Shown here: positions 1 to 64,000 of the stretch, one piece after another | Numbering within the stretch: position 1 is the first letter of the stretch | Layout: each line of letters starts with the position of its first letter | From: Telopea speciosissima | Taxonomy: Eukaryota; Streptophyta; Magnoliopsida; Proteales; Proteaceae | Direction: 5' to 3' | DNA: 64,000 nt | Assembly: GCF_018873765.1 (NCBI RefSeq) | Contig: NC_057923.1 | Span: 10,986,413 to 11,050,412, forward strand | Position numbers and translations under genes: made by a program | Notes under the pieces: model-generated | What the model was told of the DNA's origin: nothing | Database searches by the model: none | The model's input: the letters and a program-made list of their open reading frames with translations, nothing else

Positions 1-2314
1 GGCATGACGTAGTCTATGTAGGGCCGTTTCTTAGGATAAGGAGGGGAACTTGTGTCGTGCCGACGGTAAACACAAAAGGGGGGGAGCGAGGGGCAATAGG
101 TGGCTGAATAGGGGCGGGGGGAGAGAGATGGGGGAGGGGAAGAGATCAAAGGACTGGCCAAGCAAGATGGGTCAGAAGAGAGGGTCGAAGGGCCAGAAGG
201 GATAGAAGAGGAAATATGTGGGCCGAGCAAAGGAGGTGGCCTATTAAGGCCAGCGGGATCAGAAGGCGAAGGGGGGAGGGGCGTAGGAGATAAGATGTAA
301 GGGGCGCCCACCTTAAGGTTTGCTTTAGGAAGATGTAAGAGAGGAGGGAGAGAGGATCGGGGGATTGAAGAGGTCAAAAAGCCAACAGCAGGAGCATGAG
401 GCAGAGAGAAAGCTGAAGTAGCAGGCCCTTCGATAGCAGAGGAAGTATGCAAAGCCATCAAAGGCGAAGAAGAGTGGCAGGGGAGTGGTGAATCGTCTAC
501 AGCAGAGCTGTTGCAGAGAGTGATAGGAGTAGTCTGGGGTGCAGAGGTGGTGGCGACTGGAGCCGCAGAAGGATGCAGATTTGCAGCAGAGAGCAGATTC
601 AAAGCAGCATCAGAAGGGTGGGACTCAGCAGAGGTAGAAGGGTGCAGCTTTTCCTGGAGAAAGAGACAATTCGGGGTGAGGAGATGAGGTTGCGAAAAGG
701 AGGTTATAGGTGGGTGGGAGTTTCGAGAAACATGGAGTCGCGGTTGCGACCTGGTAGTCGGTCTCAAGGGGAGAAGGGTTCGAGGAGAAGGGATAGGGAG
801 GCTTGAGGAAAGGGAAGGCTGAAGGCTCAGACTGGCAGGGGTTCTAGTGGCAGGCAAAAGGGGATCAACAGTGGTGTGAGGCAGGCTGGTAGAGGAGACT
901 TCTCCCTGCGACTGCAGAGATTTGCTCCAGGATCAATGAGGCTCTTTCGTCAGGTTTTGGACCAGCGGATATGCAACATCCTTCTCAGTGACCACTGGGT
1001 AAAGAGAGTAAGCTTCAGGCTGATCTGAAGAATCATCGACGCTGCAAGTGACGGAGAGGGTGGAGAACTTGTTGCTTGTGGTGGTTGCCGGAGAGATAGA
1101 GCTGTGGGATCGTCCAGGAGGGGAACCAGAAGCCGGAACCTCTTTGCGACAATGGGAACGATGTCAGCTTCTTCTACGAGCTCTACTTTGAGGTCAGTTG
1201 GAGGTAGGATCAGAAGATGTAGCAGGAGCAGGGTAAAGGGAACCTCCAGTAGTGAGGGTGATTGTTTCTTCGTGTATGGCTTGGATGTGACCTTCAACCG
1301 GATGGCCATGAGAAGCCTCAAAGGAAGTCGATGTAGCTGGAACCTTGGTAGTGCAGTCGGCAATATTTGCTTCAATCGGGCAGACAGCTGGAACCTCAGA
1401 GGGAGGTGGCTGAGATGGGTCTGCAGAAGCTGGGACCTTGGTAGAGCAACCTTTGGAATGGTGACCAAAAACTTTGCAGTGGATGCAGTGGGGAGGGACC
1501 CAGTCGTAATGAACAAGCTGGTAGAAGGAGAAACCTTCATCATCAGAGATGGTGATCGTCGAGAGAGGGACGGTGTCAGTGGAAACTTCAATGCAGATTC
1601 TGGCAAAAGCAAGCCTGTCCATTCTCTTAGTATGGACATCAAAGTAGAGGGGCATGCCAATAACTGAACCGATGATGCTAAGACCATCTTCACACCAGAG
1701 ATGGAGAGGGAGACCAGGGAAAGCAACCCATAAGGGAATGGTGCTGAGGTCGACCTTATGGAGTTCAGGTATTGATCCCACTGTCGGAGAAAAATTGGTT
1801 TGGGACCTACTCGCCGTGGACCTCCTTCGAGCACTCGAGTTTTGTCGTCTTCATCAGCAAACTTGAAAATGAAGATCCCGTTACCAAGCCTGTAAGAGTC
1901 CATCATACCTTGAGTCTTCCATTGTTTTGAGAGGGAAGCTTTTACCAAGTTAAAAGGTGGTCTGCTGCCAAGGAAGTGGGCCACAAGGCAGCATTTCCAC
2001 TTTGAGATTGCAGGGGCAAGTAAATCAGACGGGCAGAGGGCTCTTTTGGAGGAACCATCGGAGGAAGGAGGGATGAAGTGGAGAGAAAGACCATCACGAG
2101 AGGAGGAGGGGGTGTGACTGAAAAGTGAGGACCAAGAATTTTGGGGAAGGTGGTGAGGAGGGAGGAGGAGATGACAGGACCTCCGGCTGGAGGCCAGCCA
2201 TTCATGGACGATTGAGTTTTTTTTCAGGCTACATGACTTGCAGAAATTTTGAGACGGCCTCAGCAGACGTAGAAGGGTGCAGCACTGCAGCTTTTCCTTT
2301 TTGACACACTTCAT
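1..2314 (-). mobile_element. L1-clade LINE, ORF1 part, degenerate, runs off the left edge
   Basis: Minus-strand reading from 2314 leftward gives a plant LINE ORF1 protein. A DUF4283-like block is visible around 1780-1960 (LGNGIFIFKFADEDD, then EGGP), followed near 1440-1480 by a CCHC zinc knuckle (CIHCKVFGHHSKGC). This order, DUF4283 then zinc knuckle, is typical of ORF1 of plant L1 elements, an RNA-binding partner of the reverse transcriptase. The DUF4283 part and the knuckle part lie in two different minus-strand frames that meet near 1780, so at least one frameshift is present. The remaining 950 bases hold a Ser/Pro-rich, frame-broken C-terminal part. ORF2 would lie beyond the left edge. 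Plus-strand ORFs here are antisense shadows. Confidence 0.8.
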
Positions 2315-3175
2315 CTATCTGCAAGGTTTTACACTGACAGAATAGTTGGCTTTAGTTTACTCATTAAAGAGTCCTATTTGGTTATTTGTGTGGGGCCAAG
2401 TTATTTAGAAGTCTTAGGCTTCAAAAATCTAATTAGTTAGCTGTGTAAGAGTCTTTATTAGTTAAGTAAGTCTAGCAACCTAACTGTTTTAGATTTGGGA
2501 GACTTTCTTTGATTTTGTTATAAATATGTAACCCCCTCCCCCTTTCCCCTCCCCAAATATGATTGTTAATGGAATAAAATAAATAATTTGGATTTGAATT
2601 GTTTAGCCAAGAAAACTTCTTTTTTCTCTCTTTTCCATTATCTCTGTCTTCTCTCTCTTCCTTTCTCCAAGTTAGTATTCATGGGTACTGTTCACGGTCC
2701 CAGAACAGCTCATTATCTCTTCTTTTTCTTCTTTTCTTCATTCTCTCTTTCTTTCTCCATCACAGGCTGCTGAAACAAAAAATCAGCAAGCCTTTAACCT
2801 TGTTTTATCAAGAAAATAGTTCAGATCTGGGCCTTTGAAGCAGCTGATCTATATCTCTGATTCCTTGACTAGAATCTATTGTCAGCTGGCTGCATCATTA
2901 TGCATGTGAAGATCACCACCAGCAATTTTCCTTATAATATTCAGCTTCATATTTCTCATGCATGGGCTGCCCATCTAAGAACATTTCTTGCATCACTGTC
3001 CCTTGCTTGTAAATCACTGGATGTACTTTATTGCTATAGTACTTTGGCAGTAGCTTTCCCCACAAACTAAACTAAATCTTTTGAGGTCTCTGACAATCCA
3101 TTTTCGTTCTGTTACTTTTTCCTTTTTCATTGAATTTAGGAAAATTTATGGATGATTTTTTTCCTCCTCTTTCAG
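2315..3175. other. Unassigned stretch, probably intron of the downstream exon
   Basis: No coding sequence is recognised. It contains a pyrimidine-rich stretch (2610-2760) and a TATAAATA-like motif at 2520 followed by AATAAAAT at 2573, which gives it a transposon-end look, but no paired end was found. The last bases before 3176 are a polypyrimidine tract ending in CTCTTTCAG, a good 3' splice site. Confidence 0.35.
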
Positions 3176-3418
3176 ATGGTTCAAGCGACAATCATATTTG
3201 AGGAGATGATCAAGACGGAGTACTTGAGAAATGAGTGGTGGTATTGGGCATCACTTTCTACTGCAGCAAAGATCTCAACTGTCTCGTCCCTTGCCCTCCG
3301 CATATACGCATTGGATGCTGCCATTGTATACCAGAAGGCTCCACTAAATTTGGATCCAGCAGACAATCCCAAGCCTAACAGTAAGCCAGGCAAGAAAAGG
3401 AAAGATACAGAAGATTGA
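3176..3418 (+). CDS. Last exon of a host gene, possibly a DDT-domain PTM-like chromatin protein
   Basis: An open frame follows the splice acceptor CTCTTTCAG at 3167-3175 and ends with TGA at 3416-3418. It encodes 80 residues: a helical block with EEMIKTEYLRNEWWYWASL and ISTVSSLALRIYALDAAI, then a Pro/Lys-rich tail (KPGKKRKDTED) that resembles a nuclear localisation signal. The block resembles, from memory, a segment near the C-terminus of plant PTM-like DDT/PHD proteins, which act as transcription regulators; this assignment is tentative. Upstream exons are not visible to the right of the LINE, so the gene either continues beyond the left edge with the LINE in an intron, or this is an isolated remnant. 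The clean frame and acceptor argue for a real exon. Acceptor phase is 0 if the exon begins at ATGGTT. Confidence 0.5.
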   Translation: MVQATIIFEEMIKTEYLRNEWWYWASLSTAAKISTVSSLALRIYALDAAIVYQKAPLNLDPADNPKPNSKPGKKRKDTED

Positions 3419-3628
3419 TTTAGTAATCATTCATCTCTAACTTTTGGAGGTTCAAATCAAATTTAATCTCAGTGGAAATGATATGACAGCTGGCCCAACC
3501 CTGTAAAATGTAAATTGGTATCCCCACCTCCAATGTCGCCGTGTGCTCTGTCAAATGGATATTGAAGAGGAAATGGAAGTTGGGGAAAGTGGCTCTTGCA
3601 GTCATATTGCCACCTCATGTTTGTATAT

Positions 3629-3742
3629 ATAGATCATGGCTGACTTGCTAACATGGACGTTGGATTCAGAGGGAAAGCCCATTAAATAGATCATGGCTGA
3701 CTTGCTAACATGGATGTTGGATTTAGAGGGAAAGCCCAAATT
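3629..3742. repeat. Tandem duplication, two copies of 57 bp
   Basis: The unit starting ATAGATCATGGCTGACTTGC at 3629 is repeated at 3686 with two or three substitutions. It lies about 210 bp after the stop codon of the preceding exon, possibly in its 3' UTR. Confidence 0.9.
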
Positions 3743-5073
3743 GGAGGGAGAGTATTATGAGATGGCTCAGATGTCAGACTAGCTCTCACTGTGGGGATGC
3801 TTTGAAATTTTTCGCTTGAGGGGAGAGAATGGATATGCAATTCCTCATTAGAGCAAGATCCACATCCACATACAAAGGTATCAATGTAAAAAACAAGACA
3901 GGATCAGGCGTAGTTGAATATATTTCATTCTTTAAATGTTTTTGGCCATATTTTCTTTCTCTCATTTGCACACAGAGTTTCTCCTTAGGTGTGTCTGCTA
4001 ACTAGTGCCTCATCAATGCCCGAGAATATGGAGGTTTAGTGGAGGCCTTTTTCCCTGGTAAGTGAAATTCCTGTTTCCTCATCTAATGGTTATGCGGTTG
4101 ACAGGCATCCATGTTCCAGTCATGCATTTAGTGTCACTGCATAGGAAACTCTTTTTTCCCAGTAATGAGATCAAATAGAAATTTCTAGTCATACCATGTA
4201 GCACCTTCAGTGTGCGTGCATGTCTTTGTGGTTGTAGTTTGCTCCTCTGATTATGGTCTTACCAGTTGCCATGTACTGACTGGAAAGTCCAGGCCTGAAC
4301 AGCCTCTGGGCTAAGGAAGGATGAGAAAGCACGAAGTTTTTACATTGTTGCAACAAAAGACTGCCTTTGCATGTTTTAGTACTTCTGGAATTCAACACAT
4401 TTTGTATTTGGCTCTTCAATTGCAAAGTGGCAGTTCATTAGTCACAGCTTACTTCCAAGCTTAGATTTCATCTCCTTTCCTGTGTTGGTGCAACATCTCA
4501 CCAACTTCATCATTCTGCGTTGTCCGAGGCCAATTGACCATCATATCAGAGTACAAATGAGTTGGATATACTGACCGTTAGTTAAGTAAGCTGTCATGAA
4601 TCCCTACAGCCCTGGTCCTGAGATTTATATAAACCGGCTGATCCATGGGTTTATTTTCTTCTTTCCGAGCAGTTGCGACATTTTCGGATCTTTAATTTGA
4701 TCAAATGGTATGCATTTAGATTTTGAAACCCATCTCGGCCCACTTATGATACATATTCCATCGCAGTTAATTTCAGATATTCTTTTGTTCGACTCATTTG
4801 CCCCTGTTCTAGGTGCACTAAATTTAGGGATGGTGCTGACAAAATGGCTTGTTCTGTTCAGGCATAAGCCACTGTCTACCATTATATGGAAGTGGAAGAA
4901 ATCTAAGTCTCTTATTCTTTGGGTTTCTCGGGTCTCATAGTTCATCTATTTGTCTTCTATGTAATATAGCAAAATTGTTAAATTGAAAATCATTCATCAA
5001 AACAAAGTAGTAGTTTAATTAAAAATTAAATGCCTCAGAATTATCCAGGTTTAATCTTTAATGACATTGGAAC
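3743..5073. other. Intergenic, nothing recognised
   Basis: Only short, unrelated open frames are seen. No family motif, TIR or tRNA was recognised on either strand. Confidence 0.5.
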
Positions 5074-5226
5074 AAAAGGGTGTACCCAGTGCACTAGGCT
5101 CCCACCACTGGGGGGTCTAGGGATGGTCATAATGTATGCAGCCTTACCTCTGCTTTCGCAAACAGGCTGTTTCAAGACTCAAACCCGTGACCACTTGGTC
5201 ACAATGGAGCAACCTTACCGTTGTCC
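5074..5226 (-). mobile_element. Au SINE, 5'-truncated
   Basis: Reverse-complement match to the plant Au SINE. The 3' end is on the left (GTGTACCCAGTGCACTAGG). The middle reads GGTCATAATGTATGCAGCC, and the tRNA-derived head with the box B core (AAACCCGTGACCACTTGGTC on the plus strand) is on the right, ending in CAACCTTACCGTTG. The first bases of the consensus head are missing on the right. Au elements are non-autonomous and depend on a LINE reverse transcriptase. Confidence 0.88.
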
Positions 5227-7018
5227 CCTTTTGGAAGTTGTGCTTGGAAGAGATTTAGTGGAGCTTGATGTTCAATAAATTTCTTCAAGACACCCCCAGA
5301 AGGTTGATTTTGATTGTCCGATTTATTATCTTTCCTGGGAGAATTACATTGCATGATTTTTGTTGTCTGATTTAGTATCTTTCAGAAGATCTCTTTTATT
5401 TTCTCAGCTGGAAAACTTATTGTGATGGTTTCAGCCCCTATACAAGGTGGCGTGGCATGATAATTCTTCTTAGAATGTTACTACCTAGTACTGTTACTAC
5501 TACTATTGTTTCTGCTAGTACTAATAAGGGTGCATCTTGTTGTCACCAAGTAGGTGACCTAAGAAGTTGTAATTTTAATTTGGATCTGGATCTGGATCGG
5601 TATCGATCGATCAGAATTGGTCTAGAGTTGGTGGAAATTTGCCTAAACCCTAGTTTCTGTACAGGATCGGCCTGATCCGGACAAGCCGGAATCGGGATTG
5701 GCCTTTCAAACCCTGTGATTTGGGTAGGCCTTTTCAAAGCCTACAGCCATTTGGGCATCAAAGCTTGTAAGCAATTGTCTATAGTCAGTTTTATTAACTG
5801 AGTGAGCAAAATATTAATTGACTGGAAAGTTCTGGCTTCTGTAACGAACTAACGATACACACAAATGTTCAAAAGTAATGTATTGAAATTGAGCTATCTT
5901 CCTCACCATCTGTTACATGCAAGGATTAAGAACCTAGAATTAGCCTTGGGATCGGATCGGTGAGAAATCGGCCCAAATATAACCTAGCCATAGATTCTGC
6001 AAGAGGATTAGCCGTGCCGGATCCGATTCTTTAATCAATGGTTACATGGGTAAGTGGCCCGGTTTATCTTTAAAAAGTTTTTCTAAATATGGGACTAATA
6101 GAAATACGTAATGAGTAATGGATTGCCCTAGACCAAAAAAAAAACTGTATTTGGCCGCTCTATGGAATTGTGCCTCTATGGACTGAGGATCATCTGTAGG
6201 ACATGTATGTGTTGAGCATTGTCCAAGATCACAGTCCTTTAATGTTGGGTTTGGCTATTAGTCTATGAAAGCAGGTAACCTATGAAAGGGTTCAACCAAT
6301 TCAATGGGTAACCAGTATGAGCTATAAATGGAGGAGTTTCCCAGAGTGCTAAACTGATCTAAGCCTTCCTGAGAATAAGAATGGTGGGAGCAAGTCAAAA
6401 TCAGTACAAGGAATTTAAATGGCTTAAGATCAATTACTAGGATTTGAATTTTGCTTACATTCTAGATTGGAGGGAGAAGAGAGGGACAATCCATACCAGT
6501 CTCACTGTTCCAAAAAAGTGAATTGGATTGGTTGAATCAGCTTATTGGGATCGCAACCGATCTTGATTTTAGATGTTTCGATCCAGCTGAATCAATGGTT
6601 TTTCTCACCGGATTGCAAGGTTTTCAGATCTGAGGGGTCGATTCTAGGGCTTTTAAGACACTTTGGCTAATTCCAATCTTTCAGTGACCAATTTGATCAC
6701 GAATCTGATTTTTATAACCCTGACCAGGCTAGATTTTCCTTTAAAAAAACAAAAACTATACAAAGGTAGACCAGCTTTCTTATTCATTTTCGGAACCAGT
6801 TTCTTGTAAACCATTGATGAAAAGAGAATAACTTCATCCATGCGATCTGACCCTCAGATTGGATTGAAGAAATTAAGGTAGTTTGGACCTTCAACAATAG
6901 GGCATGGAAGTTAAAGATGCCATTCACTTTTCCTACAATTCAATCATAGCAGCAAATCACCATGAGGGAAGAGATTCTCTCTTCATCTATGTTGGGAAAA
7001 AATACTAAAAATCCTGCT
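5227..7018. other. Intergenic with GATC-rich imperfect repeats
   Basis: No gene recognised. Around 5580-5760, 5940-6030 and 6540-6640 there are loose repeats of GGATCGG, TCGATC and CGGATC motifs, seen in this window also at 21660-21740 and 25575-25800. They look like remnants of one TIR or low-complexity family. Confidence 0.4.
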
Positions 7019-7031
7019 GTTGACCTCTTAC

Positions 7032-7267
7032 TAAGTTGTTTTTTTTTTTTTTTTTTCTAACAAAACTGTTCGGACATTTTGGCCCAACTAGTCCTGTGAA
7101 CACATGCATACGCCCCTACACACACACACACCAGGTCAGCACCGAATCCTATGAAAACCATAGAATCTGTGGAACTGAACCGCAAGGGGGGGTTGTTAAG
7201 GGGGGTCGAACTCAAGACGCATGTCGATTGAGGCACACTCCCTTGCTAGCTGAGCTATACTCTTGGG
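7032..7267 (-). mobile_element. tRNA-derived SINE with target-site duplication
   Basis: A SINE read on the minus strand. Its head at 7267 begins CCCCAAGAGTATAGCTCAGC, which carries a tRNA box A-like motif (TAGCTCAGCTAGCAAGGG), followed by a box B-like GAGTTCGACCCC. Its poly(A) tail is the T-run at 7039-7056. Matching flanks GTTGACCTCTTAC lie at 7019-7031 and 7268-7280; the similarity continues a few bases (TAAGTT against AAGTT). An internal (CA)n lies at 7119-7130. It is not the Au family. Confidence 0.8.
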
Positions 7268-7397
7268 GTTGACCTCTTACAAGTTTTTTGTTTTCTTTCT
7301 TTCTTTGAACTATTGGTCTGTGAAGATGCTGACATGGATGTGAACTCATCACATGGATAGATGGAGGTCTCATAATAAAAAAAAAAAATGGGATGAT

Positions 7398-7497
7398 GTT
7401 CTCTACAACGCAGCTATTCAGGGTGGTGGGGCAGTCATTTCACCCACCCCATGTGTCTAAGCGCAGCCTGCCTCTCCGATGCAGATAACATTTTCCC
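7398..7497. mobile_element. Foldback MITE fragment, GTTCTCTGTGCCG family
   Basis: The right part, with CCCCATGTGTCTAAGCGCAG and GCAGATAACATT, matches the arm of the better preserved copy at 21505-21638. The left arm is decayed. Confidence 0.5.
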
Positions 7498-7902
7498 ATT
7501 AAAAATTATCTCCAATCTCTAATCTTTTCTTCTTCCCTGGTACTTATTTGTTGACTTTTGAATGATAAGTTGGTAAAAGTATCTACTCCTGCTTATCTCT
7601 TTCTAGATTACACATGAAATATCAAAAGTTTACGTGAAGTAAGATGCAACAAGAAGTACGTTTGCAAAACGTTATCCATGCCGTCCAGCTTATCGCTTAT
7701 CTTGCAAGTAAAAATAAATATAAAAAATATTTTGTTTGTGTAATCATCATTATAGAATTCCATAGAAGTAGCCATCGGCCTCACGTTTGCCCTGGCCGGT
7801 TGTTGCTACGTCTCCTTCCTTGACTTCCGGTACCTTGATAGCCTCATCATAAAAAAGGGAGGAAAAAAAATAATAATTAATGGTTAATTGTTTCGTCTCT
7901 CT

Positions 7903-8560
7903 AATGGGGCATACCTAGTGCACAAAGGTTTCACCACTGCGGGGTCTGGGGAGGGTCATAATGTACACAGTCTTACCCCTGTTTTTATATAGAGGCTATT
8001 TCCAAACTCGAACCCGTGATCACTTGATCACAATGAAACAACTAGGGCTGCAATAGGGTCGGGTTGGACCGGGCCTATTAAAACCCCAGCCCAACCCTGA
8101 GTCCCCTTAGCTGGGCCCAGCCGCGAGTCAGCCCTGACTCAGGACCAGAAAAATCCAATCCTGACCCGCTCTCACGGGCGGGCCGGGCTAACCCTGATTG
8201 GCCCTAGCCATGGGGAGGGGGGAATGGAGATGCATGGGCCAGCCAAACTGAGAAAGGGAGATATATGGGCTGATTAGGCTGGGAAAGGAAGATGCATGGG
8301 CTTGCCAAGCTGGGACGAAGAAGAAAAGAAAGAAGAAAGAAGAAAGAACAAGAACAAAAACAAAAAATAGAAGACAGGGTTGGGTTGGGCTCATTCGTGG
8401 CCTCAACCCTGACCCTGCCCGACCCTGACTCAGGGTCAGAAATTCCTGACCCTAACCCACCCTCAGGGTCAAGGTATCTCAACCCAAACCTTGTTCGGGC
8501 TCAGGGAGGGTTCGGGCCGTCAGGGCCAAACTTGCATCCCTAAAAACAACCTTTACATGA
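7903..8560 (-). mobile_element. Au SINE interrupted by a hAT-type MITE
   Basis: Au SINE on the minus strand: 3' end near CATACCTAGTGCAC at 7908, middle GGTCATAATGTACACAGTC, head box B as ACCCGTGATCACTTGATCAC. The head stops after CAATGAAACAAC at 8042 and resumes after the inserted MITE with AACAACCTTTAC at 8545, matching the normal CAACCTTACCG of Au. Confidence 0.82.
8043..8542. mobile_element. hAT-type MITE (TAGGGCTGCAA ends) inserted in an Au SINE
   Basis: A 500-bp element. Left end TAGGGCTGCAA and right end TTGCATCCCTA are inverted, 10 of 11. The flanking 8-bp duplication is GAAACAAC (8035-8042) and AAAACAAC (8543-8550), one mismatch. The interior is rich in GGGTCGGG/CCCGACCC-type inverted motifs (CCTGACTCAGGGTCAG). 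An 8-bp duplication and TAGGG ends fit the hAT superfamily. No transposase is encoded. A sister copy lies at 49556-50112. Short open frames inside are low-complexity shadows. Confidence 0.85.
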
Positions 8561-8766
8561 AAGATAAGAACGTTCCCTGTTCTATGCTTTCTTTGTTAAA
8601 GCAAAGGAACACAAAAGGTTCTTATCTCTCCATATATCCCATGATTTTTCAGGTGGGATATTTGTTTGTTGAGAAGGAAGTGATACTACTAATTAAGGGT
8701 TTGAACGTCAATGGAGGAAGTATTAGATTTCAATTCATAAGCTTTGGTCGGCTGGGTGACATCATT

Positions 8767-8769
<3 letters not shown>

Positions 8770-8816
<47 letters not shown>

Positions 8817-8817
8817 G
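8770..8817. repeat. Microsatellite (CT)n(CA)n
   Basis: Compound dinucleotide repeat, about 38 bases of CT followed by about 10 of CA. Confidence 0.95.
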
Positions 8818-9060
8818 TGTAAGCTGGGGAAAATGCCAAAGAGGCGATGAGGACGAAAGTAGACATATCACGTCGTCTCTGGTTTTTCTAATCCATTCTC
8901 AAGAAAGTCATCGATCGTGTTTCCCATCAACCTTTCATTTAAAAAGGAGTGAGAGGTTTCCCACGCTGCCAATGTGAGAAGGAATCAGGACGCTACCATT
9001 GATCAGTGGTCTGAAAAAATATATCATTTCATGTGAATTACATATTTTAAAAATGTGAAA

Positions 9061-9219
9061 TAGTTTTCTATGGGGGAGTGTGGCCTACGTCAGCACTCCA
9101 TATTTCTATCTCTCTCCTCTAAACAAGGGGGAGCATAGGTGTCCTTTCATATGGGGAGGAGAAAGCTAGATTCATGGAATTGCTATCGTACGCCACATTT
9201 CTGAACAGAGTTCTTTTCC
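9061..9219. mobile_element. Foldback MITE, GGGAGTGTGGCCTACG family, copy 1
   Basis: Left arm GGGGGAGTGTGGCCTACGTC, right arm ends ACGCCACATTTCTGAACAGA. The arms are inverted but diverged. The same family occurs at 19273-19442 and 49213-49388; this copy is the most decayed. Confidence 0.75.
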
Positions 9220-9837
9220 AACAAGAGATAAAATTAAAAAAAAATTTGTAGGAGACTTTTAATTTTTGTGAGAGAGCATGGGAAAGAATCTGCATAGATA
9301 GTGTGCGGATCTTTCACCCTAAAAAGAAAATGGGCAAGAGATTGTTGCCTTATTGTGTGGCCCTTGCACCAGTGCTGGAGCCAATGAGTGCACATAGGAC
9401 CATCAACATGGATGAGATTTTTTATTTTATGGAGTCAGAATAGTAATTTCATGCACTCCTGTGCCTGGGCGCACAATCCACGCGACCAAGTAGCTTTCTA
9501 AACAAAAATAAATAAATTACTTTAAGGATCAAAGAATCCCCCAATCCTCTTATTATAAATAACTTCACCACAACTGGCTTAGGCGATGGATTCGGAACCA
9601 CTCGAAGAGAACTTCTACACGTTCGTACATATCACAACTTGTCTGAATGGCCGGCATGGTTCTCGATGCCATCTGAACTGCAGGGGTTGGGGAATGCAGA
9701 ATGGATAGTTGGTTCGTTTGAATAGGATACAACGAAGCATAATTGAAAATGAATCGAATTATTGATTATTGAGTCATGGAGACCCCTATGTCCACATCCC
9801 AATCGGTCACCAGAGGAATATGTGCTTCTAGAAGATC
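9220..9837. other. Intergenic, nothing recognised
   Basis: No coding frame or repeat end was recognised. The part from 9560 may belong to the adjacent organellar-like insertion, but I could not match it to a plastid gene. Confidence 0.4.
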
Positions 9838-9940
9838 TGGGATATCTAATCCCATTCGCTCCCTAGCTTTCGTCTCTCGGTGTCATTGTCAGCCTAGCAG
9901 AGTGCTTTCATCGTTGGTGTTCTTTTCAATCAATACATTG
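9838..9940 (-). pseudogene. rrn16: Nuclear copy of plastid 16S rRNA, central fragment
   Basis: The plus strand carries GATATCTAATCCCATTCGCT and GCTTTCGTCTCTCGGTGTCA, the complement of the conserved plastid 16S region around the 'GATTAGATACCC' site. Flanks on both sides stop matching, and many substitutions show it is a nuclear plastid-DNA fossil, not a working rRNA. Confidence 0.8.
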
Positions 9941-10947
9941 GTATGATTTAATTCAACATTTTTTTCGTTTAGGTTTGATTGTATCGTAGCTCTATAATTT
10001 GGATTAGATTTATCATTTGATGAACTACATGTTAGAAAAGTTATGCTCAGAATGGCGATTTTGCAGAAGAAAAATGAAGAGAAAGAGAAGAACAATCAAA
10101 CAAGACAAGATTTACGTGGTACACCCCCAAGTAGGAAGGCTACATCCACAACCGAGCGATAGAACGATTTCACTACTTCTCTGAAGTAAAAAATACAAAC
10201 CCTCAATCACACATCTATCAAAGAGATAACAACATTTTATAAGAAAATCCTAACCCCATAAAGTACAAAACTTCCCCTTAGAGACCCAAAAGATACACTC
10301 GGTCTAGTTTGGACCTGCACCAAACATATGTCGAAATACATATCAAATCGAATATCTCGACGAGCTCTATAAGGCTCAAGCCTAGGGCGCCGATGTATGC
10401 ACTTTAGGCCATTCTAACGTGTTTCGAAGGTAAAACTGCCTGTCAAAAAATCACTACAACACTTTCTGGACTGAGATAGACTTGACCAATAACACTGCAT
10501 TGCTAATACTGACCCCAAAAAAGAAATAATGGGTACAACCAGTTTATGAACAGCCAACCATCGCATTGTGCATTATCGAAACCCATATTGATGCTTCCAA
10601 TATTTTGTTTATTCCGACAATGTGATGGAAAACGGATCCAAGAAAGGAACTTTCATTTCTAGTTTTTAATTATTTATATTATTTAATATTAATATTGTAT
10701 TGAATTTAGGGACATGGAAAAAAATAGGGACTTTCCTTTTTTCTAACAATCTTGCTCGTATTGTCCCACTCACCGAACCAATTCCTTTCAACAACATTGC
10801 AAGGCATTTTGCTATACGAGTGTATTATTGAGTTGCTCACCCCTACTATTACAAGGGATTTCACAACTGCGGAAGAGATTTAGGCTCAACAGTGGAAGTT
10901 CATCCGGTTAGGTGCTAGGCTCATCTCAACCCAAGTGCCCCTTCTAT

Positions 10948-11125
10948 GACTAATTATCCCCTCCAATTTGCGGGTACCTCCAATTCCTCCAATTCCTCTA
11001 ATAGGGGGGGAGTAGACCCCACCTCGGGGAGTGTTTTCGGGTAAGGGGTAGGGTGATCATTTCCACCGTCGTGCGAGGAATTGAAGGAATTGGAGGGGGC
11101 AGCGAATTGGAGGGGATAACGAATC
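10948..11125. mobile_element. Mutator-type MITE, copy A of the conserved-loop family
   Basis: Element of 178 bp flanked by a perfect 9-bp duplication CCCTTCTAT (10939-10947 and 11126-11134). Arms: TTATCCCCTCCAATT on the left and AATTGGAGGGGATAA on the right, extended by CCTCCAATTCCTCCAATTCC and its inverse. The loop has GACCCCACCTCGGGGAGTG and GTAGGGTGATCATTTCC. The 9-bp duplication fits Mutator-like elements. It lies among the plastid-derived fragments. Confidence 0.85.
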
Positions 11126-11410
11126 CCCTTCTATGGCGTTCATAACATAACATATCGTCTGATCTTTGAGCAAGGGGAAGCTTTGAAAAAGGATAACTTA
11201 TAATATTATGTAGAACTTGTAAATCTGGGTTTAGATCAACAAGTAAAGTAATCCAATATTTATTTTTCTATAAAATAAGAATATGTCAATTCAGGGCACA
11301 GATAAAAAGCCCCGTCTCGTACAATCAAGGAAGATTGTAACTTGGAGTCTTCTCATCCTTTAGAGCACTCAATCACCCAATAGTCGTACATTTTTTGTTG
11401 AGGTTGTCTG

Positions 11411-11653
11411 GATCCCACGAGTAAATAGAAACTTAGATCTACATTGGATCTCAACTAAATCGCCTCATCTATCCTCCTGAAGAGAAGTTTGTTTTCAAAC
11501 TCTAGTTCGAACAAGAGGAGTACACAATGCTAATGTGCCTTGGATGATCCACATCCCCGAGTCAAGTGTTGATGAGCATATAAAACTATCCATGTGGCCG
11601 AGAGTCCTCATACTCTAAGCACAACGACGCAATTATCAGGGGCAGGCTCTATC
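11411..11653 (-). pseudogene. trnI-GAU: Nuclear copy of plastid trnI-GAU 5' exon and start of its intron
   Basis: Minus-strand reading from 11653 gives GCCCCTGATAATTGCGTCGT, then GGCCACATGGATAGTT, GATGTGGATCATCCAAGGC and CAGGAGGATAGATGAGGCG, the plastid trnI-GAU 5' exon end and group II intron start. The first bases of the tRNA and the rest of the intron and the second exon are absent, so it is a broken nuclear plastid insertion. Confidence 0.82.
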
Positions 11654-12182
11654 AGTGTAATACTTTAAAGCCATGTGTTTACCTCATGGCTTGATAGCTA
11701 GATAAATGTATGGATTTCTAATATCAAAAAACTTATTATGCAAGGACACTATTCCAGTATTCCATTACTGGAATAGATGCTGGTCTCCTCTGCTTTTTCT
11801 ATTTGCAAGAATTGGATTCTTTTATTATGGAAGCTCTTTCTATATGTAGGCATTATTTGTCTCATTTAGGAATGATATAGGTAGCCGCTTCCATCTGAGT
11901 TTGTATTCGATCTTTGAGAAATAAAAGAGAGGATTGATTGGGATTTTGGCTTGCTATAAGCATTTTATTTATAGAAGCTCTATTCATGCTTATCCTAATT
12001 GTAGGTTCAATTTATACACCAAATTGTTACGCTTTTTGTGTGGGTCTGAACTTATCCAACAAGGAATTTTGTTACCTTAGGACCGTTATAGTTACGGTCG
12101 TTGTTTACTGGGCCTTCGGTCACTGATTACCCTATCATCAGGTCACCAACTTCCTTGACCTTCCGATAGTAGGCAAGAGTTA

Positions 12183-12380
12183 GACGTCCGACTTGCACGT
12201 GTTAAGCATGCCACCAATGTTCATTCTAAGCCACGATCGAATTCTCCAAGAGATTCATAGTTGTATTACTTATTAGCTTCTTTGTTCGTAGGCAATGTGG
12301 ATTCCGAATTGTCTTTCATTCTAAGACGTAACTTGTATCCATGTGCTTCACATTCACCTAGAGTTTGCTCCCAGAAATAA
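12183..12380 (-). pseudogene. rrn16: Nuclear copy of plastid rrn16 5' end and leader
   Basis: The plus strand has GTCCGACTTGCACGTGTTAA, GCATGCCACCAATGTTCAT and CCACGATCGAATTCTCC, the complement of the 16S rRNA 5' end. It continues with GAGATTCATAGTTGTATTAC and TTGTCTTTCATTCTAAGACG, the plastid leader upstream of rrn16. Substitutions are frequent. The region to the left (11660-12180) is not recognisably plastid in my reading. Confidence 0.82.
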
Positions 12381-12562
12381 GCATTTAATAGTTATTTTCT
12401 TATGCATTTTCACACTCTCTTTGAGTCATCGAAAAATGGACAAATTCCTTTTATTATTCTTAGGAACACATACATGATTCTTGAGTACTCAAAGGATACC
12501 GATAACCCCACTATTAACTACTTAATTTATAAATTTCATAGTAATAGAATACATTTCCTATC

Positions 12563-13072
12563 AAGACAGAATTTGTAACTTGCTATCATCTTGCCTAGCA
12601 AGAAAATATTTACCTCCGTGGAAAGGCTGATTCATTCGGATCGATATTAGGGTCCAACTACATTGCATTGCTAGAAACCTTGTTGTAGATTTGAACCATA
12701 TTGACATCCTTGCATTGCTCATGGTACAATCCTCTTCCCGCTGAGCCCCCCTTTCTCCTCGATCCATAGAGACAAATATAGGATTGACACGAGTAGTTCA
12801 TCATGGAACTGAGTTGGGATAACTAACTAATACTAAAAAAATACCAAAAAAACAAAAAAAAACTGTCCTTTCAGTATACTTTATACTTTCTCCGGTTACG
12901 TTGCTACTGTGGGCCCTATGCAATTGATTGCATCATATAGTTCAACACAAAATAGGTCATCGAAAGGATCTCAGACGACACACCAAAGCACGAAAACCAA
13001 GATCTTCAAACCAAAAAAATGAATTCCTATTCGAAGAGTGCATAATCGCATGGATAAACTCACACTAACCTG
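12563..13072. pseudogene. Nuclear copy of plastid inverted-repeat spacer
   Basis: The segments GAATTTGTAACTTGCTATCA, TTTACCTCCGTGGAAAGGCT, TTCATTCGGATCGATATTAG, CAATCCTCTTCCCGCTGAGC, GTCATCGAAAGGATCTCAG and CCTATTCGAAGAGTGCATAA match, by memory, plastid inverted-repeat DNA near the rRNA operon. No functional gene remains. Sequence to about 13560 may also be organellar but was not assigned. Confidence 0.7.
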
Positions 13073-13820
13073 CCAATTGTACATCTTTTTTATATTCATA
13101 CATATATGGTATCCAGAGGATAATTCATCGGATGAATTGCATTTAGATGATAGAGAATTAGATCAATATAATGAATAATAATATATGAGCTATCAAATTG
13201 ATTCATTGTCGACAATTAAATATTGAAAATAGTATAACACAGGAAGATCTTTTATCCATACCGAATCCAAAATAAGTTCTCGGATCCAATAAAAAAAATT
13301 CATTGAATGTATCATTCTTTTTTATTGGAACCATCCATATCTGATTCATTTTTCGGAACTATATCACATCTCAAAATTGATGAAATATGATGAATTGAGA
13401 CGATATTTTGTAAATATGTAATTATCTCGAATATATCAATTGTGTCTTTAGTTTTTGATCGCTTGGAAGGGACAAAAGAAACATCCTATTCAAAAAATAA
13501 ATTACTGTAAGTATCAAGAAACCCTCAATCCAAAAACAAGGTAAGTTTAGGAGTCACTATTCTTAGTGAAGTATAATTCTTCACCACATGGCATTACAAG
13601 GATAGTTCTTGTAACAAACTAACAAACATCTCATTGGTATAGTGTCAACATAAAATGAAACCATTCCATATATTTTCACCAGCAAATCGGAAGGACAATT
13701 TTTCGTATTTCCTTTAATCCATGCCCTTGTTGAAGTTTTCCCTTAGGGACTACATAATAAGCAAATTAATTACTAGAAATTTTACAGAGAGGGAAAAACA
13801 AAAAAAAAAAAAAGAACTTT

Positions 13821-15462
13821 TCAAGACCAGACCCACCAGGCCAAGGGTTCGGTGGCCTCATTCGATTGGTGGTCGACACTGGCGAAGTCGCCGGAAAAGT
13901 AAGTGCCACCATTGTCACTGCCGTTATCTTCCACCCTATCGACAGGCCCAGAGCCAGATCCATCTCCCGCCATACAGCCATGGTGGTATTCCTCCTCATC
14001 AGGAAAGTAAGAGTCGCCGCTGTCCACCAGCTGTAGACCACCATCATCGACGTCCACCACCGCGCTTCCTCCGCTCCCTGAGCTCAGCCTATCCTCCACC
14101 TTCACGCTTATCTGAACCGCTCCTTCCTCTCCCAGCCCTCCTTCCGGTTCGACCACTGGTCCAACCGGTATCTGACCACCATCTCCTGTTGCTTCCTTTG
14201 CCTGCTGTTTCTCCTTCAGGGCCACCAACTGCATTCATTTGCAGAGAAGAGTAACTCTTCTAATAAAAGATTTCTCTTCTGGGTAACAATTGCAAGAGGA
14301 GAATACATGAAAGAAAGCAAAAGCAGTTCTGGGAAAGTGAGAATATACCTCAGCTTTGAGCTTATCTTTCTCCTTAAGCATGGATTCGTAATCGGAGAGA
14401 AGGGATTCGTAAGATGACTTGAGAACATCATAATCTCTCTCGAGCTGCTTCGTCTTCCAACGAGCCCTGCGGTTCTGGAACCACACGGCAACCTGCCTCG
14501 GTTGCAGACCGAGCTTCTTCGCAAGCTGTGTCTTCCTCTCTGGCTCCAGCTTGTTCTCTGTTTCGAAGCTCTTCTCCAAGAGGTGAACCTGTCCATTCAC
14601 AAACCCCAAAGCACCACCACTACGATTTCTTTAACCCAAGAAAAAAAAATTCGTGGAAAAGGGAATAAAGGTTAATATTCAGTTCATTTCGGAATCCCAG
14701 AAAAAAGAGATAGGGCACTAGCACCTAATCTGATTTAATAAAAGGAAAAATTGAAACTTTTCTGTAAAAAGAGGAACTGAAGAATTGATGCAAGTATGAT
14801 AGATACGTTTGAGATGGAAATGATGGATCCTCTGTGATACTTATCGGATCAAATCAAACATTATCAGCTAAAGCTAAAGTGTGATTGTGAGAGGAGTTCA
14901 ATTCCCTTTACCTGCCCAGAGGTAAGGCGCCGTTTCTTTTCTGGAAGCTGTTCGTCGTAATATTCTTCATCCATGAGTTCTTCCGGCGAGCTAAAGAAAG
15001 GGCGTCTCTTCGTGCTTTCCTCCATGTTCAGCATCGATCCTGTTCCTGCGATTATAATACATTCTCCATTAATTTCTTATGTAGAAGATGATGGAGTGTG
15101 CTCTGTGAGGAAATTCGTTTCAAATTTCAAATCTTAATGAGAAATTGGTAGCAATCAAGAGCAGATCTTAACAATGAAAAGAAACCGACAGATCCCAACT
15201 GGGTTTCTGCAATACTATTCCCATGAAACTGAAGGGAAGAAGAAAATGGAAAGAGAATTGAAAAAGAAAAAACTTTTTTGCAGTGTTGCTTTCTGTTGGA
15301 GAAGAGACAGAGAAGGGTAATATTGTAATAATGTAACTTGTTGTCATGAGAAAGAAAGAAGAAGACGAAAGCTCTCTAACCTCGAAAGATGGAATCTTGG
15401 TTCCCAAGGAACAACATGTTCCCATGGCAGGAAGCATCGAAGAACAGACGACCGGAATCCAT
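13821..15462 (-). CDS. HD-Zip class I transcription factor, ATHB1/HAT5 type, complete
   Basis: Four coding exons on the minus strand: 15462-15381, 15045-14912, 14588-14349, 14228-13821, all with GT-AG introns and consistent phase, giving 287 residues. The protein starts [20 protein letters not shown]; an acidic patch ([15 protein letters not shown]) precedes the homeodomain at about 64-122, with recognition helix [16 protein letters not shown]. The leucine zipper follows directly: L121, L128, L135, M142, L149, L156. The C-terminus has [22 protein letters not shown] and a final LAWWVWS, which is the ATHB1 signature end. HD-Zip I factors bind CAATNATTG as dimers in the nucleus; ATHB1 acts in leaf and hypocotyl growth. 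The fourth zipper leucine is Met, tolerated in the family. The start is chosen because the N-terminus matches the family and the other frame (MLPAMGTCC) does not splice in phase. The large plus-strand ORF at 13721-14254 is its antisense shadow. Confidence 0.95.
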
Positions 15463-15702
15463 AGAGAAGCTCTATTGCGTCACTGCGTCGTCAGATCGTC
15501 GGAAACCAGAAGGGCTTCTCCTCCCCCCACCTCCTCCGTCCCTCGATTACTCTTTAATTTACTTTCCACAGTTGGAAAAGCAGAGATGAGAAGTACAGAG
15601 TCTACAGGCACAGCTCTACAATCTACATAAAACCCAACCCCACGTGACCCCAATCCAAACACCACAACAATTTTAGTATCTTTCTTCCTGAGAGGTTTGG
15701 TC

Positions 15703-15789
15703 TCAGAAGATCACGAACTTATGACGAAAGAAGCTAGTACTCCACAATAACCTTGTCGGAGTCTCCAATGGACATATACAAAATCCCAT
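15703..15789 (-). CDS. Upstream ORF (28 codons) in the HD-Zip leader
   Basis: Minus-strand ATG at 15789, stop at 15705-15703, peptide beginning MGFCICPLETPTRLLW. It lies about 240 bases upstream of the main start. Arabidopsis ATHB1 is known to carry a conserved-peptide uORF (CPuORF33) that represses translation; I cannot tell from this sequence alone which of the two overlapping uORFs corresponds to it. Confidence 0.45.
   Translation of the reverse strand: MGFCICPLETPTRLLWSTSFFRHKFVIF
15734..15775 (-). CDS. Second upstream ORF (13 codons) overlapping the first, with an open frame extending upstream
   Basis: ATG at 15775, stop TAG at 15736-15734, peptide MSIGDSDKVIVEY. The frame stays open upstream to about 15865 without another ATG and would add residues such as KGFVKIGGAGEYCTRDGILY, which read like a coherent peptide. 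A non-AUG start or a spliced leader exon could use it. It overlaps the 28-codon uORF in another frame. Confidence 0.4.
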   Translation of the reverse strand: MSIGDSDKVIVEY

Positions 15790-16096
15790 CACGGGTACAA
15801 TATTCCCCAGCTCCGCCGATTTTCACAAAACCCTTCAAGATTTGGGTAGATAAGTACTCAGTTAGAACTCAGAACTCTTAATTAGATTCAATCAGAGAGA
15901 GAGAGAGAGGAAAGGATCAAGAAGAGATTAGAAACTTTTTTTTTTTTTTTTTGGTGGCTTTTTTGGCTTCCGGACCGGTGAGTGTAAACGCCGGCGGCCG
16001 ATTAAGGGGTAAGGATTCAGGCGGAGTTGCGTCAGTTAGTCACACAGAGTCCTAAGGTGGTTGTCGCAGCTAAAGTTGAGAGAAGAAGGAAGGAAG

Positions 16097-16106
16097 CCTT
16101 TTATAG
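16097..16106 (-). promoter_or_regulatory. TATA box of the HD-Zip gene
   Basis: Minus strand CTATAAAAGG. It would place transcription start near 16070 and give a leader of about 600 bases before the main ATG, containing an (AG)n/(CT)n run at 15893-15910 and an A-run (plus-strand T-run) near 15938-15952. Confidence 0.6.
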
Positions 16107-16474
16107 TGATGGGAATTTACTCAATTGACCATAATAGCCTTCACATTTATTTGGTGGTTGACTATTTTTTAGCTAATTAGATGGACTTTTTCGTCACTTG
16201 ATTATTTCTGATAATCATTAATGACTTTCGGCTCTGGCGACTGGTTAATGGGACAGTTGGATCTCAGCCGTTGGATAGAATGGTGGGACCACAGTCTGAA
16301 GGACGTTGGGCATTGGGGATTGCGGGATTGGGGATTGTTATCGTGAATCGTGCCTCCTGTTTCCCAATATAATAGGATTGAAGTCCATGCGCTCCGGTCG
16401 GGTGGCTGTCGGATGTCTCTCTCGGGTTTCTCGGGTTATCCGACTTAGTTTTTACCCTCTTTTATTCTCACAAC

Positions 16475-17342
16475 TAGGGATGCCAAAACGAATCGTCATC
16501 CCCTTCAATTCGCTGACTCCTCCAATTCCTCCAATTTCTCACATGGGACAAAGATGACCACCTTATTCCCTCCCTGAAAACACTGCCCAAACCTCAACGT
16601 GGGATCCACTCCTCTCTATTAGAGGAATTGAAGGGGATAATTATTCATGCCAAAACCTAGTCCGAATCTGTAAAATCGACCAAAAAAATCAGATCGAACT
16701 GAATCGATCTTTATCGGACTGATTTTGTACTGTGGTATGTTAGGACTGCCTGAAATTTGACTGAACCAACCGATATATAAATCGCAATCAAACCAAATGA
16801 AATCAGTAAAACAAGTTCATTGAGTATGAGGTTATGAATTTTTACCAAAAACAGTATGAGGTTATGAATAAATGACTTGATTATCCATTGATTTTAACAT
16901 TAATGAGTTGTTGAAAGAGAAATTGTTACAAATCAATAAGTATGAGGTTATGAATAGGAAAATTGATTTAAAACAACGCTTCCATTGAATTCATTGTTCA
17001 CTATACAAAATTAATTAGACACTTAAATAAATGATTTGATAGTAGGGTTTATTTTGTGATATCAATATTAGTTATCTTCTCGCTAATTTGTTAAAAAAAA
17101 AATTTGGTATAATCACTAATATGTTATTTATCCCTTATAATATGAAACAATTAAACACATCAAATCAATTTTCCTATTCCTTGTTGTTTACTTGTTTGAG
17201 TTGGGGAAGATGATTTAAATTATTTTTACCGAATATTTTCTCACTAGAGATTATGAATGTAAGATTTTATTGTAGTTCAAACTCGAAAACAAGTTGATCA
17301 AAACCGATATTAACTCGATATTGAAAAACCAAAATAAATGAG
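16475..17342. mobile_element. Non-autonomous hAT-like element, copy 2, right end missing
   Basis: Starts TAGGGATGCCAAAAC at 16475, is interrupted by a MITE, and resumes with CCTAGTCCGAATCTG. It matches the intact-looking copy at 34615-35493 through segments such as GAGTATGAGGTTATGAA and CGATATTGAAAAACC, and stops near 17342 before the terminal repeat. No transposase is encoded. Confidence 0.7.
16490..16646. mobile_element. Mutator-type MITE, copy B of the conserved-loop family
   Basis: Element of 157 bp with a 10-bp direct duplication ATGCCAAAAC (16480-16489 and 16647-16656). Left end GAATCGTCATCCCCTTCAAT, right end inverted (ATTGAAGGGGATAATTATTC). The loop matches copies A, C and D in the opposite orientation (GGATCCACTCC, AAAACACTGCCC). 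It sits inside the first 15 bases of a hAT-like element. Confidence 0.85.
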
Positions 17343-19272
17343 ACCTATGATGTATAACCACAACAAGAAGGACCTCTCATGTTAAGAGACCAATCGAATT
17401 CTATAAATGAGAATTTTATTTCTTATCAATTGGCAATGACAAATGCAAGATTCTCAGTATTATGCACAAACCTTGTCTGCACTCACACCTGTGTCTTGAA
17501 ATCATCATTCCGAAAAATATATGATGTAACGATCATATGAACAAGATGTCCAATCATGTCCCTAGTCAATTCATTTCAGGTAAAAATCTAAGGACAACCA
17601 TAACCTGTCCAGAGGTACACTAGCATAAAAAATTATTGTTTAATTTTAAATAATTTACACTTTATGGACAACAGTATGTCCAAAGGTATGACCTCAAAGT
17701 GTTCACAACTAGGGACAGAGTTGAGCTCTATGTTTGTATGGTTGTTACATTGTGTTTTTTGTGTATGGAGATTCGAGATACAAATGTGGATGCATTTTTG
17801 TGTGTGTATTATTATACTCATGATAGTTGTATGATACTTGGACCTAAAAAGTCTTTATTGTTGTAGACCGACATTGTGTATTTTAGTGTACATATGATTC
17901 ATGACTATATCAATTGGTTATACATCATTACGTTGGGTCAACTGTGTTTGTCTGTGCACGAAAGTGACATTTAATAAGGAATCCACTTTCCGTGTAAAGA
18001 GAACATATCGAGAGAGAACCATGAACTTGATTGGACGAAAATCCGAGCTTGATGGTTTAATTGTAAAGTGTTTACAAAAGAATTTTTAAATTTATTATTG
18101 AGTCATAAATATATTTTATAAATGTTTTGTTGTTCAATCAGTGATCAGGATATTCTATACTAGTTGTTCAATGGACTCAAGTGGTGACAAAAATTTAATT
18201 ACAATGTTTCGAGGTCCATTGTGAGATATTGTAAAGTGAAGGAACCTATACGTAATGTTTTCTATCAATTATGAATTTTATGACTATTAATAAACTAAGG
18301 TATATTTTTGTGCAATTAACTTAATTAGTCAATTGTGTGTGATTCAATGTACCATTGTTGTATGACCCAATACGGTCGCATTACTTGACACTAGTAATTC
18401 TAAGAAGGAAATGGCTCATGCTTAGCTATATAAGAGTCTTAAAAGGAGAGAAATTAGTCTAAGTCACATTAGCTCATATTGATTTTGAGATAAAAAGTGT
18501 TTCTCCTAAAATCCCAGACTCTCTCTCTCTCTCTCTCCAAAATTGGTGATTGTCATTATTAGAGGAAGAATTATGTTGCGTTCTTCTCCATCAAAGGGAT
18601 GAATGGAGATTGTTTCTTCCTTCTATGAGTTTAGTGGTCAAATGCTATGAACCGTTAGAGAAGCTTTGATTGTAGCACTAAAAAAGTTGTAATGGTTAAT
18701 TCGAATGTCATATGTTGCATAAGGATTGATTTATTGTATCGAATTGAAAATTTTTCGATTTGGTACAGTTTCCTTCTTTAGCATGTCACTTTATCTACTA
18801 CCAACATTTGCAAATAACGCTTGAAATAATTTATAAAATGTAATTGTTCAGCAATTTTGGATTCGACCTATATGATCCACTCTCAGTTGATGATTTCCTC
18901 TGAAAGATGGTTAGGGATTTGAGAGACAAAAGTGATTTTTTTTTTAATTTTTTTTTTTTTAAGGAATTGGTTTCTCTCATTACATTACATTTCAAAAAAA
19001 TACCTGGCAAAAAATCAGAAAAAATCACATAAAATGTACCCAAAAAAATTTTAGAATCACTTTCATTTCTCAATTTTCGTAAAAAGGGAATGCTATTTGC
19101 ATATAAGGAAAAAAAAATGGTTTCCATTGTGATCAAGCCCAACACAATGGGGAACTATACCCACAATGAGTAAAAAGAATGTGGGTCCCACTATACTGGG
19201 GCGATAGCAATGGTGGGTTTGTACACCGTCACATGCAATTAGCATTTCCATCCTAAGGAAGCAAATCATAAA
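17343..19272. other. Gene-poor stretch, nothing recognised
   Basis: AT-rich sequence with only short open frames and a (CT)n run at 18519-18536. No family motif was recognised on either strand. Confidence 0.45.
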
Positions 19273-19442
19273 TGGAAAGCAGTTTTCTACACAGGAGTGT
19301 GGCCTACGTCAGCACTCCCATGTGTCTATCTCTCTCCTCCTCAAAATAAAGGGGCAAAAGTGTCTTTTCACATGGGAAGGAGAGAGATAGACTCATGGGA
19401 GTGCTAACGTAGGCCACACTCCCGAACAGAGAACTTTTTCCC
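19273..19442. mobile_element. Foldback MITE, GGGAGTGTGGCCTACG family, copy 2
   Basis: Nearly palindromic arms: GGAGTGTGGCCTACGTCAGC on the left, with CTATCTCTCTCCTCCTC, and the inverse GCTAACGTAGGCCACACTCC on the right. Ends GGAAAGCAGTTTTCT and AGAGAACTTTTTCCC. No clear flanking duplication was found. A 28-bp tandem repeat (CATAACATTCTTGAATGGTG) abuts it at 19442-19494. Confidence 0.85.
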
Positions 19443-19499
19443 ATAACATTCTTGAATGGTGAATTCATACATAACATTCTTGAATGGTGAATTAACAAC

Positions 19500-21504
19500 A
19501 CATTGCTAAATCAAAATAAAATAACAAGAACCCATTTTTGTATTTTTTATAGCTTCGTTTGTTTTCATGTAAGAAGGGGAATATAATTTTTTATAAAATT
19601 CAAGGGAAAAGGTTTCTAAACCATCTGGGGAGGGTAAACTAACACACTCTCTCTCTCTGTCTCTCTCTCTCTCTCTCGTGAAATGATCTTACTACCCCTT
19701 TTATATACAAAATCATTTCCCCACACCTCATTGGTGTGCTTCTCAAATCTACTTGCCCAAAGAACCCTCTCCCAAAATAAATCATTGTTATTTCAATAAA
19801 ATACAAATAAATATATGTATATATATTAAAATATAAGAAAATTTTACATTGAATTCTTTTATGTAAACATAAGAACCTTACTACCCTTTAATATATAAAA
19901 TCATACCAATGACAGCGCATGCAAGGGTATGAGCATAGATATGGTTTTTTATCTCATGGAAGAGAGGATGGTATTTCTGCACGCAACTAGGTAGTATTCT
20001 TTTTTCCAATATCATTTAAGAAAATTATTGGGCGCACCGTCAACGTACCATAAGCTAGTGTTTTCTATGTCTATTTCTCTCTTCTCCCTTTTGAAATAAC
20101 CCTTACCCCTCCTTATGATACTCCGTCTTGTGCCTCCATTGGTGCCACTTGCTAACTTACCATACGCAAGCGGTGTACCTATCTTTCTCCCAAAATTTAA
20201 TGCACACAGACTAAAGCCAATAAAAATCTAGAACTAGTGAAGAGGTGGGTCCACATAGACACTCCTGATGTCAAATGCCACAGAGGAGCAATCGCCAATA
20301 GTACCTGTTTGTGAAAGGTGAGGGAAACTTTTTTTACCGTTCCTTGCAGCATAAAACTCAAAAGGACGCAGCACGTATCTGTGGGGCCCACCGAATATAA
20401 GCTTTTCTCTCTAGTGGAAGAAAAAAATAGGGTTCTCCTCTTCATATCAACCCAAAATTAATTAGTATTCGCATACATGGACACATATATTTGAAGTCAA
20501 CTAAGAACACATCCCTTTCTTTATCAAAAAAAAAAAAAAAAAAGTACACATCCCTTTAAATAAGTAACAAATATTGATAAATAAATAGAAACTCCCACAA
20601 CTAAAGCTCTTTTTTAATGCAAGATTAAGATGTTTCTTGATTTTAGGAACCCTAATCCGTTCTTCAATTGGTTAAAAATGGATTCAATCGATGATCCCCT
20701 TGTTATGATCTCATGCCAACCACGTTCTGTGATGAGTGATCATCGATGATTTAACATCAGTGATACCGTAATCTTGATACATGGGTCCAAAAACTACGAC
20801 TGAAACTGTGTTCATAATTTGTAATTAAGATTAGAGCAGATGTTTACTACAATATCAAAATAAGAAATCACACAAATGAGATGTGAATTTCTTCAGTAAG
20901 AGATTCATATTTTGTCTGATGAGAAAGAATGTCAAGGTGAACCCCACAACTCATTATGTAAGAAAACGTGAGAAAAAATCCCCACTCCAATGTTATAGGG
21001 AGGTATACTGCACTAGACCTTTAGATCAGGAGAAAGATGGTTTTCTTGTGCAGCCACTATTCATGTGTTAGACAGTTGTCCACCAATGAAAGTGAATATA
21101 TATTACTAATAATATAATTAGTAATTAATACAATCTTAATTAAAAAATAAGATTCCTGCTCACAAAAGGTATATGGGTCTCCCTTGCCCCCAACAAAGAA
21201 TATAAAAACTCTGAGAATCATTTTAAATTAATAGATGTCAGCTTACTCTTGGAGAAAGGGTATCTTAATTCTCATCTCTATCTCCTAAATATCTTCTCGA
21301 CTTCTCCCACTCAATTTATGGAATCTAGGAAATGAAAAAGTAACTTTTGGGTTTCTTTTTATGTTTACCCCTTTCCTTTTTAAGTCACTTTTATTAGTTA
21401 ATAATCATAATGTCTTGTTTCAAGTATAGTTTTAGGAATTGGCATTGGATAGGCTGATACGGAACGGTTGATACACTATGGATGTGGTATTTTTTTTTTG
21501 GGGC
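19500..21504. other. Gene-poor stretch, nothing recognised
   Basis: AT-rich with a (CT)n run at 19647-19676 and an A-run at 20525-20541. No gene, TIR pair or RNA gene was recognised. Confidence 0.45.
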
Positions 21505-21638
21505 TCATGTTCTCTGTGCCGCAGAACAGGCTGCGCCCAGACACATGGGTCTGCCACTCAGGAGGGCAAGATGGTAATTGCACCTATCCCCATGTGTTTG
21601 GGCACAACCTACGCCCCCGGCATAGAGAACATTCTCCC
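21505..21638. mobile_element. Foldback MITE, GTTCTCTGTGCCG family
   Basis: Inverted arms: CATGTTCTCTGTGCCGCAGA with GCCCAGACACATGGG on the left, and CCCATGTGTTTGGGC with GGCATAGAGAACATTCTCCC on the right. Related fragment at 7398-7497. Flanking duplication not identified. Confidence 0.75.
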
Positions 21639-22017
21639 TTTTTTTTTTAATGAAAATGCTGTTTAGATCTAGAATCGATACCGATACAATCCAATATGAT
21701 TGATGAGTATCGATATTAGTATCAGATCAATACCACGAAATAAACGTTAGAATTAAATTTAACCAATCACATGATGAATCATTGAACATGAAATCACCCA
21801 CAAGAATGAAATTTCATATCTGAATCTATAGCATTTGACGAAGAATTCTCCACTGTTGTTGTCTCTCCCTCTGTTGATCTTGTATGTTCTCTTTTCTATA
21901 TCATTGTTAGGGTTAGCAACTAATAGCCATTGCTATCATTATGTAGACTGAGAGCAGAGACCAACCCTGTCAGAATGAACAATTGATGTTTCTCCCATAA
22001 TAGGCTCAGTAGTTAAT

Positions 22018-22203
22018 GAATTTTTCTCCTCTCAGGTTCCTGCCCGGTCAAGTTCGTAGGTTCCTCTCATAGGGAGGGCGGAAATGATGACCTCACCCCA
22101 CCCAGGTAGTGTGTTCGAGCAAGGGGTGAGGTCGTCATTTTCGATCCCCTATGAGAGGAACCTACGAACCTGACCGGGTAGGGAACCTGAGAGGAGTTAA
22201 GTC
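22018..22203. mobile_element. Mutator-type MITE, copy C of the conserved-loop family
   Basis: Long arms: CTCCTCTCAGGTTCCTGCCC on the left and the inverse on the right, with AAGTTCGTAGGTTCCTCTCA inside. The loop (ACCTCACCCCACCC, AGTGTGTTCGAGCAAGGGGT, GTCGTCATTTTC) matches copies A, B and D while the arms differ from A and B. No duplication was identified for this copy. Confidence 0.75.
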
Positions 22204-23313
22204 CCAATAGGCTTACACATAACAAAACAAGCTTTACACTTTTAGAAAGGATTAACTGGAGACTCTACTCACTAAAGAGACTACCTCCCGTTAGGGTTTC
22301 ATCCAACCAAGTCCATTAGTCAACATCGATCTACTAATCAATACCCATACAATGATTAGATAACGTCCACATATGGTGAAAACATTACAATAAATTCATG
22401 GTCTAAAGAGAAAACATGATTATTTTCTCGGTCGGATTCTTTGTATTCTTCTTCTCCTTAATAACTTACGCAACTCAAGATGCATCAGAAGTGAGCTTGG
22501 AGATGAAGAAGGGTTGAAGTAGACTCATTGTTAACCCAAAATCAAACCAAAGTCTCTTGTGAAAGATAATCTATTCAATGAGAAAAGAAACTGAAAAAGC
22601 AAAGGAAAAAGATGTGAGTTGAGATTGAGAACCTTTTTGAGTAGTGGGCATGGAGTATAGAGATGGATAGAAATAGACAGATATAGAGATATATAGTATG
22701 GTTGCTTTTGGGTTTTTTTTTTCTTCACTAGCAAGGTAAAGGGACTACTACTTGGTGGAGGTATCTATTGACCACAGATATTGCAATTGGAATATTTTTT
22801 TTGCTTAGTAACCCATTAGTTAATGGTCATAACAAATTCAACTTTTAGAGAAAGGTGGGGGGGGAAGTGAAAGGAGAGGAATAGAGTGGGTTAGCTCTTG
22901 ATGTTGATGTTGATGTTGTGGGGGGGGTGTAAATGCAACCAGTATGGTGCATCACTATCACCCAAACCTTCAAAGGAGGGAAAAAAATGCTTTTGAAATA
23001 TGAAATAGGTTTTGAGTTTGTGGGTAGAAGGTATATATCTGATGTCGATAAAGTAGAACCGTATGGTAGTGCTCATTTCTAACTTCTTTCTACTAGTGCC
23101 ACTCTATGAATAATATGACCCACTTGAGTTCTCTCTTTCTCTCTCAAAACCATGGCTTCACAAAATTTGAAGGGTTTGTCTAAATGTCATTTGCTAGGTT
23201 ACAAATATTCACAATTTTCCTATTTTTTAACTAAAAAACTCATATATGTAGAAGCACGTGTGAACATTTGTTAGGTGACAGAGAGTAAATTAATAAGAAT
23301 TTGTTGGAAAGTT

Positions 23314-23355
<42 letters not shown>

Positions 23356-23654
23356 GGCGGGAGGGGGAGAAGGGGAATTTGAAAAGGTATCCATCCATAT
23401 TTGCACACTAATGAGGACCTACACTTTGCCATAAATTTGACGTGGCCATAGGCGTAGATGTGTGATTTGAATTTCAGAATTTGAATTGCGAACATCAGCA
23501 TCAAGAGCCATTGTTATGGATAGTTGTATAAATTCCCCTGCGATTCCTTCATGATTTTTCCCTCTTTCTCTACTCCAATCACCATGCATGGTCGATGTTG
23601 GTACTCATGGCGATTTTTAATAATCCAATCGTTTGATCCGCCCTATGGGAGCCT
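22204..23654. other. Gene-poor stretch
   Basis: Holds a (GATGTT)n-like short repeat near 22898-22917 and a compound microsatellite at 23311-23354. Nothing else was recognised. Confidence 0.45.
23311..23354. repeat. Microsatellite (TG)n(AG)n
   Basis: Compound dinucleotide repeat, about 21 bases of GT followed by about 22 of GA. Confidence 0.95.
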
Positions 23655-23764
23655 GGATCCTCTCCAATGGCATTTAACCACTAGAGTCGATCTCACACCA
23701 TCTTTCCATATCTCATGGATGGTGAGATATCGACTCTGGTGGTTAAATATCATTGGAAAGGATT
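23655..23764. repeat. Imperfect palindrome, arms about 48 bp
   Basis: GGATCCTCTCCAATGGCATT and TTAACCACTAGAGTCGATCT on the left are mirrored by AGATATCGACTCTGGTGGTT and AATATCATTGGAAAGGAT on the right, around a short loop at 23700-23712. Outside it, GCCCTATGGGA at 23640 and GCCCTATGGTG at 23771 are in direct order. It may be a small MITE. Confidence 0.75.
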
Positions 23765-25574
23765 TGGAATTGCCCTATGGTGGCGACTGGAATCTGGAGA
23801 TCATGAAGTTACTGTGGGTAGGAGCCAGGAGGGAAACCATGGTCTTGCAGAGGGAAGAAGGGAGGGTGGGGGGCAAGAGTGGGGGTTTGATACGGTGGTC
23901 TTATGGAGAATAGTTGTGGTTGATCAGGAGGTGAGCAAGGGGACCAGTGGTTTTGTAAAGGGAGGATATGTTTATGGGATCTCCATGTCCAACCAATGAG
24001 GGCACGGGAGGGAGCATCACATGGTTCCTCAATAGAAGAACCAATTATCAAGGACTAAAAAAGCACATCAGCCCGAACTATTGATGGACCATTAAAACGA
24101 TTTATCCTCAAGTGTTTTTGATAAATAGAGTGGTTGCTTGGTTGTAATTTCCATTTACATATTAACATTTTACATGGAAAAATCTTAAATTCTCCTCCGG
24201 CTCCATTTGTTTCAACGTAAAATTTAACTTGAAAAATTTTGCTTGAAAATTTTCACTGGAATCACTTCAAACAAAAATTAGATGTAAAATTTTAAATGTT
24301 AGAAAATATTGCAATGTTTGTTTTTTATGAAACTTTTCAACATGTAAAATTTGTCATGGAAAAATTTTCAGGTAAAATTTTACACCGAAACAAACGGAGT
24401 CTCCATGAAAAATTTTCAAATTAAATAACAAAAGTTGACATTTTTAATTTATAGTAAAATTTGTTGTTTGACTATTTTACATCGAAACAAAAGAGCCTAA
24501 ATTTCTTTACCCAAAAAAAAAAAAAAAAAAAAGCCTAAATTTGCTATAAACACTTGAGAGATTCATGGGCCTCCTCCATTAGCCCAAAGTGTAGTTGTCA
24601 AGTCAACTGCTTCAAATATAATGATTGATTCAACAGTGGAGTTCATCCAACGGCTGAAACTTCTCTCTTCTTTGCCGCTATTGATTAAGTGTTCGATGCT
24701 CCCCACTCCGTCGGCTTAGATAATCCTCTCCCATTTGTATTTTTAAAATTTTTTTTAAAACTTTTCTATTTTTCATCAGATGTCGAAAACTAGCTTGCAC
24801 CGATGGGTCAGTTCAGAACCGATCAGTTAAAGCCCCATACTAGTCCGATTGGTTAGTAAACAGTCCAGTCTCGAGCTTAGACCGATTATCATTTACTCAT
24901 TCTCAGTATTTGATTGTAACCCAATGACCATTTAATCAAAACCGATAGACAATTGAACATTTATAGCTTGATTAACCCATTTATAATCCAATTAGCCCGT
25001 TTTTATAGTCTTATTATAACTCATTAATATAAACAATGTGCAGCTTTAAATTAATGGAGATTAATTAAGCCAGATCGAAACCCACCGGACCGATCGATTG
25101 ACAATCTTACTTGTATAGTTGTACCGAATTTATTACAAATTTCTACAAAAAAAAAAAAGAAGCAAAGAAGTTATTACAAATAGGGCAATGGACAGCCTGT
25201 GATCAACACGTGCCACATGTTCAGAGACAACCAATAACCCTGATGAAGAGGTTAAAAAAATGGGAATAATCGTATAGAGGAGAGAGAAAGAATGCAGCGA
25301 ACCAACCACCTTCTTCCATTTGGATTGAGTCCACGTGGGACTGGCATGTTAGGAGTAGGGCCCCACAACTGTTGTATGTCTGCCACGTGGAAGGCAGAGC
25401 AGATATCGGGATTCATCAAAACCACTAAATTACCATTAAAATAAGTCCAGTCCTTAAAAAGGAAGTCATAAGGCTACGTGTTCACCATGTGAGTATTGTC
25501 TACTTTTGTCGCTCTGGCCTTCCTCCATTTAGTTAATAATAAATATACACATCATTGAGAGAGAGAATGATTTG
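23765..25574. other. Gene-poor stretch
   Basis: Includes a 24160-24500 segment rich in GTAAAATTTT/AAAATTTTAC inverted motifs, perhaps an old AT-rich MITE. No gene recognised. Confidence 0.4.
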
Positions 25575-25800
25575 AGGAATCGGTATTGGATCGGTAGAAT
25601 CGTCTGGATCGAATTGGTATTGGTTAAGGGTGATCCTGAGTCTTTGGTGATTCCATATCGGTGGATCGATATGAATGAGAGGTAAAAAGAACCGAATTTT
25701 TGAATGAAAACCAAGGGTAAATCTGTCTGATCCTAACCAAATCGGATTGATATCGAATGGGTATCGGCCGAGGCTTATCCCTCATTCGATATCGATTCCT
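25575..25800. repeat. Possible TIR element, AGGAATCGATATCG type
   Basis: Left end AGGAATCGGTATTGGATCGG and right end (inverted) AGGAATCGATATCGAATGAG are similar. No flanking duplication was identified. An (AG)n run at 25809-25833 follows. Confidence 0.4.
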
Positions 25801-26339
25801 AAAACCCTGAGTGAGAGAGAGAGAGAGAGAGAGCTATTGCTTTTATCATTTTAATTTCGACAATTTGGAAGAGTGATTTGTGAGATGGTAGTGTGGGGAG
25901 TTGACCAATAGGAAGAGAGGGAGAGGAGAGAGACTTGATATAACCTACGCAGGCTCCATAGAGATCTTTTCCGGAAAATGTCCTCACGCATGTGGTGTAG
26001 TGTGGGATGCTTTTTCAGGTCCTCTTACATTTTGACCATATGGCTCCATATTATCTGTTTCTCTTCTCTTTGACCATGTGGATCTCTGTGATCGAAACCA
26101 TTTCTTATGATGTGATTGGTGTGACGTTGAACATCTCCCCCCAACATGGTATGGAAAACTCTTGCCATAATTTATCATTCAAATTGAAAATTTTAGTAAT
26201 GATGTAACAAAAGAGAAACTTTGGAGCTAAACTTCTAAATGCAAAGAGAGAAAATGTTTAAATCTTACACAAGGGAGGATGTGGCAGATGAAATGTGTTA
26301 AATAAAAAATAATGATAATTTTGTGATTTATTTTTGGTA

Positions 26340-28205
26340 ATCTTTAGGATAGAAAAGATAGTCTTTTAAAACAGCTTAGGTTGTATCCATCCCCTCGTAT
26401 TTGCGATTTATTGGAATGTACTAATAATAATTCGAAATGGTTATTAGAGGTAGCAGAGGTGTTCAGGGAGCAAAAATCTAATATCGTGTATGTTTTTTTC
26501 TTTTTTCGGTAATAATATCATGTATGTTGAAGATGGTGATATGAACACTAGATTTTTTTTTATTCTATAGCTAAATTACATCTTATGAAGAGTAGTATTC
26601 CCTTCCATTATCAATAATAATGGGCAGAAGATGTTTGATGCACATCTAAAACAAAGTTATTTGTGGAACATTTCTTGTCTATTTATACGACATCCAACCC
26701 TTTCGACCCCTCTTTAATTTAGAGTCTTTTTTACCCTATCATTTCTGAAGACGAAAATAAGATTTTCACGGGTGCTCCTTCAAAGGATGAAACTATGGAG
26801 GCAGTGTTTAATATTGGGGCTTATAAGTTACCTAGATATGATGTCATGTAAGCGAATTTTTATCACCTGCAGTTCCTCTGCCTGGTACGGTTCCCTAGTG
26901 CCTCTAATAAAAGGGGGGTGGATCCCACCCGAGGCAATGTGTTCGGTCAGGGGGTGGAATGATCATTTCAACCCCCCCCCCTTATGAGAGGAACCGTACA
27001 ACCGTACCGATCAGTGAACCTTAGAGGATAAAGATCCCATGTAAGCTATGTTCTATCAAAAGTGTGGTGATTTAGTTTAAAATGATATTATTATATATGA
27101 TTATGATTTCTTTAATAATATCCTTGCCATTTGGAGTAAATAATACTTTAATCACATTATTACCTAAAAAGGACAAGGCCATGCATGTAGATGAGCTTTG
27201 GCCTATTAGCTTATGTACATATATCCACATAAGATTATTGTGAAGATTTTGGCTAATCAACTAAAACCTTTTTTAAATCGTTTTGTGTCTTCTTTTTTCA
27301 AGTAGCATTTATAAAAGATGATAAATTTCTGACAATATTATTGTGCCTCATGAGATATTCCATTTTTTTTAAGCATCATAAAGGTATAGAGTTTGGGCAG
27401 CATTTAAATTAGACATGTCAAAAGCCAACAACAAAGTTGAGTGGGGTTATTTTGATGGTTGTTTTCGAATTCTTAGGGTTTCAGTCCATCTTGATGTGAC
27501 ATGATTTGTTACATTTGATCAACAGCCTCTTATTGTATTAAATTAGAAGGTGGCAGTTTTTGTTTCTTTGAACCATCTCGTGGTAATTGCCAAGGATATG
27601 CTTTAAGTTTATATTTCTTTATCATTGCCATAGAGGGCCTCTCTCATATTCTAAAAGTATATAGAGATAGATCTGGTTAGATGTATTAAAATTGGTAGGA
27701 ATTATTTCTTAGTTAACACACTTGTTATTTGCTGATGGTATTTTCATTTTTTGTCGAACAAAAAAAATTTAAATTTCTACTTTGCATGTAATTTCAGATT
27801 TGTTTCAAGACATTTATGAGCAGTAAATAAACTTTAATAACAGTGAGGCCTTATATTGTAAGCATATTGGTGAGAATATTAAAAATATGATATCATGTAG
27901 TCTTGGAATTAATACTATCCTAGATAAATCTTCATATCTTGGTACTCTGATGGATTTTACAAGGACTAAAACCCAAGAGACTAGTATAGGCCCTTGTTCT
28001 CTAAGGATGTGGCTGCAACAATTCTTAAAATTTATTTGAATTCTTATAATATGACTAATCCTTGGTTTTGCCCTTTCACCAGAACAGAATCATCTTCTAC
28101 TAAAACTACTATTAGATTGTATTGTAATAATAAGATGCATGGCAAGAACAATAAGGAAGTCTGGAATTTGGCATTTAAATATCCACCCAAAATTTTTTAT
28201 CTGTG
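26340..28205 (+). mobile_element. Heavily decayed L1 LINE ORF2 remnant
   Basis: Conceptual plus-strand reading in several frames gives reverse-transcriptase blocks: AAFKLDMSKAYNKVEWGYF near 27400-27460 (finger/palm block) and a LLFADGIFIF-like stretch near 27725-27760 that corresponds to the YADD region. Later text near 27890-27990 resembles the region after the catalytic box. Many stops and frameshifts are present. A Mutator-type MITE is inserted at 26854-27037. Confidence 0.7.
26854..27037. mobile_element. Mutator-type MITE, copy D of the conserved-loop family
   Basis: Element of about 184 bp with a perfect 9-bp duplication CATGTAAGC (26845-26853 and 27038-27046). Ends GAATTTTTATC and GGATAAAGATCC. 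Arms contain TGGTACGGTTCC and its inverse GGAACCGTAC. The loop GGGGGGTGGATCCCACCC with GTGTTCGGTCAGGGGGTGG and GATCATTTC matches the other copies. Inserted in an L1 remnant. Confidence 0.85.
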
Positions 28206-29262
28206 ATGGTAATTTTGAGCCTTCTTCAGGAAGTGCAAGTTTCGCATCAATTCTACTATGTAACTCTTAGTTTGTTGTAGCTTTCATAAACAATAGTTTT
28301 ACAAGGACGTCGCCGGAATCAAGATATGGGGAGTGATTCAAGGGCTGCTGTGAACAAAGGAACAAGACTGGGTAACAATAAAGATTTGGACAGGTTGTCT
28401 GTAGAAGGATCATGCAAGATACTCAAGAAAGGTGACCTTGAGAGCGTTTAATATGGATGTTTCTGAAACAATCTGAAACAATTAAGTCCAGTGTGTATAA
28501 AGCCCATACCCAGAAATCCCACAGTTGAATTCAATTTTTTTAATCCTTGAATTAGAGAGTTAGCAAAGTTCCATCCAACTGTAAAAATAACAATTTTTGT
28601 AATATCATTAAATGATTTTTAATTCATTCCTAATGCATACTTTAGGAATTCATAAAAATAGACTAGGGTTGATACCGAAATCTCGAACCTTGTACTCAAT
28701 TACTGTTTGTATTAATTAGAGAGAGGCCACTTTGTTGTTGCTTTAATACTTACAACATTTTAAATTAATCCAAACGGAGCTTTACTGAAATCACATTTAG
28801 TAAAAACAGTAGGAAATAACAAAGTTAACAGGCAATGTACCTGCAGAAAAGAATCACAATCTTCATGCTGCATTTTGGTATGCCAACCACCAGTCCATGC
28901 ATCATTTGTCAAAGGCGGCGCCATCCATCACAAAGCAAAGAATGTTAAAAGAAAAGATGATACTGAGCCATGGCATCGTCAACACCCACCCCCAAACCCC
29001 AATGGGCTATAGATTAATCATCTCAAAGGAATTCAACAAAAACCGAAGAGATTGGTTCACTACACCTCTTTGCAAGAATCCACAACAAAATTGGCATTAG
29101 ACTGCTTATGTGAACTAGTCCATATTTAGGGAAGAACAGGGTGTCATGAGAAAGATGAAAGGACAAGCCTTCTTCCATCTAATTTATGTTTCTCTACAAT
29201 TATCTGGAAATTGACAATAAAGAACAGTATAGTAATGCTCATAATGCACAGAACCTGGCTTC
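28206..29262. other. Unassigned; the right part may be 3' UTR of the RBM25-type gene
   Basis: No coding sequence recognised. The 3' UTR of the minus-strand gene that ends at 29263 must lie at the right end of this stretch. Confidence 0.4.
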
Positions 29263-32200
29263 TCAGGCCCTAGGCTTCAGAGAAAGACCTGTCTCTACTT
29301 TCTTGATTTCAAAAATGAGCATCCTCCACATCTTAAGAACAAACATTTCAGCTTCATCATCCAAAATGGATTGCAGCAGCTCCAGCATCTGGGATGCCTG
29401 TACATGCTTTTTAGTGCTGGACACTATGTAGTCAACAAGAGTCTCTTCCTCTTCCCCTAGAAATTCTGTAATCTTCTTTGAGATCCAGGGTCTCATTCTC
29501 TCATGCAACTCATGCTGTTGAAATCAACAAAACAGCATATACAGCACACATTCATAAACATTCATAATCATATGCATAAGAATGAAAAAAGGTAAAGTAG
29601 TGAGTTCAGATGGTAACTAGAGGTTTGGAAGAGTCTAGGAATTTGTGGTTTATTTGGCTAACTAGTTTATTTGATAAGATTTTGAGCTCAAGGAAAATGC
29701 ATGATGATTGGAGAAGAAGCATTGTGGTACCGATTTATAAAAATAAAGGTGATATTCAAAGTTGTAACAATTAGAGGAATTAAACTCATGAGCCATTCTA
29801 CGAAATTATGGGAGAAAGTAATTGAAGCTTGCCTGAGACAAGAAACTATTATTTCAGATAACCAATTTGGTTTTATGCCAAAGAGATCAACCATGGAAGC
29901 TAAGTATTTGCTTAGGAGACTAATGGAAATATTTTGAGCATATAAGAAAGATCTTCATATGGTCTTTATTGATTTCAAAATAGCTTATGATAGAGTTCCT
30001 AGAGAAATAATTTGGCATGTTTTAGAGAAGAAAAATGTTTTGAGTAAATACGTGGACATAATTAAATATATGTATCACGATACAATGACTAGCGTAAAAA
30101 TTGTGAAGTGTCAAGGTAGTTAATTCCCAATAACAATTGGATTACACCAATATTCTAAGTCCGTATTTGTCTGCACTAATTATGGATGAATTGACTAGAG
30201 ACATTCAAGACCAGATACCTTGGTGAATGCTTTTTGCAGATGATACTGTTTGGTGGATGAAACAAATATTGGGATAAATGCAAAGTTGGATTTATGGAGA
30301 TCAACCTTGGAGCCAAAAGATCTTAAAATAAGTTGAACTAAAACAGAGTATACATGTGTAAATTTAGTAACAATAGGACTGAGAGTGAGGTGGTGAAAAT
30401 TGATGGTAGGGAATTACCTCAAAGTGATAACTTTAGGTACCTAGGTTCAATCATGAATAAAGAAATAGAAATAGAAGATGATATTATACATATAATTAGA
30501 ATAGGGTGGATGAAATGGAGGGGTGCATCTGCAGTGTTGTGTGATCGGTGTATTCCTTTGAAACTCGAAGGGAAATTTTATAGATCAGTTATATGACCAG
30601 CAATGACGCATGGGGCTGAATGATGGGCAGTAAAGAAACCACATTTAAACAAAATTAATGTGGCTGGAATGAGGATGTTACAAAAGCGGATGAGTGGTAA
30701 CACTAAAAAAGATAAAATAAAGATTAAAAAATGAACAAATTAGAGCAAATCTGGATGTTGCCCCTAATTATGATAAGTTGCTAGAAACTCGTCTAAAGTG
30801 GCATGGACATGTGCAACAGGGGCCTTTGGATGTTCCAATACGGAGAAGTGATTTATTTCAAATTGTAGGAGCTAAAAGAGCTAGAGGTAGGCCTAAAATG
30901 ACCATAGGAGAAGTGGTGAGGAAAGACATACAATGTATAGCTTAGGACTGGTATCTTCTATGGCTTTGAATAGAGCTGACTAGAGAAATAGGATCCATGT
31001 AACCGACCCCATTTAGTTAGAACAAGGCTGAGTTGAGTTGTATATGCATAAGAATGAAACTGAAATCAGATTCACCTAAGGTATTTAATCTTTATTAAGA
31101 AAGAAAATAAGGCCTCTAAATTCATCCAGTAGATTCCCTCCCTCACAAGGTTAGGTTCAATAGCTTCCCCAACACCCCCACTTTCTCTAACCCCCTCTCT
31201 TTTTCATATTTGGCCCAACCGACTTGAACTAGTTCCAACCCTATTCTTTCAGCGAGCAGACAACAATTAGTGTTACGATCAATAAAGGCAAGGTAGAAGT
31301 AGCCCAACCTGTACTGAACCAGACCCATCGTAAATTGGTCCTTTTGTTACCAACCATGCAAAAGTGTACCGAGGATACATCAGCAATTGGTAGTCTCTCT
31401 TCGGTCAATATAGTATTATGTTTGCCCCATCCTGGCCCAACACAAGTGGCTTGAGTGTTGGGTGAATATCTGATGCTTTTAGTTTACGCCTCTAATTTAA
31501 TAAGTTAATTCGACTAGGGGCTCATAATTTGTTAACAGGGTCTATGCATGCTCTAAAAGAAGGAAAAAGTTTTTTTTCAAAAAAAAATTGTGCAGCAAAA
31601 GTTGCATACCTTGTCGTACACAGCCCAGTTAATCTCATGCGAAAACAACTCCTCTTTGGTCTTCGGGATCATATCAATCAACTGTTTAGCATCTAAAAGT
31701 TTCTTCTCCCTGTTTTCATCTCTGGCACGATTATTATCATCATCAATGCGGTCTCGATCACGATGACTTGGCTTGTCAGTAGAACGCCTAGTTCTATCCT
31801 TGTCAGCATCAAACCTATCTTCTTTTGGATTAGCATTGGAGATACGCTTAACAAATTCAGCTGCTGCAGCCAAATTTGAAGATGGTGCCCCAGAAACAGC
31901 AGGTTGAGCAACCTGAAGTTCATCAGTGGAGTAATCAAGGGGAACCAGAGGTCTCATTTTTTTCTCCTTCTCAGCATCATCATCATCCTCTTCATGGAAA
32001 ACTGAAGGAACAGCAGTTCGTTTTCCTGATCCTACCAGGCCAAACCCCAGCTTCCGAGCAGGTGCATTGTTACTCTGCCGCGTATCTGACACAGCAACTG
32101 TGGTTGATTCATCGGTCATTCCATTACTAAAATCTAGAACCATATCGCCTGTAACATAGAAGTACAAATCCAAATCAAGATAAAAAGAGAAAATAAAGCG

Positions 32201-35200
32201 CACATGCAAACACATACACACACCACCCCCAGAGAACAGACTTTCACAATTTCAACAACAGAAATCACTGGCACAAACCTATGTAAGGCTTGTAAGCAAA
32301 TGTACACAAGACTCATCAGCATGACTCTCAGGACCAAAATACTTGCATGCAAGCAAGGACATAACCACACAAACTAAAGACGGAAAAGCACACTCACAAG
32401 CACAAGCATACAATTAGAGACACCTGGAAACATACACACAAATTATAAAGACTTACTAGCGTGATTGACATGACCAGAATCACTCTCATAAGCCTGTTCA
32501 GCATTGCTTTCTTCTGGCAAACTGGACCTTTCCACTCCATTAGCTACCTCAACCTTGGGTTCTTCTTTCTGCATCTGCTGCTCCTCGATAGCTCTCCGCT
32601 TTGCCTCTGCTATTTCTTCCTCCTCTCTTAAGCTGTCAGCTAAATCATCCTCCTTCTCCCGTTGTCTTTTCTTCCTCTTGTCATCATAAGCACTACTCCT
32701 GCGCCTCCTTTTTCTTGTATCATCATCATCACTCTCATCCTCTTGATCTATGATCTCCCTCCTGCGCTCCCGTTCCCTTTCCTTCTCCCTCTCCTTCTCG
32801 TGCTGGCGCTGATACTCTTTCTCTCTCTCTCTGAACTCCCACTCCTTAACTCGCTCCTTGAATAAACGTTCAGCCTCTCGAATCTTCAGCTCTCGATTCC
32901 TTTCCCTCCTAACTCGTTCTCTCTCCCTTTCTCTTTCATATCTTTCCAGTTCCCGCTCCTTCTCCCGTCTTAAATCCTGCTCCCTGTCCCTATCTCTGCT
33001 GCGCCTGTCGTACCTTCTACTCCTGCCCGGCGAGCTTGTTTCAGACTTGTCATGCTCATTGGAGGGCTTGCTTTCACTTGTCGTATCATCATCATTTTTA
33101 TCTTCTGCTGCATCTGCAAGATTAGGAACAAGCAAAGACCACAAAAACTATAAGTACTACCAATATAGTAGTAATAACAATAAAAACAATGGTGTACTGT
33201 TAAGTAGCGCTATTATTATAAACATCCTCATGGGTTCCCATTGGGGATGGCACCACGCAAGCATTGAGAGAAATCAGGCAGAAGCAGGCTTAGACATTAC
33301 AATTCATGACAGGTTCATATCAGAATAGAATTTCCTAAAATCTGACCCAACTCTGCCCCGAAGCACTGTCACAGAAATGATGCTTATCATCTCATGAGAT
33401 TCATCTAATCTTTGGAGTCTTCTAATCTTCATCAAATTGCACTTGATTGTTGTTACTCAAATTGTGCACATTTATCAGTCTGAGGTCTGCAATCATGTCA
33501 TGCATAAGGACTCTTTTGAGAAAAATAAAATTGTAATTTAACAAGATTATCTAAACATCAGCTCATAGGTTCCTTCTAATGGACACCGATGCCTGGATGG
33601 GGGTTCCAAAAATTGGATAATTTATAATTTTATACAAAGAAGAACAAAAATCCTTGTAGAGTCACCCCAAGGTCCCTAAGCCAACACACAAAAACAGAAT
33701 GTAATATCAAGATAACTCTGGTTTAAAGTACTTTGAATTCACGAGAAATATAACTCTGACATCATGGAAGACAATATAATACTATAAAAACAATAGCAAC
33801 AAAAGGACTGGCATCTGTCCAAAACTCACCACTTTTCATTATATCCACATCTGAGTCCCCATCCCTTGATTTAGAAGGAACTTCAGAGTTTGACTTCGCA
33901 GAACCATTGGCAGTAGTTGGAGCAGGTGGAAGGGGTGGCGGTTTGGTCTTTATCCTCTCTTCAATCATACTCGTAAGCTTCTCCAAAGCATCTCTGTCAG
34001 CCTCTCGATCTTCATCATTCACAATACCAAAGGTGGTAGTGTCTTGATTTTCTTTATCTGCTGAATCATTCTCATCCTTCTTTAAGTTCTCCTCAGAGGT
34101 TTTCTGAGGTTTGCTTTTCTCAGAAACTGGTTGACTTTCTTCCTCTTTTTCAGTACCTTCAGTTTCAGTTTCAGTTTCTTTAGGTTTATTTTCTCTTTCA
34201 GTTTTCTTCTCAACATAGCGCTCCAGGTATTCTCTTGTTGCTTGATTAACATTGAGCTGTAAAAGTATAATACTTGGTACACTTAGTCCAGCACAAACAC
34301 AAAAATGATCCAACATGTTCCAGCAATAACAATCAAATAAAAACAGAAACTTTAGGTAAAAGAATTGAAATAACAAATTTAAGAGTGTCAAACAGGACAG
34401 TTCCTTACCGGTTCTAGTCCCAAGGGGGTCAATTCCAGAACTGTCTCGTTTACTAAACAGTCCCAAAACTAGGATCCGGTCCCATTAAATAATGGGACGG
34501 TCCGGTTCCTCAACGGTTCTAAGCACTTAAAGTCTGGATAGTCATATATGTAAAAAATTTCTAAGTATACAAATAAATTTCCGAAGCATACAAATACTTG
34601 AATATACTCTTGAGACTCAAAGGTGTCAAAACCTAGCCCGAACCGTTAAGACCGACCGGAAAAAACCCGGACCGAACCGAACCGATCCTTATTGGATTGG
34701 TTTTGGACGGGGGTATGACGGGACCGACTGAAAACCGGACCGACCGATAGCAAACCGAAACCCGAACCGAATGAAACCGATAAAAAAATTATTGAGTATA
34801 AAGTTATGAATAAGTGAATTGATAAAGAAAAATCATTGAGTTAGTGAACAAATTTCTGGTTGTAACGGGAATTGTTACAAATCAATGAGTATGAGGTTAT
34901 GAAAAACAGAAATTTCATTTTAACAATGCTTCCTCCATTTATCTCCTCGTTTACTATACAAAATTAGTTGGTTGTCAAATAAATGATTTGAAAGTAGGGT
35001 TCCATCTATGATTTCAATATTAATTATCTTCTCAGTAACTATTCTTTGATTTCAATTTTAATTATCTTCCCCTTACAATTAATGATAAATAATTATATTA
35101 TTTGTAACAATAATTATCCATTGATTTGAATATATCTTCCATTCTTCCCCATATAATTTATTCTTCTTTGTTTGAATTACAACATGAACAAATTAAATCA

Positions 35201-38200
35201 ATTTTCTTGTTTATGGTTTGTATACTTGTTTAGACTTGGGGAAGGTGAATTAAGGTGTTTTTATCGAATCTTTCCTCACTATAAAGTATGAATTTAAGAT
35301 TTCATTGTGCCTCAAACCCGAAAACAAACCGATTTAAACCGGTAATAACCCGATATTGAAAAACCGAAATAAACCGAAACCGCATTGGACCGAAACCGAA
35401 ACCGACCGAAAACCGAAGTTTCTTAATGGTTTGGTTTTGGTCTCACCATTCCAAGACCGAAACCGAGTCGAACCGACCGTTTGACACCCCCTACTCCTGA
35501 GCATAAATAATCAAACATCAATTGTTAAGAATATTCCTACCAAAAAAATTCTTAAGAATACAAAAACTCAACTAAGCCCAAAATAATTGATAACCCATAG
35601 TTTTTCTTTGCAATTAGAATATAACTGTTATATAAGTTATAACTATTAAGTATTAACTAATCCTAAATAAGTAATTGAGGCATGTTAAATAGGTCCTAGC
35701 GGTTTTGGTTCTAGCCGGTTCCTTATTGGGCTTTTGGTTTTGGACCCATTGGGAAACCCGTCCCACTTAATAATCAGTCCCAAAACCAGCTCCCAGAACC
35801 ATCCCATTTAGTAATGGGGCAGGTCGGTTCTGGGTTTTAGCGGGATGGTTCCCGGTTCTGAACCCAAATTGACACCCTTAAATAAATTATAGATACTTCC
35901 AGTTGCAATTCTTGATGTAGTTGCTAGAAATATAAGCTTTTCCACAACCATCATAAAAATGCTGAAGTTTACTTGTCTCTCTCTCAACAATCTCACTGAA
36001 AGACTAAAGTAGATGAATGGACATCCATCATGTGAGCTTGACCATATCCGCCACCCCCCCCCCCCCAAAAAAATGATGAACCACATAGTTGAATTGGATG
36101 ATGAAATTTGACATGGTCAATGTAGGGTTACCTTATCTATCCAACAATTAGAATGGCCACATCAGTCCTCCATGAAGTTCAAAGTAAAGGAAGGCTAGCC
36201 GTCTGATTAAAAATTCATTTCAAAACAAACACTCTTAAACACATATTCACAAATACATTTATCATACATCATCTAAAAGTAACTAGAGTAGAGATATTTA
36301 TAGGCAAACCATCTTTCTACTGAGTAAAATTTTCTGGAAAAAGAGCGGAACCCCAAAGAAAATGTTGAGCATGTGGCACATGAACTGAACATGAAGAGAC
36401 ACCCAACCTCCCCCAACCCAAGTAAGATGTTTTTCTTCTTTCAAGAGGGGGTAAATTCCAGAAAAGTACACGTCTCCTTAACTACAGTGTCCTAGCCAGG
36501 CCAAAAGGGATTCACTGGCACAACATGCTTCATATTCAAATAAACACATACTCAAATATTCTTCTCTTCCATTTTTTCCAAAATGCTACACCACATGACA
36601 AAAGCAAGTATTCTCTGTAAACAAATTATACTTTCCATAACCATTATATCATTCACTAAAAAGATGTGACTTTTTCTCCTGAATAGATAAAACTTTATCC
36701 AAGTCATAGGAAATATCCGAGCAAACACATACAGTGTCCTAACGAACTGGCAATGCATTATAAGCATAGTTATCAAGGCGTCACCTAGGCGCGAGCCCTG
36801 CCGCCTTGTTGAAGTTGCCTTGAATTTAGACCCTCTCCAACGCCATGGTTGCCTTCCCGCCTTGATAACTATGATTATAAGGATGATCTGATATTTCCCA
36901 ATCTCCTTCACACACAAGCATATAGTAGCAACTCTCCATTCTCTAAGCATGAGAACATAGCTCATGAGGATTTCATCAACCAAAGCAGTCAAATAAAAGA
37001 AGGCCACATTGCTTGGAACCAGTACTTCCAAATCAGTTCATCTGGAAAGTATGAGGACATGGGCTCAATTTATGCAAACTAAGTTACATGTATGCAACCT
37101 CCTGCATGCATATATCTGCATATACAGTTAATTTTACAAAACCATAAATAATAGATACTGACCAACAGAACATATCAAGTTCTTTAATGTATATTCCAAT
37201 CTATTTCTTGTAAATTTTACATAGTATAAAAAATATGAAACTATTTTTTAATGCAAATACTACCCATACTCTTATGAAGTTCTTTTTTATATACTAAGAA
37301 TTATATTATTCTCATACAGAGAAGACCAATAAATGCACCATTAAGGAGCGATATGGAGCAAATTGAAGATGGAAAAGGCACAAGGGAAGATCAAACATGA
37401 CATAGGTTGCAGAAGGAAGGACATAAATGCTTCTGAATTACCAGCTACAACGGTGGTCAAACAGTTTTTTCCGTACAAATAAAAAATGCAGTGTATGGAG
37501 AATCATGGGTTGAAATCATTAAGCTCCAGAAGGCCTAACTCCCTGTGCATACGAGTCCAAATTTCAACACATTAGCAAGGGTATTTTGGGAAGGGAATCA
37601 ATTGACCTAACCCCATCCCACCCCAGGCATGCATAAGGGGGGTCTGCATGTGTTGTGTAGCTTCTTGTGTGAAGCCAAGAGGAAATATTTGATCATATTG
37701 AATTTAATGCATGGTCGAAAATTCGCACCAGTTAATAATTTAGCGATGATACTAGTAATTCAACAATCAAAGGTGAAACCTTGCAGTTAAAAGATATAAT
37801 AAAAAGAGCAATCCAGTGCACAAGGCTCCCGCTACTGCAGGATCTAGGAGGGGCAAAATGTACGCAGCCTTACCCCCTGCTTCGAAGGAGAGGCTGTTCC
37901 TCCCAAGTTAAAAGATATAATAGATAAATATAAAAGGCAAGAAATATGAGTCCAACCATACCACCAGCTCTTGCCCATCTATATTAAATTTAGTCAGCAG
38001 GCGCAGTGCACGAAGAACACCTTCTGCAGACTCAAATTCACAGAACCCAAAGCCTCTTGGAGTTCCATCAGAAGGATCTTGAGCACGTTTCCAAGCCTTC
38101 ACATCTCCACAAAGCTTCACAATTCACAATATATAGAATAAATATTCAGGAAACAATGAAAAGCAAAGATACATAAAACATATCTATCAGAAAAAATAAG

Positions 38201-40507
38201 ACAAAGCTACACCATAAATAAGGGTATGAAGAAAGAGTGAAGATCATTTTGCTAAAATGATGAAATAAGCAACTAACCCGAAGGAGAGAATGCATAAAGT
38301 CGTTTTCCACAGTTGCAGCTATCTTGCCAACATAAACAGTGGTTTGAGGTTTCTCTGTTGGGGGAACAATAGAAACAACTGGCCTGACAACAGGGGGGAC
38401 AATTGGAGGACGGATTCCTGGAATAGGAGGGCGTGACAGTGGTGGAAGCACACCGATCACTCCAGGAGGATGTGGAGGAAAGGCAGGGCGAACCATAGCT
38501 GGATATGGAGTTGGGAACCGAGGAATTCCTGCATCAATGCAAACAGCATCTATGCACATTTGTCAGAACAGGCTCAGAAATTACATGAATCAATGATCCT
38601 CCTTCTCATAATTAAATATCTATGCAAAGAGGAAAGAATTTGACAACAATGATTAAATGCTTTTACCACACAACACAATCATAATAGAGACGGGCAGCAC
38701 AGTCATGGCAACTATCACCTGCTGAATAGATAACCTGAAGGAACATGAAGAAAATAGCATCCAATTTATCAACTACAAATATGTAAATTCAACTCACCTT
38801 ATATACATATATATCTCTTGCATAACAGTAGCCTTCAGAAGCTATCACAGGCATAAAATTGTGAAACTGAGCAATATGAGTGCAGCGTCACACCCACACC
38901 AAGGAAATTGAGGGTATAACACTACACTAGATGTTCCAAAATCTCCACACTGCCTAGAAGTTAAACAGCCGAATTGCAAAGCATAACAAACACAAACAAA
39001 AGGAACACATGGAGAGGGCGAAAGGAAATGCAATAAAGAGATTGTACTACCTTGAAACACAAGCGCAATGAGCAATCAGTTGCTAACCTGGACCGCTGCT
39101 GGGCTATTGAACTACCCATGAATGTAAAAATTAAAGTATCCTTATATCTACCAATAGCATAGCAAAAGTAACACAACCAGCAATTATTTAGTGTGAATGA
39201 AAGGACTCAATTGGTGGGCCCATGGAATAAATTTTAACCTAAAATCTCCAAAGGATAATTTGATCTCGTAATCAATAAGTCGTTCTTTTGAACATAATTT
39301 TCATCAAAACTCAAGAAAACTAGGAGAATTTATGCATACCAACACTGGTGTTGTAGTACAGGATCTTTAAAGAACCGCAAGATGAAGCCGGCCGACCTTT
39401 TCTCACCGTGATCAATCAAGACACTGTAGGAGAAAACATCCCACCATAGATACCTCATGCATCCCTTATCTAACCAACAGAACTTTTCACATTCCCTCAG
39501 GGACTCCTCTCAAATCAAAATTCCTATGCACTAAGTCCGAGCTTAAAACCTAATGTCATAACTGCTCGTGGTTTATTCTTCTGCATTTCTTTCTCCTTCC
39601 CGCATCTCCCCCCCCCCCCCACCCCCACCCCCTTTCCTTTGAACAATTAAAGATGCTAACAATGGGCACACACTCATGAAATCAAAACAACACATCCCTA
39701 TCAAAATTGTTACAGCCCATACTAATATCTTATCATTAAAAATGTTCCCAACGCTTGACCACATAAATACCCATTAGTCAAAGAGTTTGAGAGTCCAAAC
39801 GATGTGCTCAAGCTCTGAACTGACAAAAAAAAAAGAACCACAAGAGAAAGCACGCATAAATAAAAACAGAGAGGAAGGGAGGGACGAAATAACCCACCGG
39901 GTGGATGTACCGTTCCCTGAGGAGTAACCGAGGGCGCCATCGGAAATCCATTGGGCATCTGCGGGTATGGTCTCATGGCGGAATTGTGAAGCGGGCCAGG
40001 GGGAGCCTGGTATACACCAGCTGGTCGTAAGGGAGATACCGAGACTGTAATGTTACCAGCTCCGCTCGCCGCACCGGGGAGCATGATAGCAACAGGATTA
40101 ACTCCAGGAGGCTGTACATTGGGGTTCTGAATGTTAGAGCTCAAGAAATTAGGGTTTGGGAGGGGAGAGAACTGAGGAGTCGACAGAGGAATCGGCGTCA
40201 CAGGGCGGAACGACGGAGCCGATGGAGGGATAGCACCGGGAGCGATTAACGACGGTGCGAATGATTGGACAAAAGGAACCGGTAGCGGTGGAGTTACGAG
40301 TGGAGGATTTGAAGTAAGGGTTTCTGCGAGAGGAGCAGAAGCAACAGTTGAAGACGAATGTGGCAACGAAGACGGTATCGACGATGACGAAGGTACGGGC
40401 AAAGGATGTGACGGATCTGATTGGATTGATTGAAGATCCGGTTGTTCAGATTCAGAAGTTCCCGGTCCAGTTTCTGGAGTGACAGGTGAGGATTGAGGGT
40501 CCGCCAT
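29263..40507 (-). CDS. RBM25-type splicing factor (RRM, RE/RD-rich, PWI), complete
   Basis: Seven coding exons on the minus strand: 40507-39898, 38528-38278, 38114-37962, 34256-33830, 33113-32457, 32148-31610, 29514-29263. All introns are GT-AG and phases agree, giving 962 residues. Residues 1-265 are Pro/Ser-rich; an RRM lies at about 266-342 (VYVGKI as RNP2, RGFGFCEF as RNP1, split by an intron). A Glu/Lys-rich region follows. Exon 5 encodes a long RE/RD/RR-rich stretch (RERERERVRRERNRELKIRE) with nuclear-signal-like KRRRRSSAYDDKRKKR. The last exon holds the PWI domain, with MRPWISKKITEFLG at 886-899. This order is that of RBM25, a U1-associated alternative splicing regulator in the nucleus. 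Intron 3 (3.7 kb) and intron 6 (2.1 kb) are swollen by transposons. The 262-codon ORF over exon 1 reads on into intron 1 and is not the true end. Confidence 0.95.
29588..31041 (+). mobile_element. RTE-clade LINE, 5'-truncated, in intron 6 of the RBM25 gene
   Basis: 1454-bp insertion with an 18-bp duplication ATATGCATAAGAATGAAA (29570-29587 and 31042-31059). It is antisense to the host gene. Conceptual product of the 3' half of an RTE ORF2: SHSTKLWEKVIEACLRQ, DNQFGFMPKRSTMEAKYLL, a DFKIAYDRVP-like palm block, then the C-terminal NFRYLGSIMNKE and RARGRPKMTIGEVVRKD. Several stops and frame changes make it inactive. The 3' end lacks a poly(A) and closes near CCGACCCCATTTAGTT, as RTE elements do. 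Homologue at 60789-62951. Confidence 0.9.
34615..35493. mobile_element. Non-autonomous hAT-like element in intron 3 of the RBM25 gene
   Basis: Right end GTTTGACACCCCCTA is the inverse of a TAGGGGGTGTCAAAC terminus; the left has GGTGTCAAAACCTAGCCCG, with a changed outermost part. Flanks TACTCTTGAG (left, ending 34614) and TACTCCTGAG (right, ending 35501) suggest an 8-bp duplication CTCTTGAG/CTCCTGAG. The ends are rich in CCGAACCG and ACCGAAAC motifs. No transposase was found. A truncated sister copy lies at 16475-17342. Confidence 0.72.
36765..36873. mobile_element. Short hAT-like MITE in intron 3 of the RBM25 gene
   Basis: 109-bp element with inverted ends CATAGTTATCAAGGCG and CGCCTTGATAACTATG (perfect over 16 bases) and a perfect 8-bp duplication ATTATAAG (36757-36764 and 36874-36881). 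The 8-bp duplication fits hAT-type elements. Confidence 0.88.
37802..37905 (-). mobile_element. Au SINE, 5'-truncated, in intron 3 of the RBM25 gene
   Basis: Au sequence (CCAGTGCACAAGGCTCCCGC, ATGTACGCAGCCTTACCCCC, GAGAGGCTGTTCC) with its tRNA head missing, between a perfect 17-bp duplication AGTTAAAAGATATAATA (37785-37801 and 37906-37922). It is in the same orientation as the host gene. Its upstream duplication lies only about 40 bases from the 5' splice site at 37961. Confidence 0.92.
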
Positions 40508-41020
40508 TAGAGGACTTTGGAAGAAGAACCAGTGGATGGGTAGGGGTCAGGTTGTATTCAGCTTGAGCGTGCCCTAGAGACCTGACTCAGTGCAGTCCAG
40601 TTACCCACCTTGATTAACTAACTGCTTAGTATTATTTACTATATTCTCAAAATCTTACCGCAAAATCTTATATCGGTAGTACCACAGGCCAAGTACCAAT
40701 CACGAGTAAGGAGATCGCATCAGGCTTGGGAAAAAGCAGTCACAATAAAAATAGGGTAACGGTTCTCTCTCTCGTCACCCCAAAACCAAAAAAAGATTTA
40801 TTCATGAAATGCGTGTGAAACTCATGGCAATAGTATAACACATCCCTGAATCTATGAATCGGAATTGGGTTAGAGTATGTTAGATCAGTATACATGTCAT
40901 TGATAGTGTCCTCCTATCGAGGGAGTCAGTCAAACTAGTAATCTCCCTTCGAACATATTTGAAATTACAATTTTCAAAAGAAGAGGTAAAATTTTTCATA
41001 GGAGAAGATGTTATTCCCTC
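40508..41020. promoter_or_regulatory. Upstream region of the RBM25-type gene
   Basis: 5' flank and leader of the minus-strand gene. No TATA box was assigned with confidence and no other gene was recognised. Confidence 0.35.
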
Positions 41021-44000
41021 TTAGAGATAGGAAACTTCATGTTTGTGATTAGATTCAACAAGCAACCTGTCATGGTCTTTAGAAATTGCCTCAAGCATAG
41101 CATATCGGATCGTCAAAGTTTCACCTTCAATTGATTCTTGAAAAGTAATTGGACTAGAGCTAGCAACTAGTGGATGACCAGTTGAATCCCGAAATATAAT
41201 CTTAATCCCACTTTTGTTGAAACCCAGGGTTAAAGTTACACTCGCATCACAATTTAGTTTGATAAACCCAGATGGTAGAACACTCCAACTTCTGCCACTA
41301 GAATTCATAGGAGCTAAGACATCTTGAGTTGAACAAAATGTACCTTAGAACTCTAAGAAAGCATGTTTAGGGACTCTAATCACCCTTTTGTCATCCATTG
41401 GTGTTTGTCGAAGATGTGATCATTCCTTGCCAACCAAAGGTACCAACATATACAAGAACAATGAGACTATAATTGTTTCCATAACCTTACAATGAGCATT
41501 AAATATATCCCACCCTTTAATCCAAGGAGAGAAGCAAACATCGACATGTATAGGTATTGAATATCCCAAAGAGCTCCTAAACCATACTGCATGAGCCAAG
41601 AAACAATCCAATAAGATACAGGAAATGGATTCCTTACATCCACACATGTTACATAGACGATCCACCTGAAGAATTTTGTGACGAAGGGCTTCACGACTTG
41701 TAACCTCCAAAGCACAACAACGCCAAAGGAAACGTTGAATCTTTTGTATAGTTGAACAGGACCAAATATGCTTCCACAAAATAGTTGGAATAAATCGTCC
41801 GAATTGGTTGTGGGAAGAAGAAGATGCCGAAGAATCCTTATGACCTTTTGAGATTTGCGAGTCAGTGATAAACACTTTTTACAGAAATGAGTCCATTCTT
41901 GACAAAACTTCATGCAAGAGTATCTTCTTGAGGAAAATAAGGATAACTGTGTCTTGAGAATCTCCACAATCCACATGATTGAAGTGCTCCTCTTATAAAT
42001 CTTGATGCCAAACTCGATTATCCTGGTCAATGATATGGTAAACTTCTGTAAATAAGGGAATTGTTGGTTGTGTATATCCCTTGATTGTAGAAATCCAACA
42101 ATCACTCCATATATCAATATTATCCTAACACGCCAATACAATCCCTTTTTCAAACACCTTCTTTCCTTCTATGATACTCCGCCAACCCCAACTTGGTTGA
42201 TGCTCCACCTTTGCTTAAATAAATGAGGAATGTGGATAGTAGATGGCCTTCAAGAAATGTGCGAAAAATTTATATGAATCAAACCAAATACACCAAACAA
42301 ATTTAGTTAATAAAGCACTATTGTGTGGTGATGGTTCACAAAAACCCAAACTCCCTTTCTCCTTTGATTGGCATAAATAGTCTCAAGAAACCGAATGCAA
42401 CTTAGGTTGACCATCCTTATCCCTCCAAAACAAATTTGTTGCAACTTGTTGTAAATGCTTATGTTAAGAACTTGGCAATTTGAAATGTAAATAAGCATAA
42501 ATAGGCATTAAAGATACCACATATTTTAACAGTACTTTTTACCAGCATGTGAGAGTCAATCTTGTGCCTTATTATTGACCCTTGTTTATATATCTCATAA
42601 CAAAGAAGTTCTAGACCATATGTCTCTCCCTGGTTTCTGAACCTTGACAGGTTTAAAACCTTGTGTATCACATGTTCATTATCTGTGTTATGTTTCTTTT
42701 TTTCTTTCTTTTGGCATTGGGCTCACATGAATGAATAGCCTTGCTTTCTACCCCAAAAAAAAAAAAAAAAAACAAAGAAGTTCTAGAGACACAAAAATCT
42801 GTTGGTAAACCAAGGTATTTTTTGGGTCATGACCCATATGGAATCTTTAAGATTTTAGAAAACCACTTCTTCATCTTGGTATGTGTATTAGGAGAGAATG
42901 TCATACATTTTTTCTTCAAATTTGTTGCTTGTCCTAAAGGCATGCAATAAGTGGATAGGCAATCTCCTAAAGTGCAATTTTCCTTCAGATCAACTTTACA
43001 GAAAATAAAATTATCATATGCAAATAAAAGATGACTAACTAGTGGAGCTCGATTGTGTAAATAAAATCCAGTATTCTTACCTTCAGCTTCAGTCTTCAAT
43101 AATAGACAACTCAGTGCATGTGAACACAATATAAATAAAACAGATGATAGGAGATCTCCTTGGCGATTACCCCTTGTTGGAATAATGGTCCCATATGGAC
43201 CACCATTAATAAGCATCTGATAAGAAATTGTATTAAGGCAAGCCATCACCATTTTTCATCTATTGAGCACTGAAGCTTGACCTCAAAGGCATAGGTTCAA
43301 TGAAATCTCATTCAAGTCTATCATAGGTTTTCTTCATGTTTAGTTTCAAAGCAACAAATGTATTCTCCCCCTACTTCCTCTTTTTTAAAATGGAAGAGTT
43401 CATGTGCCAAAAACATTATCCAAATAGATGTATTCAGAATAAAAGCAGATTGATAAGGAGAAACCACATCATTGAAGATAAACTTCAATCTCATGCCATT
43501 ATTTTAGTAACCACCTTACTAACAATCGTACACAATGCAGTAGGTCGGAGTTGGTCAGCCATTTCAAGGTGAGGTACTTTAGGAGTTAGACAAATCAATG
43601 TTTTAGTGAGAGGAGAGACATAATCCCATTCTCAAAAAAATTGATCACAATATTATACAAATCCATATTGATAATATCCTAATATTTTTGAAAAAAAAAA
43701 AAAAAACTAGAGGAAAACCATTAGTACCTGAAGATTTAAGTGGACTCATGGCAAATAGAGCAGTTCACATTTCCTCCATAGTTGGTTGACCACACAACAT
43801 GTTATTTGTCTCTAAAGATATAATAGAAGTGATTGCATCAAGCACAACGTCAAGGATTCAGTATCAACACCTTCATACTGGAATGCATTATCAAAATGTG
43901 ATAGAACTTCATCATACACCTCTTTCTCATTCTGTATCCATAAACCAGATTGAAGTTTAAGTTCCAAAATATGACTATGGTGTCTTCTTTGCAAAGTAGT

Positions 44001-44100
44001 GGCATGAAAGAACCTGGTTTTCTTATCTCCTTCTTTAAGCCAGATTATGTGAGACTTCTGCCTCCATATTTCCTTCTCGTTTGCTGACTCGGTATGCAAA
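41021..44100 (-). mobile_element. L1-clade LINE ORF2, 5'-truncated and decayed
   Basis: Minus-strand fragments in the order of a plant L1 ORF2. At 44099-43812: IIWLKEGDKKTRFFHATT, the start of the reverse-transcriptase region. At 43252-42827: the palm with TRGNRQGDLLSSVLFILCSH and the catalytic box as FAYDN instead of YADD. At 41875-41420: zf-RVT with HKILQVDRLCNMCGCKESI. At 41308-41021: an RNase H-like RVT_3 segment (GFIKLNCDASVTL). The endonuclease is missing and frames are repeatedly broken. Confidence 0.85.
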
Positions 44101-45246
44101 TCTTTCTTGAGAGTAACAATTTTGAGTGTGAATAGTCTAAGAATGGCAACCTTTGTAGGACAAATAATAAAACTTGAAAAAAGTATTTATAGACACCTAC
44201 TTTGGGAACTTTTCCACATGGTTTTTATTTTTTGGCAAGTGAACAAGATGGTTTAGCATTTTTAACTATTGGATGCATAAGGAGCCCTTAAATAGGTTAC
44301 ATTTAAAATTTGATGGGATGCTGGATTCACATTACATGATGTATCCTCTATGCTCATTGATGCAGACAAAATTTTCAGTAAAGCTACCTAAGTTTAATTT
44401 GATTCCTAGCATACTAATGGAATGAGTAACATTTTTTTTTTGTAAAAAAAATACAAAGGGGGAGGGTTATAAGGGCTTATATATTTACTACCACAATGAT
44501 TGTCCATAAGACCATAATTGTAATATGAAAATGCTAATCTCATGATTGTTACTTGTTACAAGGGGAATAGGCTGATAGCTCATTAGTAAATTTGATTTTT
44601 TTCTTCGAACAAGCGATCTTTATCTTTCTCCTCTATACCCTCTATTGATGAGCCATGTCCCGTGCTTCCCATTGACTGGCTCCCTCACGGCCTCACCCCA
44701 TCTGTTCAGAGAACCTCTCTCCTATTTTCTCCTCTGGCCACATTCCATTCTTTGGTTTTCAAGACTTTGTTCCTCTGAAGCTATATATGATTATCGTCAT
44801 TAGTAAAATCTGTTTCAACCAAAAAAAAAAAAGTCAAAATATTTTGTGTGCCAAGGCGTAGGTGAAATGACCATCCTACCCCCTGAATGACAGATCTATG
44901 TCCCTCGGCGCAGCTCCAAAAAATATCTATATTTTAAGGGAAGGGGTAGTTGGACCAAATGACCAAATTATTAGGCCACCAATTGCCAGGTCAGAAACAG
45001 TGCAATCGCTCGCTGTGATCATGTTGGACGCAAAACGGCAAAAGCGATCATCTTATCCAGAGCATGAGGACGACCGATTGCCATAACTTGGTATTATCCT
45101 ATCAAGAGATGTCATATGCTCTCTTACAAGTTCCGAGAAACCTTATCGCTCTACTTACTCTTTCGCTTCTGCTACCTAGAAACCCCGATTTTCCTTCCTT
45201 TTAAGGTTTTAAACCTTCCGATGCTATTTGTTCTTCAGTAATTTCC
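44101..45246. promoter_or_regulatory. Intergenic; upstream region of the CYP38 gene
   Basis: No gene recognised. The right part should hold the promoter and leader of the CYP38 gene. The 62-codon frame at 44898-45086 has no family motif and is treated as chance. Confidence 0.4.
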
Positions 45247-48200
45247 ATGGCAGCATTTCTCTCCTGCCATTACTTTCCTTCAATTCTTTCCTCCCGACGT
45301 ATCTTCCCATCGATCTCGACTACAAGAGGAACCTGCTTGGGTAATCATCAGAGATCTCTTTGGATTCGGCGTTTCGGACCCAAGTGTTCTTCCGACAAAC
45401 CTTCTCGGTTTCGGCCGGACCATGAGCAGGTAACATGAAATTTCATGATTATTTTCCTCTCTTTTTTTTTTTGTTCTTGGGTTTTTGTGCAACTTTGGTC
45501 TTTCTAGCAGAAATTGGTTTAACCAAAAAACTGAGCTTTTTTGGTTAGAGAACTGAGAATGCTTAACTTGGTCGTTCAGCAGAAAAGGAGGTCATTCTCG
45601 TTTAAGGAATGTGCATTTTCTATAGCACTGGCAATCGGACTGGTTACAGGAGTACCTGCTTTGGCTTATACGGCCAGTCCGGTCTTGCCTGATGTTTCAG
45701 TGTTGATCTCCGGTCCGCCGATTAAGGATCCAGGGGCTTTGTTGAGGTATGCCCTACCCATTGACAATAAAGCTATCAGGGAGGTTCAGAAGCCTCTTGA
45801 AGATATTACCGACAGTCTGAAGCTTGCTGGGGCCAGAGCTCTGGATTCTATTGAAAGAGTAAGAAAGCCTGAGTTTGTTATGATATTATGTTTATGGAGT
45901 GGAAGGGGAACTTTTTAAGGTTTTAGTTTGATGATACTTAAATGGTACCTAAGTGTAATTGTCTGTTTTGTGAATGGTAGAATGTGAAGCAGGCATCTCG
46001 GGTTCTCAAGCAAGGTAAAGATTTGATTCTTTCAGGGGTTGCTGAGTCAAAGAAAGAGCATGGCAAGGAATTGCTTGACAAACTGGAAGTTGGTATGGAG
46101 GAGCTTCAACAGATTGTTGAGGAAAAGAATAGGGATGCTGTGGGACCTAAACAGAAGGAATTGCTTCAATATGTTGGAGGGTGAGTTGGAACATCTGGGC
46201 TTTCTACATTTTTGTGCTTTAAGAAAGCTATATGTTTGTGCTGTAGGAAAGTAAGTTCTCCCATGTCTGTATTTTACAGTTCTATTTTTTATCCCATGTG
46301 AATTATGTGCCTTCATAGTCCCCTTCCTAAGAGACATTATCTTCCTTATGGCAACACGTTGATTTTGTGCATAAGTTCTTATCCCATTTGGTCAATGGTT
46401 TCATAGCCAGTTTGCTTCCCATGTGCCAAAGTATAGGAATATGAACTTGGAACCTTCTCTTCCTTTTTTTAATAAGGTATAAGTACTAACATAGAAGGAA
46501 GTGCCTTTTCTGAAAGAAAACAGGTATAGGAGACCTTTTATCGTTATTTTTTTTTTTGATAAAACATGGTAGTGAGGCTGTGTATCAGACATTAAACAGG
46601 AATAGTTCAAGTTTTTGAGGTAGAAGTGATATCACTCTGGTGTCTTGACAAGGTGGCAGAGTGCTGGGGTTTACTAACCGTTGGTCAATCATCTTTTCTT
46701 CTCTACCCAGGGATTTTTTTTGTTTTTAATTGCTTGGTCATTTACTTATATATCTTCATAATTTTGAATTCTTTTTTGGCATTATTAACTCAGTGATATG
46801 GTTTACCCTGGCCATGTATAGTACCATTTTCATGAATTTGATGCTCTGTTCTTATATAAGGAACCTATTGGTGTGTTCTCAATTAAGTTTTCATCGCATT
46901 TCTTCCGTGCCTCTTGGAACCAGTTATTATTAGTGATGTCTTATTTTCACAAAAAGAAAAAGAAAAAAGTGTATCTTACTTTGATGTTAAAGGAAGAAAG
47001 GACTGTAGAAGTTAATCCTCTTAAAAGAAACTTTTCTCATATACAACCTTGTCATTGACTGCAGCTGAGATCTTCCTGGGGCATTGGGTTTCTGCAGTGT
47101 TGAAGAGGACATGGTGGATGGTTTCCCATATGAAGTGCCTGAAGAGTACAGAAACATGCCTCTTTTGAAAGGAAGGGCAACTGTGGACATGAAAGTTAAG
47201 GTTAAGGACAATCCTAACGTGGATGAATGTGTATTTCGTATAGTTCTGGATGGTTACAATGCCCCGGTAACTGCTGGAAACTTCATAGATTTGGTGGAAC
47301 GGCACTTCTATGATGGCATGGAAATCCAAAGAGGTATTAGAGCTTTCACTGAAATCCTTTGCATTGTCTGACTAGCTCCGTGCATTGAAACTTATCACAG
47401 AGGATAATATTTAGAAGAGATTTGACAGTTGCCTTGTGGAAATTATGATTTTTTTTTTTTGGGAAACAATTTATGCATGCTGTTCACTGTCTCCACTGCC
47501 TTATATTGTCTTTCAATTAAAATTGGGATCTTTAGTACCTCTCAGGATTTATGTGGTTTGCTTGGATTTACTGCAGCGGATGGCTTTGTAGTTCAGACTG
47601 GAGATCCTGAGGGACCTGCAGAGGATTTCATTGATCCCAGTACAGAGAAGCCGCGTAAAATACCATTAGAAATTATGGTTGATGGGGACAAGGCACCTGT
47701 ATATGGTGAAACATTGGAAGTGAGCTTCTGGAATATATCTCTCTCTCTCTCGCACACACACACACAGATGCGCACTCCCACACTCATGCACCCATCAACT
47801 CAACCAAGCCTCATCCCTATTTCCATTTCCCAATAAAGATTTCTCAAGTACACATGCTGGAATCTCCTTACACTTTCACCACCATGAACGGATTTTTTAT
47901 TTTATAGATGTACTGACACAGTTGATCCCCTTCCAGAAAGTGGGATGTAAACCTAAACCTGATCAATCTATGATATACAATAACCGAACAAAGAAAGAAA
48001 ACCTTTTTCCAAGAATCTTAATTAGTAAACCTCAGAAAGCTTGTAAAAATTTGATGACCCAATCGCCTTGGTCATGTCCCACTAAGTAATGAGTGGAGTT
48101 CTTGAAAGATCAAATTCGTTGTCAATTTAGTTATTTCTATTGCTTTTTACAATTATGGGATTCACCATAGTTTCCAATTTTATCTGCTGGAAGCATTTTA

Positions 48201-48685
48201 TTCTAATTTTATATTCACATTTTTACTACAAGCCCTGGATTTTAGTTCATGAATATATGTGGTATATGATCTTAGTGAATCTGATCATTTAATGTGTTTT
48301 TACAGGAGCTTGGTCGATACAAAGCTCAGACAAAGCTTCCTTTCAATGCATTTGGAACTATGGCTATGGCCAGAGATGTGAGTGATAAATTTCCAAACGA
48401 TGTTTCCCTTTACTAATTTGGCTTACACTGAGTAGTTCTTTGTACTTTTTGAGACAGGAGTTTGAGGACAATTCTGCTTCAAGCCAGGTATTTTGGCTCT
48501 TGAAAGAAAGCGAACTGACTCCTAGTAATGCCAACATATTGGATGGTCGGTATGCGGTATTTGGATATGTAACAGATAATGAGGATTATTTGGCAGATCT
48601 CAAGGTTGGAGATGTTATACAATCCATTCAAGTTGTCTCTGGCCTTGATAATCTTGTCAACCCAAGCTACAAGATTGCAGGCTAA
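45247..48685 (+). CDS. CYP38: Thylakoid-lumen cyclophilin CYP38 (TLP40 type), complete
   Basis: Seven coding exons: 45247-45429, 45580-45858, 45981-46180, 47098-47333, 47577-47719, 48306-48377, 48458-48685, GT-AG and in phase, 446 residues. The N-terminus is a chloroplast transit peptide; after it come twin arginines ([12 protein letters not shown]) and a hydrophobic run ending PALAYTA, a lumen-targeting signal with an AxA-type cleavage site. The mature part has a helical N-terminal domain ([28 protein letters not shown]) and a C-terminal cyclophilin-like domain ([50 protein letters not shown]). CYP38 assists photosystem II assembly and repair in the lumen; the plant protein is thought to have little isomerase activity. 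The exon 2 acceptor is an NAGNAG site. Length agrees with the family (about 440). Confidence 0.96.
47737..47766. repeat. Microsatellite (TC)n(AC)n in intron 5 of CYP38
   Basis: Compound dinucleotide repeat just after the exon 5 donor at 47720. Confidence 0.9.
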
Positions 48686-49212
48686 ATTTTCCTCTGATCT
48701 TGGTAGCAGATTTGTTGTTCATAAGAGTTCATGACTGGAGCACCAACTCCAGCACTTTTAAATACATTAATGCTGTAATGTTTGATTTTGAGAGATTATT
48801 TAATATCAGACCTAGCAGTGTTAACATTGGTAGAATGCTTGGTTTGGTGGGCCTTCTCTTTTGGTTGCATATGGATTATGTAGCTATTCATGTTCTATCT
48901 TGTTCTCTTGCTCTCAAGCTTTACACCCTCCAAATAAAAGAAAGTGAAATAGAAAGGAAAATGTTCATGTACACGGATCATGGTGAATTTAGTAGATTCA
49001 TCAATTGTCATGTGGCAAAAAATAATGGAAATTGAGTGGGTTTATGCTCCAGAGAATCATTTACCCATCTGACTGATAAATTTTCAGGCCCATCAGGATA
49101 TACAATGTGGTTCGAATCATGGTTTAAAGTTTTTATTTTTGAAGAGACTTTCGACCAATATATTAATGCTCATTTTTTTAAGAATGCCTTGAATAAACTA
49201 TAATAAGTGGAA
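48686..49212. other. 3' flank of CYP38
   Basis: Presumed 3' UTR followed by AT-rich sequence. The frame at 48700-49035 shows no family motif. Confidence 0.5.
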
Positions 49213-49388
49213 GGGAAGCAGTTTTCTGTACGGGAGTGTGGCCTACGCCAGCACTCCCATGTGTCTATCTCTCTCCTCCTTAAAACAAGGGGGCAGAGGT
49301 ATCTTTTTTCATGGGGAGGAGAGAGATAGACTCATAAGAATGTTGGCGTAGGCCACACTCCCAAACAGAGAACTTTGAACTTTTTCCC
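49213..49388. mobile_element. Foldback MITE, GGGAGTGTGGCCTACG family, copy 3
   Basis: 176-bp element with a perfect 9-bp duplication TAAGTGGAA (49204-49212 and 49389-49397). Ends GGGAAGCAGTTTTCTG and AGAGAACTTTGAACTTTTTCCC; arms GGGAGTGTGGCCTACGCCAG and the inverse. The 9-bp duplication suggests Mutator type. Its right duplication overlaps the left flank of the neighbouring Pack-MULE. Confidence 0.87.
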
Positions 49389-49555
49389 TAAGTGGAATGG
49401 TATTTATTTTTTAGGGTTTTCTTCAAATACCCCCCTGAAAATACCCAAACGTATAGTTGTCCCCTTAAATTTTCATTAATTTCATTAGCACCCTTGCTTT
49501 CCAAACTAAGTATCACTATAGTCCCTCCTGATAGTCAGAGACATTATGTTATAAC

Positions 49556-50112
49556 TAGGGATGCAAGTTTGGCCCTGTCGACCCGAACCCGCCCTGGCTT
49601 GCCCTGAGCCCGAACAGGGCCTAGGCTGAGATATTTGGCCCTGAGGGCGGGTCAGGGTTGGAAATTTCTGGCCCTGAGTCAAGGTCGGGTTGGGTTAGGG
49701 TTGAGGCCTCAAGCTAAGCTTGGCCCGGCCCGGCCCGACACTGATTAAGTTATACTATAAAATATATATTGATATAATATATACATTATATAAACTTTAA
49801 ATGTCACCCACATTTTTTTATATAATATCTTATATATGAAGACAATAAGTGATATAATACTTTTTATTATAGTGTTATTTTATGTAAAATTGATAATGTT
49901 CTCCCCGCTTCATTCCAGCCCATGCATTTCTTTCCCCTTCCCCATGAGCAGGGCCAATTAGGGTCAGCCTGGCCCGACCCTGAGGGTGGGTCAGAGTTGG
50001 ATTTTTCTGGCCCTGGGTCAGGGTCAGGTCGGGCCTGGGCCTAGCTAAGGGGACTTAGGGTTGGACTAGGGTTCTATAAAGCTCGGCCCAATCCGACCCT
50101 GTTGCAGCCCTA
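49556..50112. mobile_element. hAT-type MITE (TAGGGATGCAAG ends) inside the Pack-MULE left arm
   Basis: 557-bp element, ends TAGGGATGCAAG and GTTGCAGCCCTA, perfect 8-bp duplication GTTATAAC (49548-49555 and 50113-50120). Interior with GGGTCGGG/GGCCCGACC motifs as in the copy at 8043-8542, plus an AT-rich core. Younger than the Pack-MULE it splits. Confidence 0.93.
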
Positions 50113-50539
50113 GTTATAACGTTTCCCAGTTTTTGAACATTGTTGGACCATTCTGCCCTTGATAGGGTAGAATGACCAATTTGACCTCAAAATATTGGTC
50201 ATACAAAAACCCCTTTTTTTTTTATTTATTTTAAATTTATAAGAATAAGGAATCGAAGAGGGAATATTCCCTCTCCTTCCCCAAATCGCAAAACAGAGAC
50301 AACTTAGGGTTTTTTTAAAAGCCACTGCCGCCTCTTGTGGTGGCCGAACCAGGAGGTGGCAGCCTCAGAAGGACACGGCGAACGACGGACTTCCTCCAGC
50401 GACCACGATGCCGGCCTCAGATGCCGGTAAACAAACCCGTAACCCTTGGCTGTGTTGTTCCTCACAATACCCCTCACCCTGTCGTCTGCAGACAGTTTCC
50501 AAGCTCGCACAATCCAATTATAGGCAAAATCAGCGATGT

Positions 50540-50918
50540 CAATGCCTTGATCTCACGCTTTGTCCTCAGATCATCGACAATTCTCTCATCGTTATCTCTT
50601 CCGACTGTAAATCGACGTCGCGTTCCATTGACCTATCTAGATCTAAGTGTTTCTCCCACATTGGCTTGTCTAATTTGGTTCTTAGTTGCTCGTCTTTGGT
50701 CGAGCTTGATCTGTCTAATGGTACTGAGCTCACGGATTCTGCTGCAGCGGTTATAGCGGAGGCAAGGAATTTAGAGAAGTTATGGCTGTTAGGTGTAAAT
50801 TGATTTCCGATTTGGGGATTGGATGTATTGTGGTTGGGTGCAAGAAGCTGAGATTGATCAGCTTGAAGTGGTGCTTAGGTGTTCCTCATTTGGGTGTGGG
50901 TTTGCTTGCAATCAAAGA
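50540..50918 (+). pseudogene. Captured fragment of an F-box/LRR-repeat protein 3 (FBL3)-like gene
   Basis: Conceptual translation gives leucine-rich repeats close to plant FBL3: CLDLTLCPQIIDNSLIVIS, SRSIDLSRSKCFSHIGLSNL, LVELDLSNGTELTDSAAAVI, AEARNLEKLW. After one frameshift near 50790 it continues in the next frame with RCKLISDLGIGCIVVGCKKL and LISLKWCLGVPHLGVGLLAI. The F-box and the remaining repeats are absent. It lies between the terminal arms of a Mutator-like element, so this is a transduplicated piece, not a gene. It could be transcribed but would give a truncated product. Sequence at 50330-50540 may be a second captured piece; I do not recognise it. Confidence 0.85.
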
Positions 50919-51368
50919 ACAAAAAAAAGGAATGGCTTAGGGTTCAAGAGACGATAGGAAATGGGTTCAAGAAAAGGGGTTTGGCAGGGACGATTGCAAA
51001 TGGGTTGAAGGATACTACAACTCATCTTCCCCCAAATCGATTTGGGGGAGATGAGTTGCAGGTTTTTTTTTTTTTGGACATTTTTGTCATTTTACCCTAT
51101 CAAGGGCAAAATGGTCCAACAATGTTAAAAAAATGGGATCCGTGGGAGGGATTATAGTGATACTTAGTTTGGAAAGCAGGGGTGCACGTGAAACTAATGA
51201 AAGTTCAGGGGGGCAACTGTAAGTTTGGCCATTTTTAAGGGGGCATTTGAAAAAAACCCCTTTTTTTTTTTTTATTTTGGTAAAAGTGGAATGGTACTTG
51301 CGCAACGAAGAAACCTCCCACTGGCAACTTGAAATTTTGATTTTATTGACATTTTATTTGCAATAATA

Positions 51369-51470
51369 AAGGTTACTCTATTGTGGTCAAGTGGTCACGG
51401 GTTCGAGTTACGGACTAAGTATATTATGACCCTCCCTAGACCCTGTAGACTGTAATGATGAACAAAGGGG
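51369..51470 (+). mobile_element. Au SINE fragment with internal deletion
   Basis: Head AAGGTTACTCTATTGTGGTC and box B GGTCACGGGTTCGAG on the plus strand. About 35 bases of the consensus are then missing, followed by TATTATGACCCTCCCTAGAC. The 3' end is diverged. Confidence 0.8.
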
Positions 51471-51476
51471 GATGAC

Positions 51477-54400
51477 TTAGAATCCCAGCTTCAAGATGAG
51501 AGTTTTATTGTGAGCTTTCATTTTATCCCATACTATAAGATGAATTTTTTTAGGGTTTCCAGCAGATCCATTCGAAAAATTAAGACAAATAGAATCCAAA
51601 GTCCTACAAATCTTAAGAGAAAACAAAAAACAAGACATAAGATAAGATGGAATGGAGGCTAAAACATCTTGAATAAGAACCCGTCTTCCTGCAAAAGAAA
51701 GAAAATTAGATTTCCAATAAGATAATCTATTCTTAACTCTATCCACAATGAACTCCAATTCCTTAGATTTGGATCTAGAGTGAAAAAGTTTGGACCCCAG
51801 GTAACGAGAATCTGAAGACACTATCCACAATAAACTCCAAATCCTTGGATTTGAATCTAGAGTGAAAAAGTTTGGAACCCAGGTAACAAGAATCTAGAGA
51901 CACTTTCCTTTACACCAATCAGAGAAGAAAGTCTTCTTCGTTCCATCTGGGAAACATTCCTACTAAAACACAATTCATTTTTACCAAAATTAATATCCTG
52001 GTCAGACAAATCCGAATAAAGATCAAGAATAGATTTAATAGTAAGAAGGTCCTCATCACAAGCATGACAACAAAATAAAGGTATCATTAGCAAAAAGAAG
52101 ATAAGAGATTTCAGGGGTATTTCTAATCACTTTATTTCTTTGAAACATTCCCAAGTCCCAGTAGGTAAGAAGAAGGCGGGAAAGAACTTCCATGACTATA
52201 GTAAATAAATAAAGACTGAGAGGACAATCTTGTCGGATGGCCCTGGAAACCGTAAAATAGCCAAAAGGACTACCATCGATCTTAATAGAGAAGGAGGTAG
52301 AAGAAATAAGATTAAAAACCATGTTACACCATTCATGAGGGAAACCAAGGAAACCAAACAAAGAGGTAATCAAACCCCATTCCACCTTATCATAGCCTTT
52401 TGCCACATCAATTTTAATGGCCACAAAGCCCTTTTTCTCTTTCTTTTTTTTGGGGGGGGGGGGGATTTTAGATAGTAGAAAATCTCCTGGGCTATGACTA
52501 TATTGTTAGTGATCTGTCTACCAGGAATGAAAGCCGCCTGAAAAGGAGAAATAAAATAAGAAAGATGGAACTTGAGGCGAATAGCAATGATCTTGGCTAG
52601 AATTTTATAGGAAACATTACAAAGGCTGATGGGACTGAAGTCGGACACTCTAACAACATTCTCCTTTTTGGGAATCAGACAGATCCAGGTGTGGTTACAA
52701 ACTTGGGGGGACAGAATGAGAAGTAAAAAAAGATGAAACAAACTCACCAACACCCTTAACAAGAAGGTCACAGAATCTTTGATTAAAACAAGCTTGAAAG
52801 TTGTCAATGCCTAGGCTTTATGGGGACCAAGAGAAAAAGCACCCTTTTAACCTCTTCTAAAGAGGGGGCAGGGGTAAGCATAAAGAGGAGGCAGCCTCAT
52901 CAGGGAGAATGGGATAAAAAAGACATGCAATAAAGCTAGGATCTAAGGGGTTAGAGGTGGTAAAGATGGCTTGAAGATGATCACTAAAAGCCCTAGCAAT
53001 CCTTATGGGGTCATCAATGCGAACTCCATGGTCATCTAGGAGTAAATCAAGGCGACGTTTACTAATATTGTGTTTAGAGATCGCATGGTAGTATTGGGTG
53101 TTACGATCTTCATCTTTAATATACAAGTACCTGGACTTTAGGAACCAAAAGGTTTCTTCGGCATAAAAAATCCATTTCAAATGATGTGAGATGAGGGATA
53201 GGTTAGAAGAGTGGGATTGATCAGTATCTTCCAGAGATATAAATTGATTAAAATAAAAAGATCTCAGCAAACTGACATGTCCAAACACCGATCTATTCCA
53301 AGAAGGTAAAAGTAGAAAAAAGCTTAAGGAAATCAGGATGGTGAACCTAAGCTTCTTGAAAATGAAAAACCTTTCCTTATAGGGTTTTCTCCTAAAACAA
53401 GTGTTAAGGAGAATAGGGTTATGGTCCAAGCCTAACGAAGGAAGTTTCCTAAGTGAGACTCAAGCGAAAGAAGCAAACCAAACTGGAGAGGCAAAAGCCT
53501 TATCAAGGCATTCTTTAACCAGTCTAAGAGGTTTTTGCTAGTTGGACCAAGTGAATCGAGATCCAGGAAGGATCTCTTCAATGGATAGGTCCGAAAGCAG
53601 GGCACACAGATCATGGACTGCAGAAGAAGGGTGAAAAGGGGCATCCCCCAATTTCTCTTAGGCATAGAGAATTTCATTAAAATCCCCAATAATTAAAAAT
53701 ATGCAATCAAGATGCTGAAGAAAGTCATGTAAAGCATCCCAACAACTAGACCGAAGAGAAACATGGGGAGGACATAAAGGCAAATAAGACATTATCGTCC
53801 AAAGATATTATAAGAAATAAAGATAGCAATAAAGTGGGGATGGGTAACAGAAGTCAAAATGGAAAAGCAGGGGGATTCTAACACCAAAGCCCATCTTTAC
53901 CCTCTATGGATCCTTCACTGTTAGAAACTTAACCTGATTGGCTCAAAATAGAAAAATCCTCATGCTTCTAACATTTAGTTTCACATAAGAAGATAATATC
54001 CAGATGCAACTTAGAAAGGTGGTGGTGCAAACACTTCTGAGTAAACGAATTGTGAATACCAAGAACAAGAACATTCCAAAAAAAGATAATCATGATGAGA
54101 TGAGAAAGCAAGCAGAATATCAATCCAAAAAAAAAAAACCCCGCAAGTGTCAAGCATAAAAATGAACCCCTTTTCTAGGGTAGAAAGCACGATGGAGATA
54201 TCTATTATGTAATTCAAAGCAACACAGACAAATACTGAGTATAAGCATAAAGAAAACTAAAGAGAAGTTATAAAAGTTAGAATACAAAATTGGAATGATA
54301 TACTCGGTTTGGAGTGGGGGAATTAACTTCTTACTGAACAAAATACTATGCAGTAGTCTCAGCGGGTGGGGGAAGAAAGCACAGTCTGATCATCGATAGA

Positions 54401-56059
54401 GAGTTCAACAAACCAATCTCTCACAAGTGAAAAAGAGATTTAGAATCAAAAGAAACAAACAAAGAGTTAGAAATATAGTCCTTACGAGAATCAAAATTTG
54501 AAAACATAGGAGAACGGATTGTAGAGGGCATGAATTTTCGCTTCTTGAGGCAAGGAGACAGGCTCGAGTTCCCGGTAAACATATTCGCCAATCCCTTAGG
54601 AGTTAAGGTCGTCAAAGGAAGCCCAGGCTGAAAAGGCCCATAGAAGTACTGGTTAATAATGGTGCAACTAGCCATTGCAATAGAGTCCCTTGAAGAGGGG
54701 ATGTCAGAGCATGACTGAGGAACCAAAGAGGCTGAAGCCAAATTGGGAGGAACCATGGTCCCAGCAGCAACAGAAGAAGCAATGATTCCATCAGTACCAA
54801 ATTTATCCTGAGCATAAGAATCCAAAGAGGCCACCATGTGGAGATCATTGGCTAACGGTATAGTAGAAGTGGGTGCAACAAACTCATCCTTAAACAAATC
54901 TGGAAGAAAAAACTCATCAGTACCCTCAAAAAGATGTATCGTGGTCTGAGTAGGGAGAGATGGATTGTAGTCCATGTGTGAGTTCTTCGCCAACATCAAG
55001 ATGGGTACCAGTATCATCATAAGACTTTCAAGGATCGTCCACAGTATCATTCAGGTCCGATGAAGAGGAGGAAACTAGCATTTGAGAGTGATGAGATTGG
55101 TGCACAACCAGACAAGTGTTAACCATCAAAGGAGGCTAGAGAACATCATTAAAGAAGCCGATCGATGGTAGATGTTGCCTAGGAGAGCCCTTGAGCATTG
55201 GACAAAAAGCAGTATCATGATAGATACAGTCACAACGGAGACAAAGGGTAAAGAGTTCATACTTGAGCTGAACATGAAAGGCGTCACCAGTAGCATTGCA
55301 AATCTTAGAAGAAACACATACTGGTCGCTTCTTTTTTAAGCTAATCTTCACCCAATTTATATTCTTCTGCAAGCCAAACTCCACCAAATTGAGGCAAAAT
55401 TCTAAAGTTCTACCAGTGCATGAAACAACTTGTTTAGGAGCCTCAAAAGAGAAGCAGTCGTCTGGGATAGAAAGAACTTGGATCCAGATAGGGACCGATC
55501 CCTTTCTCTGTAATAATAGTCGTCATCCGACGAGTAGGGAATCAAATGGATAAGTTGTGAGTCAAACCACCATGGGGTTTGATGAAAAATCTTGTCTCTG
55601 TCCTCAGCCGAAACAAACTCCACAAAAAAGTTCCCTTCGTCAAAGCAACACACATAAGAAGCTCCAAAGGGTTCCCAAAGTACAGCAAGAAAGTCGCAGA
55701 GAACATCCCAATCAGGCTTAAGGCAGCCCATGGTGTAGCCATGAAATCAAGCTTATGTCTAGCCATAGGTACATAAGGGATGGCCACTTTCGACTTAGAT
55801 CGCGGAGAGAGTTAGAGCTGGTAGGGGTCCTCCAAGAAGATGTAAAAGGCCTACGATGAGACAAAGAGGCCAACCCCGTGCGGGATGGCGGCCTACGATG
55901 ACCACCTTGAGAGGGATCGAGGTGAAATTGGTGCGCCAAGTAGTGCCTGGACGAACTCAAGTCTGGAGAAGACATAGAAGGGGAGAGGCGAGCTTTCACA
56001 CAGATCAAAGAAACAAAGAAAACCACCAAGCAAGCGTTAGAAATGAAAAACACCCACAA
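51477..56059 (-). mobile_element. L1-clade LINE with ORF1 and most of ORF2, decayed
   Basis: Minus strand, right to left. ORF1 about 56000-54421: DUF4283-type block (GNFFVEFVSAEDRDKIF, TPWWFDSQLIHL) and a CX2C zinc-knuckle-like CLRCDCIYHDTAFCP at about 55245. ORF2 about 54200-51477: endonuclease remains (53430-54200), then TWICLIPKKENVVRVSDFSP, the palm with KIDVAKGYDKVEWGLI, RAIRQDCPLSLYLF and a catalytic FAND in place of YADD, ending in the thumb region (NFLSFAGRRVLIQDVL). The zf-RVT and 3' parts are missing where it meets an Au SINE. An 82-bp tandem duplication at 51740-51903 and many frame breaks show it is dead. Confidence 0.85.
51740..51903. repeat. 82-bp tandem duplication inside the L1 ORF2
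   Basis: TATCCACAATGAACTCCAAT at 51740 recurs as TATCCACAATAAACTCCAAA at 51822. The copies have diverged by several substitutions, and the length not divisible by three breaks the frame. Confidence 0.9.
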
Positions 56060-56582
56060 AGCAACAACAAGAACACAAGAAAATACCTAGAAAAGGGAAA
56101 GGGGAAGAGAAAGGGGAAGGACGACAATAGTCACAACCTAGTTCACTAGTAAGAATAACACCAAAGTAGTGATAGAGGACCCTGAGGAGGGAACTCATAG
56201 AGAGGAAGACGATGATGAAGAAGCGCTGTGACATCGAGCACAATCCTAGAAAATCCATTAAGGCGAGACATAAGTCATAAAACAGAATGACGCAAAAGTG
56301 AGAAGAACAAAGAGTAAAAAAGAAAGGAAAGCAATAAAGGCAAAACAGAAAGAAGGAAAGGAGACGCCGTACAATATAGGAACAGGAATCGAAGCGATTC
56401 CCCTTTACCAAACGCGGGAAGAAGAAACAATGGTAGGTAAACGAATAGAGAGAAGATAGATGTCAGAAGGGTGATCCAAAAAATGGGTTAGAAGAGACAA
56501 GGCGGGAGGATAAGCGTCATGAAGATAACAAAGTGTTCCTTGCAGAAGAAAACCTTCCAGAACCTTGAATGACTCAACTTGG
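56060..56582. other. Probable L1 5' region, otherwise unassigned
   Basis: Sits upstream of the L1 ORF1 on the minus strand and may be its 5' UTR. No feature recognised. Confidence 0.35.
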
Positions 56583-56592
56583 TACTTCTGTT

Positions 56593-57629
56593 GGATTCAG
56601 ATCCTCTACGGCCAAGGACCTGGTGGCCATCGTCCTGCCAAACATCCTAATCACGCCACGTGGATTTTGAAGCATCCAACGGTCGGTTTTGTTTTGTTTT
56701 TTTTTTTAAATCAAATCTAACATTAGATGTGTAAGTGACCATGTTTAACTAGACACGGATCAGACCAAACTCGACCAGACGGTCGGTTTTATTAAAGAAA
56801 CCACTTAACCAAAAGGGTGAACGAAACCCTAAGGTTTCATTTTCTATTTCAAAATTGATTTGGGCCATTGTCTTCTTCCTCCCTCTCGGTTGCTCTACCA
56901 CAAGGTTTTTTCCACGAGTGAAAGAATGTTAAGGGTTGTTTTGCAATCACCAGGAGTGATAATGAAGATGAGTGGACATGAAAGGATTAATAATGGAGAG
57001 GGAGAGTCATCGGTCTTGATTGCAGAAGGATAAGTTTCTAGATTACATGGTTTTAGGGCACAAATATTGCAACATTTGTACTAGGGTTTTCTCTAGTGGT
57101 CAAGCACTTGGGGGTTTTCTCTAGGGCTTGTTTTGGACCTGCGATTGGGAATATAATTAGGAGATTTCCCAGATGTGTTTTAACATGGAATGCCTTCTTA
57201 CATGGTTTGATTGCTTTTTAGGAGTTTGATCTATTTCCAAAATTGGGAAATAGAATGAAACAAGACTTTCCTTCAATGTAGCGGTGACTAAACACTTACT
57301 TTTCCTCTATAAATTAGTAATGAGAATTACTGTTGATTTCAGTGGAGGAAGAATACGATGGCCCAAATCAATTTCAATCTTGAACCAGAAAATGAAACCT
57401 TAGGGTTTCGTTCACCCTTTTGGTTAAGTGGTTTCTTTAATAAAACCGACCGTCTGGTCGGGTTTGGTCTGATCCGTGTCTGGTTAAACATGGTCACTTA
57501 CATATCTACTGTTAGATTTGATTTTTTTTTAAAAACCGATTGTCAGATGCTTCAAAATCCACGTGACGTGATTAGGATGATTGGCAGGACGATGGCCGCC
57601 AGGTCGTTGGCCGTAGAGGATCTGAATCC
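56593..57629. mobile_element. Mutator-like element with arms of nearly 300 bp
   Basis: 1037-bp element with a perfect 10-bp duplication TACTTCTGTT (56583-56592 and 57630-57639). Ends GGATTCAGATCCTCTACGGC and the inverse GCCGTAGAGGATCTGAATCC. Arms run about 56593-56885 and 57345-57629 with small differences, for example matching AACGAAACCCTAAGGTTTCA and TGAAACCTTAGGGTTTCGTT. The roughly 460-bp interior shows no recognised gene. The open frame at 57358-57684 lies in the right arm and is not a gene. Confidence 0.92.
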
Positions 57630-58128
57630 TACTTCTGTTATGCTAGGGCAAGTCCCTAACACTTTAAGCCTTGTTTGTGGATGAAAAATCTGTTTGGTAA
57701 ATAGAGTTTCCCTTGTGTTGATTTTTGTTAATAAAATCCGCAGTTTGGATTAAAAAAAAAAAAAAACCAAAAAAAACACCCAAATAACGCCAAAAAGCCA
57801 GCCGGAAGCCCCGTTCATAAAAAACCCATTCACAGTCACCAGCTACTGCGGTCTACCACATTAGTGTCTCCTCCGTCTTTCTGTTTTTCCTCTTTAGACT
57901 ATTTTACATTCCTCATCTCCTCCATCGATCGAGAGAGTGAGAGAGAGAGCGACAGAGACACGGGAGAGAAATCGGAGAGAATCATCTGATAGATTTCAAT
58001 TGAACTGGGTGTGGCAGTGTGGAAAGTGTTGTTTATTGTCTGGGTTTGAGCAGTGTGGGAACTGGGAAGTGTTGTTAATTGGCATTATCTCTTCTTCCCC
58101 TTCTTCGTTTCTTTGCCTCCTTTCGGGC

Positions 58129-58422
58129 ATGGAAACGGTGGAAGGCAAGAAGGGTAAGAAACAACTGGATATTGACTTTGACGCCCTTTTAAAAAATGAT
58201 GATGCACCAGCAGAGCTGGAGGTGGTGCCTGTCGAGAAGTCCTCTCAGGATGACGACTTGGTAGCGCTTTCAGATCATCAACTCGATGAAAATATTCGCA
58301 GATTACAACGACATGACAACGATATGTCCTCCAGATTGCCAGATAAAGGTGCGAAGCTTCGTGCCAGACTCCAGCGTCTCGAAGACGAGAAGAAACGCAG
58401 GAGTCTCCTCCGATTGAAGAAG
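58129..58422 (+). CDS. First exon of an OTS/ULP1C-D-type SUMO protease gene (partial)
   Basis: 98 codons from the first ATG (58129) to a splice donor AAGAAG|GTATTC at 58423. The text aligns by eye with the N-terminus of Arabidopsis ULP1C/ULP1D (OTS): LDIDFDALLKNDDAPAELEV, then LSDHQLDENIRRLQRHDND and LPDKGAKLRARLQRLEDEKKRR. This is the regulatory N-terminal region; the C48 protease domain, which cleaves SUMO precursors and removes SUMO from nuclear proteins, must lie in later exons. No later exon was recognised before the right edge, so the first intron would be longer than 5.5 kb, partly because of LINE insertion. The 5' leader (about 57900-58128) has a GAGAGA run; no ATG was seen in it. Confidence 0.75.
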
Positions 58423-60532
58423 GTATTCTTACTCTACAACGATCTATGCTTTTATATTTTGCTTCCTGGTTCACGGTTTTGTTTGTTCCATGCATTTAAG
58501 TGATGATGGGTTTTCACTTTTCACTTGAGTTGTCGCTCTTAAAGAATCCCTTTTAAAAAAATCTCCAGCTTGATATTTTCGCATGGAGTATCACATGCTC
58601 GCTTTTGTTATTTCTCCCTCACCCCCCCCCCCCAAAAAAAAAAAAAGGTAAAAAAAAAAAGAACAGAAATGGTGGGTTTAATTTCAGAATTTATGATGAC
58701 TGAATATGTCAGATCTCTTTACTGCAAATGTCTGTTCTTTGCTGTGGGTGAATCAAGGAGAAAAAATAGCTGGGGTGTGATTCTTCAATTCATGACCGGT
58801 TTTTGTAAGTCTGTAATTGTTTATGGCTTGTCTTGAAGAATTCAGCATTACCATCACCCTATGTATACTTGGGGAATACTATTTCAATCCAGCATTTGAA
58901 GCACCGGTGACTAGGCATGCAGAAGCAGATTGAGAACGTTAATAGTATAATGTCTGCATGCACAAAATAGGTGTCAGTATGGATTCATAAGGTTTGGCAA
59001 CCTATTTGGAGTGTTGTGTGACTCATAATTTTGCCAAAATTCCATTGTGGACATTGTGCTTAGTTTAATGGATGAGTAGGATACAGAAGACTTATTACAT
59101 TATCATGTGACAGACAAAGTATTGGGCTGTGGATCTGAGGTGTCTATGAAACTCTGAGCATTCTGAATCTAGATTTAAAGGATTTTGGATAAGCTTTTCC
59201 TTTATAACCGGAGACCATTTATTGCATTGCTAGACACCATCCATATTCACATTTTGAGACAAGTCTACTGTTGGAATCTATTTCCAAGTTTTCTAAAGTT
59301 TTGTGTTGGACACCAACACTATGTTAATCTTCACTTTGTTATTCTTTATTAATAATAGTCTCCTTCAAAGTGTAGATTATGAGGTTTGGAGTGTAGGTAT
59401 CTTAAGGGTTTAAATGCAGGTGTGAAGGACCTTTCATGTCTTACCATGAGATTGCAATCATTGGCTTCATTGCATTTTCAAGAATGTGAGATTTTTGTTA
59501 AGCACTATCTGTAGAATGGAGTCTATTTATAGGACTCACGTAACACTGAAAGAGGCCAAAGTTATATGAGGTAGCTGAATAAGGTTGGTCCAAACAGCTA
59601 TTTATATTTGGCCTACTTTTTGCTCTGTATTTTGGTCAGAGAAGCTAGTAATCTGAGCTTATTATTTTTGTGTAGAGCTAAATTGAATGTACCCAAATTT
59701 GTTATTATTTTTGATTGTCAATTTAAATATTTACTTTTATATCATCTTCCTTTAAATATCTATATTAAAAGACTAAAATGACTGCATTTTTCTGTTACTT
59801 TTCCCCCCTTCCATTGGGACATCTTTCTACATCAAAACTCACGCATTTTACAGTTTTTTGGTGTCATTTGAAAGGTTCTGTGGAGATTTTTCTGACTAGA
59901 TCAATTTCTTGCAAGTATGATTTGATTTGGAAAAGTTATGTTAATTTGCTGGAGGAGTATAGCTCATAACGAGATTTCAGTTTCTAAGTCATTGTCCCTG
60001 TAAATCATTTTTTAAAAACTGTGAATTAGTAAAATGCTTTGTTAGGGCTTTGTGGAATTGTTTTCAAATTGAGAGGGTGTTTGTTTATACTTTTAAATGT
60101 GATTGCGTAGGAATCCTAGGTGTGGTTACCTAGGTTAATCTTTCTTTGTCATCTTATTTGCTTCTTAGCTTTCTACTGAGACTTGCTGTCATTCTGATCA
60201 TTATTCGGCGACTTGAACTTACGCTGTCTTACAGTAGAGATGTTCACGAATGTGTGTTGCCTGAAGTTTGTATGTATCAACTGTAAGAACTTCAATGGCA
60301 GCACTGCCAATGTTTGATAATGCACTTGTAACTGTAAGATGCAATATTTGGACCATAACCTTAGTGCCCTAATCCTCTGGGTGGGCTTGTTGTATCCGCT
60401 TTGAGAGTGCAAATCCACGAAATGAGAGCGGAAATTGCTAATTCATGATTAAAAGACACAGATTCATCTCTTCCCCACTCCGCACTCCCCACTCCGTTGA
60501 AACAAGGGCTTCACTTGATGCCACCCCTCCCA
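58423..60532 (+). other. Probable first intron of the SUMO protease gene
   Basis: AT-rich, T-rich on the plus strand, with no recognised coding block. A (C)n(A)n run is at 58623-58647. No branch of the ULP1 family was found in any frame. Confidence 0.4.
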
Positions 60533-60769
60533 ACCTTTGAAACCATGATTTTCTCTCTCTATCTCTTTACCCTTCACCCTGCCTGAAAAAAGCTCCACGG
60601 CCCCTACCCCACCACTCTAGGAAAGGGGTTTCTGCTGAAACTACCTTTGCTCATCTCTGCAACCACAAACCTGGAGCCCCACTCCTCAATCTCACCACAC
60701 CTCATTCCACCCATGTGGATCCCTTTAGTTTTGAACCTCTATTCCTTATTTGTTTTAATTTTGAACCCC
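60533..60769. repeat. Direct repeat, first copy, left of the RTE LINE
   Basis: Begins near CTTTGAAACCATGATTTTCT and runs to TTTGAACCTCTATTCC. A second copy at about 62971-63175 shares ATGATTTTCTCTCTCTATCT, GGTTTCTGCTGAAACTACCT-like text and CCACCCATGTGGATCCCTTT. The two are separated only by the LINE, so they were a tandem duplication before its insertion. Confidence 0.85.
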
Positions 60770-60788
60770 TATTCTTTATTTGTTTTGA

Positions 60789-62951
60789 GACTTGGCACTG
60801 TGGCACGAGATGATGATTTGTATTAAGAGGGTTGCCAAAGATGTGTTGGGGGAAGCGAAGGGTAGTCGTTAGGCCACTCGAGAGACTTGGTGTTGGAACG
60901 AGGAGGTCCAAGCAGCTATTAAGACCAAGAAAGTGTGTTTTAAGACTTGACAAAGGACTAAGGAAACCGAGGATAAAAAGAAGTATAATGATGCCAGAAA
61001 CGAGGTTAGGAAGATCGTGGGGATTGCTAGGGCAAAGAAATATGAGGATCTCTATATCAACCTAAACACAAAAGAAGGGGAAAAAAGATAGCTAAGATGA
61101 GAGAAAGGAAGTGTAGGGATTTCGACCAGGTGAGGTGTATCAAGGGTGGTAATGGAAGTGTGTAAGAGATGAAGACATTGTGAAGATGAGTATATTTGTG
61201 ATATACTAAGTGGAGATAGGTCGAACAGATATGACCCAGACGCTTACACTTTTCAACAAGACACCACACGGCATAGATATGTACGAAAGGTTAGTGTGGT
61301 GGAAGTTAAAGAAGCCTTAAGAAAGATGAAAACAGGCAAGACACCAGGCCCAGATGAGTTCCCAATAGAAGCTTGGAAATCCCTAGGAAGTTGTGGGGTT
61401 TATTGGTTAACCAGTTTGTTTAATAAGATTATGACCACAAGAAAGATGCCAGATGAATGGAGGAGAAGCATTGTAGTCCTTGTGGGGTTTATTGGTTAAC
61501 CAACCTATTTAACAAGATTATGAGCACAAGGAAGATGCCAGATGAATGGAGGAGAAGCATTGTAGTCCCGGTTTTCAAAAATAAAGGTGATATCGAAAGT
61601 TGCAATAACTATAGAAGCATAAAGCTAATGAGTCACACTATGAAACTTTGGAAGAAGGTTATTGAAGCCCATCTGAGAAGAGAGATTCATATCTCGGTGA
61701 ACCAAGTTGGCTTTATGCCAGGTATATCCACGATTGAAGTTATCTACTTATTGAGGAGGCTCATGGAAAGTTATAGAGATAGCAAGAAGGATCTCCATAT
61801 GGTCTTTATCGACATGGAAAAAGCCTATGATCGAGTCCCTAGAGATATAATCCAACATGATTTAGTGAAGAGAGGGGTGTCAAGTAAATATGTGGATGTT
61901 ATTAAAGATATGTATGAGGGTGTGGTAACTAGTGTGAAATCTGTAGGAGGTCAGGGCAAGGAATTCCCAATTACGATTGGATTACATCGGAGTTCAGCCT
62001 TAAGTCCTTACCATGGACGATATAACCAAGAACATTCAAGACGAGGTCCCATGGTGTATGCTCTTCGCCGATGATATTGTTTTGGTGGATGAGACAAAAG
62101 AAGGGATTAACTCTAAGTTAGAGCTTTGGAGGTCAACCTTGGAAACATGAGGCTTTAAGATTAGTAGAACGAAGACGGAATATATGAGGTGTAATTTTAG
62201 TCACATTGTGATGGATACTGATATGGTGCAAATTGACGAAATAGAGATACCGCAAAGTGACTATTTTAGATATCTGGGGTCAACTATAAATAAAGAAGGT
62301 GACATAAAGGATGATGTTTCACATAGAATTAAAGTGGGATGGATGAAGTGGAGAGGTGCGTCCAGAGTGTCGTGTGACCGACGTATTCCTTTAAAGCTTA
62401 AAGGAAAGTTCTATAGGATTGTTGTTCGACCAAACATGATGTATGAGGCAGAATGTTGGGTAGTTAAGAAGTGTCATATTGATAAGCTTTGTGTAGCAGA
62501 GATGAGGATGTTAAGATGGATATGTAGAAAAACAAGGAAGGATAAAGTACGGAATGAACATATATGAACAGACTTGGGAGTTGCGCCGATCAATGACAAG
62601 CTCCGAGAGAGTCGTTTAAGGTGGTATGGTCATATTCTACGGAGGCCTATGGATGCTGCTTTAAGGAGGAGTGATATGATTCCAATTGAAGGAGCTAAAA
62701 GAGCTAGGGGCAGACCTAAAATAACCATAGGAGAAGTGGTGAGGAAGGACATGCATAGTCTAGGTCTTGTTCCAAGTATGACCTTGGACTGAGCCGATTG
62801 GAGGGCAAGGATCCTTGTCGCTGACCCCGTCTAGCTGAGTTTCTTCCGATGTGCTGGGCTGTGCCTCTTTCCTCTTACTATCTCTCGTTTTTTTTTTGAT
62901 CCATGTAGCCGACCCCATTAAGTTCGGTTAAGGCTGTTTGTTGTTGTTGTT
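60789..62951 (+). mobile_element. RTE-clade LINE, 5'-truncated, 2.16 kb
   Basis: 19-bp duplication TATTCTTTATTTGTTTTGA (60770-60788 and 62952-62970). The plus-strand ORF2 has reverse-transcriptase blocks: MKTGKTPGPDEFPIEAWKSL, MPDEWRRSIVVPVFKNKGD, HISVNQVGFMPGISTIEVIY, VFIDMEKAYDRVPRDIIQ, a region with FADDIVLVDE-type residues near 62070-62100, then NFSH, FRYLGSTINKEGDIKDD, LRWYGHILRRP and RARGRPKITIGEVVRKD. The endonuclease is mostly missing. Stops, frame changes and an 89-bp duplication near 61392 make it inactive. The 3' end GTTTGTTGTTGTTG is the RTE-type short tandem tail. Confidence 0.93.
61392..61569. repeat. 89-bp tandem duplication inside the RTE reverse transcriptase
   Basis: TGTGGGGTTTATTGGTTAAC at 61392 recurs at 61481, and both copies run through AAGATGCCAGATGAATGGAG to AGCATTGTAGTCC. 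The 89-base period shifts the frame. Confidence 0.92.
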
Positions 62952-62970
62952 TATTCTTTATTTGTTTTGA

Positions 62971-63175
62971 ACCTTTGAAACCATGATTTTCTCTCTCTAT
63001 CTCTGTACCCTCCACCCCGCCTAAAAAAAACTCCACAGCCCCTACCCCACCATTCCAAGAAAAGGGGGTTCTGCTGAAACTACCTCTGCAACCACAAATC
63101 AGGAGCCCCACTCCTCAATCTCATCCCACCCATGTGGATCCCTTTAATTTTGAACCTCTATTCCTTATTTGTTTT
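62971..63175. repeat. Direct repeat, second copy, right of the RTE LINE
   Basis: Matches the copy at 60533-60769 with small deletions (for example, the TTTGCTCATCTC part is missing here) and ends with CTCTATTCCTTATTTGTTTT. Confidence 0.85.
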
Positions 63176-63539
63176 ATTAAAATTTAGTTTCTCCTATCAT
63201 TGTTATTAACTATTAAGAGTTTTCTATTCTTTGCAAGACCATTTGATTTACAATATACTTTCTGTAAATCATTCATTTAATAAATAATCCAGAATATTTA
63301 AAAATAAAACATAATATCTAGTTTTTTTTTCCTTCAAAAAAACTAATGAACATAGTCAAATTTCATTATAAGGCGGCTTTATGTTCTAGTGATTGGTTGA
63401 TTGTGTGGTCCCATGTACTATGGTCATTGGGCTACATATTAAAATCCCTTCTGGTTGTTTATTAAAGAAAAAGTAATAAAAGGATAGCTGTGTGCTAATC
63501 AAAGCTCTGGAGAACATAAGGAAAATAAAATTGACACAT

Positions 63540-63900
63540 TGTCTCGCAAAGGGAAGTTGTGCCAAAAAACCGATTCTTGGTCTCATCATGTCTTGTTTTG
63601 CCAAGGTGTCTACCAACTCATTAACCATCCTTGACCTTCACCGGAACCAGAGGTTTATTATGGATTTCTAGGTCATTGACGTGTTTTAAGAATGTGTACG
63701 AGTCTATATGGCCTCTTCTCTGAATCCCTCATCCACGCAGTGATGCAGAAGTAATCCCCTTCCACAGCAACTTGAGGAACTTGCTCTCTAGTAGCAAAAT
63801 CCAAACCACCACAATGGGAAAGAAGCTGTGCTCTATCTGCATCACCTTTTCCTCTTTGGACTGATGAAGCTGTCCTCACCTCTCCTCCGATTCTGGAAGT
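63540..63900 (-). pseudogene. RNase H-like (RVT_3) fragment, degenerate
   Basis: Minus-strand readings in two frames: VAVEGDYFCITAWMRDSEK at about 63770-63710, similar to the VEGDS...VI.W block of plant RVT_3 RNase H domains, and at 63628 MVNELVDTLAKQD, similar to the N..AD.LAK end of the same domain. Such domains occur at the ends of plant L1 ORF2 and as host orphan genes; which one this is cannot be decided here. Confidence 0.45.
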
Positions 63901-64000
63901 CCTATTGATGTCGTCCTAGCTAGATGTTAGATCTACTAGGAACCAGGTCAAACAAAATTCTGTTAAGCTACTGGTTAGAGGGCAGATTTTGATGAACTTG

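Follow-up and report, generated by a model that had tools for sequence, protein, structure and literature searches.

The window, a stretch of 64,000 nucleotides from the genome of Telopea speciosissima, carries on its minus strand a gene for an HD-Zip transcription factor of 287 aa (13821..15462). Its four exons, whose boundaries were placed by hand at GT/AG sites, lie at 15462-15381, 15045-14912, 14588-14349, and 14228-13821, and the main ATG is at 15462. A Pfam search of the product identified a homeodomain (PF00046) and a HALZ zipper (PF02183), and only the homeodomain was matched among the best 60 of 116 hits to solved structures. The protein begins with MDSGRLFF and has a tryptophan-rich C-terminal end, WWVWS. 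Both ends seem to resemble those of Arabidopsis ATHB1 (start MESNSFF, end FWGWP), as deduced from the primers printed in the available part of PMC3060862. Judging by its domains and ends, the main ORF would be an HD-Zip class I factor of the ATHB1 type.

Upstream of the gene there is a likely TATA box (TATAAA, 16100..16105 on the minus strand, beginning at 16105), also found upstream of the leader of a paralog located on C3 (see below). From this box, transcription probably starts near 16075; it may also start upstream of the box, where the window has two ATGs (16146 and 16132) with ORFs of 1 and 3 codons. Near the putative start, after the TATA box, two noncoding blocks of the minus strand (16093-16053, of 41 nt, and 16046-16011) are strongly kept in the C3 copy. 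The 613-nt leader contains three ATGs versus 11.0 expected (depletion P about 0.002). In both the window and the C3 leaders, the first ATG downstream of the TATA box is that of a 28-codon uORF, MGFCICPLETPTRLLWSTSFFRHKFVIF, which in the window extends on the minus strand over 87 nt including the stop (15703..15789; ATG at 15789, stop at 15705-15703). This AUG is in a strong context (G at both -3 and +4), and the distance from the uORF stop to the main ATG is 240 nt (263 nt in C3). The second ATG, at 15775 and in a weak context, opens a 13-codon uORF, MSIGDSDKVIVEY, that ends at 15736-15734 and is in a different frame from the 28-codon uORF. The frame of this shorter uORF is open for 44 codons from 15868 (15734..15868, minus strand) and contains GGAGEYCTRDGILYMSIGDS (GGAGEYC...SIGDS). 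A previous reading of the window made from its letters (the sequence-only reading) had described two overlapping ATG uORFs of 28 and 13 codons in different frames, the second within an open frame of about 44 codons, and this arrangement is what we find on the minus strand. The remaining ATG belongs to a start-stop minimal uORF in a weak context, ATG followed by TAG (15623..15628); in C3, the interval from the conserved uORF to the main ATG contains instead a uORF of 3 codons.

The genome to which the window belongs (822.9 Mb, 1287 contigs) was searched for other copies of these features. Using each uORF peptide as a query against the whole genome, two places appeared within an E limit of 10, namely the window itself and C3:8.254 Mb, and the DNA of the uORF region recovered the same two, with the reservation that the first pass of these searches was loose and scored two candidates each, so that a strongly diverged uORF could escape. 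An initial pattern scan of the genome had given six places, five of them unrelated judging by their translations, and stray plant DNA, looked for by pattern in viral and prokaryote contigs, gave no matches. The four-exon structure is repeated in the C3 gene, with no premature stop. Its protein shares 225 of 282 aligned residues with that of the window, and the two main ORFs differ by a dS of 0.665 and a dN of 0.109. A search with the homeodomain exon produced 23 places, the window and C3 among them, and the remaining 21 all differ in place from the matches of the uORF peptides or DNA (the C1 place being the one whose leader was inspected singly). This C1 homeodomain exon, 96% identical, was considered as a copy of the gene without the uORF but, in the 9.9 kb examined, it turned out to be a gene fragment running from exon 2 to exon 3. 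The fragment (C1:29.542-29.544 Mb, L036:5901-7583) is 96.8% identical over 722 nt to exon 2, intron, and exon 3 and is flanked by long inverted repeats (158 nt at 88% and 91 nt at 98% complementary). It resembles a piece of a gene that a transposable element has captured and, being a fragment between inverted repeats, is uninformative on the loss of the uORF.

In the C3 gene, the counterpart of the 28-codon uORF (C3:8254400-8254483) reads MEFCICPLETPTRLLWSTSFFRHKIMIF, with 25 of 28 residues identical (89%) and with the ATG and the TGA kept. Twelve nucleotide changes separate the two sequences, distributed 3/1/8 over the codon positions (P 0.012 for the excess at the third), of which nine are synonymous and three non-synonymous, corresponding to a dS of 1.09 (from 15.7 synonymous sites only) and a dN of 0.045. 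These counts were compared with simulations in which an equal number of changes was scattered at random (20,000 placements; six stretches were tested and all are reported here). The 28-codon frame had 3 residue changes versus 7.8 expected (P 0.002), the part of it that overlaps the other frame had 1 versus 4.0 (P 0.008), and the third offset had 10 versus 7.8 (P 0.98). The comparison involves one pair of sequences, the window and C3, from one genome, and the P values rest on that pair. Between the two gene copies there is purifying selection specific to the 28-codon frame. For this paralog pair, the leader appears to contain a uORF with a peptide conserved under a synonymous bias, and it is the conservation of this frame in the second copy that seems to set the leader apart from chance. 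The C-terminal part is important in several stalling peptides; here, the copies disagree at two of the five C-terminal residues (KFVIF in the window versus KIMIF in C3), a point against a stalling uORF of the CPuORF33 type. The 28-aa peptide was assigned to no family in Pfam.

Immediately upstream of the uORF ATG there is a 37-nt block (15790..15826, minus strand) with 34 of 37 positions identical in the paralog. Elsewhere in the leader the identity is about 60% (134/228 aligned columns upstream and 118/194 downstream) as opposed to this 92%, an approximate background because the alignment of the flanking leader is loose; taking it as 0.60, the binomial P is about 2e-5. Even the uORF with its stop, at 75/87, is below the block. 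A 27-nt core of the block was found in the genome only at the window and C3 places, allowing up to 3 mismatches. We moderately favor the view that the block is a regulatory element of the RNA or DNA with a non-coding role, given that its nucleotides are conserved without a coding signature, that the core is confined to these two genes, and that the same leader has further conserved noncoding blocks. On the other hand, folding of four stretches from the two leaders gave nothing notable (z between -0.6 and 1.1), and a search of the leader against Rfam with an E limit of 1 was negative.

The unusual conservation of the 37 nt preceding the uORF ATG also means that a non-AUG start somewhere in the leader may exist. 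Within the block, the 28-codon uORF shares its frame with a CTG at 15810, 21 nt (seven codons) upstream of the uORF ATG; the frame is open between them, and the CTG has a G at both -3 and +4 in the two copies. An ATT at 15801 is in the same frame, with A and G in its context in both copies, and an ATC at 15820 is in the GGAGEYCTRDGILYMSIGDS frame, with A at -3 and G at +4, also in both. The CTG could provide the conserved uORF with a second start and a tighter initiation, which would agree with its preserved context and with its position in a block far more conserved than the rest of the leader. However, of the two changes between the CTG and the ATG, one alters the residue (P to R) and no coding signature can be read. 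In addition, the noncoding blocks near the putative transcription start are likewise well conserved, so that conservation alone does not imply translation. The whole block has three changes, too few to tell coding from noncoding. A role as an element of the RNA or DNA is no less likely than the CTG start. We regard the second start as unlikely and hold marginally less to its more elaborate version, a dual start at the CUG and the AUG of one frame, in which the choice of start tunes the repression and the block is kept for that reason. If this were true, ribosomes would rarely leak past the uORF.

The sequence-only reading had highlighted the frame of GGAGEYCTRDGILYMSIGDS and took its lack of an upstream ATG as a hint of a non-AUG start or of a spliced leader exon. 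Some features would fit a functional peptide translated from a non-AUG codon of this frame, such as GTG 15826 or the ATC at 15820. The frame runs uninterrupted for 44 codons in one copy and 33 in the other up to a common stop, 25 of 30 residues counted from the GTG are alike, its possible starts overlap the highly identical 37 nt, and the ATC has a favorable context preserved in the two genes. There is also a precedent, since the GGP mRNA of plants contains a conserved uORF with a non-canonical start, according to the available text of PMC11062462. Unlike in GGP, however, a normal ATG in a strong context starts the conserved peptide here, and non-AUG use would be a possibility only.

At the protein level, the GGAGEYCTRDGILYMSIGDS frame does not behave as a conserved one. 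From the GTG it has 5 residue changes versus 6.0 expected (P 0.34), with 1 versus 2.1 in the part before the ATG (P 0.21) and 4 versus 4.0 in the overlapping part (P 0.69), and in the overlap with the 28-codon uORF there are 5 non-synonymous changes and 1 synonymous, the reverse of constraint. Moreover, the C3 paralog has TTG in place of the ATG that opens the 13-codon uORF, the stop common to both copies is a necessary consequence of the WST codons preserved in the 28-codon frame, and the GTG has a T at -3 in the window. The open length is ordinary as well. The 613-nt leader has open runs of up to 76 codons, and in 5000 mononucleotide shuffles of it the maximum averaged 68 codons and was 44 or more in 96% of cases. 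We discarded this frame as the conserved one on the basis of the ATG lost in C3, the lack of protein-level constraint, and the ordinary length, and a functional peptide from it appears very improbable. The frame is probably incidental, mostly a shadow of the constraint acting on the 28-codon uORF, plus the 37-nt block. A conserved frame devoid of AUG does not seem to be present, because the constrained frame has an AUG and the frame without a kept AUG is unconstrained. As for the spliced leader, there is no ATG between the putative transcription start and 15789 in either copy, and thus a splice within the leader cannot supply an AUG to the GGAGEYCTRDGILYMSIGDS frame. A scan for donor-like patterns before the uORF found one in the window (GTGTGA at 16045) and two in the C3 paralog (L008:1229 and 1495, the latter GTGAGA), and splicing as such, without supplying an AUG, may occur within the leader. 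Least probable of all is that the uORFs are functionless chance ORFs: short ATG ORFs are frequent in leaders, but the frame-specific constraint in the paralog pair, the preservation of start, stop, and length, and the depletion of ATGs in the leader all argue against it.

We consider it highly probable that this ATHB1-like HD-Zip I gene has in its leader a conserved-peptide uORF of the CPuORF33/HG14 type, the 28-codon MGFCICPLETPTRLLWSTSFFRHKFVIF, an assignment based on gene, position, and length. ATHB1 and a rice homeobox gene constitute homology group 14 (HG14), with the rice uORF at 19755174-19755260, in the available part of PMC2075485 (Hayden and Jorgensen 2007). By our own count, these coordinates amount to 87 nt, the same as 15789-15703, taking into account that the stop is included here and that the rice table is silent on it. 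HG14 is entered as HD-ZIP1 in the accessible text of PMC3426882 (Jorgensen and Dorantes-Acosta 2012), and ESUCA counts it among the sequence-dependent regulatory CPuORFs (PMC7106846, in part). Passages of PMC7503886 and PMC11062462 describe for CPuORF33 a ribosome arrest, a repression in light-grown aerial tissue that depends on photosynthetic activity, and its presence in monocots and dicots, and the 5' UTR of ATHB1 is given as 370 bp in the text available of a 2025 paper (PMC12468107). Like CPuORF33 of ATHB1 (At3g01470), the Telopea uORF is located in the leader of an ATHB1-type HD-Zip gene and has a conserved peptide. In contrast to the ATHB1 entry, the Telopea gene is duplicated with both copies keeping the uORF, and the likeness is one of gene, position, and length; a search for the letters of the CPuORF33/HG14 peptide in the text of papers retrieved two unrelated papers only.

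A CPuORF33-type uORF at this place would act as follows. With transcription starting below the TATA box, the AUG of the 28-codon uORF would be the first met by scanning ribosomes, and its strong context should lead most of them to translate it. If it behaves like its counterparts in Arabidopsis and maize, the nascent peptide would arrest the ribosome under some conditions, such as light, aerial tissue, and active chloroplasts, and the main ORF, 240 nt further downstream, would be translated less. We infer the transcription start, the translation of the uORF, the stalling, and the light response from such parallels and from the sequence. The claim of the sequence-only reading that CPuORF33-type control is kept in this gene is supported, though through the 28-codon frame and not through the long open frame; that reading was right on the gene and the control but not on the frame. 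The control is of a known kind, and the Telopea uORF is very probably a new member, found in both intact copies. It would extend a known light-linked translational brake to the two intact gene copies detected in Telopea, and this one paralog pair indicates in which of the two frames that overlap the regulatory peptide is encoded. To this, the conserved block preceding the AUG adds a small point that can be put to the test.

The minimum uORFs that act under boron control have TAA as their stop. The ATG at 15628 of the window, followed by an immediate stop, is similar to them but has TAG, is in a weak context, and is not kept in the paralog; these minimum uORFs are described by Tanaka et al. (2016), as cited in the available text of PMC11062462.

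Other scans of the region added little. Between 13000 and 17000, Rfam gave two sub-threshold matches only, both on the plus strand and within the first intron, which we take as chance, and a bacterial promoter scan was uninformative, the host being a plant. Downstream of the HD-Zip gene, a fragment on the minus strand (12026-12211) matches bacterial-type large-subunit rRNA (Rfam RF02541, 84.8 bits) and is possibly an insertion of organelle DNA.
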